Assembly (NCBI RefSeq): GCF_032854445.1
Contig: NC_088307.1
Coordinates: 13,778,017-13,842,016, forward strand
Source of the DNA: Liolophura sinensis
Taxonomy: Eukaryota > Mollusca > Polyplacophora > Chitonida > Chitonidae
DNA: 64,000 nucleotides
Direction of reading: 5' to 3'
In this document: one piece after another, positions 1-64,000 of the stretch
How the letters are laid out: every line of letters starts with the position of its first letter
Position numbering within the stretch: the stretch's first letter is position 1
The notes under the pieces: generated by a model
What the model was told of the DNA's origin: nothing
Databases searched by the model: none
Seen by the model: the letters and a program-made list of their open reading frames with translations, nothing else
Position numbers and translations under genes: made by a program

Positions 1-262
1 CGATCCTGAATATCGTTGGTTGCGATCATGAATATCATGTTATCTGTGATTACAAACTGTCAAAAATTGCTCTTCTGACCAATCAGAGTCTCCCAATTTG
101 GTTCATTGCTCCGCACACACCATGTGGAAATCTATAAAATAGGCTGATTTTTCAGCGTCTGCAGATGGCCTTGGAATCTGCCGAGAGTTGACACCAAATT
201 GCTGGTAAGCATTCTCAATAAATAGCTATTTTATCAAGAGTGGGAAAATTCTTGTCCAGTGA

Positions 263-374
263 AGCTGGGACTCTGTCCCATATGACACTTAGCTGGGACT
301 CTGTCCCATATGACACTTAGCTGGGACTCTGTCCCATATGTCACTTAGCTGGGACTCTGTCCAATATGACACTC
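263..374. repeat. 28-bp tandem repeat, 4 copies
   Basis: Four near-identical units, each starting AGCTGGGACTCTGTCC, run head to tail. The last copy is slightly diverged (CCAATATG for CCCATATG). Confidence 0.9.
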
Positions 375-2084
375 AACTGTTTGGTACTTGTGTCAACTGC
401 TGGTTCCTCCCTCGTCATAATAAATATTCATCATCTGATTCACTGAAAATCTGTTGTTGGAGACCTTTCATTTAGCATAAGAATTTCGAATCCCATGTAC
501 AAGTCACACTGGATATTAGCACAGAGTTCAGGAAATCGGATCTCCGAGTTCAGGGGAGAGAATCCGGATTGGTTTATTCATTTAACAAGCTTCGCTCAGC
601 ACGTTAAATATCAAACAGGATTAAAGTGATTGAATGGTGTCGCACTCATAGGTACCTGCATACTTCAGGAGAAGATACCATAAGAAAGGAAAGCACATAC
701 GACAAATACAATCATTGAACCTCCACAATATGTAGTGAGAAAAGGCCTTTACTCATGGTTTCAATGTTGAATTCTTAAAAACCTTGAACAAAAATACACC
801 TGCACGCACATGTAAACCTTGTCATTGCAGATGTCAATCCGGAAAAAGAGTTGTGTTTAACAAAACATGAGCATGCATGGATGAAGACAACAGGGTTTAT
901 GTTTATGTTCATTTTAACTGTCTTTTGGCAGAGAACTTCACTACACTGCAAATGTTCAGTGTGTTTATAACATCTTGGTGTACAATGTGCTTACTAGTCC
1001 AAAAATAAAGTTTGAAGAAAAATTATTAAGGCAGACAAGAGGCTTTACATGTAGCTCTGCCGTGTCAGAGCACCTGTCTAATCTCAGCCTGACCCACATA
1101 ATGACAGGTATTCCCAGGGAGGGAGGGGGAGATTAGCAGGTTTCTGCTCAGGTAAGCTGAGACACCACAGGTGAGACACTGAGACTAGGGAAACCCTGGA
1201 ATGAATTGAGAGCCAGAGAATTAGCAATGGAGATTCTCCGTGATTCACCGTCCTAAGGGAATTATCCCATCCCAGAATTCGCACACCAGTGTCAGTCAGC
1301 CTTGAGTGAGTGGGTGAGGTCCACTGTCACTTGAGCAGAGCTTCGCAGCATATACCTTAAAAATATATTCCTGGGAGGTACATGTAACCTGCCTGACCTG
1401 CCATAAAACGGCACCACCGTAAAGTCTTCACTGAACTTTTTGAAAAAATTTCCTTTTTCATTTTCTCTCAATGTTCTTTAACTTTTTCAATAGCCTGTAA
1501 AAAAATGTCTACTGACCTACCATACATTTGATGATGGGGTTGGATAACCTGTAACAAAGGACATTTTCAGGATGGCCTAAATCAGGGTGAAAAGAACCCG
1601 AGTTGCACTTCTCAAATGCAAACTGTAGCATTCAAGATTAACTTCATGTTTCCGAGGATACATGTACATGTGTGTAAACACACCTCTGAGAGCGCATGTG
1701 ACTGGAGATTTGAAGTGAAACGACAGGACAAAGAGGAGAAATACATGTGTCTGGGGATAGGCCCCACAACTGTAACTAAACACCAAGGACTAGCGGAGAT
1801 CAAAGAAAAACGTCACAATAAAGTCTGACATTCACAGTCCTGTATGATGTATAACCTCTCAAACTGCAGAGACCAGAAAGCTTGAGCTTCTCTAATGTAT
1901 CATACACACGCTTGTACAAGTAGATACTGGAAACACATGTGCTGATAAGAAATACTATCTCTATCACTGATACTTTTTGGTGGTTTAGCTAAGGTGTATG
2001 TGCAAAGAGTACGTTAGAGGACCAGATGTAAGCAATTGCCCTTTGCCAGGTATCAAACAAACCTATGGCTAGATACTAAACAAA

Positions 2085-2185
2085 ACCACAGCAAACCACC
2101 ATGAGTTAGATTTGAACCTTCAACCTCATAAGTGATGCAGAGCTTGATTGACTGTGACCACATGAGCCAGCTGGTGCAATGTATT
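2085..2185 (-). repeat. Possible old tRNA-derived SINE head
   Basis: On the minus strand the stretch reads GGCTCATGTGGTCA and, about 40 bases later, GGTTCAAATCT. This resembles polymerase III A and B boxes of tRNA-type SINEs. No clear tail was seen, so it is either a decayed copy or chance. Confidence 0.35.
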
Positions 2186-2343
2186 GTGACATTTCAAGGC
2201 CCACAGACTAATGGAAGTGCTTGTACGTACATATGTATGCTTGAGGTTTAATGTCGTACTTAACGATTTCAGGACAATCCTGAAAATTCTGACTAAAAAT
2301 GGGACTGAACTTTTCTCTAGGGTGACCTAAATATGTACTATAT

Positions 2344-2563
2344 GTACTGTAATTCTTCAACCTTTTCGCATGCTTACAACCTGTTTATTCAAACGTATTC
2401 TGAAGACATTATTCTGTGTAGATTGCTAAAACTATATTTTTGTGAAGCCCTGAAATTGGTCAATCCAACTACTGTAGTTTTGTCCCCAAAAGCAATTAAA
2501 AATCTGCGCACACTGCACTGAAAGTTGTTCTTTCATGTCCAAAAAATTGAGGAATTAGTGTAA
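2344..2563 (+). repeat. Dispersed ~220-bp repeat family (copy 1)
   Basis: Begins TACTGTAATTCTTCAACC and ends near GGAATTAGTGTA. The same sequence recurs at 59993-60221 on the plus strand and, shorter, at 42748-42845 and 44728-44892 on the minus strand. It has no tRNA-like head, terminal inverted repeat or coding potential that I can see. Confidence 0.8.
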
Positions 2564-3309
2564 GCAGACATGAATACACAGAGATGTTGCCACGAATACA
2601 TCTATGTGAACTCGATAATGACCTTGAATGTCTTTGTTTTTGAACAGGCTTGTGATTATCCCACCCCTTGTAAAAGACCAAGAGAGTGATTGACACATCT
2701 ACATGTAAATTCATTCTTCAGACTTTTGATGTTGACAGGTAGGTCTTCATACTAGCACACCTTGGTTCAGGAGTGTGTTAGGAGTATGTTAGGTGAGGGG
2801 GTATGATAGCAGACCTAAAATTTAAAGGTCTGTCAATTCAAATACTTTGGCATGCTGGCATCAACTCTGATACTCCAGATGATGTTACTCATGTTACTTG
2901 CATTTAAACCCCTTAACATAACCAAGAGCATCAAACAAAAACTCGATTTCCACATCTGTACTGCATACATGTACATGCATCATCTTACAGCTTCAGTTGC
3001 CTAGGACACCGCTTACCACATGTTGATTACACAAGTGTGATATTAATCTAGATGGCAAGTATTCTGGCTGCGATAAAAAAAAAAATAAAAAAAAAAAACG
3101 AATCCATGATGTACAATCAATAGTGTGGAAGCTGTAGGTGGTTTACTGATTGTATGGCTGCCTGATATGCAATAGCTGAAACACTCCCTAAATACATTCA
3201 TGCATACATGTACATGTGCATTGTAGACTGGTGGTCCGATCAACCCAAATGATGTCCATAAGCAGACCTGATACTGTCACACTGTACATGTACATGTGTA
3301 CTTTATATG

Positions 3310-3425
3310 TAAATATATTTATTTATTTATTTAATTGATTGGTGTTTTATTTCACTGATACAGTATACGACAGCAGCCAGCATTATGGTGGGAGGAAACC
3401 TGGCAGAGCCCGGGGGATATGGCCC
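3310..3425 (-). repeat. SINE family 1, 3'-end fragment
   Basis: Contains the tail (TTTATTTATTT repeats, GATTGGTGTTTTA) followed by the CAGCATTATGGTGGGAGG core, then breaks off at CCCGGGGGATATGG. The tRNA-like head is absent. Confidence 0.8.
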
Positions 3426-6085
3426 TGGCTATACATGTTGATCCAGGTTCAATTCACATATCTAACAGTGTTGAGTGGATGACAACTTTTGGTAGGCGTG
3501 AAGGCAACTAAGGCTCGTGCAGAGATGCTCATTGTTCTGGCAGCTTTTTTTTTTCATTTTTTCGTTTTTTGTTTTTTTCATTTTTTGCCCTCTAATTTAA
3601 CTACCCTGGCTATATCAGCCAATTGTATTAACAAAAAAAACCATTACAGTAACAGTAACAGTACAAAAAATCACTACAGTAACAGCACAAGAAATCATTA
3701 CAGTAATAGTATAATTAGATCTATTTCAGTTCGTTTCACTTAGGCTTCACTTAAACTTCCTGGTAATGTCCATCTACTTATATATCCCTGTAAAGTTATA
3801 CCAGCACCCTTACTGTATGCCAAGGCAACAGAGTTAAGGACATTAGAGAAATGCACTGTTAACATCCATTATGCATATGTACACAAGTGCACATAGATAT
3901 ACAGCAGAATGGGTACAGGGCTATCAAGCTGGCCAATCCAGGCTTGTAACTTTACACACCCATCCATACAGCTGCGCTTGAGTACTGTAATCTCTCTGAT
4001 AAGAACACAAAGCCTCTTGGCATATTTTCAGCTTGAATCACAGGCGTACACATAAAGAACAATGGGCAGGTGTATTTTGTCATAAAAGGCTGAGCTTCGC
4101 ATCATTATCAGGTGTTCATCACAGGTGTGATAATGGCTTTGAAACAGTAATGATTACGTCATGTTTCAAGGTAGTCCTTGAACAACTATGCCCTGAAAAA
4201 CAATAATGAGGCAAAGTCGGGTCTTTTATACTAAAAAACAAAACATTTATAGGCTTTTAGTAACACAATTCAGACCTTTCATACGTAAATGTATGGCACA
4301 AAAGTAGGAGCAAGATGTAATCTACGTTACCTGCTTCATGGCACACGTACATAGCAAGTTTCTGTCAATGCTAGAAAAGTATATGTACAGGTAACATTCC
4401 AGATGTATTGAAATGCTGCAGTGTTAGATCTAGAACGTGACACAATCTGCACGAAGGGTACTGGAGTATAAAATCAAAAGAATGCGCTGTGTTTCCCCTA
4501 ATGTTCGGCGTTTTTCAAGTGACACATTTTTCCTTGATCCCGATTGATTTGTCAACTTTGTAGGACAACTTAAGAGATTTTCGTGTAAGTTTCATGAATT
4601 TCTTACCTTAAGTTTGGATATCAGAAGCATCACTTTAAGGTCTTTATACACGTGTTTCTGAAAGTGCACTTTTACATACCAAATTTTACGTGAAATACAA
4701 TATGTTTAAAAAAAAAAATCAAATAAATGAAAAAAAACCTAGTGATGATGTAGCTTGCAGCAGAGTTGCAGCTTTCTACGGGTGGAAAATGTCTTTTTGA
4801 TTGTTTTTTTTTTAACCCTATTAAACCCTAATTCAATGATTTATCTTTGCATACATACACGTATGTACCATGTGTATACCAAACTACCACAGGAGAATTC
4901 TGTTCACATGTACTGGGTATCCCTGACAATACGATAAGCTAGAGCAAAGACATAGAGTAAAAACAAAGCAATGCAAGCATATTTCAAAACTCTGAATCCT
5001 GACCTCCTCAGAGTTCAGAGATCGAGAGTTAAAAGTTGAAACAAACCACACATGAAATGATTTTCCTTAATCAAAAGTCACAGTGTTTGGTTTCACCTTA
5101 AAGAAATATTTACAATCCACAACATGACTGAGAAAACAGGAAAACAGAGGCTAAGTTTGGAAAGCAGGCTGACCTCATTAACACACCACACAGACAAGCC
5201 ATTCCCACAACCCGGCAAACAAATTTAATCAGTTTTCAACAGAACCATTAAGTCGCAAAGTTTGCCCGAATAATAACACCAACAGTGTTGCCAAAGACCT
5301 GCAAATATTCACTGACTCCTTTGCATCACATGACAGGGTCCCAGAATCTGAATGCTCTTACTGCTATTAACTGGGTGTTTTCATCCATGTTACTGCTGCT
5401 CCGCTCTTGTTTGATTAAGACCTCTGTTAGCACAGCTGTTTTTATTGAACACTAACATCTCAATAAGCAGGGATTCCTCCGGCCTTTTCCTGATTTTTGC
5501 TGGTAACCTGAGGAGAGAGATAGGGACTGGGCCACACCCAGCCTGGCAGGCTTCGGGTCAGGCAAGGAAAAAGACACTTGGGCAAACAGTTTCATCAAAT
5601 CCCCTGGTTTAAAATAAGAAGTCAGTGACCTAAAGTTCCTTAAGTACATACATGTATACAGGCACATTTTTTTTTCATTCATTACATTTGTTCTTCAAAC
5701 CATTCATAGTTTAATTTAGACAAACAAACAAGTACAGCAGGGCCCACAAATGAAATCTAATATCTTTGTTGTCACAAAATAACCCTTAATTTATTTCAGG
5801 TGGCTTCCCAAATATAAAGATGTGACATTTTAAAACCTCAACACACTAAAATTTTATGTTGTTTAAAACAAACTTAACAAATACAGCCAAACTTGTCATA
5901 TATGTACTTTTAATTCATGCAAATTTCTGCTATTTATTTGGCACAAACACAATAAAGGCAAATTCTGACTTCGACTGCCCTTTGTAATGATAAACATTAA
6001 AATTTTAATTCAGGCTTCTTATTTGAATTTCCGAATTCATAAGCAAATACTAGTACCTATAAAGGATTTATTCAATCTCATTAGT

Positions 6086-6262
6086 TCCTTGTTTTATACT
6101 GGCTTCCTCTTCGGCCGTAAGTGGGAAGGTCTGCCAGCAACCAGCGGATGGTTGTGGGTTTTCCTGGTTTCCTCCCACCACAATGCTGGCCGCCGTCGTA
6201 TGATTGAAATATTCTTGACTACAGCGTAAAACACCAACGAAATAAATAAAGAAATAAATAGT
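6086..6262 (+). repeat. SINE family 1, 5'-truncated copy
   Basis: Starts inside the body (GGCTTCCTCTTCGGCCG) and runs to the tail ACACCAACGAAATAAATAAA. The tRNA-like head is missing. It lies in the presumed intron of the minus-strand gene, in the opposite orientation to that gene. Confidence 0.88.
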
Positions 6263-9200
6263 TCCTTGTTGTGGTTCATGACATCACGCTGTAACTCAAT
6301 ATACATGTACCCGCACATGTCCCTCTAACCTGCTAACACCCCTGGTAAAGCACAGACTGACTTTGTCAATTGGACAACCCTGCTATCCATTGACATGCAA
6401 TGATTTTCTCGGCCCACTACAAGCAACCTGAATCTGACAGTGTCAATGGATTTATAGAAATCCCATAAAGACGTGCAGGAGTCAAACTGTCACTGATGTC
6501 AGCTGGCGGGCTAGTTTCACAAAATTGGCCTTTTCCATCCATGAGGTGTGAACAGCGTGTACAAGAGGTTTCCGCTATTCCCACATGTAACTTGTGAGTC
6601 AGCATTACATGGTGTAACATCCGTGATCAGAGTTCACGGGAGACTCAGCAGTTACCTAACACTGCCCTCTGGAGCTACTGCAGGAAGCAGGATTGATGTT
6701 AGGGAATGCTGCATGTGACGGGCAGGAAGTTAAATTGACGTGGGGGAAGGAGACCACGGAATCAGGATACTGAGGATTGAATTTGCCCAAATCATATACA
6801 CTAAGCTAACATTCGCCCTAATCAGTGTTCACTACAGCCATTTTCCGGCTTTTAATTCCAAAACAGTCTCTGAAATTGCCATTTTTTTCCTGAAATACCA
6901 TAATTCTTCTAATTTTGGGGACAGACATAAGTAGTGCTGAAAGCAGAATATTAGATTTCTTTCCCATGACTTTGTAAAGGACCCAGGAATAGTAAAGATG
7001 TGAAGATGTTGTTCATTAGATGGAATAGCCATGTGAGAAAAAGAAACTAAATATTCCTGCTGCAATGACATGTATAATGTATACCGGCTAAGAAGACAGG
7101 AGCAGACTAGGTGTTCAAAAAATTAGTAGAAATAGGGTAGTCAAAATGGAATGCTGTCAAAGGACCCCTTTGGGAGCTCTTCTCTACAAACAGATACCTA
7201 AGCCCCACCTTACTAGTTTGTCTATATCTGTTCTACATTGAAAGACAACAAATTGGGATAACCAAATTAGTACGACTATCTGTACATATACAAATATATA
7301 TCTCTCACAGAGAGAAACAACACTGCAAAGATTGACCTAGTATATGTATATATGTACAGTACATTTACCTATGTTGTGGACAATTATCAACCAGGAGGGG
7401 TGTACATGTATGTTAGATGACACCAGCTGGATTTGAACTCCTTACCTGCCTCAATAAATGTGAAGAGCCCAAGCTACATGTAACCAGACAGGGCAGACAG
7501 GTCTACAGTGATTACGGATACTCATATTAACACCTGCAATGATCAGCAAATTAATAACACCTGTGATCATGCATATTAATGACCTCTCACATGCATCTGA
7601 AAAACAACCTGTCCTGAAATCCAGACGTACAACACTTATGCATACATAAATTACAGGTGTCCTTTTGATTTAATCAGGTGGAAATAAATAGACACAAATA
7701 AAAAAGCAGTTTTTCCTCCTGCTAATGGAAGGAATGTCGCATTTCTTCAAGAGTTGATGACTTACTGATGTTGAACCTGCCTGTACATACGTACACACAC
7801 ACGAAGTACAGTAGGTAAATAGTTAAGTACTGCTTGACTACACTGCTATAACAGTCTCCTAACCCCACCCATTAATAGTACTGTACCAACAAATGTCAAT
7901 GTAAATGCCCTAAAGAAAGAAAAAAACAAATTCTACACCATTTTTGTTGTCATATCTTGGGCGTCATATTTCTACATACACAAGTTATTTTTTCCACTCA
8001 ATGTTCAGCTTTCAGATCTTTTTAAAATAATTCGTTCAACTGAATTGAAAGATTTAAATCAAAATGACAAATCTGTCACTCTCGGAGTAAACATCTCTGT
8101 TTATCTCTACACAGGTGATCCTCTACCATATAACCATGCTGATGCACACACAAACAGTATATCAATTTTACACCTATGTAATTAAATTTATAGCAGATGT
8201 GAAAGCCATCCTGAGGGATATTATTACAGGTTGAATCAGAGTTGTTAGCACCTGATCACTCGACCCGTAAGGATTGAAAAGTTGCACCTTTTAACTTGAG
8301 GCTATCTGAGCAAATGAGAAGCCTTTATATCTACAGTAGCTACCAACAGCACACATACATGTGTATGTCCATACAGAGATGATGGAAGTACACATGTAGG
8401 TTATATAGGGAAAAATATCTTCGGTAATATTCTAATAGGTTTTTCCCTGGTGTCCTGAGGCAATTATTTTCAAGATGTATACGAGCATAAATAAAACAAG
8501 GTATAGTTATAAAGATATCATCAATGAATACGGACAGATCACAGAAATGATTTCATTACTTTTTTACAATTTACAGAATCATATGGCACACATACTGATC
8601 AATATTAAACAAGAAACACACGCTCTCAACGCTGGCTTTATAATTTAAATAAAAAAAAAAAAATTCCACACAGATGTATGTAAGTAAATTGTAACCGGAT
8701 GTAATTTTTGAAGTCGTCCTATTCCAAGTTTGTTTCACTTTGTTTTTTTTTAGCCAAGCATTTTACACAAATAACAATTAACAATTTAAAGAGGTGACTA
8801 CATGTAAAATTACATATATGTAAGTATAATATTGTGGCATCATTTGCTTTTTTAGCCACTGCATGTACATTTACATCCACATGTATCACAGTACACTGTA
8901 TGTATTGTACTTCCTTCTCACACCAGGCCTCAAAATACGTTGTTATTCACTCTTTTTTAAGATCCTCAGAAACATACATGACTGTTTGTTGTAAGCTTCA
9001 CGTTGTTTTCCAATTACATAAATGGAATCTAATTAGTTTTACACCTTTAATTCATACTGGATGACCCCCAAGGTCAATGTCAAGGTCATCATATACACTC
9101 TGAAGAGGTCAAAATATCAAATATCATGACTACTGTACATATTGTGCATTTACAGCCAGAAATCGTGTGAATGATTACACTGCAAACTAGTAACTTAAAC

Positions 9201-11686
9201 AAGGCTTTTAAGGAAGTTTTTATTTCATTATTAATAGGCTATTTTTACAACTCCTACAGCCACTTTAGCAAAATTATATTTACACATTCCCATGCATGCA
9301 AGAATAATTTTCCCCACTGCACTCTGTATAGACTACATGTTGACAGCTAGTTTCATCCAGGGAAATTATAATTAATAATACTAATAAAAGACTGATCCAA
9401 AAAAAAATTAACACAAGTTCATAACACAAACCAAAGAGCTGACAATGTGGTAAGCATACAGCAGAAGACGAATATTACGTATTAGCTCAGGAAGTTATCT
9501 CCACTTCATGTCTGAGAACATAACAAGACTACAAATTAAAGCCAAGATCCTTGTGGTTTTTGGGGGGGCTTTTTTGCTGAGGTTGAGCAAAGCTGAGCAT
9601 AACATTGTTCACCCACCACACTTCACACTGAGCATAAACGTCAATAAATACAGTTCTGTTATTTTTTTCTGTCGCTTAGCAAAACCAGTAAGCATGAAAT
9701 CCTTATGTTTAAGGGCTGACAAGTTTTAATGGTATAAGACAGACTGAGAGGCCTGGACTATGTACTGCAGTCATGGGAGGGTCTCCACAACCATGCTAAC
9801 TCAACTGTTAAATGATGATGTCTGCAAATACATGTCTATACAAGGCTTTTGTATATCATACACTGTACACAAGTATCCCACACAAATGCATGTTTATTTA
9901 CAGCACATATTATAATTCCGTACATTTTATCATATATATACTGTGATATTTACACATGCATTCATAACCTGTATTGGGTAGGGTAGGGTAGGATTCTTAC
10001 AAGAATTACACCCAGAAAAGTGTGAAAAGCACTTCATATTGACCACAAAAAGCCACCTGAATGTTGAAGGGGTGAAGCAGAAATATATGTACATGTGGTA
10101 AAAGTCAATTATTTGGTAGATGGGATAAACCTTTATTCCACATAAAATGAGAGATTCAATGCAAATTTATTCTGGTCCAAATATACCCCACCCCCCCAAT
10201 AAAATCAATCTGCAAATGGATTCGGAAATAATACTGACAATGGTATAAATTATACCACAGAAAAAAAAAAGTAAAAAAAAAAAAAGAAGAAAAGCAGCCT
10301 AGGGTCTAGAGCATGTGTTTTGCATGACAATTAATACTGTCAAGTCTAATTTGCATATAATCTGAATATAAAATCAATACAATAGCTCTGTATTGGGCAT
10401 GAAGCAGCCTGTGCCTGTGAAAAGGGGAAGGGTGGGGGATTGTACTCAAGGTGAACCCTTGTTCATTTCCCTCTTCAGGGTATACATTCTACAGCATACA
10501 AACCACTGTTTTATAACCCATCCCCTCTGTCCATCATATGTAGTGACCTTTCATAGAATCCACAATCAATAAAACGCACCTACATGTCTGCATAGAGGCA
10601 TATTGGTTCCATTGTACTTTACTGGTTTGGTCAATTTTATTTCTCATACTATTCAAAAGTAGCAGAATGTTCTTATCTTAAAACAGTTGGCAACACACTA
10701 ATTTAACATCCTGGTGTTGCTTTTATAGAATTTATCCGTTTGGAGCTTGTCATCTGCAAATATAATCAGCATGTGTTGAAAGACGTGCCACTTACAATAG
10801 TTTGTATACAGGATTTTCTGTTTTGTACAGCTTCATGAAAGTAATCCCTATAATACTCGTCAAATTACGTTTGATACTATATGCGTATTGGAGACTGCGA
10901 ACTGAGAATCAACCAATTTGATTGAATATCTTATTCCCAACGATTTTGTTCGGTTTCATTAGATACATCATATCCCACTAAATACGCCACACAAGGTGTC
11001 AACATGTGAAGTTGTGGACGTAGTCACCTATAAAGCATTAAACTGTTCCACGAAGACATATCAACCATGAAAAATAATATCCCCAAACTGATAATGTTGC
11101 CTGTTGGAATCAACTCTATATATAATATGTACAGGCCTACATAAAATATATATAATATACACCCACCAACCCGCCATACTAGTTGTACAAAGTATCAAAA
11201 TTTTAACTGTTGCAGACTGTAAGTGTTTCCTGCATGTGAATGGTTTAAAAGATAATACATTATAGAAAGCTAAGAAGCTTACGTTACATTTAACATTTAA
11301 CGGGATTTGTGCCAGTGGAAGCTGAAAATTGGGTGTATAGTTTGCGCACGGAATTTATATTTCCACCAACTGACAGAAAACTGACAAGTTGTCATAAGAC
11401 GTAAGCTGCTACCGGTATGTCAATTTCAGATACATCACTATCAGTCACACGCACGTCAAATCTACGTCGTACAAGCAAATTGTCATTAAAACTTTTAAGA
11501 GACATCTACTTTACAAAGTGATTCTAAAAAAATCACGAGGCATCTCTCAATCTCAGGTTGTCAACAATGATCTGTGACAGCCGATAAACGCTGTGAAAAG
11601 ACTACAGTTAGCCATAACTGGCTAAAGCACCGCAAGTTGACAGGCGAGCTGTATTTCGCTTACACTCAGTCACCGAGGCTACTTAC

Positions 11687-11771
11687 CCCACACGTTCAGC
11701 CAGCCCTCGACTCTACCAGGTAGTGCATCAATGCCACTGAATGGCTCACAATCACAGGCTTTACTCGCCAT
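11687..11771 (-). CDS. First coding exon of an unidentified gene (N-terminal 28 residues)
   Basis: The ATG at 11771-11769 opens a frame of 28 codons plus one base that meets a consensus donor (G|GTAAGTAG) at 11686. The peptide begins MASKACDCEPF and ends VEGWLNVW. A GWL-hydrophobic-W stretch following a short acidic or polar leader is typical of the first strand of pleckstrin-homology domains, so a PH-domain protein is possible, but 28 residues cannot prove it. The start follows an upstream minimal ORF, and the leader is less AT-rich than its surroundings, as expected for a promoter-proximal exon. The next exon was not found in the window. The exon call rests on start, frame and donor only. 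Confidence 0.6.
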
Positions 11772-11930
11772 TTTCACAACGTAAAATCCAAAGCGTAAAA
11801 CAAGTTCACATGACTGATTTAAGTGAATGACTTGACCGCTCGATGTGCCTACTGCTACTCAACATCCGCCATGTTGTCTGCTGCTACGCGGACTGATTTC
11901 AAGAACTACATACTTCTAGCACACAGACCG
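11772..11930 (-). promoter_or_regulatory. Putative 5' leader and core promoter region of the minus-strand gene
   Basis: The stretch directly upstream of the exon at 11687-11771 includes a motif around ATGGCGGATG like the translated-leader starts of housekeeping genes. No TATA box is obvious. The transcription start cannot be placed from sequence alone. Confidence 0.4.
11855..11872 (-). other. Minimal upstream ORF (5 codons)
   Basis: ATG GCG GAT GTT GAG TAG encodes MADVE and ends about 83 bases before the main ATG at 11771. Its context (AACATGG) is acceptable for initiation. If transcribed it could reduce translation of the main frame. Transcription through it is inferred. Confidence 0.45.
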
Positions 11931-12901
11931 AATAGTTGCCATAAATCTTGACTAATTGACTACTTCTGTAGTGGTGAAAAGCAAATATTATTGTTTTCTT
12001 CCGCTTTGTTAAAATTAATGCTTATTATTTAAATCTGAAACTGTTATGGACAAAGATCTATGTTTTACGCGGATGTAGTGTACACGTGTGTGGTTAGGCG
12101 GTATGAAAACAAACCGCCAAAAGCCGTCGCACTATACATGTACATTACAAGCACTGCGTAGTCAATGAAAAGTATGTCAGCTTACGTATGTAAGGAGTTA
12201 TCTCGTTGCGCTAAATAGACTGCAGTCTGAGGGGGAAAAAATCCCGCCCATCTGAACAATGGCAGATAAAGTTTACTCATTTACTACACTACACAGAGTT
12301 GCTTCAAAGGAAATTTTCACAGTTTGCTACAGAAGACGTATAGCTATACTGCTCGGTAGCGTAATGAATTATCGTTAGCATACAATGTCTAATTCATCAG
12401 GCTAACTGTTCGCCATATTTTAATTTTGCACATGTACTGATGTAGGTATAAATGTGTTACACTGCAATACATTTACACATGTATGCCTTACATCGAATAA
12501 AAAATGACGTAAAGAGGAAAAAAATGTCACACTTCATTTGCATATGGCGTAGAAGCGTTTTATATCTAGTGAAGTTCATTACTTCTAGACCTATCAATTA
12601 GCCTATATGTATATATAGAACTACATGTTTCGAGTTCCTGGTATGGGCGTAACTCAGACGTGCATATAGGTCAATGTTGCTTATTAACAAGGTTTGAAAA
12701 AAGAGATTTCTTATGTACAACATTTCATGAACTAATTTGTGTTGAGTATATTTATTTCAAGAATATGACAGTGGTCAGGTTTAGGGAAGTGTGGAATAAA
12801 TCTATCCTGGTTTGGGGAACCACTGCACTTTGTGCCGAGCCGGCAGCGGTTGTGAACTGGATTCGAACACGGGACCTCACAGGGCATGCTACAGTTGATG
12901 G
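11931..12901. other. Intergenic, no gene recognised
   Basis: AT-rich sequence with no frame that I trust. An open frame of 89 codons at 12660-12929 lacks recognisable domains. A GGATTCGAACACGGGACC segment at about 12858 looks like a tRNA B box and may be a SINE remnant. Confidence 0.5.
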
Positions 12902-14225
12902 TCATATAGACGCCATAAATTACAACTGAGTAAGCCCGTATTTGAACTTTAACACTTATTTCTTCCCATTAAGGACACGCCGTGTATTCCACCGAGCAAG
13001 TCTTTTGTACACCGGACTTGTGAAAGTTCGTCGATAAACTGCCAAAGGCCAAGTTAATGTACAATGTCCGCATAAGTAACTCCCATATACTTACATATAC
13101 ATCTGATCATTCACTAATTATGGATATTAGAAAGTGCGGAATATCCAGAACCTAGAAATGCCTAGACACCACTTGCCGTTCAGAGTGTCGCAGTTGGCAC
13201 CACTTGCCGTTCGTACGGTTGTAGTTGGCACCACTTACCGTTCGGACGGTCGCAGTTGCCATCACTTGCCGTCTAGGCTGCCACAAGCATATAAATAAAA
13301 AAATAAATAAATAAGCGCGTATGAATATAAAATAAACCGAAAGATTTGGACTTCCAGATGCCATGAATAGATAGCATATATGCCTTTATATAAGCACGAT
13401 ACGATTATCCTCAAAACACTATGCCCGGTGGTATCTCTGCTGCAAAAATAATACGACCTAGGAACTTTGTATGTATATATTTTGACAAGCTTGTCGCATT
13501 ATAATATATGAAAAGAACAACATGCGGGATATAGGTCCGTCGATCTCGTTTAAAACATATAAGTTTGTATTCGATGAACTCATCAAAGGTATCTATTATA
13601 TACTCAATTGTTTGACGGCGTTGCTGCCGATGTCGTATAGTTACATAAATATTTAAAAGATATCTTTAAAAAATGTATTGTACACAACACATATCCAGTC
13701 CTCATGCTTGTTCTTCGAATTTTAACTTGTACTCTGAAATCATTCACTCAAAATACATTAGACATATAATAACTCTCTAATTACGTGCACATTATGTATG
13801 CGCGCTTCTGATTTACATCATGTGACCGAACACGTGCATGCTCTTGCAATATGTTCAGATCGATCGGATTATAATTACATCAGGATTACGTATGATTAAT
13901 CAATGGATTAATTACCAATGATATATAGCTTATGCCATTATTTGGATGTACATCATGTAGATGTCATATAGATGCCAGGCACAGAGTTGGGGATGGCTTG
14001 TAACAGGGTAATGGTTATTTATAATCATGTATGGTATTTATAGAAAGACGTGATGATTAACATTGCAAATATTCCAATTTTATCGCAACATTTCCGACTG
14101 AATATAAACGCAAATAATTCATTCGTTTCGCTAATCTATAACAATTGTGGGTACATGGTTGGTTGAATGAATCATTCGGCACAGTTTTATGATATGACTT
14201 TCACTGGACAATAAAGAGATCCCTG
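12902..14225. repeat. Duplicated block, copy A
   Basis: The left part (to about 13350) and right part (about 13966-14225) are nearly identical to 16613-17762. Shared landmarks are CGCCATAAATTAC, AGGACACGCCGTGTATTCC, the 31-bp minisatellite and GTTGGGGATGGCTTGTAAC. About 600 bases (13350-13965) are present here and absent from the other copy. Confidence 0.88.
13167..13285. repeat. 31-bp minisatellite, about 4 copies
   Basis: Units of CACCACTTGCCGTTCGGACG type followed by GTCGCAGTTGG. This is the short counterpart of the expanded array at 16880-17430. Confidence 0.9.
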
Positions 14226-14229
14226 CTTA

Positions 14230-14463
14230 TATTTATTTATTTATTTGATTGGTGTTTCACTTATAGCATTATGGTGGCAGGAAACCGGGCAGAGCCTGGC
14301 AGAAAACCACCACCATTCACAGGTTGCTGAAGGACCTTCCAACTTACGGCTGGAGATACAGCCGGCCTGAGCTGGACTTGAACTCACAGCTACCGCATTG
14401 GTGAGAGGCTCCTGGGTCATTACGCTGCTCTAGCGTGCTAACCAACTAAGCCACGGAGGCCCC
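14230..14463 (-). repeat. SINE family 1, with head and internal deletion
   Basis: Tail TTTATTTATTTATTTGATTGG on the left, tRNA-like head CCACGGAGGCCC on the right. It lacks the segment between GTGTTT and TTATAGCATT that other copies carry. It occupies the same position relative to duplicated block A as the SINE at 17763 does to block B. Confidence 0.9.
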
Positions 14464-14466
14464 TCC

Positions 14467-15473
14467 CACTTTATATATTTGACAGAATATAGAATACTGT
14501 ATAATACCCGTTCTTAATTGTCTGAGTTAATACATGTCTAATTGCTTAACCACTCAAATAGGATCAGGCTATACACTGAGCATGAAAACAGCCATGATGG
14601 AACTCTTTTGTGTCGAGAAACTAGTGCTATATGCCTAAATGCTTGCACACTCGATGACAGAATACGAATGTTTTTTGCTCTCAACTCTTGTATAAAGAAC
14701 TGAACTTCGGCAAAGAGGCTATGCCGGAAATTTTTGGGGAACATCGATCAGCACAAATCAATTTCAAGGTTTGATATTATTTTAGAATAGCCAAAATAAT
14801 TTCATTTCAAAAAATATCAGTCTCATCTAAACGCGTGCTGACGTTTACATGAAATTTATACAGCTGTATGTCGCACTATATAACACTATAAATAGTACAG
14901 TAACGAGGCAGGTATATTTACCGAAAGGCGATAACTTGAGCTATTCTAATTAATAAAAATTTGATTTCGTTGTAGCAAATTGTTCAGAAACTATATGTTA
15001 GTTTACTCCACTCTACTTCACAAATGTAAGAGTTTCGGAAACGGGGGGAGGAGATGGGAGAGGGCAAAAAGGGGAACATATAATCCACTATTTGGATACG
15101 AACCCCCGCCCACCTTAGCCCCAACACACCCATCCACTTTGGAAGTGGTTTCGCTGTCCGTGAAATTTTTTAAATGACTATTTTATAATTCAAACTTTAA
15201 GTCATTTATAATCGTCGATCACCTCTTAAGGCCTTTGTACAATATGCTAGAATTAAAACAGATTTGAAGTATCGTAAGATTGCAAGCATAATTAGATTAA
15301 TTGATCAATGCACTTAAACATAAAACAAATCTGTTTTATGGCATTCATAAGCAACCCCAGTAAAATAATTTGACTTATTTCACAAGTTCAAACGAGACAT
15401 GCAAAATGATTTAGGCCTATCTAAACTAAGGCTTATTTTTTGTATATATTCATTTATGTATACACACAATGTT
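14467..15473. other. Intergenic, nothing recognised
   Basis: AT-rich sequence. The open frames at 14538-14744 and 14980-15177 have no recognisable motifs, splice context or repeat identity. Confidence 0.5.
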
Positions 15474-15475
15474 TA

Positions 15476-15740
15476 TATTTATTTATTATATTTGATACGT
15501 GCTTTACGCTGTACTGAAGAATATTTCACTAACACGAAGGCCGCCAACATTTTGACAGGAGGAAACCGGACAGAGCACGGGGAAGCCCACAACCATCCGC
15601 AGGTTGCTGGTAGACCTATCACGACCGGCAGGCGAGGAAGCCGGCGTCAGCTGGATTTGAACTAACATTGACCATATTGGCGAGAGGCTCCTGTGCCATT
15701 GCGCCGCGCTGGCGTGCTGACTACCTCGAACATGGAGGCT
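15476..15740 (-). repeat. SINE family 1, near full length
   Basis: Runs from a degenerate tail (ATTTATTATATTTGATACG) through the CGCCAACATTTTG core to CATGGAGGC at the head. Diverged, hence older than the copies at 19 kb. Confidence 0.88.
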
Positions 15741-16612
15741 TTTAAATATAGATATTATCCTTGAATAGAACACAAACATAGTTCTCCACCTTCAAACAAA
15801 ACTTTTCAAAACTTATCAAACACGATGTTTTGATAATCATCTATATGTATAGGAAGTGGACTATGTATACTGGCGTATTTCTGTCTTCCCATTCAAATCC
15901 TCATATACATTTATATCTGCATAAAATAATATATAAAAAATAAGAACGACGCCTTTTCAACTGCAGTCGGAATCATGTAGAACGTTGAGAAGACGTTTTT
16001 CTTTGTTATTTTATCTACTACCCCCACACTACTTATTACGTAGTCCTATTCCTGTATACGGATTCAGTCTAACCTGACACGCATTTGTTGGGAAAGACCT
16101 CTTAGAGTAGCCTCCCTTGAAAATAACCATGCGATGATGGACAGATTTCGATTTCCAGATTGTTATACAGGCCTATACGTAACAAATATACAATTTCACC
16201 GAATTAAGCATGCACGATGTAGAGTATATTTTAATATAAATATAGTCAGCGGAAAGCTGTGGCTAGGTTTCTTGTTGATGAGGTTATTTATTGACTTGTA
16301 TGTCGGCCTGTTGTATGTAGGCCTATTGTCCGTCGGCCTACTCTCTAAACACTACTGGGTACTAGTGGTACACAGTGTTGGACGCAAAAATGTACATCTA
16401 CCAAATTTTGGTTAGCGGTACACAAATTGTGTAATTCATGCGACACGTCCACAGTGCCTTATGTACATATGTGAGTACCGCTGATACACATGTCACTGTG
16501 GATGTGCAAATTTGTACACAATCGTTTTTAGAGAGTATTTTGTACGTAAGCCTATATTGTATGTAGCCCTATTGTATGTAGACCTATATATTGTATGTAA
16601 GCCTATATTGTA
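15741..16612. other. Intergenic with short TGTATGTAG-type repeats
   Basis: No gene recognised. Between 16309 and 16612 a degenerate 14-base motif (CCTATTGTATGTAG and variants) recurs about eight times. Confidence 0.5.
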
Positions 16613-17762
16613 TATCATATAGACGCCATAAATTACAGCTGAGCAAGCCCGTATTTGAACTTTAACACTTATTTCTTCCCATTAAGGACACGCCGTGTAT
16701 TCCGCCGAGCAAGTCTTTTGTACGCCGGACTTGTGAAAGTTCGTCGATAAACTGCCAAAGGCCAAGTTAATGTACAATGTCCGCATAAGTAACTCTCATA
16801 TATTTACATATACATCTGATCATTCACTAATTATGGATATTAGAAAGTGGGGAATATCCAGAACCTAGAAATGTCTAGACACCACTTGCCGTTCAGAGTG
16901 TCGCAGTTGGCACCACTTGCCGTTCGGACGGCCGCAGTTGGCACCACTTACTGTTCGGACTATCGCAGTTGGCACCACTAGCCGCCTGGACTGTCGCAGT
17001 TGCCATCACATGCCGTTCGGACGGTCGCAGTTGGCACCATTAGCCGTTCGGATTGTCGCAGTTGGCACTACTTGCCGTTCGCACTGTCGCAGTTGGCACC
17101 ACTAGCCGTTCGGACGGTCGCAGTTGCCATCACTTGCCGTTCGGACTATCGCAGTTGGCACCACTTGCCGTTCGGACGATCGCAGTTGGCACCACTTGCC
17201 GTTCGGACTATCGCAGTTGGCACCACTAGCCGTCTGGACTGTCGCAGTTGCCATCACTAGCCGTTCGGACTTCGCAGTTGGCCCCACTTGCCGTTCGGAC
17301 TATCGCAGTTGCCACCACTTGCCGTCCGGACTGTCGCAGTTGGCCCAACTGGCCCCTCGGACTGTCTCAGCTGGCACCACTTGCCGTTCGGACTGTCGCA
17401 GTTGCCATCACTTGCCGTCTATGCTGTCACAAGCATATAAATAATTTTAAAAAATAATAAAAATAAATAAACGCGTGTAAATATAAAATAAACCGAAGGA
17501 TTTAGATGTCAGGCACACAGTTGGGGATGGCTTGTAACAGGATAATGGCTATTTGCATTCATGTATGGTATTTAAAGAAAGACATGATGATTAACATTGC
17601 AAATATTCCAATTTTATCGCAACATTTCTGACTGAATATAAACGAAAATAATTCATTCGTCTAGCTAATCTATAATCTATAATTGTGGGTACATGGTTGA
17701 ATGAATAAAGCATTCGGCAAAAATTCACAGTTTTCATTGGACAATAAAACGGTCCCTCTCTA
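16613..17762. repeat. Duplicated block, copy B, with expanded minisatellite
   Basis: Matches 12902-14225 on both sides of the minisatellite, with about 600 bases of copy A missing and the minisatellite extended from about 4 to about 18 units. Confidence 0.88.
16880..17430. repeat. 31-bp minisatellite, about 18 copies
   Basis: Units alternate between GTTGGCACCACTTGCC and GTTGCCATCACTTGCC, and between TTCGGACTATCGCAG and TTCGGACGGTCGCAG types. Because the period is not a multiple of three, several spurious frames run through it in both directions. Confidence 0.93.
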
Positions 17763-17859
17763 TATTTATTTATTTATTTCATTGGTGTTTTACGCCATAA
17801 TTAAGAATATTTCACTTATACGACGGCGGTCAGCATTATGGTGGGAGGAAACCGGGCAG
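17763..17859 (-). repeat. SINE family 1, truncated
   Basis: Tail, GTGTTTTACGCC and GCATTATGGTGGGAGG core are present; sequence departs from the family after GAAACCGGGCAG. It was probably part of the duplicated block before the duplication. Confidence 0.85.
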
Positions 17860-18149
17860 TTAATGACCGGTTACTGGATGGCATAGGGCAATGGCATCTT
17901 TGACAGTAATACATTTTCGGATTATTTATTTATTAGATTGTCGGTTAGGCCAACTTGACGAACTTTTCCTTATGCAGCGTACACATACAGCATATGCAAA
18001 CCATATATATTGGTGCATGCACGACAGACAAATGCGTATAGTCCTCAGAGAACGACTTTTTGCATGGACCTAGGAATACACAAACGCTTTGCCCAAGGTC
18101 AGGATTGAACCCGTGCCTAGTGTGTCCTAGCCAGTGAAACATTTCAAAA

Positions 18150-18484
18150 GTAAGTGAGTGAGTGAGTGCTTGGGGTTTAACGTCGTACTCAACAATTTTT
18201 CAGTCATATGACGACGAAGGAATCATTAGGGTGCATGTACGTGTAATGTGCCTCCTTGTTGCAGGACGGATTTCCACTGCTCTTTTATTTAGTGCTGCTT
18301 CACTGAGACGACTTACCGAAGGCAAGTAAGCCGGCCCGCCCGAGCCATTATACTGATACGGGTCAACCAGTCGTTGCACTATCCCCTTCATGCTGAACGC
18401 CAAGCGAGGAAGTTACAACTTCCTCTTTTAAAGTCTTAGGTGTGACTCGATCAAGGATTGATCCTGGATCTACCGGTCCCGACA
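18150..18484 (-). repeat. SINE family 2 (a second tRNA-derived family)
   Basis: Starts with a GAGTGAGTGAGTG run and GGGGTTTAACGTCGTACTC, continues through GCCTCCTTGTTGCAGGAC and GATACGGGTCAACCAGTCG, and ends in a decayed head. The same order is seen at 48397-48744. Confidence 0.85.
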
Positions 18485-18639
18485 TTTCAAAAGTAGGACA
18501 AGCAGTCAAAGTTTAATGTGTTAAATTTAACAGATAGGGATCTCTCCATACTACGATTCCTCACAAAGATTTAACAGGCTGAATTTCGTTATTAATTATA
18601 TCTGCGTTCACTAAGGCAAGTGAATGTAACATTAAAATC

Positions 18640-18890
18640 ATCGATGGTGCGTGTTTTACGAATACATATTTCATTTATTCGACGTCGGCCAGCACTAGGG
18701 TGAAAAGAAACTGTGCAGAGCGTGGGAGAAATCCACGACCGTCCGCAGGTTGACCTTCCCACGGACAAGCAAGCATGAGCTTGACGTGGGGCCGGCATGA
18801 GCTGGTCTTGAACTCACGGTGACTATATCATTGTGAGGCTCCTGAGTCATTGTGACGCGCTCGCGCGCTATCAACTGGGCCACGGAGGCC
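18640..18890 (-). repeat. SINE family 1, diverged
   Basis: GTGTTTTACG, GACGTCGGCCAGCAC and CCACGGAGGCC are in order. The tail T-rich repeats are lost. Confidence 0.85.
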
Positions 18891-19068
18891 ACAGAGACCT
18901 TCTTTAGTGAAATTCGGTGATATATGGAAGCCGTTTAAGGCCATCAATCATATCATCATACCTTCGTTCCATCGCCCGGCGAGTGCAAGATGATGCGAAG
19001 TAATGGTGCGAAGGAACCAAGTGATAACATGATCATACAAAGCGATGACACGATGATACGAAGCAATG

Positions 19069-19343
19069 TTTATTTATTTATTTTATTTATTTGATTGGTG
19101 TTTTACGCCGTACTCAAGAATATTTCACTTATACGACGGCGGCCAGCATTATGGTGGGTGGAAACCGGGCACAGCCCGGGGGAAACCCACGACCATCCGC
19201 AGGTTGCTGGCAGACCTTCCCATTTACGGCCTGAGAGGAAGCCAGCATGAGCTGGACTTGAACTCACAGCGACCGCATTGGTGAGAGGCTCCTGGGACAT
19301 TACGCTGCGCTAGCGCGCTAACCGACTGAGCCACGGAGGCCCC
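19069..19343 (-). repeat. SINE family 1, full-length reference copy
   Basis: The best-preserved copy. Read on the minus strand it opens with GGGGCCTCCGTGGCTCAGTC, whose GTGGCTCAGTCGG resembles an A box; GAGTTCAAGTCC downstream resembles a B box. The middle (GGTCGTGGGTTTCCCCCGG to ATTCTTGAGTACGGCG) is almost unchanged between copies, and the tail is AATCAAATAAATAAA. This is the standard tRNA-SINE layout with a strongly conserved central domain. Polymerase III transcription and LINE-dependent movement are inferred from the class. Confidence 0.93.
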
Positions 19344-19632
19344 GATACAAAGCAATGACAGGATGGCACGATGTTACGATGATGGCCTTATCCGGTTTCC
19401 ACAGTGATACAATTTACAGACAGTTCATATAGGTTGTACACCACTATATTGGCAGACCCCTCTTGTTCCCTATATCTGCATTTGACTATATGTGTATGAA
19501 GAATGACTAAAATATAAAGAAATTACTAATATTATATATATGTAAAAATTACGTTTACCAGGCTGTATATATTGATGACCTACTGATATTAAACAACCCC
19601 CATAATGCCGAGGCGGTGATATAAATCTTTTT

Positions 19633-19883
19633 TCTTTGATTGGTGTTTTACGCCGTACTCAAGAATATTTCACTTATACGACGGCGGCCAGCATTATGGT
19701 GGGTGGAAACCGGGCAGAGCCCGGGGGAAACCCACGACCATCCGCAGGTTGCTGGCAGACCTTCCCACTTACGGCCGGAGAAGAAGCCAGCATGAGCTGG
19801 ACTTGAACTCACAGCGACCGCATTATTGAGAGGCTCCTGGGTCATTACGCTAGTGCGCTAACCGACTAAGCTACGGAGGCCCC
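19633..19883 (-). repeat. SINE family 1, full length
   Basis: Over 90 percent alike by eye to the copy at 19069-19343, only about 290 bases away in the same orientation, and differing mainly by a short loss near the A box. Confidence 0.92.
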
Positions 19884-20025
19884 CGATATAAATCTTTTCG
19901 CCTTTACCTGCTTTAAAGCAGACAACAGTTAGACCTGATGGTGCACCTTATATTAGAACCTACATACCTGTCCAGGGATGACCAGTGTATATTATATCAA
20001 GCTGCACCATAATGCTAGCCACAGG

Positions 20026-20086
20026 TGTATAAGTGAAATATTTCTGAACACGGAGTAAAACACCGATCAAATAATTAAATAAATAA
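20026..20086 (+). repeat. SINE family 1, 3'-tail fragment
   Basis: Only TATAAGTGAAATATTTC through AAATAAATAAA remains. Confidence 0.75.
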
Positions 20087-20200
20087 ACGGGGCCATATCA
20101 GTTTTGAAACTGACCTTGTAACTCACCTTGTAACATGTGCTTTAAACAGATCCTGTGTATATGAAATGTGACGATCTTAGTCTACGTCACAAGTCATTAA

Positions 20201-20204
<4 letters not shown>

Positions 20205-20269
<65 letters not shown>
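20205..20269. repeat. (AT)n microsatellite, 65 bp
   Basis: Uninterrupted AT dinucleotides, followed by a short GTGTGTGTG run. Confidence 0.97.
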
Positions 20270-20272
<3 letters not shown>

Positions 20273-20394
20273 TGTGTGTGTCCAGTAAACTCCATCAAAA
20301 GCCTTGACTTTAAAACACCCTCGTTGGCAAATCCGGACAGATAGGTCCATACAGCGTTCCAGGCACGAACGATATGTTCATATAGTTGTATCTC

Positions 20395-20545
20395 TGTAAG
20401 TGAGAAGGTCTACCAGCAACCTGCGGATGGTCATGGGTTTCCCCCAAGGCTCTGCTCGGTGTCTTCCCACCACAGAATGCTGGCCGCCGCCGTATAAGTG
20501 AAATATTCTTGAGTACGGCGTAAAACACCAATCAAATAGATAAAT
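20395..20545 (+). repeat. SINE family 1, 5'-truncated
   Basis: Begins in the body at TAAGTGAGAAGGTCTACC and reaches the tail CACCAATCAAATAGATAAA. Confidence 0.88.
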
Positions 20546-20883
20546 GTTCTTGTATCAAATTCATGCAAGTAAAGCGAGACTGCTTGAAGTTGTACATAGT
20601 ACATGCACGCCTGCAGGAGTTTTACATCAACATGATTCTTTGGTGAATTGTTCCAATAAAAGCGCAGTTGAGATATCTGGTAATTAGTGACGGACTGCGA
20701 CTCCGACTTGAACTTTGAAATGGATGCCATGCCTGTGTAGAACATCGACATTTTTTTTTCTGAAAACTGTTCACAACTTCTAACTTACATGTCACCAGCT
20801 TTCATTCACTATTTGTAGTGAATTGCGGTTATAGACCTAGAATGTCCCTTTATGGATTACGGGTGGCATACGAATGTCGGACT

Positions 20884-21048
20884 TTATTTATTTATTTATT
20901 TGATAGGTGTTTTACGCCGTTCTGGAGAATATTTCACGGCCGAAGAGGAAGCTAGCATGAGTTGGACTTGAACTCACAGCGACCGCATAGGTAAGAGGCT
21001 CCTGGGTCATTGCTAGAGTTCTATATAACCAACCACCTCGGCCACGGT
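20884..21048 (-). repeat. SINE family 1, internally deleted
   Basis: Tail and AGAATATTTCAC are joined directly to CGGCCGAAGAGGAAGC, removing the conserved central domain; the head ends at GGCCACGG. Confidence 0.85.
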
Positions 21049-21984
21049 ATGTGATGCTATACAATTCCACATTTCTTTACCACACTATGCCATATCTGAT
21101 CTAAACATGAGAAAGCTGTTCACACCAGGACCTGCCTGGCTTGTTAATATTATCAAAGTTAATTACAAACAAGTTCCGACATGATCCCCATATTGGAACA
21201 GTCCGGCCATTGTCTCCGTACATGTGTATAAATAGTGTAGGTATACTTTGTAAGTTAAAAGAGGTTTGTGCTCTTTGTGAGGCATGTAACATATTTATGT
21301 GTAGGTGGGCATGCGATCACTGCGTGCGTATGTATGGACAATCCCTCAAAGTGTGGAATCATAACATGCCTTGTAATTATCACAGATTAAGAAGGGATTA
21401 TAGCTTTGTGTTTGTAGCAGGAAAAGTGTTGGGTTATATTAGACGCATTGTATTTGGTAAGTATAACTGGCTCATGGTATGTTGTACATGAGAACCACGT
21501 ATACATACAACACCATGTGCTTCAATTTAGCTAAGTGCGCACAGCGCACGCATGCGTTCGTTCTTCATACCTATAAAAGAACACGACTGTATATAGTCCT
21601 GTATTGTCGATTTACGACTTTAGGTGTATTTGACAACCGAAGTGTGAAGCCAAAGCCTTGTTATTTCGTCTGGTGCACATAAGCCTATATAAATGTATAC
21701 ACTACACCTGAATCTTATAAGGTGAGGGTCGACCTGACCACGTGGACAGGCACTTTAATTAACTAGCCTATATATGGGCCAGCATAAACAACACATGCCG
21801 ACGTCAGCAGGAAATTTCCAGGTTCATGTAACTTGATATCGAAAACTGTCTGCATAATGATGGATGGAATTTTAATCAATTTCGTACCCGGACATCACAA
21901 GGTCTCCATTTTTTCTACAACACGAGCACTGAGTCTATATCTAAACCGTGTACCTAAATAACCACACCATTACGTCTGACCCTG
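21049..21984. other. Intergenic, no gene recognised
   Basis: A 116-codon plus-strand frame (21141-21491) has several cysteines but no recognisable domain or splice support, so I do not call it a gene. Confidence 0.45.
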
Positions 21985-22695
21985 CAGGTAAGAAGCAGGG
22001 TATGGTACGTCTGGTCCGCCAGGTAAGAAACAGGTATGGTACGTCTAGCCCGGCAGCTACAAAGCAGGTATGGTACATCTAGCTCGGCAGGAAAGAAGCA
22101 GGTACTGTACGTCTGGCCCGGCATGTAAGAAGCGGGTATGGTACGTCTGGCCCGGTAGGTAAGAAACAGTATGGTACGTCTAACCCGACAGGTAAAAAGC
22201 AGGTATTGTACGTCTGGCCCGGTAGGTAAGGGGAAGATAAGGTACGTCTAGCCCGGCAAGTAAAAAGCAGGTATGGTACATCTAGCTCGGCAGGTAAAAA
22301 GCAAGTATTGTACGTCTGGCCCGGCAGGTAAGAAGCAGGTATGGTACGTCTACTCCACCAGGTAAGAAACAGGTATTGTACGTCTGGGCCGGCAGGTAAA
22401 AAGCAGGTATGGTACGTCTAGCACGGCAGGTAAGAAGCAGGTATGGTACGTCTGGCCCGGTAGGTAAGGAGAAGATATGGTACGTCTAGCCCGGAAGGTA
22501 AAAAGCAGGTATGGTACATTTAGCTCACCAGGTAAGAAGCAGGTATGGTACGTCTGGCCTGGCAGGTAAGAAGCAGCTATTGTACGTCTGGCCCGCCAGG
22601 TAAGAAGCAGGTATGGTACTGGCCCGTCAGGTAAAAAGCAGGTATGGTACGTCTAGCAAGGCAGGTAAGAATCAGGTGTGGTACGTCTAGCCCTG
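21985..22695. repeat. 34-bp minisatellite, about 21 copies
   Basis: Units of GTAAGAAGCAGGTATGGTAC followed by GTCTGGCCCGGCAG. Changes such as TGGCCC/TAGCCC and ATGG/ATTG are mixed along the array. Confidence 0.95.
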
Positions 22696-22865
22696 AGGCA
22701 GTTGTTATATCAAGTAAGTAATATAAGTAAGTAACTATAAGTAATTGCATGCTCTTGTATGCGCAATGAGTGTATATTATCACTGGTCCATATTTCAACT
22801 CTCTGCAAACTCTCATTGTCAATAGTCGTCCCTACTTGTTAATGATCACATGTCGTGCCTTTAGA

Positions 22866-23091
22866 ATGTATTGATGCTAGAATGTATTCTGCTAAATATT
22901 TCAACAGATTATTCTGTTAAATACAACTTACACACATAATATGTTAATTCAACAGAAGGTTTCTTTCTGTTCGACTGACAGGATATTATGTTGAATATGA
23001 CACAGTATTATGTTATAATAACAGAATACATTCTAGCATCGCTCAGACAACAGTCTATCTGTTAAAATTAACAGATTATTCTTTGAGTGTA
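22866..23091. mobile_element. MITE-like element, copy 1
   Basis: The right end reads ACAGATTATTCTTTGAGTGTA. Inner parts are inverted copies of each other (GCTAGAATGTATTCTG left, AGAATACATTCTAGC right). No coding sequence. Related copies lie at 24843, 27976 and 31096. Confidence 0.75.
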
Positions 23092-23410
23092 GCGTAAGAT
23101 GACAAAGAGACGTTAAGTGTCTTGTGTAATACTATAACCTCACATGTGTGTAATATTAAAGGTAATAAAGGTTGGTGTTTTACTTTTTTTTTCAGTGCTA
23201 AAAGATCTATAAATTGTGCACAATCCATATCGCATTGTCATGCGGGCGTTTTGCCAAAATGCTTTTGTTATATTTGTATATTACACTCAGCTGCGTAAAT
23301 GTCTGAAACACACATATGCGGGTACTATCTAGAGAGTAGCCTATAAATAAACCAGACGAAATTTCAACTTCATTCTGAACGACGCGTTTTTATTGCCTGT
23401 AGTATATGTT

Positions 23411-23530
23411 TTAAGATACCAATAATGACTTTTCTTTGTATATTTTTCCAGAATTGACAGTGTTTTGTAGACCGATACCAATAATGACTTTTCTGTATAT
23501 ATTTTTCCAGGATTGACAGTGTTTTGTAGC
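23411..23530. repeat. ~60-bp direct duplication
   Basis: Two tandem copies of GATACCAATAATGACTTTTC through TTGACAGTGTTTTGTAG. Confidence 0.9.
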
Positions 23531-23827
23531 CCGAAGGAAGCCAGCTTGGATACTTTCCATCAGAAAACAGGGCAGGTTGAATAAAAATGGCGATCCCTCA
23601 TTGTGACCAAGTTGTTTGCCTTGGAATATAGCGATGCGATCGGGATATTGCCAGAAAATCCAAGGAGCACATTGGACAACAGAGGTCACGCATACATATA
23701 TATGACACCCAGGGTGAACCGCTCCAGGATTTAGATAAAAACAGCACCGGTATTTGTTTTGGGACACTGTTTTTGACAGATAATCTTCGTGCACCCGTCA
23801 CGCACGACATTTTGGCACAGCTCTTGT

Positions 23828-23970
23828 GATAAGTGTGGCATTATTACCGGTATTTGCTCTCCAATAGTTTCTCCAGATGCCAGGAGGGTTGGGCACTGTG
23901 ATAAGCGTGGCATTATTACCAGTGTTTGTTCACCAATAGTTTGTCTAGATGCCAGGGGGATTGGACACTC
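23828..23970. repeat. ~70-bp direct duplication upstream of the ASB-type gene
   Basis: GTGATAAGTGTGGCATTATT through GATGCCAGGAGG is repeated once with scattered changes. It lies 230-370 bases before the ATG of the gene at 24199 and could be in its promoter or leader. Confidence 0.85.
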
Positions 23971-24198
23971 CATATAACATTCAAGCCACAGTAAGCCTAC
24001 TAGATTTGGAGGTGTATAAAATATTATCCAGATCTTGAAGCTTGGATTTTCCGGATGAGCTGAAGGAAAGAGGGTTTTAATTGTTCCAACATTTATGGGC
24101 TCATACTGGCAGCGTTTTGAATTTCATCCAAAAGAGACAAATAAATATATTATAAAGAAATTTTAAGTTACATTTAAAACATGTAACCTACACTCACC

Positions 24199-24696
24199 AT
24201 GGCAAATGGAGCTTCCCATCAGATGGCAGTCCAAATCTCGACTGGTGGCTATGACAACGCGGGCTTAGAGGATTTTTCTGAGGGGATCACGACAAGATGG
24301 GTTAAGCAATATCCTGAGAGAGAGTTACGCAGTTTTGAACTGGCCCTAAAACGCTACCTTGAGGAAGGAAACACAAATTCTTTTCTAAGAACTTTACAAT
24401 GTCTGAGCGGCTCATTTCTGTCGATCCGACATTCACCAGCAAGACAAACCATCGGGAGGTACATTCTTGGCCGGGCCGTGGAACGCAATGACATAGAACT
24501 CGTGACGCAGTTGATACGCCATGGTGCTGACGTCACCGAATTCCACAGAGGCCAAAGTGTGCTCCATCTGGCGGTTAGTTTAGGAAACCTCCCAATGGTG
24601 AAGCGACTGGTGGACACAGGAGCTGGTTTGTATCAGCTGGACAGAAGAGGCAATTCCATAATATTTACAGCCTTGGATTCACCTAGTCCCAACAAG
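24199..24696 (+). CDS. ASB-type ankyrin/SOCS-box protein, exon 1 (residues 1-166)
   Basis: The ATG at 24199 sits in a strong context (CACCATGG). The exon holds 166 whole codons and ends AACAAG|GTTTGT, phase 0. It encodes a non-ankyrin N-terminal region (about 1-84), then ankyrin repeats at about 85-117, 118-150 and the start of a third that continues in exon 2. Signature turns are visible: VLHLAVSLGN and LIRHGADV. ASB proteins act as substrate receptors of Elongin B/C-Cullin5 ubiquitin ligases; the substrate here is unknown. A frame continues past the donor to 24726, but the splice is supported by the seamless ankyrin repeat across the junction. Confidence 0.88.
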
Positions 24697-24842
24697 GTTT
24701 GTTTATTTTACTCATGTAATATTTAACAATGTAACTTTTTATTTATTTGAATTCAAAACAACATATAATAGACTGATCTTTAAAGCTGTGTAGTATAATT
24801 GAGAATTTTAAACTATTTAAACGTTTGGGTTTCTCCGTACAT

Positions 24843-25095
24843 GGAAAAAAATTAGTCCGCTAAATTTAACAAGTCTGTTGTCTGATTGATGGTAAAATGT
24901 ATCCTGTTATTATAACATATTACTTTGTCTTATTCAACATAATATCCTGCTAGTCCTGATAGAATGGCTATGTTGAATTGATAGAATATGTGTGTTACGT
25001 TTAACAGAATATCTGCAGTAATAACAGAATGCATTCTACCATCACTAAGATGACAGACTTTCCGTTAAATTCAACAGATTAATTTTTAGAGTGTA
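24843..25095. mobile_element. MITE-like element, copy 2, inside the ASB intron
   Basis: The two ends are inverted copies over about 65 bases (for example AAATTTAACAAGTCTG left against CCGTTAAATTCAACAG right). It shares the GAGTGTA right terminus with copies 1 and 4 and has no coding capacity. Confidence 0.8.
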
Positions 25096-25365
25096 GAAGA
25101 AACTGGAGGTAGCCTCTGCCTTCAGAAGGTACCTAGCAAACCTCAAGAAGCAAAACCCATAAGTTACTAATTCACTCTTCAAATACCGTCTATGCTTTCA
25201 TATACTGATACCTTATCCTTAATATCCTACTGAAATAACTACATGTATATCTTGTCAAATGATGTCACACCTAAACTTGTTACTCCGCTGATCAACTATG
25301 TATATATGTATATAAGGAACAAGGTGAACAGTATACATGGAATAAGCCTTGCATGGCTCAAAGGT

Positions 25366-25501
25366 ATTTATTTATTTATTTATTTGATTGATGTTTTACG
25401 CCGTACTCAAGAATATTTCACTTATACGACGGCGGCCAGCATTATGGTGGGTGGAAACCGCGCACAGCCCGGGGGAAACCCACGACCATCCGCAGGTTGC
25501 A
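25366..25501 (-). repeat. SINE family 1, truncated, in the ASB intron
   Basis: Tail and conserved centre are intact up to CATCCGCAGGTTGC; the head half is absent. Confidence 0.9.
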
Positions 25502-25861
25502 CACCTTTAAGAACATGATAATGGCGGATAGTCGATGTAAAGGATCTTTGCAGTTTTAGGGTGTTTTGAAGAATTTTAATTCAGTACACAGTATTCAAGT
25601 TCTTCGAAGTACCTCAGTAATTACGGTTTTCATTCTTTATGATCTTCGACGATATTTTATACAATCTTCAGAATCTTTGAAAAGCGCTCATCAACGCTTG
25701 ATGTATTCTTGCTTTTTTCTGTGGCACGTGTAATTATGAATTTTGGCCATAGTCATGATTACAGATAAAGTTGCCTTTGAAAGTTATACGAAAAGAACAT
25801 ATGTCAAGATGCGTTGGTGGTGATTGTTTTGTTGAAAGGGTTTATTATTTTTATCTTTCAG

Positions 25862-26509
25862 ACTGAAGTATTAAACTGGCTGATAGATCATGGCGTAGAC
25901 TTGGCGAAGCGAAACCACGCCGGGAAGGAACCTCTCCACGTGGCCGCCACGTCATCAGTTGAGCTCGTGGACATTTTCGTCAACGCAGGGTGTGACGTAA
26001 ATGCACGTGATGACGTGAGTGGTTGCACTCCTCTCCATTTCGCCTGTGCCCGATGCTGTCCATCAACAATGGCTTATCTTCTCACCACTGGATCTAATAT
26101 CAATCTGATGAACTTTGACAACGAAACTCCTTTGCTCAAAGTTTTAAAATATGTTGATGGTTTTCTTGACACGCATTCAAGGACTCGCATGTGGATGGCC
26201 AGGTGTCTCGTCCACCTTGGCGGCCATCTTGGATTCCTTCACCAAGCTAAATACATCAGGAAACCAGCACATCGAAAATGTCTTGGACATTTCAGACATA
26301 TCGTTCACAGTTCAAGAGAAATCAGTTCGTTGCAACACAAGTCTCGTTTAGTGGTAAGAGAATGTCTTGGAAATTTGGGCCTGTCCAAAAACGTGGAAGC
26401 ATTACCCATTCCCCAAGATTTAAGACAATACATTATGTTCGCTGACACGCGAACTGTCCAGTTTCTGTGCAATATAGCGAGATCCAATCCAACAATGACA
26501 TTTTTGTAA
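25862..26509 (+). CDS. ASB-type ankyrin/SOCS-box protein, exon 2 (residues 167-381, stop)
   Basis: Begins ACTGAAGTATTAAAC after a TTTCAG acceptor and is in phase with exon 1. It completes ankyrin repeat 3 and adds at least two more with clear signatures (EPLHVAATSS and TPLHFACARC), then a linker. Residues 322-360 fit a SOCS box: an Elongin C-binding BC box starting SLQHKSRLVV and a Cullin5-type LPIP motif at 347-350, followed by LRQYIMF. The BC box carries serine where most family members have the conserved cysteine, and lysine just before it. About 20 residues follow the box, which usually lies at the very end. The stop TAA is 20 bases before a transposon-like element. Confidence 0.88.
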   Translation, partial: TEVLNWLIDHGVDLAKRNHAGKEPLHVAATSSVELVDIFVNAGCDVNARDDVSGCTPLHFACARCCPSTMAYLLTTGSNINLMNFDNETPLLKVLKYVDGFLDTHSRTRMWMARCLVHLGGHLGFLHQAKYIRKPAHRKCLGHFRHIVHSSREISSLQHKSRLVVRECLGNLGLSKNVEALPIPQDLRQYIMFADTRTVQFLCNIARSNPTMTFL

Positions 26510-26528
26510 TGTACTCCTTGTAATGACA

Positions 26529-27112
26529 TTTAAAGGAGAAGAAAACTTAAATGTCAAACAAATACCATTGAAAAGAGCATGTACTTCCTCGCAGGTGCAT
26601 GCCATAAAAATTTTAATATGTACCTCAAGTTGATAAATTATAAATAAAGTTAGCGCCAAACTCCGCTGTGGGCGACTCCATTTTGCCTAAGAACTAGTCC
26701 TGAAGTCTTCTGTGTCAGGAGGAGAATTGGCGTCGGAAACCGCCGAAGTGCAGTTCGTACATTTCCGGTAGACCTCTTTTTCCCACAAGGTAACGAACAG
26801 TACAGTTCGTTTTTCGCTTGACGATCGGGAAAGCGGAATGTTGGACGTAGGTTCCGAGTTTACACCAACAAGCCGGCAGTTTTAACGACTCTCACTGGCT
26901 GAGAGGAAACACACCCCCAGTAAAAAATAACAGGGTGTGAAAGATGGAGGACGCGATGGAGTTAGCGATTTATGCCAGCTTTGCTGTTTTCAGGCTTTAC
27001 GTGTTGCGAAAGGAAAAATCGCAAAATTATGCAGTAGGCACCACCAGACAGAAAAAAAATGTGCTTTTTTCAGCCTATAGTGTCATTGTTTGAAGTTTTC
27101 TTCTCCTTTAAA
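26529..27112. mobile_element. Non-autonomous DNA transposon with 20-bp perfect terminal inverted repeats
   Basis: The left end TTTAAAGGAGAAGAAAACTT (26529-26548) is the exact reverse complement of the right end (27093-27112). TTAA at both outer edges fits a TTAA target duplication as used by piggyBac-like elements, though it could belong to the repeat itself. The interior contains a 49-codon plus-strand frame beginning MEDAMELAIYASFAVF at 26944, with no recognised domain. There is no transposase. Confidence 0.85.
26643..26648 (+). terminator. Poly(A) signal AATAAA for the ASB-type gene
   Basis: First canonical hexamer after the stop at 26509, giving a 3' UTR of about 150 bases. It falls within the TIR element at 26529-27112. 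Confidence 0.6.
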
Positions 27113-27354
27113 GTATACGTACATTGTTAATTACTGGGAAAACTTGGAAACATTTGATACATAATGAGTATGTGGACGATGAATGTTGCGGAAATATAAG
27201 TTACATATATGACAATAAATTTAGTGAAAAAAAACTAAAAATGTATGCTGGTTCTAATTTTCAGTGTATAAGTTAAAAGCAGTTTTATACGGAATAACTG
27301 CGTCTTTTTGAGATTGATAGAGGTATATGAATATTATATGAAGTCCTCTTTTCC
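27113..27354. other. Intergenic, nothing recognised
   Basis: AT-rich, no frame or repeat identity seen. Confidence 0.5.
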
Positions 27355-27665
27355 TCCGGGCCCTGGTGCTTGTCAATTTCCGATGAAAGATGACAGTCGG
27401 GAGACGCGGGATCAAACCCAGGTTGGGTCATACCAAAGACTTTATAAATAGTACTTACTGCCAACTCGCTTGACGCTCATCACTGAGAGGCTGGAGCAAG
27501 GAGAGAAGGCTGGTTGGCCCGGTGTCAGCACTTTGGCGAAATGGACCCACCCTGTTGTATACAAGAGGACACAGTGTATATATATATGTACACGCACCTA
27601 ATGACTCCTCGTAGGGACCGTTAAATACGACGTTAAACCCCAAGCATTCATCCAATGAACGATGT
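27355..27665 (+). repeat. SINE family 2, plus orientation
   Basis: Contains GCGGGATCAAACCCAGG (B-box-like) near the left and the family's 3' end GACGTTAAACCCCAAGCATTC at the right. Confidence 0.7.
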
Positions 27666-27824
27666 TCTTTTGAGATCACTTGTCTTCTAACATTGTGACA
27701 TACTCTGTGTGTTAACCTTGTCTATGAATATGTGAGTTGACAATGAGTGGGGACCAACGAACTTGCCAAACGCAGATAAATTTGTTCCGGGCATCCCGAG
27801 TTTTCTTCACCTGTAAAACTGATC

Positions 27825-27885
27825 CTCGAGGAATAAGTACAAAAATATCTGAGTATGGCGTATAACTCCAATGAAATAAATTTTT
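27825..27885 (+). repeat. SINE family 1, 3'-tail fragment
   Basis: ATCTGAGTATGGCGTATAAC and CCAATGAAATAAAT match the end of the family. Confidence 0.6.
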
Positions 27886-27975
27886 TTTTACATCAAAACC
27901 ACGCACTTCTAACACGAAATTTCACTACCTGATTAGTATGTCTGTGATGATAGTTACCAAAGATGTGCATGCAGA

Positions 27976-28232
27976 CACACTCAAAATATAATTTTAATTA
28001 ATTTAAACAGAAAGTCTTTCTTTATTCTGTTATTATGGCATAACACTCAACATAATAACATCAACATGTTATATTCAACATAATATCACGCTAGTCTAAC
28101 AAAATTTTATGCTGAAATAATAGAATACTTTTGCTATAGTTTACATAATAACCTGCTGTTATAACAGAATAAATTCTAGCATCACTAAGAGAACAGAATA
28201 AAAGTTAAATATAAATTTTTTTTCTTAAAATA
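27976..28232. mobile_element. MITE-like element, copy 3
   Basis: Left end ACACTCAAAATATAATTT corresponds to the inverted right end of copies 1, 2 and 4; the interior includes AACAGAATAAATTCTAGCATC. The right end is degraded into a T-rich run. Confidence 0.75.
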
Positions 28233-28254
28233 TATAACGGGACATATTTCAGCA

Positions 28255-28450
28255 CGCATAAAAGTCACCATCAAATAACTTGCGCCTGATTGGTTAGAAT
28301 TGATAACATTACGGCGCTTTGTATAATCTCCACGAACACAATTTTTACTTAGCTTTAACTGCCATATCTCGGCGAGGCAACATCACAAAAACCAGAAAGG
28401 TATAGGATACTTTATGAATACAGAAATACATTTGGCTTAGTGTTGTATTT
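28255..28450. repeat. Diverged repeat of unknown type (copy 1)
   Basis: GCCTGATTGGTTAGAATTG through AGGATACTTTATGAATAC reappears with many changes at 29480-29690. Confidence 0.65.
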
Positions 28451-29479
28451 TCTTATAAGCATTATGCATGACCACAAGTGTGACATGTAAAGAGCCTCAG
28501 CCTACACTCGTCAAGCATCCAGCATATTCAAGGCCCAGATATGAAATGGTTTACGCGATTCTATCCCTTCTTATAAACTTAACCGAGCACACCGTTGAAC
28601 ATCAACCAGATGAATACATATACCTTAATGCACGTTGCAAATTCATCCCATTCATGAAGAACCCGAAATTTGATGGTGTTAGCCCTGAATGATACGCTTC
28701 GCTCTTTTATATTTACTATGGCGCTGTAGTAGGCCTAAATATGGCCTAAGACCCCCATTAATTGTCCTTAAGCGACAATGTTAACGTTTAGCACTGCAGC
28801 TCAGTGCCAAACATTCCGTGACCCATAAGCTTTGGTGCACACCTGGCCCAGTCTGTGAGAAAGAAGCCACAAAAATCTTGACTTAGGTTGACTGTCAAAA
28901 TCTGGAACTTTCTATGCCGGCAGCTGAGAGGGATGCCTAGCAATGCCAAGGGGACGTCACTCGCAGCCTCATCGTTACCTCTTACCTTGTGTCCTCTTGC
29001 CAACAATTTCAAACTGTCATCAATAAAGCTCATACCTCCTCAAAGTTTAGACAATTCCTAGCATTTTAATGCCTAGCATGCACCTGTCCCAAAAACAGAA
29101 GTTGTATAATGTGGTATTGAATCCTTATGAAAGAGCAAAGCATGGTCATCCAGGGCTACAGTGCTACCATTATTAAACAAAACGCGGACAACTGAATGCG
29201 TTGCTTTCTGGCGAGGACCAAATGGTGCCCACCTTCCAGACTATATTTACTTAAAAGAAAAGACAACAAATAATTTTACCTTATTTACTCCGAAAAATGG
29301 GTGTCAACATGCCTAAATAGTCAGAGCTATTTTGTTCTGACGTGTTCTGACATGGCCACGTGGTATGCCATGCTACAGAAAAACCGTAAATATACTTTCC
29401 CGTCATTCGTACCCTATACATGTATGGCTAACATGCCAAAGAGGGCTCGTATGTCGAAAGCGGAAACACCGGTGTTCTC
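28451..29479. other. Intergenic, no gene recognised
   Basis: Several open frames of 70-80 codons on both strands (for example 28468-28692 and 28788-29033) show no domain, splice pattern or codon bias that I would trust. Confidence 0.45.
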
Positions 29480-29690
29480 GGGTTATAGAGATAACCCCCG
29501 CCTGAGTGGTTAAAATTGATAACATGATGGCACTTTCGATTTTCTCAATGTACAAGATTTTGTGTACCGTATAGGCTTAAGCTGCGATATCTCGGATATC
29601 ACAAAAATAAAAAGGTTTTCATTTTAAACTTTATGTAGGATACTTTAATGATGCATATATACATTTGATTTAGTGATAAATGATCGCTAT
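29480..29690. repeat. Diverged repeat of unknown type (copy 2)
   Basis: Partner of 28255-28450; shared blocks are GCCTGAGTGGTTAAAATTG, GATATCTCGG and TAGGATACTTTA. Confidence 0.65.
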
Positions 29691-30059
29691 ACCAGACATG
29701 GGCGTGATCAAATTAGGCACACGAAATCGTAGCACTTGCAGCGGTTTTTGACTACAAAATGCGAAGTTGAATGAGACGCCTATTTCGACTTCCGGTAAGA
29801 AATGTCGTGTAGGCCAACATGTATGTGTAATTTAATAGGCAAGACATTTACAACAGAATGCAAGTTTTCAAGTTTGAAGCGGAATAGTTACCTAATAAAA
29901 CGCCTTTGAGGACTTCCTGGGGAAACTATCAGTGTACTGAATAGTGTCATAAACAACCCATAATGTCATAATTTGAAAGGAAATCCAAGTATCATACTTT
30001 ATTACATATCTTAATGTTGCTTTCTCAATGACTACAAAGGCTAACAACATTTCGAAAAC

Positions 30060-30200
30060 TATACCCAACAAAGGACCTCGTATATGGTAAGGCGAGGAAT
30101 CGGCCCCAGAGAAAGAAATTGTGCACCTTAAGAAGCGAAACTGACTGTATAGCTGTATGATTGACAGCTGTTGATGTCTTCGTATGACCACTACATTTTC
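30060..30200. repeat. Dispersed repeat, shared with 40232-40400 in inverted orientation
   Basis: GAGGAATCGGCCCCAGAG, CTTAAGAAGCGAAACTGAC and GATTGACAGCTG recur near 40280-40375 on the other strand; part also occurs at 39860-39895. Confidence 0.75.
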
Positions 30201-30399
30201 CAGATCTCCTTTGCTCTTTCCTGTCACATCATAAACGTGCAACCTAAAAACACCAAACATTCACTGAGGGAAAATAATATCATGTCTGTGTTAGCGCTGT
30301 ATAAGTCAAAATCGAAATAACGGTGGTCTACACCAATCAGGCTGAAGTATATTTGTGTGTATCAGACAGTGCAGACTGGAGAAAATCACTATACCACAA

Positions 30400-30457
30400 A
30401 TGTAACTTACTGAAAAATTCTTGAGTACCACATTGACACCAATCAAATAAATAAATA
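30400..30457 (+). repeat. SINE family 1, 3'-tail fragment
   Basis: AAAATTCTTGAGTACC through CACCAATCAAATAAATAAA. Confidence 0.8.
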
Positions 30458-30679
30458 CACTACAAATACATAAAACACGACGGACAACCACTTTCAGAAT
30501 TAAATTACGTACGATTTTGGTATAGCCATATGTTACATATAAGCATATCTTAATAATTATTGATTCTAATTTATGTTAACACTTATTTAATAAAAGCAGG
30601 CTTATATCTTTACTCACACAAAAGAAAAAAAAGGGCCACTAGGATCTGAACTTCTTTCAACAGCTATATCTGTTCTTAG

Positions 30680-30875
30680 TTTATTTGATTTGCGTTTTAC
30701 GCCGTACTCAGGAATATTTCACTTATACGATGGCGGTCAGCTTTATGGTGGAAGGAAACCTAGCAGATCCAGGAGGAAACCCACGACCATACGCAGGTTG
30801 CTGGTAGACCTAATGCACGACCGCAGAGGACGTCAACATGAGCTGGACTTGAACTCACAGCAACTGCATTGGTGA
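30680..30875 (-). repeat. SINE family 1, head-truncated
   Basis: TTATTTGATTTGCGTTTTACG through GAACTCACAGCAACTGC. The A-box part of the head is missing. Confidence 0.88.
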
Positions 30876-31095
30876 ACCTGTTCTTCACAATGACTTCGTT
30901 AATTCACTGCACTCGATGTATGAAAGATATCCTAGCGACTTTGGCAGAAAAATGAGAGGTGGACGAAACCGAAGTACGTAGCGTAGATCACCGACCATTG
31001 GCAAGTTACCAACGTAAGCAACTTTCCCACGTGTGACGTACAGATGTGACGTAAAGTGTATCAGTGGCAGACAAATGGTCTTCAACGATCGTTAC

Positions 31096-31243
31096 GCTCT
31101 GTCTTATTCAACATGGTACACTGTTAGTCTAATAGAACCTTTACGTAATGTAATGTGTGTGATATATAATAACAGAATACATTCTAACATCACTTAGGCA
31201 ACAGACTTTCTGTGAAAATTAACAGAATAATTTTTTGAGTGTA
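31096..31243. mobile_element. MITE-like element, copy 4, 5'-truncated
   Basis: Right terminus ACAGAATAATTTTTTGAGTGTA is nearly the same as copy 1; only part of the left half remains. Confidence 0.75.
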
Positions 31244-31254
31244 GGCTTTCCTAT

Positions 31255-31400
31255 ACAGGCCACGTGAGCATCGTCAACCGCTTATTGTAATCTAAGCTCC
31301 ACAAGCTTTGTGAGCTGGGGAGACAACAAATTCCATAGCTGGTTTTGAACCCGCACCTCGTGTGTCCTAGTGACTGAAAGGTAAGCACCATTAACCACTA
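31255..31400 (-). repeat. Possible tRNA-derived SINE fragment
   Basis: GGTTTTGAACCCGCACCTCG looks like the junction of a B box in reverse orientation, and GTGTGTCCTAG is shared with 18112-18130. Confidence 0.4.
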
Positions 31401-32459
31401 AATCAAGGACTGATGTTATGTCTTTACTGATTAACAAAACGCTCTGCGGTTCATCCTGACGAAAGCTTCACCTGGCAAATTTAAAATTGAATACCATTAT
31501 AAACGTCTTTCCAAAACTATTTTCAACGAAACAAAAGAAATTGACAGTTTAAGATTATAGATTTTTTATATTCCGTCCAGTCATTTATTAACAAGTACAG
31601 CTTTCCACGTAAATGCCAAAGAAAATAACCATGTCTAAAAATCATGTTTAAAGCTTCAAGACCATTTAAAATTTAATTAAAACGCTTAAAGAAAAAACAA
31701 GGCAAAGAAAGGGGTAACTTAAAAATGTGAAAACATATCATTAACTAAACGAAAACAAAGTACTCTGCATGTATCATAAAATGTCTTCTGCACAAAACTG
31801 CTTTCATTCGAGTTTGTACCCAACTGTTTATTTAAAAATAACGAAAACATAGTTTTGCTAAGCTAATGAACACAAAACATTGTTTCTTTTATAATTATCC
31901 TTTAAAACTAAAATATTCAATGTCTGATGATATTACATGAACCTTTATGCTGTTAAAGCAGAATTTCTACAGTCCATTCACACCCTGCGATTGTCGCATC
32001 AACTTGTCCAATTCTGCAAGAATAATGACAATTGGACAAGTCTTTCTCGAAAGCCGCAAGAGTTCAGACAATGCCATTTGTCAAAGGCTGCAAATCTAAG
32101 GAAATAGAGGATGTCCTATCTTCATTTGCCTAGTGGATTCAACATCTCAACACAACAACCATACAGTGTGAACACAGTTTGCGTTTCCCCAGACGAGCGG
32201 GGAGAAACTTTTTTACATTGCATTAAAGCATTATAACAATGATAAAGCATGTTTTCCAAAAGAGTAACTGGTACAAAAAAAAAAAGAAAAAAAAAAAAAA
32301 TCTTCGATGGAACTTTGTGATAGAAGATTTATAATTAATATAAAAGGACTATGGGAAGGAGTTGAGGGGAATAGGCGCTACAAAAGCAAGATAAAAAACA
32401 CAACCACTTCAAATCATACTGAATGAAAATATCAGACAATATATACAGAATAATTCCAT

Positions 32460-32640
32460 TTATATAAATATGGATAGAAATTAGGCCACAGGCCATGGGG
32501 TCAGTAGGATAGGACATATATAAATTAGGATAAAAGTTAGGCCACAGGCCATGGGGTCAGGATATATATAAATCAGAATAGAAATTACATCACAGGCCCT
32601 TTGGCCAGTAGGAAAAGAACATATATAAAAATACATACTG
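32460..32640. repeat. ~60-bp tandem repeat, 3 diverged copies
   Basis: Units contain TAGGCCACAGGCCATGGGG and ACATATATAAA. Confidence 0.8.
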
Positions 32641-33541
32641 TTAAATGAGCTGTACAAATATATAGATATATTGAATATAGATGAAAAACGACTGATTCCA
32701 GATATTAAGGCTAATACTTAGCAACAGATTAAAGGCATAGACTTCACACATTGCCATAGTAACAAGCGAGGTGTAAATTACTTCTTCAGGTGTGAATCCT
32801 AGCTCAGTCCCTATATCACCAAGTAATGTTAGACTGGAGTCAAAATTTTAATCTTTAAATATGGTATGTTCCTTTCTGTTATTTCAACTGAAATTTGTTG
32901 TACAATAACTTACTCAGAATTTACATTATCATGCAATATTTTGACCTTGTTACATCATAAATGAGAGTTTTAAACTGATCTGAAATTTTGACTTAAGTCT
33001 AAGATTGCTTTGTGACGCCAGGGCCAGATGCTCAGGTCTGGTGTAAGGCATGTTGTGAAATATGTCAGAAATCCCATCGCTGTCTCAAGTCTGAAACATA
33101 CATGACCCTACCTCAATATTCTCACACAAACTTACAAGATATTCAATTTTCAAAGGCAAAAAAAATAAGTATTTAAAGGTTCACAGGTTTAACATTAAAT
33201 GGTACTACAGAATTTACTATGGCACTATGCTGTCAAAAGAACCACATGGCCACCTATATGTATTCGGAGATCTCCATAACTTTTTACATCTTTTATAGAC
33301 ATTTTTCTCGAATTCTGCTTAAATGTATCAGACTGCAGAGAGTCTTAAGGCAAAGAAAATACTCGCACGATGTATATGTCAGATGAACTGCTATTAAATA
33401 CCTCCCGGGAAAATAGACCAGCAGATCTCAACAAATACCAGTCACACTACCATCTTTAGGTATCTGTCATAACCATTGCTTCGATGGGCTTCAACACCAA
33501 GTTATGGCCCAGACCAAGACAGGCTTTGCACCAGCCGAGTT

Positions 33542-33612
33542 TTGTCCAAGGGAAGATAACTCAGTGATACAGCCCGTTGAATAATACCTCTGAGTTATCT
33601 TCCCTTAGACAA
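33542..33612. other. Inverted repeat with 23-bp arms (hairpin)
   Basis: Arm TTGTCCAAGGGAAGATAACT (continuing CAG) at 33542-33564 pairs with 33590-33612 at 22 of 23 positions around a 25-base loop. A third, diverged arm is at 33746-33768. It would lie in the putative 3' UTR of the SLC44 gene. Confidence 0.85.
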
Positions 33613-34066
33613 CATCTAATTGGTGCTATGCATATCCTATTCAAGGGCTATAACTTTTTCTTCCCATTACGGATTGGTAGTTGTACTCGACCATATGCAA
33701 TAAACAGCCAATCATAAACAAGATAGGCCTAGCACCAGCTGAATGTTGTCTATGGGAAGTTAACTCAGTCATATAGCCCAATGATCACGTCCAAGGACCA
33801 TGGCTGTGTATTTTTTCCGCCTATTAAGGCTTTTTTCCCCTATTAAGGCTTGGTAGTTGTACTGGACTATATGCTTTATGTAGTCACACTGGCTTGTATA
33901 CGTATGGGTCCATTCAAGAATATGTAGTCAATTTTTACTTTCAGTCTATCTGCAACCTTTCATCCACAACTGGACTGACCACAAAATCACTGAAAATGAT
34001 ATAAATTCCAAAAACTGTAAATATGAGATGTGAATTAGTTCTGGCCAAATGATACACTTGGATTCA

Positions 34067-34144
34067 CTAACCAATGCCATTTTGACTAACCAATGCCATT
34101 TTGACTAACCAATGCCATTTTGACTAACCAATGCCATTTTGACT
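34067..34144. repeat. 19-bp tandem repeat, 4 copies
   Basis: Perfect units of ACTAACCAATGCCATTTTG. Confidence 0.95.
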
Positions 34145-35003
34145 GTAAATTTAGATGCATTAAATGCTGTTGAAATACTGACTGAGAACAAACACTAAAA
34201 CCAATGTATGTTTCACTTCAAGTAACACACTAGAATGGCTTGCCAATAATACTGGAAATTACACAAAGTTTGACATATCTTCTCAGTTCAACTGTCAAAT
34301 AGTATAAACTTGTTTTCATCCCATTCTACAGAGAGAGACTTTCTCTTTAAGAAAGGAATGCCTGCATACAGTCAAATAACACGAGCATGCTCAACATCTC
34401 AATCTTTCTCACTGGCTGAGACTTTACAAAAGGTTGATGTTTTTCTCGGTTCATAAAATCTTGACATGAGTACCATTAAAATCTCGCATCTTGTTCGCAG
34501 GTGACTGGGCAATAGGGACAAAAAAAATCACACTCCTTTAACTGTCTTTTAACAGCTGTAAAGGTTAGAATGTCCAGCATTCCATATTTTAAAATGTGCT
34601 TGCATAAAACTATCAAAATAAAGTTCAGTTTTTCCCACCCTACTTAAACGTTTTGGGTTTGTTTGACAAACACATTAGAGATACAGTTTAACTCACTAAG
34701 TACATGTACAAGCTAATGTATTTCTCTGTTTTCAAAATTCTGGTTATAAATTAACACAAGTAAACAGCCTTCCACATACCTGAACAATACAACAATACAA
34801 TAACCTTCCAAGAACATTCAGTGTCTCAAATCTTCAACAATATTTCTGACCTTAATGCTATAAAAACCTTAATTTGGTAATCACTCTAAAACTGCTCTCC
34901 AAACTGACGTCACAAAATAGCAGTTCCTTGCATGATCCACGATGGTTTACCACCAGCATGTTTCCAAAAGGTTTGTTCCCCTTCAAAACTCCTGGATCAT
35001 CTG

Positions 35004-35110
35004 TTATTCAGCCTTTGGCGTTTTGTTTTTCTTTCCCAGTATTTTCATCAATTCTTTGCTCATGTAGTAAGGTTTCTCTGGTGTCCCATCATGCCTTTCA
35101 AGATCCTCCA
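35004..35110 (-). CDS. SLC44-like exon 25: C-terminus and stop
   Basis: Encodes [20 protein letters not shown] and a lysine-rich end, stop TAA at 35006-35004. LEDLER.DG...(R/K)PY(F/Y)MS is the conserved SLC44 C-tail. Confidence 0.96.
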
Positions 35111-38100
35111 CTGAAAGTACAATGGTAAGGTCCAAATCATCGATGAACTAAAGATCAAGGTCATTGCAGTCAACTAATGGTCAAGGTCATCACAGTCAAC
35201 TAAAGGTCAAGGTTATTGCAGTCAGCTAAAGGTCAAAGTTATTAGTCAACTAGAAGTCAAGGTCATCACTCATTTAAAGTCAAGGTCATCAGTCTACAAA
35301 GGCCAAGGTTATTACAGTCAACTAGCGGTCAAGATCAACAATGGTTTTGGTCAATCTTTACAAAGCAGTCAGTGTAAAGACTACATTCTACAATAATCAA
35401 GGTCAAAATCATCAGTCAACCAAAGGTCAAAATCATCAGTCAACCAAAGGTCAAGGTCACCAGTCAACTAAGGTTAAGGTTATCACTCAACAAAAGGTCA
35501 AGATCAACAATGGTTTAGGTCAATCGACACAAGCAGTCAGTGTAAAGATTCTACATGATAAAAGGCTGAATGTTGAGGAATGCAAATTTTAGATCAAATC
35601 CTAGTAGACGCATTTTTAATAACAATAAGTTAAACTTGGACATTAAACAATCCACAAAAGTTTAACTATTATCGTTTTTCAGTAAAAGTCTCTACTGGAT
35701 TTTCACCTGCAGACATTAGCGGACTTCCTGGATTAAATATGTATTTCTAAACCAAGACTGGGACAACCAAGTACAATGATGATCTACAAGGAAAGTACTT
35801 GACAATTCCATACCATCAACTTATATGAGCCAAAGCTACATTTATACAGGTTAGGGCAATAAACCTTTTTGTAACAGTCATAATCATAACCTAAATAAAT
35901 ATAGCTTCAAGCTTCAACTCCTCTGTTTTTTCTCGATTTGTCCTTGTATTATTCGTGAGCCGATGGTGTAACACTGAGGAATGTCACTCACAACATTATG
36001 ATTGGTTAACAAATAGGATATCTTGGGTGAAAATATAGCATGGTACCTTCAGAGACGTAACATGAAAAACTTACAGAAGCAGAGGAAGAGTGTGTCAACG
36101 GCCATGTCGTAGACACTGAAGAAGGCAGCTGCTATCACGTAAGATCCCAGCGCTGTCACCTGTAGGTCAGAGTACAAAGGTCAAGGTCATAAACAACAAG
36201 CAAATTTACCAAATATTGAGTCATACTTTATATTTAAATTTTTAGTCAAACCCAGCAGCCAGTGCAGTCAAAGTATAACAGCAGCAGTTTTAGTTCATAT
36301 TTGACATACTTGTACATAATTTTTTCACGCTAAGTACAAAACTGAAGGCTTGGCTTAAACTTAAATCCGCTATTAAGTCTTAAGCCAGTTTTGAACAACC
36401 AGGCAAAGCCAGTTTTGAGCAACCAGGCAAAGCCAGTTTTGAACAATCTGTAGGCAAAGCCAGTTTTGAACAACCTGTAGGCAAAGCCAGTTTTGAACAA
36501 CCTGTAGGCAAAGCCAGTTTTGAACAACCTGTGGGCAAAACACATGTGCGTGGAGCGAGCTCATTTTCAGATTTGACCTCAGGGGCCACAGAATAAATCT
36601 ATAGACAAAATCATATCAAAATCGGACAATGTTTGGAGGAGTTCTTGCATGGAAATGAAAGTATGAGAGACCGATGTACCCAAATTAAAGTACCTTGTTT
36701 TTGAGTAAATAAATGTTGTAAATAGTACAGGCAAAATGTCAAAGTCTTTCAGAAAAGAAGAAAAGTATTATCATGACTGGTCCAAATGACTTTCTTATTC
36801 TTGTTTCAATATATCAATATTTACTGAAGGTAACTCTTTTGCTGAACAAAAAAAAAACAAAGAAAAAAAAAAGCAAGGTTCATTTGAAAATTTAACAAAA
36901 ACCACTAAAAAATGCCAAGTTTTGCACAGCAGGGACAAAACAAACACACTTTACATGTAGGTGGCTGGTACCTATATGTCATCCACATCGCTAGCCCATT
37001 CCATCAGCGAACCAGGCTAGCGACTAACATAAATGTAATACGGGAAACGTTACCATCAAGAAATCTGAATGAAAACCCCCAGTCCGCATAAAATAACCTC
37101 TGCCTTGAAAAATTACCGTTAAAAAAAGAAAAACAATTACAAAGAACATGCACAGTGTCTCGAACTGTGTTCCCCATTTGCTGTCACTATACATGTACGT
37201 CCAAACTGTTGTTCTTCATTTACCGTCACTATACATGTATGTCCAAACTGTTGTTCTCCATATACTGTCACTATACATGTATGTCCAAACTGCTGTTCTC
37301 CATTTACTGTCACTATACATGTACGTCCAAACTGCTGTTCTTCATTTACTGTCACTACACATGTATGTCCAAGCTGTTGTTCTTCATTTATTGTCAGTAT
37401 ACATGTACGTCCACACTGCTATTCTTCATTTACTGTCAGTATACATGTACGTTCAAACTGCTGTTCTTCATTTACTGTCACTATACATGTACGTCCACAC
37501 TGCTGTTCTTCATTTACTGTCACTATACATGTATGTCCAGACTCTTGTTCTTCATTTCAAAAATACCTGGTCTGATCACCTTTCATGGAAATATGGTACA
37601 GTGAGATTTTATATTCATGCTGTGTTTTTGCATAAATCCCTGACAGTAAATATACTTACTACCACAGGGATGATATAGAAGTTCAGATTAGGCTTCTATT
37701 TTACATGTACTTACCACAACTGGGATTATATAGAAGTTCAGATTAGGCTTCTATTTTACATGTACTTACCACAACCGGGATTATATAGAAGTTCAGAATA
37801 GGCTTCTATTTTACATGTACTTACCACAACCGGGATTATATAGAAGTTCAGATTAGGCTTCTATTTTACATGTACTTACCACAACCGGGATTATATAGAA
37901 GTTCAGAATAGGCTTCTATTTTACATGTACTTACCACAACTGGGATTATATAGAAGTTCAGATTAGGCTTCTATTTTACATGTACTTACCACAACCGGGA
38001 TTATATAGAAGTTCAGAATAGGCTTCTATTTTACATGTACTTACCACAACTGGGATTATATAGAAGTTCAGATTAGGCTTCTATTTTACATGTACTTACC

Positions 38101-41100
38101 ACAACCGGGATTATATAGAAGTTCAGATTAGGCTTCTATTTTACATGTACTTACCACAACCGGGATTATATAGAAGTTCAGAATAGGCTTCTATTTTACA
38201 TGTACTTACCACAACTGGGATTATACAGAAGTTCAGATTAGGCTTCTATTTTACATGTACTTACCACAACTGGGATTATATAGAAGTTCAGATTAGGCTT
38301 CTATTTTACATGTACTTACCACAACTGGGATTATATAGAAGTTCAGATTAGGCTTCTATTTTACATGTACTTACCACAACTGGGATTATATAGAAGTTCA
38401 GATTAGGCTTCTATTTTACATGTACTTACCACAACTGGGATTATATAGAAGTTCAGATTAGGCTTCTATTTTACATGTACTTACCACAACCGGGATTATA
38501 CAGAAGTTCAGAATAGGCTTCTATTTTACATGTACTTACCACAACTGGGATTATATAGAAGTTCAGATTAGGCTTCTATTTTACATGTACTTACCACAAC
38601 TGGGATTATATAGAAGTTCAGAATAGGCTTCTATTTTACCACAACCGGGATTATATAGAAGTTCAGATTAGGCTTCTATTTTACATGTACTTACCACAAA
38701 CCTGGTATCATAGAAGTTCAGATTAGGCTTCTTTTTTACATGTACTTACCACAACTGGGATTATATAGAAGTTCAGATTAGGCTTCTATTTTACATGTAC
38801 TTACCACAACTGGGATTATATAGAAGTTCAGAATAGGCTTCTATTTTACCACAACCGGGATTATATAGAAGTTCAGATTAGGCTTCTATTTTACATGTAC
38901 TTACCACAAACCTGGTATCATAGAAGTTCAGATTAGGCTTCTTTTTTACATGTACTTACCACAACGGGGATTATACAGAAGTTCAGATTAGGCTTCTATT
39001 TTACATGTACTTACCACAACGGGGATTATATAGAAGTTCAGATTAGGCTGGTACTCCGTCAAAAAGGGGATCCGGCCATCGTAGAAAAAGTAAGCTGCTG
39101 TTGCTGAAATAACACAGATAAAGTGTGAAGAAAACCGCGGGAAGACGGCATCAGACAGCAGAATGAGGAAAACCGTGGGAAGACGGCATCAGACAGTAGA
39201 ATAAGGAAAACCGCGGGAAGACGGCATTAGACAGCTGAATGAGGAAAACCGCGGGAAGACGGCATCAGACAGCAGAATGAAGAAAACCGTGGGAAGACAG
39301 CATCAGAAAGCAGAATCAGGAAATCAAATGCATATAGGCAAAAAAACCACCGCGACTGACTCAATGTGAGGTGGACATTACAGGCATTTTTTTAACCCAC
39401 AAAATGGTTTCAGTTTTTTGCACTTTTCAAATTTGCATCTGTCCAAACCCAGGTTGTAAAATGAGGACTACTATAAAGCCTGTGAGAAAAACAGTTAGAG
39501 ATTTAATCAAGAAATCATAAAACTTTGTGGATCCGAAAAAAAAAAAAAAAAACAGCAATAAATGTAGATATTACAGAATTTTTTGGCACTATTTTTAAAT
39601 CCTTAGATAGGTCTGAGATAAGCTGTTAGAATGAGGATTGAGGTAAATTGGGGGTGATATTTTTTAGAGAAAGTAAGCAAGGTGGAAAATTCTTTTCCAA
39701 GTAATATATTCTTTAACTCCACAGAGGGTAAACCATATTTTATGCACTTAAGATTACAGAGTAAGAAAATAAGAAAACAGTGACAGAATTAGCGGGAGGA
39801 ACCTCGACATCTCTGCAAGCCTCTGAATGGTATCGTTCTGTAAACTGACAAACGAACTGGTACGGCAAGGCGGAGAATCGGCCCCAGAGAGGTATGATAA
39901 GAAAGTGCAAATGTCAAAATCAAAGCACAATTCTGTAAATTTCCAGATCAGAAGAATAAAACTTGGTTTGAATCACCCATAAATGTTAATTGGCTATAAA
40001 AGTAATGGTTGCTTAGTAATAATCCCACAAAAATGCACTTTCGATCAAAACGCCAATTTTTCGCTCAAACGAGGCACTGTGTCATTTATTTACAATCTGA
40101 GGGTCAACGTTAACCAGAAAAATATCTTTATTGAAGCTTTCATGTGTGTTTTTCTACGTAGCGGAAATAAAAGGCTGAACATCTTTTATATATGTATTTG
40201 ATTGGATGCTCAAGAATTTTTCAGTAAGTTACATTTGTCGTGCAGTGATTTTCCTCATCCAACTGATGCAAAGAAAGGGAGCTTTATAAGCTGTCAATCA
40301 CAGCTATAGTCAGTTTCGCTTCTTGAGATGCACAGTTTCTTGCACTGTGGCCAATTCCCCTTCTTACCATACCAGGTTCTTTGTCAATTTGGTTTTATAT
40401 CCTGATAATGACTTTAATTCAGTATTTCTTTGCTACGTGTATGTCGAATGAATGAATGAATGAATGAATACGGCTTACTGTCACGTTTGGTAATATTTCA
40501 GATATTTCATACATTTCGTGGAGAGAACATAATGTATATATCACATCTGGGGTATAGAAATCTCTTTAGAGGGCTAGTCATAATGGTTTGGAAAAAGTAC
40601 TTATGCTAAATAATCACATATATCAATGACTTTACATGTATCTAGAATGATAACAAGACAATGTCCTGCTGGTATAGAAATCATATAATCTAGGATATAT
40701 TAAAGAAACAATGTCTTACTGATATCAAGTCATCTAGAGAATGATAACGAAACAATGTCTTACTGATATTAAGTCATTTAAAGAATGATAAAGAAACAAT
40801 GTCTTACTGATATTAAGTCATCTAGAGAATGATAAAGAAACAATGTCTTACTAATATTAAGTCATTTAAAGAATGATAAAGAAACAATGTCTTACTGATA
40901 TTAAGTCATCTAGAGAATGATAAAGAAACAATGTCTTACTAATATTAAGTCATTTAAAGAATGATAAAGAAACAATGTCTTACTGATATTAAGTCATCTA
41001 GAGAATGATAAAGAAACAATGTCTTACTGATATTAAGTCATCTAAAGAATGATAAAGAAACAATGTCTTACTGATATTAAGTCATCTAGAGAATGATAAA

Positions 41101-44100
41101 GAAACAATGTCTTACTAATATTAAGTCATTTAAAGAATGATAAAGAAACAATGTCTTACTGATATTAAGTCATCTAGAGAATGATAAAGAAACAATGTCT
41201 TACTGATATTAAGTCATCTAAAGAATGATAAAGAAACAATGTCTTACTGATATTAAGTCATCTAGAGAATGATAAGAAACAATGTCTTACTGATACAGAC
41301 ACTACATTATCTAGAGAATGATAAAAAAAGTCTTACTGATTGCTCCAACAATGACTAATTTCCCAATGAAGAGCAGAAAATCTGTCACTTTGTCAATCAC
41401 AACCACTCTGAAAAGCACAATAGATATACTTGTTTATAAGACAGGTACATTTCACTCTTTTTTACTAGTAAGTTATAATTTTACTGATAAGACTAAAAGT
41501 ATGTTTATATATACGTTTGCCTGGGTTTTCATGTCATGCTTAACAATTTTTCAGTCATATGACGAGGCGGTGTGTCTACATACACCATGTCTTCTAGTGA
41601 CAGAGCGAGTTCAAGCCGCCAAAGTGCTGCTGCCACTCAAGTACCATGCTGAAGACACCAGACATGACACCCCACCTGGTGACATTATACTGACACCAGG
41701 TCTACCAGTTCTGTTTCCTTGCTCTCACTTCTCAGTCCTGAGCGCCAAGCGAGGCTGCAAAAAGTAGCATTTTCAAAGTCTTTGGGATGACCCCACTCTT
41801 GTTTGATCTCAGCTCTCCTGACTTCCATAATACTAAAGTATATCAACAGTGATATATAACAGTGACTTAATCTTAAACAGAATGGAACAATCTTGTTGGT
41901 GATAGCTATAAAGCTGACCTTTTACTTTTGGATTCACCCACAACTTATGCTATTCAAATGTATTTTAGAGAGGACGTATAACCTGTACAACTGACTGAAA
42001 TGCTGACATTAGGATTATAGTAACTATTCTTTTTTTGATAGATTATTTTATGCCAAACTCAAAAATATTTCACTCATGTGTCGGGGGCAAGCATTATGGT
42101 GGCAGGGAACCAAACAGAGCCTGGGGAAGACCCATGACCATCCATAGCTTGCAGGCACATCTTCCCACACACAGACGGAGAGGAAGTCAGCATGAGCTGG
42201 ATATGCATCCACTGCGACCGCATTGATAAGGGGCTCCTGATTGCCACGCTAACTACCGCAGCCATGGAGATCCCAGGTTTACAGTACACATGTCTGCTTA
42301 TGAACACTGGCAGCGCTAGTCGAAAAACATACTTCGTCAGGAATACAAACACCTTCCTGGAAGGCAGAACGTCCGTAACTTAATAAACAACTGGCTAAAC
42401 TTACCTGACTGCATTCCTTAATATTAAGAAGAAGGCATTTTTAGCAGAAGTGCAGAAGTTTTTGCCATATACAGCCACCTGAAATTAACCAAATAAAGCA
42501 GAACATACATCAGCGGCTATCGGATGTACCCAAGACTCGTAAGCTGACAGTTTTATTCTAACATTATTGGTCAAGCTCAAAGTAGATCAGGGAACTCTGG
42601 CAAGGTACAAGTGTGTCACCTCTACAAATAACAGACAACGATATTGACAAACACAAAATGCACACAAACCAATAGGAGCTGAATTCATGGGACTATTTTG
42701 ATTATCATTATCTCTCAACCTTTTACAACTTAAAGTGCAATTCATCCACCTTTTTTATGTGATTTAGAGCACCAAAACTACACTGGTTCGGTTGGCTACA
42801 GAAATAATGCCCTTCAAATAAACATCTTGCAAAAATGTGCAATATACATGTTGTCAATATCACAGACAATATAAATGTGGTGAGAGCAGGAGTGTATGTT
42901 TTATACAGAACTGTGCATGCTGAAGTGTTTTCTACAGAACTGTGCATACTGAAGTGTTTTATACAGAACTGTGCATGCTGAAGAGTTTTATACAGAACTG
43001 TGCATGCTGAGGTGTTTTATACAGAACTGGACATGCAGAAGTGCTTTATACAGAACTGTGCATACTGAAGTGTTTTATACAGAAATGAAAATGCTGAAGA
43101 GTTTTTGACAGAACTGTGTATGCTGAGGTGTTTTATATAGAACTGTGCATGCTGAAGCGTTTTATACAGAACTGAAAATGCTGAAATGGATTTTCAAATT
43201 TATTTATTTATCTATTTGATTGGTGTTTTACGGCATACTCAAAAATATTTCACTTATACAACAACGGACAGCATTATGGTGGGAGTAAACCGACACAGCT
43301 CGGGAAAACCCATGACCATCCGCAGGTTGTTGGCAGGCCTTCCCAATTATGGCCGAAGAGGAAGCCAGCATGAGCTGGACTTGAACTCACGGCGACAGCT
43401 TTAGTGAGAGGCACCTGGGTCATTGCGCAGAGCTGGTATGCTAACCCCCTCAGACAATTTTAAGAAAAACAAACAGCTAGTGGATGTATAGGTAGAAAGC
43501 ATACCATGATGTAGGCATTTTTGTTGATGAATCTCAAGAACTTCTCCAAGCACCAGAAACAGCATTTCAGACATCTGAAAGAAGTAAATGAAGAAGAAAA
43601 CTGTGCGTGTTAAAATGATGAACGAGTAAAATTCCTTTACAGAATGCAACTCATGACGTTGTCACTTTACAACACAGTGGGTCATCATCTAACTCTCCTG
43701 TGATGTGGCACATAAAGTTTAGCAACACCTCCAGACACAGAGCATATTTGCAAATCACACCCTACCCTGCTACAATCAAAGATAAGGGTAATATTACGGT
43801 TTTAGAAAATTTGCATTGTACCTAAAATATTCCACTGATTCTTGGAAAACTTTCATTTTTTTCTTTGGAAAACTTCCATTGTTTTTTGAAAATGGAAAAC
43901 GCACTTACTTGAGGAAAAACTTGGCCACTTTGTTTTCAGCTGCCTTTAGTTTTGCATCCAGGTATTCGAGGAAAACGCGGATAAGCTGAACAATGGCGAT
44001 GATGAGGGCTCCAAACGCTAGCGTTCCCAGGTGATACCTACAATATAGTAGGGCTACAGGAATGAATGAATGATTATGGCTTAATGCCACATCGGCAATA

Positions 44101-47100
44101 TTTCAGCCATGGCGAGAACAAGGTGAAAACGTGAGACGGTTACGAATTTCGAAATGATAGTGAGAACATCAAAAATAAAACAAAAAGTACAGACATGTTT
44201 AAAATCAGATAAGAAAAAACCAAAACAGTTAAAACTCGAAAACCAGCATATTTAAAACATACCATATCTGGAAAGCTATATGTACATAACCTTTTATCTA
44301 TAAATATTAAAGACAATTAAAATTTATATTTTATGATATAGGCCAATGGCCTTCAAATAGTATGGCTACAGGAAATCATTGACAATAAAAAAGGTTTCAT
44401 TTATTTGAACAATGTTTAATTCCATACTCAGGACACATATGTCACTGAAGTCAAATGTTTAGGTAGAGGAAACCTGAGTGCCAGGGATAAAACCACTTAC
44501 CTCTGGCAAGTTACTCACAAACTACAGTATCATAAACTTCTCTTGTGCTCAAATTTTGCCTTATTCTGTGAGTACTAGTGACCTAGGGAAGTTGTTGTAG
44601 GGTTTGTTTGGCAGATAAAATGATAATCTAATCTAGAGGACGTCTGTAAGTTTCAACACCAAAGGTAATAATGTATACCCTAAATCCTCAACCTGTTCAT
44701 ATAAAAAAGAGAACAGTGTTATCAATGCACCTTTTGATTTTTCAGACAAATCTACACTGGTTGGGCTGGCCAATTTCAGGGCTACACAAAAAGTATACAT
44801 GTATTTTTATCAGTCTACACAGAATAATGCTCTTAGAATGTGTTTGAATAAACTCCTTGCAAACATGAGAAAAGGTTAAAGAACTACAGTAACAGTTATA
44901 TGCCTAAAAATGTGTTTTTTGCCCTACTCAAGAATATTTCACTTATACGACGGTGGCCAGCATTATGGTGGGTGTAAACCAGGCAGAGCCCGGAGGAAAC
45001 ACACGACCATCTGCAGGCTGCTGGCAGACCTTCCCACGTAGGACCAGAGAGGAAGCCAGCATGAGCTGGATTTGAACTCACAGCCACCGCATTGGTGTCC
45101 AGACGATAACTTTACATTTACACCTACATACACATAATTTTATACCTCTAAATAATAAATATTTCTTAGGCCTTGTTCAAGCATATCAACAGGAATCACA
45201 AAGTTGCATGAAAGTGGAGCCTTGACAGCACAAAGCAGGTCAGTATAAATAGGACATATTCTCAAGTGTAAGTCAGGATAGCTGAACAAACATTTCTCCC
45301 TTATCATTGATTTGAGTGAAACAAGCCAGTCTTTCCACCACAAAACTACGCTCTGAGCTACACTTCAGTAAATATTGCACCTACCAAGAATCGTGCACAA
45401 TTTCTTGCAGCTGTATATCCGGCAGTCATTTACCACTTAATTAATTTAAAAAAAAAAAAAAGAAAACAGTGTCACATCTTTACCTGATACACCTGCCAAA
45501 CGAGGAGAGCAGAGGGAAGGTTGGGATGTCTTTTGGTTTGGTGAATGCCCAATAATACGAGGCAAAGGCACCCGCCAATGTCATCTGTCCCAGAGCGATG
45601 AAGAAATTGACCAGCCAAAACAGCATGAACAGGTTGTAAATCTGCAGGTAAAATGTGTACCTGAAAAGAAACACATACCCCAGAAAGTTAGGGACAATAT
45701 GAACCACATTGCTCTTGTGAAATTTTGTCAGTTCCAATGCCCAAAAATATCCAAAGATATATCCCATGCTGCTTAACTAAAACATCATTTCTATGTCACG
45801 CATCAAATGTGACAACTGGAAAGAGACACATACCCCAGAAAGTTATGGACAATATGAACCACATTGCTCTCGTGACATTTTGTTGGTTCCAATGCCCAAA
45901 AATATCCAAAGATATATCCCATGCTGCTTAACTAAAACATCATTTCTATGTCACGCATCAAATGCGACACCTGGAAAGAGACACATACCACAGAAAGTTA
46001 GAGACAATATGAACCACATTGCTCTCTTGACATTTTGTCGATTCCAATGCCCAAAAATATCCAAAGATATATCCCATGCTGCTTAACAAAAACACCATTT
46101 CCATGTTACGCATCAAATGTGACACCACACTCAGTCACAGTGTACTGGCTGTTGGCTGCCCAATACCTGGCCTGCTTGATCTATCTCCAAGTCAGGAAAG
46201 TACATCTGTACCATGATTGGTGAAGTCAAAGCTGTCATTACTGGAAAAGATAACTATGGGCTTTCACCGAAATGTATGTTTTAAAATCTCTCTCTTTTTT
46301 TTTTTTTTGTTGTCTTCCAATCCTTGTCGCAAATGGTGTCATCAATTTTTACTTTTCTACTTCTTTGATACTTCACGTTATTTGTTATTATATAAAAAAA
46401 CTTTGCATAAAACCTTTCCATCAAGCACAGGTGGAGCTATTGATTTTACTCTAGCTATACCAAGAATCTAGGACACTTACAGAGCTACTTTTGTGTCCAG
46501 ACGCCCTAAAAGCAAAGATTAAGTGATAAGAATCGAGATAGTACCAATTACTTTGTCACATTTTACTACAGCCTCTGTTGTTAGCTTGGGGGGATAATAT
46601 GGAAACAAAAGTTTTCAATTGTTTCCATTTTTGCTTGGTGTGATGTTGTGTAAAAACACCTGACGTCACCATCCTAATAGATAGACACAAATGACGCTGT
46701 GCTCTCAAACACCCATGACTTCATTCCAGCATATTTGCCTTATTCAACGTCATATCTGTCCCATTCGACGTAATATCAGCTCGATTCGACGTCTTATCTG
46801 CCCGATTCATTGTCACATAAGGAATATTATCATGTCATATCAAATTTTACCGAAACTGTCGAGGATTTGTTTTTGAGGACTCTCCACTTGTTTTGAACCG
46901 TGGTGTTACTTATATTCAATAGGGTATCCTTCATACCAGTTTAATATATCGGTCCAGCCTCAATTAAGACTGAAGTAGTACTTTAAATCAACTTAATATG
47001 GATTACACTGTAAAACGGTCCTTGTTCACATAATGAATTTAGCGTGAAGATTCATGACTTACTCATCTCCTCCATACTTAATGATACCACAGATGTCACT

Positions 47101-50100
47101 GCCAGAGTTGTTCACCTGAGGGTTATAGAAATGTGTGGTAAAAAAATAACAGTAACATAACCAGATTTGTAATCAGATTGGCGTTTTACGCTGTATTCAA
47201 GAATATTTCACTTATACGACGACGGCCAGCCTTAGGATGGGAGGAAACCGAGCAGAGCCCGGGGTAGACCCACGACCATCCACAGGTTGCTGGCAGACCT
47301 TCCCACGTACGGATGGAGAGGAAGTCTGCATGAGTCTGGATGATGAAGGTCACTATAAAAAAACTGTACCATAAAGAGAAGCTGGCAAAATACCTTACAT
47401 GTACATCTTTACCCTTAAGAATTTTTCAACAACAACATTAAATTACTAGGGCATTTCTGCACTATTTATTTAAAATCATAAACAAATTTGAAATTTGTCT
47501 GAATCTGAAATACCAAAGACGGATGGTTGAACACAAAAACAAAACTGAAAGACATCAATCCACGATTTCATGGCCTAGGTGTGAATAATGTAAAAACCCT
47601 GAAGATGTTTCTGTCTAGCTTTATGACAGTCAATACTGCTGCACTGAGTTACCTCCCTTGAGGCGCATTTTTTGGAGTAAACTGTGGTTGGTGGAATTTC
47701 AGAAAAATGCTAATGGCAAGTTTCTGCTATAGCACCATCAGCTGGTTGAAGACCTTCATGTAGCTTTAAGACAGATTTTACTTTTGTAAACTTATATGGA
47801 AAGCCAAGGATTAACATAATTTATTTTTTTAATCCATTCAGAGGTAATTTTAAAATCCCGGTCCTTATTAAATACAACAGACAATTCTTACCCTAAGAAA
47901 ACAGGACTTCTCTTTGACTCTCAAAGGCTGATACCATGTCTTTTTGTTAAGTTTTGTTGCCTAGAAAATATTCCTCACTGTCTTGACATAACCTACATAT
48001 TGCACGCTTTCATAGGCAAGGATCAACTTCTTGCAGTTTCACGTCTCAAAAACTAATCTCTCCCTTCATCATAGCAGCTGCCGTCTAACACAGGGGAGGT
48101 AATTCAGAACAGGCCTGTATACAAATGTAACAACTCACATTGACATCACATGGGATTTTCTGGAAGAGGCTATCTGTCCGTCTCTGTATCTCTTCATCTG
48201 TCAGCCCTGTGAAGTTGTTCTTGGAGACGCCTTCACCGCGCCCCACAGAGGCAAGGAAACTGATCATGTCATTAAGGAATCATCGTCTGTTTTTCTTATT
48301 TCATTTTAGACATCATTTAGTTGCTATTTTTTATTTAGGGTATTTTACCATTAAGTATACCATATACCATATTTTATTAGCATCAATATACACACGTTAG
48401 AGTGACTGAGTGTTTGGGGTTTAATGTCGCACTTAACAATTTTTCGGTCAAATGACAAAGGAGTGCATGTAATATGCCTCCTTGTTGCAGGACACATTTT
48501 CACCGTTCTTTTATCTAGTGCTGCTGCACTGAGACACCCTACCGAAGGCAAGTAAGCCACCCCACCCAAACCATAATACTGATACGGGTCAACCAGTCGT
48601 TGCACTATACCCTTCAGGCTGAACATTAAGCAAGTAAGCTACTACCTCCACTTTTAAGGTCTTACGTGTGACCCGTCCCTGGACTGACACTCGATCTACT
48701 GCCCCCCGAAGAGGGCGCTCTACCAACTAAGACATCACGGCAGGTTAAATATGGGCTGGTCATGTAATGCCTGTCCAATCCTACTAATAGACTGAACAGT
48801 CTGAACATACATCATTTCTACAACAAACATCACTGCTACTAATTCCATGAGTTGTCTATATATTTGCAATACATAATTATCCTAGGATTTTTGGAAGCGG
48901 TCTTTCTTTCATTGAACATACTGTAAATCTTCAACCATTTCCACCTCTTAAGCACTTTTCCAGTGGAATTTAAGCATATAATCATTGTATGAAACTAAGA
49001 CCAAATATGATTTCTTTGTCTCAGGTAACGATTCTTTAGTGACATAAACAAATCAAATTATTTCTCTACACCCCATAGTTCTGTAAGAATGTTTTAAAAT
49101 ATTGGTCACTGTGGTGGTTGAAAAGGTCAAAGAATTATTTATTTATTTATTTATCTGTATGTAAAACATCTGTGCTGTAATTTATTTATTTATTTGATTG
49201 GTGTTTTACACCGTACTCAATAATATTTCACTTATACGACAGCAGCCAGCAATATGGTGGGCAGAAACCGGGCAGAACCCGGCAGACACCCACGACCATC
49301 CGCAGGTTGCTGCCAGACCTTCTCACTTACGGCCCGAGAGGAAGCCAACAAGAGCTGGACTTGAACTCACAGCGACCGCATTGGTGAGAGGCTCCTGGGT
49401 CGTTATGCTGTGCTAGCGTGCTAACCCATGGAGGCCCCGTTAAAGAATTAGGGTACATAAACATCTATATAAATATATATATAAACTGACATATATACAC
49501 TAAAATGTAAATCCCATCCTGCATTTCCAACCCCTATTTGATTGAGCTCTGAAGTACATGTTTCCTGTATATTGTTTTCCGTGTGAAGGCCTTGGGGAAG
49601 AAAAGTATCACTGTAAATTGACTGAGCTACCTTTCAATAGGTCATAAGTCAGTGGCACTTACGTTATCAGACAGGATGTCAGAAATTTGAGGTACAAACA
49701 GACAATGGCTTGATCACAGCTGATCATCACAGCTGATCATCACAGCTGATCATCACAGCTAAGAACAATGTTCTGAAGACTAAGTAGACAACATCTTGAC
49801 ACGTTCATTTAACAGTGATTCATGAAGGATACACAGCAATGGCTGCCCAGAGGCTGATGACTCCAATCTGCAGGATGAAGGGGATGACTGGCCACAGCAG
49901 GGTGAACAGCATGCTGCCCACAGCTCTGTAACACAAACATTGCTTTGTTTTACTTATCTGACTGCTGTTCAATAGCGCACTCGGAAGTTTTTAGCCATTC
50001 AGTGGAATGAGATCCGAAAATCGCAGCCACTGTACTGTAATATGAATTTTATATGTACAGCATAAATAATCAGGAGTGACCAAAACTACGGGGTTTAACC

Positions 50101-53100
50101 CAGGAAATCCTATTTCTCCTGTCAGCCATTCAGTGTTGAGTCTGTATCCCTTGAAACAAATAATCTTAGGAAGTTCTGTGAAGCTGGGCCCATATTTGTA
50201 GCTGATGTTATTCATGAAATGGACATTTTTTTTAGCTGCATTTATTCATGAAACCATCTTACACATGGTTGATTTTTTTCACAACCGCTTAAACTTACAA
50301 AATCTTTGCTTTTTCCTCTCAACTCACCTACTGCCCTCTTTAATCAATGCTATGGCGATACAGATCCTCTCTCTCAGGAAAAGTAAGATCAGGAGTACAA
50401 TGAGAAGCAGAATGGCAGAAATGATGCCTGAAGACAAAGACAAATATACTGATTTACATATACATGTACACAAGTATTTTGAGAACGGTGTGATGTGTGT
50501 ACACATACTCTGTCTTCCTGTGGCAGGGCGAGTCCATGCCGCCAAAGTGCTGCCACAGTGAAGCATCATGCCGAACACACCAGATGAGACACCCCACCCA
50601 GTCACATTACACAGACACCGGGCCAAGCAATGGAGTAACAACTACCATTTTTAAAGTATTTGGTATGAGTCAACCCGAGGTCTCCCGAATTCAAGGTGAA
50701 CAAATTTAAAATTTATTTGATGAAAGTTTAAAGCAGTACTCAAAGAGTTTTTCACTAAGATTAGACCAGTTTTTTTCAGGCGAGGAAAATAAAATAAAAC
50801 ATTTCTTTCAAGACTAAGTCACTCATTTTAAATGATTCTGATAGTTCCATAAAAGGGAATTTTGACGTTTGTTTGGAAAGTAAGATAATATGCTATAGGA
50901 AACATGCGAATTTCAGCACCACAAAGTATTAACATTACACAATGACTTTCACTTACTCATAAAAATTGCATTTTTCTGGCTAAACGTTTAGAATCAATAT
51001 AGAAATCTTGACAGTATTTAAGGCCATTTAGGAATCATATTTTTTTTTTTTGGTCTCATGAAATAAAGCATACAAAACTTTCAGTTAAAAAAAAAAATGT
51101 CTACATTGTCTTTGAAAGTGGAGAGTAGTCTTGTCAGACAAAATCAACAGTTTTTAAACTCACCAAAAGTTAACCAAAACGAGGACTGCTTGAAGTTCAA
51201 TGTGATGATTGCCAAGTGAAAGTTGAATGATTGTTCCGTGTCTTTTGTATTCAGATAGCCTCGCACACAATAATAACAAGCTGAAAAAAGAACCAATCAC
51301 AAAGATTATAACAAACAGAAGTGAGAAAATCACTGTCAGGGTTTCTGAGAGGTGAATCAGCCATCTTGGAATACTTATGATTATAAATTACACGTCACTG
51401 AAAATAATCTTTCATTGTACTAACAAAATTGTTTTAGAACCTTTTAATTCTCTTGCAAGCCAAAGTAGTTTTAAAACTTGAAATTTGTTTTTTTTTTACA
51501 CATATCATGTCAAAAAAACTTCCAATAGGTGTTTTTGTGAATATGTTGAAAAAAAAAAACATATGTACATCAGTATTTGTAGACATCAAAACTAATAACC
51601 ACTATATGCAAGCACGTATTTTTATGTCAAGATAAACAAAGATGAGACAATCCAAGACTCCTTATTTTTGTAATAAGGAACGTCTAGCACAGGAAATCTG
51701 CTACATTTCATGGAAATGAATTTTTCAATGAAGTGATGTTTCGAAGTAATTTGACGTTTTCTTACGAATAAAAGGCACCACTATGAATCCCCTCTAACTC
51801 CAGTTTGGGAAACTGATTCAAACTAGCAAAATTCCATGTATGTGCAAATTTTCATCGCTAAATATTCAACCGGACACTTGTTCCTGCTTGCACATAAATT
51901 TTGCCAGACAGATCATTTCTTTGCTGGACCTGTCCGACAAGTCAATGTTAATTTCGAACCCTGCAAAAAAAACACTTGGATTTTTAATTTTAACTTCCTA
52001 GTCGTCGTGTCATAATCATAGACAGCAGTAAAACTCACAGAATCCAAAAATTCCCAAGAAGAGGATGATAGTTAGCCAAACCATAGGAGCCGCAATCCAT
52101 CTCATCAGCGTGATCCACAAAAGGGAGATAACCATGGCAGCCACCAGACATCTGTACACAAATATGAACCATCCATGATCAATTTGACACAGGTATGACT
52201 CTGCATGTTCAAAATCAATAAGCTACAAGCTGGTGAATGTCTTTAGATGAAAAAGCAGCGCTGTGTCACATCAAGGGGCTTGTTATATTATAGCAATACT
52301 TGTGAGACAGAGGGACAAGCTGATCTAAACAATATCCCTTGATCATTTTCAATAAAGTCATACATAGAATGCAATGCAACTAATTTTCCTGAAAAGATAC
52401 AGATGTGGAGGACAAATCACGATCCTTCAGTTTATCATTATTCAGGATTACTTGAAAGAGTATTTTGGTCTAAATTACAATCAACATTTTTGGCCCACTC
52501 TTAATTTCTTTGATTCATAGTATTTGATAATATGACTTGGTGGCCTGTACTTACATTAATATCATCCACCAGGTGGCTACCAGATCCTGAACGACCTTGT
52601 CTGAATATTCTTTGACCTTGAGAAATTGTCTCAGGAATCTGAAACCAGAACAGGTAACATTTGTTTCTTAATATTTATAGGAAAACAAGTATATAAATTT
52701 TACCCAAACATATTTCCACACATCTACATTAGTCCTGAACACAACTTAAGTCCTCAAAACACGAAAGATTCAAAAACAGTTGAAGTAACCTGTAAAGTTC
52801 GATCAATAGATCAACTATGATTTTAAAACGGAACAAACAACCATTATCAATATTTTTTTATTTTTCAATTACAGAAATATTCCATAGTTTTAAAAATTAA
52901 CAAAAAAGAGTTTTTCTTCATAATCTTTGAAGAAAAATGTGTATTTTATGTAAAGATATGCATGAATATATGTATACAATCTTAATACTGTCAATATGCA
53001 GGTACAAGTGCTGTTAATTTAAACGCGCAATTATGTCACCTTGAAATGCATACATGCATGTACAGCGTAATTGAAACAGCGAACTTGTACATCTGCAATC

Positions 53101-56100
53101 ACATCGTCAACACCGCTACAGGGGCCTCCGTGGCTCAGTTGGTTAGCGCACCAGCAACCTGCGGATGGTCGTGGGTTTCCCCCGGGCTCTGCCCGGTTTC
53201 CACCCACCATAATGCTGGCCGCCGTCGTATAAGTGAAATATTCTTGAGTACAGCATTAAACACCAATCAAATAAAATAAATAAATAAATACTGCTACATG
53301 AATAAATATGACGTCTTTGTTTTTGTGGTGTTTTTTTCGGCAATACAATAGTTTGTGCCCATTCACAAGACACACTGTACGTGCTGGAGTAATAGCAGGT
53401 AATTTCTTCATGGCATATACAAAATATTATACAGGAACAAAGAAATAACAGAAACAAGAAATTTGCTCCATGCCTTGATAATGATCATTGATATTCAAGT
53501 TTTAGAAGAGATGTAAATCCTCCTAGAAGATATGACAGGAAGCAGTTACATCGAGTATGTTTTTACTAAGCACAGTGTGCAAATGGGTATAGTTTGTTCC
53601 ACTCCATTCCATCATAGCAGTGTTGCATTTAAAGGATACATGAAAAGGTACTATAAAACAAAAGAGTATGGTTTTAAGGAAAATGAAGAAATACACATGG
53701 ATGCCACAAAAAAATTTCATTTTTGATGAATATTTTATATATAAATAACCCCTCTATTTTATGCAGAGTTTCAGTCAATGGTTGCAAATATCCTAAAATG
53801 ACATCATTAATGAACATACTGAGAACGGGGGACCAGCTCAGCACCCCTAATTGGGACTCTTGCCCTCCAAAAAGTTGATCTGGCAGGTATGAACTGTTGA
53901 CGTCACCACAGCAGATTACCTGATTTACCGAGTGACCTCAGGGCCGGAGCTGAGAAAAACTCTCGTTTTAAGCCAAAAGAACAATGCGGAGAAGTTCTTT
54001 TTGTACCTTTATACGTTAGGCCACACCCTAAACTCCATATTAAGAAATCAAAATCATGCTGTTAATGTATACTTTAACTTCAATGTGAGATACTTGCTTT
54101 ATGCACATTATGTAGGAATATAAGTATTCCTGTACTTACCTGAAGAACTGCTCCCAGTGCATTTCTGAACTTTACATCAGGGTCAAAGTTACATATTAGT
54201 TAGCTACTGAATGGATACTACTCTTTGGCTCTGAATTTGTTACTGCAAATGCCTTCAACTTTCACCAAAAATGGCATTTTCAGAGGCAATTAAATGTCAG
54301 AAATTATTACTTTGTGCACTGAAACTTACATTTTCCCAGACGGATATCAAGCTACTTTCCAAACAAACCTCAAAATACCTTTTTTAGATCAACAGAGCTC
54401 TTGAAGATTTCTGTGCCTGTAGTGTGTCACAGGTGTACCACACTTCTGCATTAATATGACATCTTCAACAGCAAACTAGCAAAATAGTTGTCTGTTACAC
54501 ATTGAAAGCCAGCTAAAGGCATGAAATTGAGAGCTCTTCCAATTTTCACACGTCAAATCAATGGGAGACAGGCCAGTTTAAATGGAAAATAGTCCATTTG
54601 TTAATCCAACACAATTAATCTTTACTACTTACTCTTCTCCAGCTTCTAATGATGTCCCATTGAGTTTTTTATCTTCTTTGTCGACAAGACTGTCAAAATT
54701 TGGAATTTTCCCAGATATGACTTCAGGGACGCAGCGGTGGAGCACTGAACAAATACAAGCAATTCATTATAAAGTAGCAGAAATTTATTAAACACAAAAA
54801 AAATCTCTTAGACAAAGTACCAACATGAATTTAAAAACCATTTAGAAACCATTTTTTATATTCTTTACACGAGGAACACCTTGAAAGAGATGATCAATAT
54901 GAATTTAAGTTCTCATTGAATTATTAGACTTAGCTAAGTTACAAAAGAATTTAATAATATTGTAACTGAAGTTTCAAAAGAAACAAAAAAGTAGGAATGG
55001 GAGGGAAAAGAAAGGAAGGTGGGGCGGGGGGGTTAAGAAGGGAAGAAAAAAATGAAGAAGGGAAGAAAGACAGAAAGAGAGCTGGGCGAGGAATTTCAGG
55101 AACTAAAACATTAACGCAAAAACAACGAACATTTGTCTGAGTGTGCTAAATGGCTGAAAGCTGGGTTTGAACTCCAGCTCATATTACCTGCTTCACTCTT
55201 GAGGACATAAGCTGGACACTCATCACTGTCTATTTTCTGTTTACATGTCTGCAATTGAAAACAGAAGGAAACAACATTCACAGATTTTAAAATAAAAAAT
55301 TAATTATTTAAAATTATTGCTGGTACAGTGAAAAGCAATACATTTATACGTATGAATGATTGAATAAAACTTTTATTTAAAAAAGAGTAACTGTCAAATT
55401 GTACTATATCTATTGTTTATATATGTCCCACATGCCCTCAGAATCATTACAATTTTTCTAAATCATGTAAACAGTCAACAACACATCAATGCATGTTTCA
55501 GCTTAAATCATAAATAAATAGATGAGTATACCAATTTTAATACTGGTTGAAATTGTTTTTCAAATGTTGCGACCTAAAAGCAGAGAGTGATGGCGCTGTC
55601 TTCATTTTGCAATCTCAACTGCTCCAAGCAGGACAGCCCAACACTATAACGCTGTTTTGATAACAGTTAGAGTCGAGCTTAACAATATGAAGGTCAAGTA
55701 CTGCTGTAGACTCGTACATGTAGACAAGGTTCCTGCATTTCTAAACATTCCACTGTACAACATTTATATTATTTGAAATAAAGTGGTCAGTCATGCGAGA
55801 TAGATCCTGGCAAGTGGGTCGAAAGATTGTGAAACCTTTACATTTACATGTTGAGGCCTCATCAGTTGATCACACAAAAATACCTGGTTTCATAAGGAAG
55901 ATTTCACAATTCTTTTGAAAGTTCATTTTTAAAGCTTCCAGCAATAGTGTGATTTTAATTTTTCTTTAAGCACTTAATAACTGAAGGTCTGTGAGAAACC
56001 CGAAAGTCTACAAATGTGGGCATCTAGAAACCTCAGCACTGTACTCAACAAGAGTCGCCAGTACCAGTAAATACTAGTAGATACCATCTTTTGAATGAAT

Positions 56101-59100
56101 GAATGATTTATTTATTTGATTGGTTTTTTACGCAGTACTCAAGAATATTTTACTTATATGACTGCAGCCAGCATTAGGGTGGGAGGAAACCCGGCAGAGC
56201 CCGGGGAAAAAACCTATGACCATCTGCAGGTTGCTGGCAGACCATCCCACGTACTTCCGGAGAGGAAGCCAGCATGAGCTTCCCACATAAGGAATGAATG
56301 AATGAATGATTATGGCTCAATGCCACATCGGTAATATAACAGCCATATCGTGGCGAACCATCTGTTGTGTCAAATGTTTTGAAGTGTTACCTTGGTGTCA
56401 TCTCCGGGATTTGAGCAGAATGTGTCGGGATCACATTGGTCCGGTAGGCCACCCCCTCGACGATACGCCCGGGTGTCATTTGGACAATGGGACACACACA
56501 CCTGTAGAAATATCAATTAGTATCAATAACTATATTTATTTATTTTATTAGTGTTTTACATCATACTCAGTAATATTTTACTTGTACAGTACGAAGGCTG
56601 CTAGCATTATGGCGGGTGTAAACCAAGCCCGGGGGAAACACACGACCGACCTTTCACAGACATGACTGGGGAGGAAGCAAACACGAGCTGGACTTGAACT
56701 CTCATCGATCACAATGTGCTGCAATAGCACGCTAACCCCGAGGCCCAGGAGATTCCCCACCCACAGCGCATTTATTTAATCAGAATTACTGATACGGTAT
56801 ACATATCGACTGTTGCCCCCTTTGGTTATATCGTGATGAACTGTCCTATGTGCGGCATACTGACATGTACAGCCTACATGACGGAAGACGATTGGTCTTC
56901 AACGAACGTTAGACAGCGTAAAGAGCCACAAGAGTGTCGTCCCTTGCTTATTTCCAGCTGTATATACATCACAGAGAGAACATAGGAACTGAACTGCAGA
57001 AATTCCAAGCTTAAGACCTAGTCTGAACCCATTCCTCGTCGTAAGCCCAAAAGCCTCCCAACACCTGGCGAAGAGTAGCGAAAACAGGGCCATCTACAAA
57101 TTCCATGTGTAAGGGCAGGGATACTGTCTCGGATCTAGAACACTGCATGGGATAATATAATATGGTATCTACATCATTATGTGGTTTCTATATGTGTCTG
57201 CTTTGGTGTTTTATGCCGTATTCATGAATAAGAATATTTCACTTATTTGACAGTAACCAGTTTTATGGTGGGAGAAAATAGGGTACAGCCCTAGGGATAC
57301 CCCCAACCATCCACAGCTTGCTGTGAAACAGACCTTCCCATCTACAACCGGAGAGGAAGCCAGCGTGAACAGTGACAGTTTTATGTTGAGAGGAAACCGG
57401 GTAGAGCCCTGTGGATACCCCCTACCATTCACAGCTTGCTGTGAAACAGACCTTCCCATCTACAACCGGAGAGGAAGCCAGCGTGAACAGTGACAGTTTT
57501 ATGGTGGGAGGAAACCGTGTAGAGCCCTGTGGATACCTGCTACCATCCACAGCTTGCTGTGAAACAGACCTTCCCATCTACAACCGGAGAGGAAGCCAGA
57601 ATGAACTGGATTTGAATTCATAGTCGCTGCACGGGTGATAGACTTCTGGGTGGTTGTGCTGCTTTGCTGAGCCGTTTGCCAATGTTGGCTGGTATACATA
57701 TGACAGACAACATCCACATAATCAGGCTGGAAAAATTATCAGTTACAGGTTGGTGGAGAGAGAAAGATGGGGGATATGAGGGGATCATCAAACAAGATTC
57801 TTTCCCACACTCACCTGTGGGGTAGGGCAGCCATCAACAAAAACACCTGGCCCAAACTTAGCACAGGTGAGCAGATCATAGAAGTACAGGTTTGGTTTAT
57901 CTCTGAAACCAAGACAGAGAGAATGAGGTTTACCATGAACAACCATTTCACTTTAATAGATAGTTTTCATTCCAGGCTTTCAAAAATGTTTTAAGTTATT
58001 ATTCTGGTACTGGACTAAAAGTTATCACAACAACAACAACAACAACAGACTCTAATAAACATGTACTTCCGTGGCCCAGGCTAAAAATTCTACTAGAACT
58101 GGAGAAACTATTTATAAAAGATGAAGATTTGCCAAAATGTGTAAACTGGTCACAAAAGTATATTCCACTGTTTTGGTTTTTTTTTCAGGACTTTTTTTAA
58201 AGAAAATTTTAAAATAAGATCTTGATTCAAGATTTGGTAAGATACATTACTTGGATTTTCCCCCAGCAGAGATTCTCATGCACTGTATCGGAACAATTAA
58301 TAAGACACCAAAAACATTGGGTTTTTCTGTCACATATTATAGTGTTGTCAGTAAATCACTGAAAAGCATCAAAATAAAGTTGGTGTATTCCTGCATAAAG
58401 GACTCACTTCTTGGTTCCATAGCCACAGAGATTGCCTTGAGAATCCTGAGGGTAGAGTAGTAACCGTGGATTTCCGTAGGTATATGCTGAAAACAAAAAC
58501 CATCAGCTGTACTCAGAAACCTCCAGAAATGGTCACATTTAATTCATGAATTAATCTGATTTTATTTGTGTTTATTACTCTGCTCATGAATTTTTCACTT
58601 AATTTTCTCAATGGAGGAGACCAGAGGGATTGGATTAAACCACCTAACTTTGGTAAGAAACTGTTCAACTTTACTACTTAAAACTTTTTTTTTTAACAGC
58701 AAAACGAACACAATGGTGATATGCACATGGAAGCAAAGCGCCACTTACAAACAGTGGAGGTGGTGAACTCTCCAGGTGGTGGACTCTCGAGGTGGTGAAC
58801 TCGTGAGGTTTTCTTATCAAAACTATGTGTAGGACAGGATAAGCAAGATTTATAGTATTTATTTATGAATGCGCATTGGTGCGTCTGCTTACAATGGGTA
58901 TACAGGAAAGCATGTGGCAATAACATTGTAATCTTCTAAGACAACTCAGAAGATTTAACTTCATGATTTATTTATTTGATTTATTCATTTGATTGGTGTT
59001 TTACGCCGTACTCGAGAATATTTCACTTATACAACGGCGGCCAGCATTATGGTGGGAGGAAACCGAGCAGAGCGTGGGTGAAACCCACGACCATCCGCAG

Positions 59101-61689
59101 GTTGCTGTCAGACCTTCCCACTTACGGCCGGAGAGGAAGTCTCATGAATAAGACTTGAACTCACAGCGACTGCATTGGTGAGACACTCCTGGGTCATTAC
59201 GCTGCGCTAGCGCGCTAACCAACTGAGCCATGGAGGCCCCCTTTAACATTATGTAGTTAAACTAAGATCAATGCCATCTGAAGTTTCACGCGTCACATAA
59301 AGATACGCATAAAATATTGAATTGTGGACGATGGCTGCTTCAGGTGAACATTAGTCACTGTTTAAACCAGAGCTGTACATCATTTAAAGAGCAGATAACT
59401 TACCAAAATAAGCCACCACACCCAATCCAGCCACAAATATCACAAAGAGCAGGCAGCAAATAATGTCTGTACAGGACCTAGAGATAAAATGTACACATTA
59501 TTTATATATAATAAAATATAAAGTGATAGTACATGTAACAGGATATGTGAAAACCAGTGCATATAACAGGATATGTGAAAAACAGTACATGTAACAGGAT
59601 ATGTGAAAAATAGTACATGTAACAGCAATATGTGAAAAACAGTACATGTAACAGCATAGGTGAAAAACAGTGCATGTAAATGTAACACGATATGTGAAAA
59701 ACAGCACGATTAGTCTTTTGAAAAACACATTTGGTGGACACACTTCCAGACTTCAAGGATTTATGAAAGTCCCGTAAAATGATAACTGTAAAGGTTCCAT
59801 AAAAGAAATAAACGTTTTGATATTGGGGCATACTAGTAGATGCCTTCTTCTAATAAATACGATGCTTCGTCATTACTTGAATTAATTTCTGATAACAATG
59901 CATATATACACTGTAATCAATGACCTTGGCTGAGAAAGTGAGAAAACTACTTGTATATCAACTTGTTAGGAGGTGTCACAAACCACACGTACTACTGTAA
60001 TTCTTCAACCTTTCGCATGTTTGCAATGTGTTTATTCAAGCATATGCTGAAGGTATTATTCTGTCTTGACTGATAAAATTATGCCTTTTGTGAAGGCCTG
60101 GAATTGGCCAACCCAACCAATGTAGTTTTGTGTCCAAAATAAAATTAAAGGACAGCATAAATTGTATTGAAAGTTGATCTTTGATGTGCAAAAAGGTGGA
60201 GAAATTAGGGTCAGTGTACAAGATGCTTTAAGCTTCATGTTTAAATCCTTAACAAAAGCTGCAACTCATCAACGACTGAGCTAGATTCAAGAATATACAT
60301 TTCCTGCAATTAGATGAAACGTTGCAAAGCCCAGTGAAACTACAACATTGTACAAGACACAAACCCTTCCCAGATGCTTTGACACACCTTGTGTGTCAAA
60401 TCCCACCTTGTGTGTCAAAGCCCACCTTGTGTGTCAAATCCATGGGTGAAAATTTGGGAGACCCATTTTTATAAATCGTTGAATCATGAACTGTGTTGTA
60501 TTAAAGCGTTTACATTACATGCATTATGAAAGAGACGTGCAATAAGGGGTAAATTTGTCCTTGTAGTGACAACCTCATCGTAATTAATGGACTGATGTTT
60601 AATGCTATACTCCAGAGCTTTTTTTCGCAATGACAGTCTGGTGCGAAAACTGGTGTACCTGGGGCACGTTCTACACAATATTATAAAGCACACTGACCAC
60701 GGCAATTTATTTCTTGTAAAATGCTGTCCCAAAAGTTATGCCAGGTCCAGTTTGCCACTGCTTTGTATAATGAGACCCTGGAGTGCAAATCTTTCGCAGA
60801 GACCTTTAGCATTAATTTAATGATGATCAACAAGCTCATAATGAAGCCTCATCAAAATGAACAATCTACATGTATGTATACAATGCAAGTCACGGTAAAT
60901 CAGTGACTCGAGGTTAGCTTGGAACTGTGACCTTAACAAAGCTATTTCCATTTTACTACGGCGTTTTTTTCTGGGAAGATTTGGTTTTGTTTTTGTGTTA
61001 CTGTACATGCAAAACCGAACAATTTCCTGTTCAGGTGCATACAGGCCCCCCGATGTGAAAGGAGAAAGATCACACCACCTGTAGGTGAATTAAATGATAA
61101 AGCTACTGATCAACTTATAAAAGCATGCAGCCATAAATTGGCGAACTGGATGAAAACCTTTTTTTCAGTCCAGCAAACTGCGGCTAAACATGTATCAAAC
61201 ATGCACTGTGCATATGTGTGAAACTCGTTTATATCTATCGGATATTTAACATTTATCTCACCTCTTTTTGATTGGCCCATTAAAGGTGGGGTCATACGTC
61301 AGAGGGGTGCCTGAAATAGACAAGACAAAAATGAATACAAAATCAGAAGAAAGACATACATTATTAGGCTTTATACATGTCCCTGTGACATCACCTTTCC
61401 AGGGGCAGAGATGTTTTTAGGAAACTTTTTTTATGCTACCTAACACCTCCACCGATCCAAGTTTCGTTTTTTGGCATAAACAGAATTTGACTCAAAATCC
61501 TGTGAAAACCATTTATTTCAGAACTTGAAATTTCGCTAGAAACTTCATGTAACTAACAATTAACTTCTATCAACAAATGATCTAAACTTCATTTTTTTCA
61601 GTAAAGATACATATGGCCTCCTCTAGCCTAATTATCAACAACAACTTACTCTCATCGCTCTCCTCAGAGACTGGCTTCTTCGTCGTCAT
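35004..61689 (-). CDS. SLC44 family choline transporter-like protein (CTL2/CTL4 type), 23 core exons
   Basis: Polytopic membrane protein of the SLC44 family; vertebrate relatives carry choline or, for SLC44A4, thiamine pyrophosphate, but the substrate here is not known. Coding exons in transcript order: 61689-61650, 61310-61262, 59477-59404, 58486-58408, 57902-57815, 56501-56391, 55248-55188, 54744-54633, 52638-52555, 52151-52039, 51280-51164, 50427-50328, 49925-49833, 48259-48139, 47115-47063, 45660-45484, 44037-43909, 43574-43505, 42478-42405, 41407-41337, 39103-39015, 36159-36075, 35110-35004. They sum to 2097 nt (698 residues plus stop), near the ~700 usual for the family, with every junction in phase. 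Landmarks: [14 protein letters not shown] at TM1, a cysteine-rich glycosylatable loop (residues 55-215), [68 protein letters not shown]. Two 25-nt candidate mini-exons (54140-54164, 46486-46510) are not in this count. Family assignment is firm; the exact paralogue is not. Confidence 0.94.
35115..35520. repeat. Degenerate ~26-bp tandem repeat (GGTCAAGGTCATCA type), about 15 copies
   Basis: Units AGTCAACTAAAGGTCAAGGT alternate with shorter ones; the array ends only a few bases upstream of the exon 25 acceptor. The AGGTCA half-sites resemble nuclear-receptor elements, which may be chance. Confidence 0.85.
36075..36159 (-). CDS. SLC44-like exon 24: last TM
   Basis: Encodes [20 protein letters not shown] then VDTLFLCF; motif [14 protein letters not shown]. 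Confidence 0.97.
36373..36540. repeat. 27-bp tandem repeat, about 6 copies (intron 23)
   Basis: Units of GCAAAGCCAGTTTTGAACAA plus CCTGTAG; two copies lack the CTGTAG part. Confidence 0.93.
37184..37560. repeat. 42-bp minisatellite, about 9 copies (intron 23)
   Basis: Units of CACTATACATGTACGTCC followed by AAACTGCTGTTCTTCATTTACTGT-like sequence. The 42-bp period equals 14 codons, so long spurious frames cross it. Confidence 0.94.
37652..39049 (-). repeat. 55-bp splice-site minisatellite, about 25 copies (exon 23/intron 23)
   Basis: Each unit, read on the minus strand, has 33 bases equal to the end of exon 23 (CCTAATCTGAACTTC...GTTGTG) and 22 bases equal to the start of its intron (GTAAGTACATG...). 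The unit nearest the exon is the functional one. Two units (near 38630 and 38845) have lost the TACATGTACT part and with it the good donor; a ~208-bp block containing one of these is itself duplicated. Confidence 0.95.
39015..39103 (-). CDS. SLC44-like exon 23
   Basis: Encodes [14 protein letters not shown], then [20 protein letters not shown]. The last 33 coding bases and the donor form the unit of the 55-bp array downstream. Confidence 0.93.
39131..39318. repeat. 38-bp tandem repeat, about 5 copies (intron 22)
   Basis: Units of GAAAACCGCGGGAAGACGGC plus ATCAGACAGCAGAATGAG, just upstream of the exon 23 acceptor. Confidence 0.93.
39319..40231. other. Intron 22 sequence, nothing recognised
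   Basis: A/T-rich intronic sequence with an A-tract at 39535 and part of a dispersed repeat at 39860-39895. A 72-codon frame at 39983-40201 has no recognisable features. Confidence 0.5.
40232..40400. repeat. Dispersed repeat, inverted partner of 30060-30200
   Basis: AGTTTCGCTTCTTGAGATGC and GGCCAATTCCCC are reverse complements of blocks at 30060-30200. Confidence 0.75.
40445..40530. repeat. (GAAT)n-headed dispersed repeat
   Basis: GAATGAATGAATGAATGAAT then ACGGCTTACTGTCAC and AATATTTCAG; related stretches are at 44062-44120 and 56293-56355. Confidence 0.7.
40645..41336 (-). repeat. 44-bp splice-site minisatellite, about 15 copies (intron 22)
   Basis: Minus-strand unit carries a donor-like TCA|GTAAGACATTG and an acceptor-like TTTATCATTCTCTAG 14 bases before the next donor. 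Sub-types with CTCTAG, CTTTAG and CTTTAA alternate. The array abuts the real exon 22 donor. Confidence 0.95.
41337..41407 (-). CDS. SLC44-like exon 22: TM8 start
   Basis: Encodes [20 protein letters not shown] then VGAI and one base; donor A|GTAAGAC is the seed motif of the 44-bp array immediately downstream. Confidence 0.95.
41530..41800 (-). repeat. SINE family 2 relative (intron 21)
   Basis: Shares TTAACAATTTTTCAGTCATATGACG with 18190 and AGCGCCAAGCGAGG; the middle differs and matches 50483-50700 instead (GCCGCCAAAGTGCTGC). Confidence 0.7.
42033..42269 (-). repeat. SINE family 1, diverged (intron 21)
   Basis: CAAGCATTATGGTGGCAGG and CAGCATGAGCTGGA are preserved; head ends GCAGCCATGGAG. 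Confidence 0.85.
42405..42478 (-). CDS. SLC44-like exon 21
   Basis: Encodes [20 protein letters not shown] then RNAV; family motif YG.NFC.SA..AF.L..RN. Confidence 0.97.
42748..42845 (-). repeat. Dispersed ~220-bp repeat family, partial copy (intron 20)
   Basis: CAAAACTACACTGGTTCGG and AAATAATGCCCTTCAAATAAAC match the reverse complement of 60000-60150. Confidence 0.65.
42897..43190. repeat. 29-bp tandem repeat, about 10 copies (intron 20)
   Basis: Units of TTTTATACAGAACTGTGCAT plus GCTGAAGTG. It ends next to a SINE tail. Confidence 0.93.
43198..43452 (-). repeat. SINE family 1, near full length (intron 20)
   Basis: Tail TTTATTTATCTATTTGATTGG to GTATGCTAACCCC; its head edge is about 50 bases from exon 20. 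Confidence 0.9.
43505..43574 (-). CDS. SLC44-like exon 20: cysteine-rich cytosolic segment
   Basis: Encodes [20 protein letters not shown] then YIM|GTATGC; the [11 protein letters not shown] motif is diagnostic. Confidence 0.97.
43909..44037 (-). CDS. SLC44-like exon 19: TM7
   Basis: Encodes [20 protein letters not shown] then [20 protein letters not shown]; matches the family's GSLAFGALI...LEYLD motif. Confidence 0.97.
44062..44120. repeat. (GAAT)n-headed dispersed repeat (intron 18)
   Basis: GAATGAATGAATGATTATGG then CTTAATGCCACATCGGC and AATATTTCAGCCATGG. Confidence 0.75.
44398..44525 (-). repeat. Possible third SINE-like family
   Basis: AATTCCATACTCAGGACAC and GGAAACCTGAGTGCCAGGG; a diverged relative occurs at about 58570-58665. 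Confidence 0.5.
44728..44892 (-). repeat. Dispersed ~220-bp repeat family, partial copy
   Basis: GGTTGGGCTGGCCAATTTC, AGTCTACACAGAATAATGC and AAAGAACTACAGTAAC are the reverse complement of the family at 59993. Confidence 0.75.
44911..45096 (-). repeat. SINE family 1, head-truncated
   Basis: GTGTTTTTTGCCCTACTC through CACCGCATTGGTG. Confidence 0.88.
45484..45660 (-). CDS. SLC44-like exon 18: TM6 and central signature
   Basis: Largest coding exon. Encodes [15 protein letters not shown], then [18 protein letters not shown] and [12 protein letters not shown], the most conserved block in SLC44. Its acceptor is repeated in the adjoining 155-bp array. Confidence 0.97.
45661..46125 (-). repeat. 155-bp acceptor-bearing tandem repeat, 3 copies (intron before exon 18)
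   Basis: The minus-strand unit ends GGTATGTGTCTCTTTCCAG, a copy of the true exon 18 acceptor region (GGTATGTGTTTCTTTTCAG). Units start at about 45661, 45816 and 45971. Confidence 0.93.
46486..46510 (-). CDS. Candidate 25-nt mini-exon between exons 16 and 18
   Basis: TTGCTTTTAG acceptor and TCT|GTAAGTGT donor flank 25 bases. Inclusion shifts the frame with the neighbouring boundaries as called; skipping joins exons 16 and 18 in frame. In a different phase it would read RLDTKVAL leading into [11 protein letters not shown], which looks family-like, so a one-base assembly error or an uncalled boundary is possible. Confidence 0.45.
47063..47115 (-). CDS. SLC44-like exon 16: extracellular loop
   Basis: Encodes [17 protein letters not shown]; the C..(I/F)..YGG motif precedes TM6 in CTL2. 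Leaves two bases (GA). Confidence 0.92.
47176..47341 (-). repeat. SINE family 1, head-truncated (intron 15)
   Basis: TTGGCGTTTTACGCTGTATTC through GAGGAAGTCTGCATGAG. Confidence 0.87.
48139..48259 (-). CDS. SLC44-like exon 15: extracellular loop
   Basis: Encodes [18 protein letters not shown] and on to KIPCDVN; NFT is a sequon. The neighbouring intron carries both SINE families. Confidence 0.93.
48397..48744 (-). repeat. SINE family 2, full length with tRNA-like head (intron 14)
   Basis: Minus-strand head CCGTGATGTCTTAGTTGGTA followed by GAGCGCCC resembles an A box; GATCGAGTGTCAGTCC resembles a B box. The 3' end is GTGCGACATTAAACCCCAAA. Confidence 0.87.
49181..49438 (-). repeat. SINE family 1, near full length (intron 14)
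   Basis: Complete from TTTATTTATTTATTTGATTGG to CCCATGGAGGCCCC; lacks the CGACTGAG part of the A box. Confidence 0.92.
49711..49760. repeat. 13-bp tandem repeat, 4 copies
   Basis: CACAGCTGATCAT units; each contains the palindrome TGATCA. Confidence 0.93.
49833..49925 (-). CDS. SLC44-like exon 14: TM5
   Basis: Encodes [20 protein letters not shown] and on to SLWAAIAV. Of the two adjacent GT dinucleotides (GCTGTGTATCC), only the second keeps the frame into exon 15. Confidence 0.94.
50328..50427 (-). CDS. SLC44-like exon 13: TM4
   Basis: Helix [17 protein letters not shown] followed by [16 protein letters not shown], the conserved [13 protein letters not shown](A/G)S motif. Confidence 0.96.
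50483..50700 (-). repeat. SINE family 2 relative (intron 12)
   Basis: Shares CATGCCGCCAAAGTGCTGCC and GACACCCCACCC with 41530-41800. Confidence 0.65.
51164..51280 (-). CDS. SLC44-like exon 12: intracellular loop to TM4
   Basis: Encodes [15 protein letters not shown] onward to SSFWLTFG at the start of TM4. Confidence 0.95.
52039..52151 (-). CDS. SLC44-like exon 11: TM2 and TM3
   Basis: Two hydrophobic stretches split by [18 protein letters not shown] and [19 protein letters not shown]. Confidence 0.95.
52555..52638 (-). CDS. SLC44-like exon 10: pre-TM2 and start of TM2
   Basis: Encodes [20 protein letters not shown] then ATWWMIL; matches the conserved (K)V..DL..(S/T)WW segment entering TM2. 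Confidence 0.95.
53121..53290 (+). repeat. SINE family 1, plus strand, complete head with internal deletion
   Basis: Opens GGGGCCTCCGTGGCTCAGTT and keeps the A box, but jumps from TTAGCGCA to CCAGCAACCTGCGG, losing the B box. Antisense to the SLC44 gene, in the intron before exon 10's mini-exon. Confidence 0.93.
54140..54164 (-). CDS. Candidate 25-nt (or 30-nt) mini-exon between exons 8 and 10
   Basis: Flanked by GTTCAG acceptor and CAG|GTAAGTAC donor. As a 25-nt exon it would break the frame; using the AG five bases upstream (exon 54140-54169, 30 nt) keeps it and adds ten residues including EMHWEQFF. Skipping it also keeps the frame. The acceptor lacks a good pyrimidine tract. Confidence 0.45.
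54633..54744 (-). CDS. SLC44-like exon 8: end of extracellular loop 1
   Basis: Encodes [20 protein letters not shown] to [12 protein letters not shown] is a sequon. Leaves two bases (GA) for the next exon. Confidence 0.93.
54975..55095. repeat. Purine-rich tract with G-run
   Basis: About 120 bases almost entirely A/G with GGTGGGGCGGGGGGG in the middle. On the transcribed strand's RNA it is a long pyrimidine tract, about 100 bases after the exon 7 donor. Confidence 0.8.
55188..55248 (-). CDS. SLC44-like exon 7: extracellular loop 1
   Basis: Encodes [20 protein letters not shown]; the [17 protein letters not shown] pattern (completed by exon 8) matches CTL2's loop. Confidence 0.94.
56106..56280 (-). 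repeat. SINE family 1, head-truncated (intron 6)
   Basis: TTTATTTATTTGATTGGTT through AGCCAGCATGAGCT. Confidence 0.88.
56293..56355. repeat. (GAAT)n-headed dispersed repeat (intron 6)
   Basis: GAATGAATGAATGAATGATT then ATGGCTCAATGCCACATCGG; about 35 bases from exon 6. Confidence 0.75.
56391..56501 (-). CDS. SLC44-like exon 6: extracellular loop 1
   Basis: 37 whole codons starting [10 protein letters not shown]; carries an N-glycosylation sequon (NDT) and five cysteines. Confidence 0.94.
56533..56746 (-). repeat. SINE family 1, diverged (intron 5)
   Basis: TTTATTTATTTTATTAGTG through GCTAACCCCGAGGCCC. Confidence 0.83.
57201..57672 (-). repeat. SINE family 1 with internal triplication (intron 5)
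   Basis: A ~119-bp part of the body (AGTTTTATGGTGGGAGG to GGAGAGGAAGCCAGCGTGA) is present three times head to tail between about 57260 and 57600. Confidence 0.88.
57815..57902 (-). CDS. SLC44-like exon 5: extracellular loop 1
   Basis: Encodes [19 protein letters not shown] and ends in CPTPQ|GTGAGT; family motif KPYLFYF...C and CPTPQ(I/V)C. Confidence 0.95.
58021..58049. repeat. (CAA)n microsatellite
   Basis: Seven to eight CAA units in intron 4. Confidence 0.9.
58408..58486 (-). CDS. SLC44-like exon 4: start of first extracellular loop
   Basis: Encodes [19 protein letters not shown] then LCGYGTK; the P-x-DSQGNLCG segment matches the loop that follows TM1 in this family. Confidence 0.95.
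58967..59240 (-). repeat. SINE family 1, full length (intron 3)
   Basis: Complete and close to the copy at 19069, with GCTCATGG for GCTCACGG at the head and a small loss near TCATGAATAAGAC. Confidence 0.93.
59404..59477 (-). CDS. SLC44-like exon 3: transmembrane helix 1
   Basis: Encodes [19 protein letters not shown] and on to VVAYF, one hydrophobic helix; TCTAG acceptor, GTAAGT donor. Confidence 0.95.
59525..59705. repeat. 28-bp tandem repeat, about 6 copies (intron 2)
   Basis: Units of TACATGTAACAGGATATGTG plus AAAAACAG. Confidence 0.93.
59993..60221 (+). repeat. Dispersed ~220-bp repeat family (copy 2, intron 2)
   Basis: TACTGTAATTCTTCAACCTT to GGAGAAATTAGGGTCAGTG, closely similar to 2344-2563. 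Confidence 0.82.
60383..60440. repeat. 19-bp tandem repeat, 3 copies
   Basis: CCACCTTGTGTGTCAAAGC type units. Confidence 0.9.
61262..61310 (-). CDS. SLC44-like exon 2: YDPTFNGPI signature
   Basis: TTTCAG acceptor, GAG|GTGAGA donor. The tyrosine-aspartate-proline-threonine-phenylalanine motif followed by GPI is a hallmark of CTL2/4/5 N-termini. Confidence 0.93.
61650..61689 (-). CDS. SLC44-like exon 1: start codon, cytosolic N-terminus
   Basis: ATG at 61689; encodes [13 protein letters not shown] and one base of the next codon, then GAGA|GTAAGT. Start chosen because it is the only ATG before the conserved exon 2 in frame. A 20-base imperfect palindrome (AGGTGTTTGG/AAAAACACCT) lies just upstream. 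Confidence 0.85.
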
Positions 61690-62680
61690 ATTTCAGGTGT
61701 TTGGAAAAACACCTGACTTTAAACCCCCAAGCTAACAAACTGAACTAAACAGAGCTACCTCTATTGAAGAGGTGTACCACAGTCTGCTTGTGTTTAACGC
61801 TGATCACAGCAGCTGTCAGCTATCAGGTGACTTAGTACAGCTGAAAATTCGTACAGGTGAATATATCAAATACCACTGATAACAGTCAGATCATGTTCAT
61901 TAATACTGACTGCCAGCTGATATCTGTACCAGCGAATGTGGGTATTTAAACTCAACCCTTAAAACATGTTACCCGACCTGACTACATTTACATGTTCCTT
62001 GTCCGCAAAACACAGCTTCTAGTTAATTGTCCAGCCCTGGAAAAGGTTATAAAGGCTCTTTTCCACTCTCACTAGTTGCTGCTAAATAGCTTACATAATA
62101 AGCTTACATGTAAATACTGATTATTATCTGGGACTCAAAACAGTGAGGGTCTAGGAGGACCCCAGAGATACAAGAAGCAAGCACAAAGAAAAGTCTTTCA
62201 AAAAGTTTTAGATGTAACTGTACATGATGATACAAAATATGTTTTATTCATAAAATATGTCAAAAGATTTGGATTTACTGAAAAATGATACTTTATTGAA
62301 CTTTGGTAAAAACTATTTAAATTGTGTATAAACGTTTACATGTACCACTCAGGAGCCCCACTCACAGTGTACACCAGTCCATGCATATGGTTACTTACAT
62401 TTATAATGCCTGCCCGCACTAAAACCACAAATCTATAGAAATGGACATTTGCTGCAGTATGAACACATTGTTGCATCAAACATCAATAGATTTTTAATAC
62501 ATGTATTGACCATGTGGTGCTGTAACTCCCACTGGCTCGTAAGTCACCCTGTACACGTAGATTTATTGATTGTGAAAGATTGATCTTGGATAGGGTGATA
62601 TGTATGGTTTCTGGTAACACATGTGTGAGTTGAGATAAGAGCTATAGATTCTGAGGTCTACATGTACAGGTACTAAAGAG
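61690..62680 (-). other. Region upstream of the SLC44-like gene (putative leader and promoter)
   Basis: No coding signal seen. There is no obvious TATA box at a fixed distance, and the transcription start or any upstream non-coding exon cannot be placed. Confidence 0.4.
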
Positions 62681-62732
62681 TTGACATATCACAATTGTGT
62701 AAACTTAAAACAAAAAACAACACTAGACCAAA

Positions 62733-62766
62733 TATATATATATATATATATATACATATATATACA
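62733..62766. repeat. (TA)n microsatellite
   Basis: ATATAT run with one ACATAT interruption, merging into the next repeat. Confidence 0.93.
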
Positions 62767-62855
62767 TGTATATATGCATCAAGTGTACATGTATATATGC
62801 ATCAAGTGTACATGTATATATGCATCAAGTGTACATGTATATATGCATCAAGTGC
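62764..62855. repeat. 23-bp tandem repeat, 4 copies
   Basis: TACATGTATATATGCATCAA plus GTG; produces spurious frames rich in Tyr, Ile and Cys. Confidence 0.94.
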
Positions 62856-62879
62856 TTCACATGAAGTCTTAAAAAAACG

Positions 62880-63377
62880 TGTTATTAGTGTGACGTTGCA
62901 TATCAAAGATATCAGAGCTCAAAGTAAGCAAAATCACACAACAGAATGTGCTGCCATGTTATCAATTTTAACCATTTGAATGCAATGTATTTTTGTCACT
63001 TGAGAATAACAGCTATTTCTAAGGACATCACCTGGACCCTGTTTCGCCTTTTAGCCATGTAAGTATCCCATGACCTCATTAGAATTCCAGGCTAAAAGTT
63101 CATTTCTTATTATCAAGCAAGCCGAACAAAATTGCTGACATTTAGGTTTATACGTCTCCCTCTTCTGAAATAATTACCATTAAATTATTGATTGTCTTAT
63201 CAATGATCAGATGAGTGCCACATGTTTTATGACACTTTATTTCAATACATCTGCATGTATGTAATAATATATTTATTTGACTGGAGATTTTAATGCTGTG
63301 CTCAATCAAACTTGACCTGGCATGGGAAATACTCAATCAACGTACCCTGGAACTAGAAAATTTGACAAACATGTAAA
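62880..63377. other. Intergenic, nothing recognised
   Basis: AT-rich; a weak TTTATTTGACTGG at 63271 may be a SINE tail remnant. Confidence 0.5.
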
Positions 63378-63603
63378 TTTTATTTATTTGATTGGTGTTT
63401 CATGCTGCGCTCATGAATATATTTTGCCCCTACAACAGCGACCAACATTATGGTGGGAGGAAACCAAGCCCTACCCACAACCATTCGTAGTTTGCTGTCA
63501 GGCCTTCCACATGCGCATGGAGAGGAAGCCAGAATGAGCTGGACTTGAACTCACCGCAACTGCATTGGCAGGAGGGTCATTGCGCCGTGCTGGCTGAGGC
63601 CCC
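63378..63603 (-). repeat. SINE family 1, diverged
   Basis: TTTATTTGATTGGTGTTTCATG through GCTGGCTGAGGCCCC. Confidence 0.87.
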
Positions 63604-64000
63604 ACAAACACAAAGTGCGCAAGTGAGTAACCTACACACCCGCGCATGTACATTTATGTGCACGTCACTCGCCCCGGCTGTTTTCACAGCTGCAAAATGT
63701 TACAAGTACATGTAATTTCCCGCAAATGGCAGCTCCACTGAAATGAGTTTCTAACAGTTTATTTTGGGTCTGACACTGGCTGAAAACATTTTTCATGACA
63801 GTTTTCTTTGCAGGAGAAATTTCCGATAATAAGCCAGTTGCACTGGATTGCTAGTTTCCCCCATCAATGCCCTCATGCCATTTTACCCCCTGCAGACGAA
63901 CTCACTATTTTGTTGTTTTGTTTTGGGCCAGAAATTGTCACAGAAAAAAAAAAGCTGAAAAAATGACAAATGAACAATGACATTTTTTCTGCTGCCTGCA
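63604..64000. other. Intergenic to window end, nothing recognised
   Basis: No gene, repeat family or splice pattern could be identified in the last 400 bases. Confidence 0.5.

Follow-up and report, generated by a model that had tools for sequence, protein, structure and literature searches.

Splice-site-spanning repeats in amphioxus and in a chiton

Minisatellite-like tandem duplications of an exon/intron boundary have been described in amphioxus as "mirages", in Adh3, the globins BflGb6 and BflGb9, PGBD5 and troponin C (PMC3087553); the founding paper is Canestro 2002, as reported in PMC3087553 and PMC3902484. They occur on both the donor and the acceptor side, keep the splice signal in many but not all units and combine a homogenised core with distinct edge units, and the RT-PCR described in PMC3087553 suggested normal splicing. 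Intron gain by tandem duplication (potato RdRp, ATP2A1, fission yeast) likewise has splice signals carried across an exon-intron boundary or AGGT (PMC4974935). Several donors vying for one acceptor are known from DOK7 intron 4, where two 5′ splice sites of unequal strength lie 11 nt apart and are influenced by SRSF1 (PMC5585400). Papers on abalone and earthworm describe intronic minisatellites, the latter also mentioning fourth-exon copies that the transcript lacks. No report of arrays at mollusc exon/intron boundaries was found among the open-licence papers listed.

The 55-bp array described here lies in a 64,000-nucleotide stretch of the genome of the chiton Liolophura sinensis (the window) and is a further case of the kind of repeat already known from amphioxus. 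It also forms a class with other minisatellites of this chiton genome that span splice sites. We consider it likely that the array is a minisatellite born from an exon edge, that the gene is spliced from the first donor with the later donors as passive decoys, and that it belongs to a class like the amphioxus mirages. The host is a mollusc rather than a cephalochordate, the array holds 26 copies compared with 6 and 3 in the BflGb6 haplotypes, and several further cases lie on one contig. The amphioxus account reports no aberrant splice products. Unlike in the published intron gains, the extra units sit inside an existing intron, and the alignment with human CTL1 has no insertion there; unlike in DOK7, there are 24 near-identical donors in near-identical context.

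The donor array at an SLC44 exon

About 20 exons of an SLC44-type gene were recognised within the window, one of them uncertain. The array covers the donor edge of one of these exons, and its features are as follows.

39015..39103, minus strand: SLC44 (choline-transporter-like) coding exon, exon 23 of the first-pass annotation; 89 nt, the last 35 nt in the repeat; conserved frame and human CTL1 alignment
39009..39014, minus strand: unit-1 donor GTAAGT, required by the protein; phase 0 exit and gapless join to 36159 against human CTL1
37653..39049, minus strand: 55-bp array of 26 units, 24 with GTAAGTA (TRF and unit list)
38988..38990, minus strand: in-frame TAA in unit 2, reached by read-through past the first donor (translation and sequence position)
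38575..38994, minus strand: block duplication, units 2–5 and units 6–9, 210 bp each, with 2 differences
37653..37694, minus strand: last unit, diverged, with TA|GTAAGTAT, followed by unique intron (unit list)
36075..36159, minus strand: next SLC44 exon, starting at 36159

The first-pass annotation had described about 25 tandem copies of an exon end plus its 5′ splice site, which is confirmed: TRF reports period 55, 25.8 copies, 92% matches and a score of 2373, and cutting at AGCCTA yields 26 units. The proposed unit of 55 bp with 11 codons also stands; the exon part shared by the units is 35 nt long, 11 codons and a further 2 nt, and 20 nt of intron follow it. Exact GTG|GTAAGTA is present in 23 of the 26 units, and a 10-bp deletion common to units 4 and 8 changes GTAAGTA to GTAAAA; the real donor is indeed followed by about two dozen near-identical decoys. 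Most of the variation sits at a few sites (A/T at position 7, A/G at position 19 and the third base of a proline codon), again as proposed, and an altered stretch is common to units 3 and 7. A 107-base query with the SLC44 exon matched the genome, an assembly of one haplotype, solely at this locus.

As in the amphioxus mirages, the unit spans the exon/intron boundary with the exon end as its first copy, the splice signal is kept in many units and lost from others (24 of 26 retain it), and a homogenised core, in which units 2–5 and 6–9 differ at 2 of 210 bases, ends in a diverged unit 26. Duplicated blocks and diverged edge units are usual in minisatellite turnover and thus support an exon-edge minisatellite.

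The human CTL1 alignment runs without a gap across the junction of exon 39103–39015 with the exon at 36159, and this fit to the conserved protein supports the first donor as the one needed; judged by the protein frame, splicing probably proceeds from it. Any later donor leads on translation through the intron bases to the TAA at 38990–38988, as had been predicted from the reading frame. The array probably arose when a short stretch, comprising the 3′ end of the SLC44 exon and the first 20–22 intron bases, was duplicated in tandem, and slippage or unequal exchange would then have expanded it inside the intron to a 26-copy minisatellite. The mRNA would be made from the first, exon-side donor, which is probably favoured by being transcribed first and by completing, at 89 nt, an exon of normal size (exon definition). 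Donors further on would be tolerated as passive decoys, presumably with no dedicated function, their occasional use giving a truncated frame.

Arrays at other splice sites and genes

Two more arrays span splice sites of the same SLC44 gene.

40688..41340, minus strand: second donor array, in which a unit of about 44 bp occurs 15 times with ATCA|GTAAGAC (three units have ATTA); the donor of exon 41407–41337 lies in unit 1
41337..41407, minus strand: coding exon lying upstream of that array, from its reading frame
45651..46126, minus strand: acceptor array with a 155-bp unit in 3.1 copies, the final copy being the acceptor of exon 45660–45484

Decoy acceptors precede 45970 and 45815 in the acceptor array, and the phase of the exon 45660–45484 acceptor (cag|G TAC AC) is the same in the paralogues L003 and L004. 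An acceptor array is also carried by another SLC44 gene (L005/L028). The exon-23 array is absent from two close SLC44 paralogues, which have the same exon end with a single donor. Three of the 11 arrays in the SLC44 region (TRF rows with at least 3 copies) span one of its 39 splice sites, against 0.77 expected under a random-seed model; the P value of 0.034 is unadjusted for the choice of this region by one of its own arrays, and for that reason we do not call it significant.

Donor-word arrays in other genes were fetched from contig C1, and 11 of the 32 distinct arrays begin at a probable coding-exon end. Six of those 11 have a Pfam match that passes the cut-off, either within the exon or spanning its junction with the next one. 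The match reaches or crosses the array exon end for GH31 (L018), DeoC (L021), SNF2 (L053) and the Fe-hydrogenase C domain (L060); for Branch (L013) it ends 13 residues short of the exon end, and for Rpb1 domain 5 (L016) it takes in no more than the final 4 residues of the exon together with the exon that follows. Among AGGTAAGT arrays, exon-side peptides of 15 of 20 were scanned (five of fewer than 20 residues were left out, and those of L016 and L021 were hand-chosen) and 2 of the 15 scored above the cut-off, as did none of the 10 scanned out of 15 control arrays. Fourteen of the 20 AGGTAAGT arrays are without exon assignment, some of them (L020, L022, L024) with open frames, and the L021 and L023 peptides, searched against PDB, returned nothing useful. 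Five of the 13 CAGGTGAG loci look like exon ends; seven have no clear exon, with no Pfam match among the five scanned, and L051 is part of the L009 array, with no unit pair in the stretch examined.

CAGGTGAG x3 gave 1,870 matches and its reverse 250 (single words: 29,888 and 9,061), and AGGTAAGT x3 gave 629 and its reverse 468 (single words: 26,660 and 29,208). Among the matches listed for these single words almost all lie on the plus strand, so that strand coverage is perhaps incomplete. By rough hand count, distinct arrays of AGGTAAGT and its reverse number at least 13 and at least 11 in the first 51.6 Mb of C1, and at least 16 and at least 15 in its first 72 Mb. Reversed words differ in dinucleotides, TGGATGAA giving 1,087 matches, and dinucleotide-preserving shuffles were therefore used as the control: CAGTGGAG and CAGGAGTG, the two shuffles of CAGGTGAG, gave 434 and 348 matches against its 1,870, and AAGTAGGT, which is too rare for use as a control, gave 151. 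Arrays crowd the start of C1, so counts over the whole contig are unfit for comparison with those from its first 6.95 Mb; within the latter, the matches listed include 13 distinct arrays of CAGGTGAG, 3 of CAGTGGAG, 5 of CAGGAGTG, 8 of AGGTAAGT and 2 of AAGTAGGT, again roughly counted by hand. Single words outside repeats, in a 155-kb sample that is partly flanks of donor arrays, numbered 7 for CAGGTGAG, 5 for CAGTGGAG, 8 for CAGGAGTG, 11 for AGGTAAGT and 1 for AAGTAGGT. Per occurrence, CAGGTGAG is about 3- to 6-fold over its two shuffles in arrays, on small counts, and AGGTAAGT is not above CAGTGGAG and CAGGAGTG in the same first 6.95 Mb. CAGGTGAG arrays are thus commoner than random seeding predicts, which, with the nominal excess in the SLC44 region, counts against the reading favoured here. 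One of the CAGTGGAG arrays is the DERA-like array itself.

Read-through of eight donor arrays meets a stop within the first unit in six, and the GCNT-like and GH31 arrays stay open for several units. Some decoy donors match U1 better than the real donor; among the Rpb1-like, GH31, DERA-like, SNF2 (L053) and Fe-hydrogenase (L060) arrays, three have decoys that are stronger than it. Taken together, these observations indicate that no general role can be given to donor strength or to designed nonsense decay.

Alternative explanations and significance

The first-pass annotation, partly supported as a whole, had offered three readings of the array. An origin as a minisatellite from an exon edge is the best supported, because the amphioxus mirages match, more splice-site arrays occur in the same and in other genes, and two paralogues lack the array. 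The array can fairly be described as a donor-choice stress test, although use of the first donor is our inference. The remaining reading, regulated unproductive splicing, finds no support here and we regard it as very unlikely. It would make the decoys a switch, a later donor truncating the protein at the unit-2 stop and donors from the third onward sending the mRNA to degradation, thereby tuning SLC44 output. Every downstream donor does lead to that premature stop. The distance usual for nonsense decay is 50–55 nt; with the TAA 28 nt ahead of junction 2 and 83 nt ahead of junction 3, use of the second donor falls short of it, and only the third and later donors reach it. Against such a switch stand the two paralogues without the array at this exon end, the loss of GTAAGTA from units 4 and 8, and the two of eight donor arrays that remain open; a stop in the other six is set against a rough estimate of about half or a little more for random DNA of such length.

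The units might instead be a step towards new exons or introns, each becoming an in-frame 36-nt mini-exon (TAG|AAG...GTG|GTAAGT) in the manner of intron gain by tandem duplication. Between TAG and GTAAGT the full unit is open in the exon frame, giving 12 residues; the globin paper proposes such a model (PMC3087553), and in potato RdRp a gain that arose through duplication across an intron-exon boundary has been published (PMC4974935). The would-be acceptor GTACATGTAAAATAG nevertheless lacks a pyrimidine tract, and at that junction human CTL1 offers no residues for an insertion. An intron of about 20 nt, which is what each unit provides, is too short to splice on its own, and we think this step quite improbable. 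Protection of introns by U1 is established in vertebrates, and the 24 GTAAGTA sites in 1.4 kb could in principle guard against premature polyadenylation or hold U1. No result of this analysis supports a function, however, and arrays on other words are common too, which leaves this option very improbable. The least credible alternative is an assembly artefact: HiFi coverage (SRX20411988) is modest, at 14x, but the reads average 8.3 kb, longer than the 1.4-kb array (PMC11068029), the unit differences are structured (block duplication, shared deletions, edge decay) and similar arrays occur at other genes.

Returning to the exon-edge minisatellite, we can imagine, as a speculative extension that we consider rather doubtful, that 5′ splice-site sequence, at least that of the CAG|GTGAG type, is a hotspot of minisatellite birth in this chiton lineage. 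A large number of genes, perhaps hundreds, would then carry decoy-donor arrays and would need a robust rule by which the first donor of an exon wins, even where decoys match U1 better.

To our knowledge, the choice of the spliceosome among identical donors has been studied mostly with small constructs. The chiton genome offers natural constructs in which one donor recurs, its context unchanged, as many as two dozen times, and the coding frames at these arrays indicate which donor must be right. For five tissues of the species RNA-seq is public (SAMN35319765–SAMN35319769; PMC11068029). The chiton arrays suggest that mirages are not peculiar to amphioxus, they supply models of intron gain and exon extension with raw material, and as natural tests they bear on how a cell chooses between identical splice signals.

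Splice-site arrays of the SLC44-type gene

The gene carries three splice-site arrays, listed here with the exon of the first:

39103-39015, minus strand: SLC44-type exon, ending ...CCCGTTGTG and followed by GTAAGTACATG
39049-37653, minus strand: 55-bp donor array (TRF: 25.8 copies, 92% matches)
3′ of exon 41407-41337: second donor array, a run of 15 units with a period near 44 bp and the motif ATCA/GTAAGAC in every unit (ATTA in three)
5′ of exon 45660-45484: acceptor array, three 155-bp units, the last holding the acceptor of the exon

The 55-bp period combines the last 35 nt of exon 39103-39015 with 20 nt from the start of the intron; the first-pass annotation had given the same unit length but divided it into 33 + 22, and its estimate of about 25 copies agrees with TRF and with the 26 units obtained by cutting at AGCCTA. 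The near-identical decoy donors it described are likewise borne out, GTAAGTA being kept in 24 of the 26 units. In units 4 and 8 the donor is altered by a 10-bp deletion common to both, and unit 26 has diverged. Units 6-9 duplicate units 2-5 as a block of 210 bp, with two differences between the copies. Searched against the genome (632 contigs, 609,464,459 bases), the end of the exon matched this locus alone. The array is a mirage-type minisatellite, in keeping with the earlier suggestion of a minisatellite born from an exon edge. Tandem-duplicated exon/intron boundaries of amphioxus globin genes, named “mirages” after the Adh3 case, are described as lying on both donor and acceptor sides and as unstable in length, with somatic instability at Adh3, six versus three units in two haplotypes of BflGb6, and RT-PCR suggesting regular splicing (PMC3087553); PGBD5 and troponin C are further amphioxus cases (PMC3902484).

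When the exons are joined, human CTL1 (7wwb) aligns with no gap between exon 39103-39015 and the exon at 36159, so the first donor is the one needed by the SLC44 protein. Read-through past it gives VSTCKIEA and then a TAA at 38990-38988, which every later donor would carry, as had been claimed from the reading frame. Since the distance from this stop to the junction would be 28 nt with donor 2 and 83 nt with donor 3, the usual decay rule, which concerns that distance, would apply only from donor 3 on.

The donor of exon 41407-41337 lies in the first unit of the 44-bp array, and decoy acceptors of the 155-bp array lie before 45970 and before 45815; the acceptor phase of exon 45660-45484 is common to the paralogous loci L003 and L004. 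In all three arrays the copy that fits the protein is the exon-side one. At the exon end matching that of the 55-bp array, L003 and L004 have one donor each and no array, and another SLC44 gene (L005/L028) has an acceptor array of 2.9 × 64 bp. An exon placed at 46240-46167 is out of phase with exon 45660, with the donor or a small intervening exon in question.

Tandem repeats make up about 12% of the window. Other intronic minisatellites of the gene span no splice site (39126-39323, 37163-37557, 36382-36539, 42897-43185), and a 34-bp plus-strand array at 21971-22693 has 21 copies, CAGGTAAG in many units and no exon noticed at its start. A probable U12-type intron (49832-48260, minus strand), called by the U12 consensus, has the donor GTATCCTTC after ...ATTGCTGT and TTCCTTAATGAC a little 5′ of the acceptor ATCAG; the frame read across it agrees.

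Donor arrays in other genes

On contig C1 (96,433,062 bases), 20 arrays were fetched from among the matches listed for three spaced AGGTAAGT words, and the first 13 among those listed for three CAGGTGAG words were handled in the same way. The most upstream copy closes an open coding frame in six of the 20 AGGTAAGT arrays (L013, L016, L018, L021, L023, L025). With L051 and L009 counted once as a single array, a probable coding-exon end starts 11 of the 32 distinct arrays, and six of the 32 exceed the Pfam cut-off, either within the exon or over its junction.

Probable coding exons at the start of C1 arrays and their Pfam matches
L018: GH31, with the exon alone and joined
L013: Branch domain, with the unjoined exon; stops 13 residues short of the exon end
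L021: DeoC, only after the following exon, located downstream, is added
L016: Rpb1 domain 5, joined; spans the next exon and the last 4 residues of the array exon
L023: Sec7-like HDS match in a later exon, outside the array exon, which we take to be ARFGEF-similar
L025: no Pfam match; presumably TOM70-like
L053: SNF2, above cut-off; presumably BTAF1-like
L060: Fe-hydrogenase C domain, above cut-off; presumably CIAO3-like
L061: E1_dh, below cut-off; presumably OGDH-like
L052, L062: open frame only

The stretch with the next GH31 exon (L045) holds two similar adjacent copies of it, GILNFQLFGIPLAGVDICGF near 835 and GILNFQLFGIPLVGADICGF near 1038, possibly alternative or duplicated exons.

Donor choice and the birth of arrays

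Read-through meets a stop inside the first unit in six of eight donor arrays (both SLC44 arrays, L016, L021, L023, L025) and stays open over several units in L013 and L018. The GH31 array (L018; L045, about 1-650) has a 39-bp unit in frame over several copies (GKFTWLDLYYSIP), and downstream donors would therefore add 13-residue steps to the protein, not a stop. The real donors of L016 (GTAAAT), L018 (GTATGT) and L021 (GTGAGT) match U1 less well than their decoys (GTAAGT), a comparison biased by the choice of these arrays for perfect decoys. Even so, the strongest donor is evidently not always the real one; provided that the genes work, the real donor must be marked by position rather than strength, probably through exon definition and the order of transcription.

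Evidence that array birth is directed at splice sites is mixed. Between 35000 and 57000 of the window, which holds 11 arrays and 39 splice sites, three boundary-spanning seeds were observed versus 0.77 expected (P 0.034, unadjusted). The AGGTAAGT arrays show no excess over the frequency of the word. Three CAGGTGAG words gave 1,870 matches, and two dinucleotide shuffles of the word gave 434 and 348 (a 4- to 5-fold difference). Within the first 6.95 Mb of C1, the matches listed make up 13 distinct arrays for the word, as against 3 and 5 for the shuffles. Single-word counts in 155 kb were similar (7 versus 5 and 8), and the excess per occurrence is about 3- to 6-fold, on small counts; it may stem from the donor, from the motif or from survival. 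The arrays listed look like separate births, judging by their units, which differ between them.

The ends of C1 (first 10 Mb, last 12 Mb) are array-rich: among the matches listed, eight of 20 AGGTAAGT arrays lie within the first 4.3 Mb, and six of 16 CAGGAGTG arrays within the first 8.1 Mb, with five beyond 88 Mb. Contig C8 has eight matches close together to PF14830 (haemocyanin beta-sandwich family), presumably a molluscan family, and such a cluster fits a mollusc.

Standing of the chiton arrays

Published accounts treat tandem duplication as a route of intron gain (PMC4974935) and the choice between two donors as regulated (PMC5585400). Among the open-licence papers listed in literature searches, none was seen to describe such boundary arrays from a mollusc. 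The chiton SLC44 array and the amphioxus mirages are of the same kind in different phyla: the kind is already known, and the SLC44 case adds another phylum. Mirage-type arrays are present in several genes of the chiton genome, and the SLC44 array is useful as a natural experiment in donor choice.
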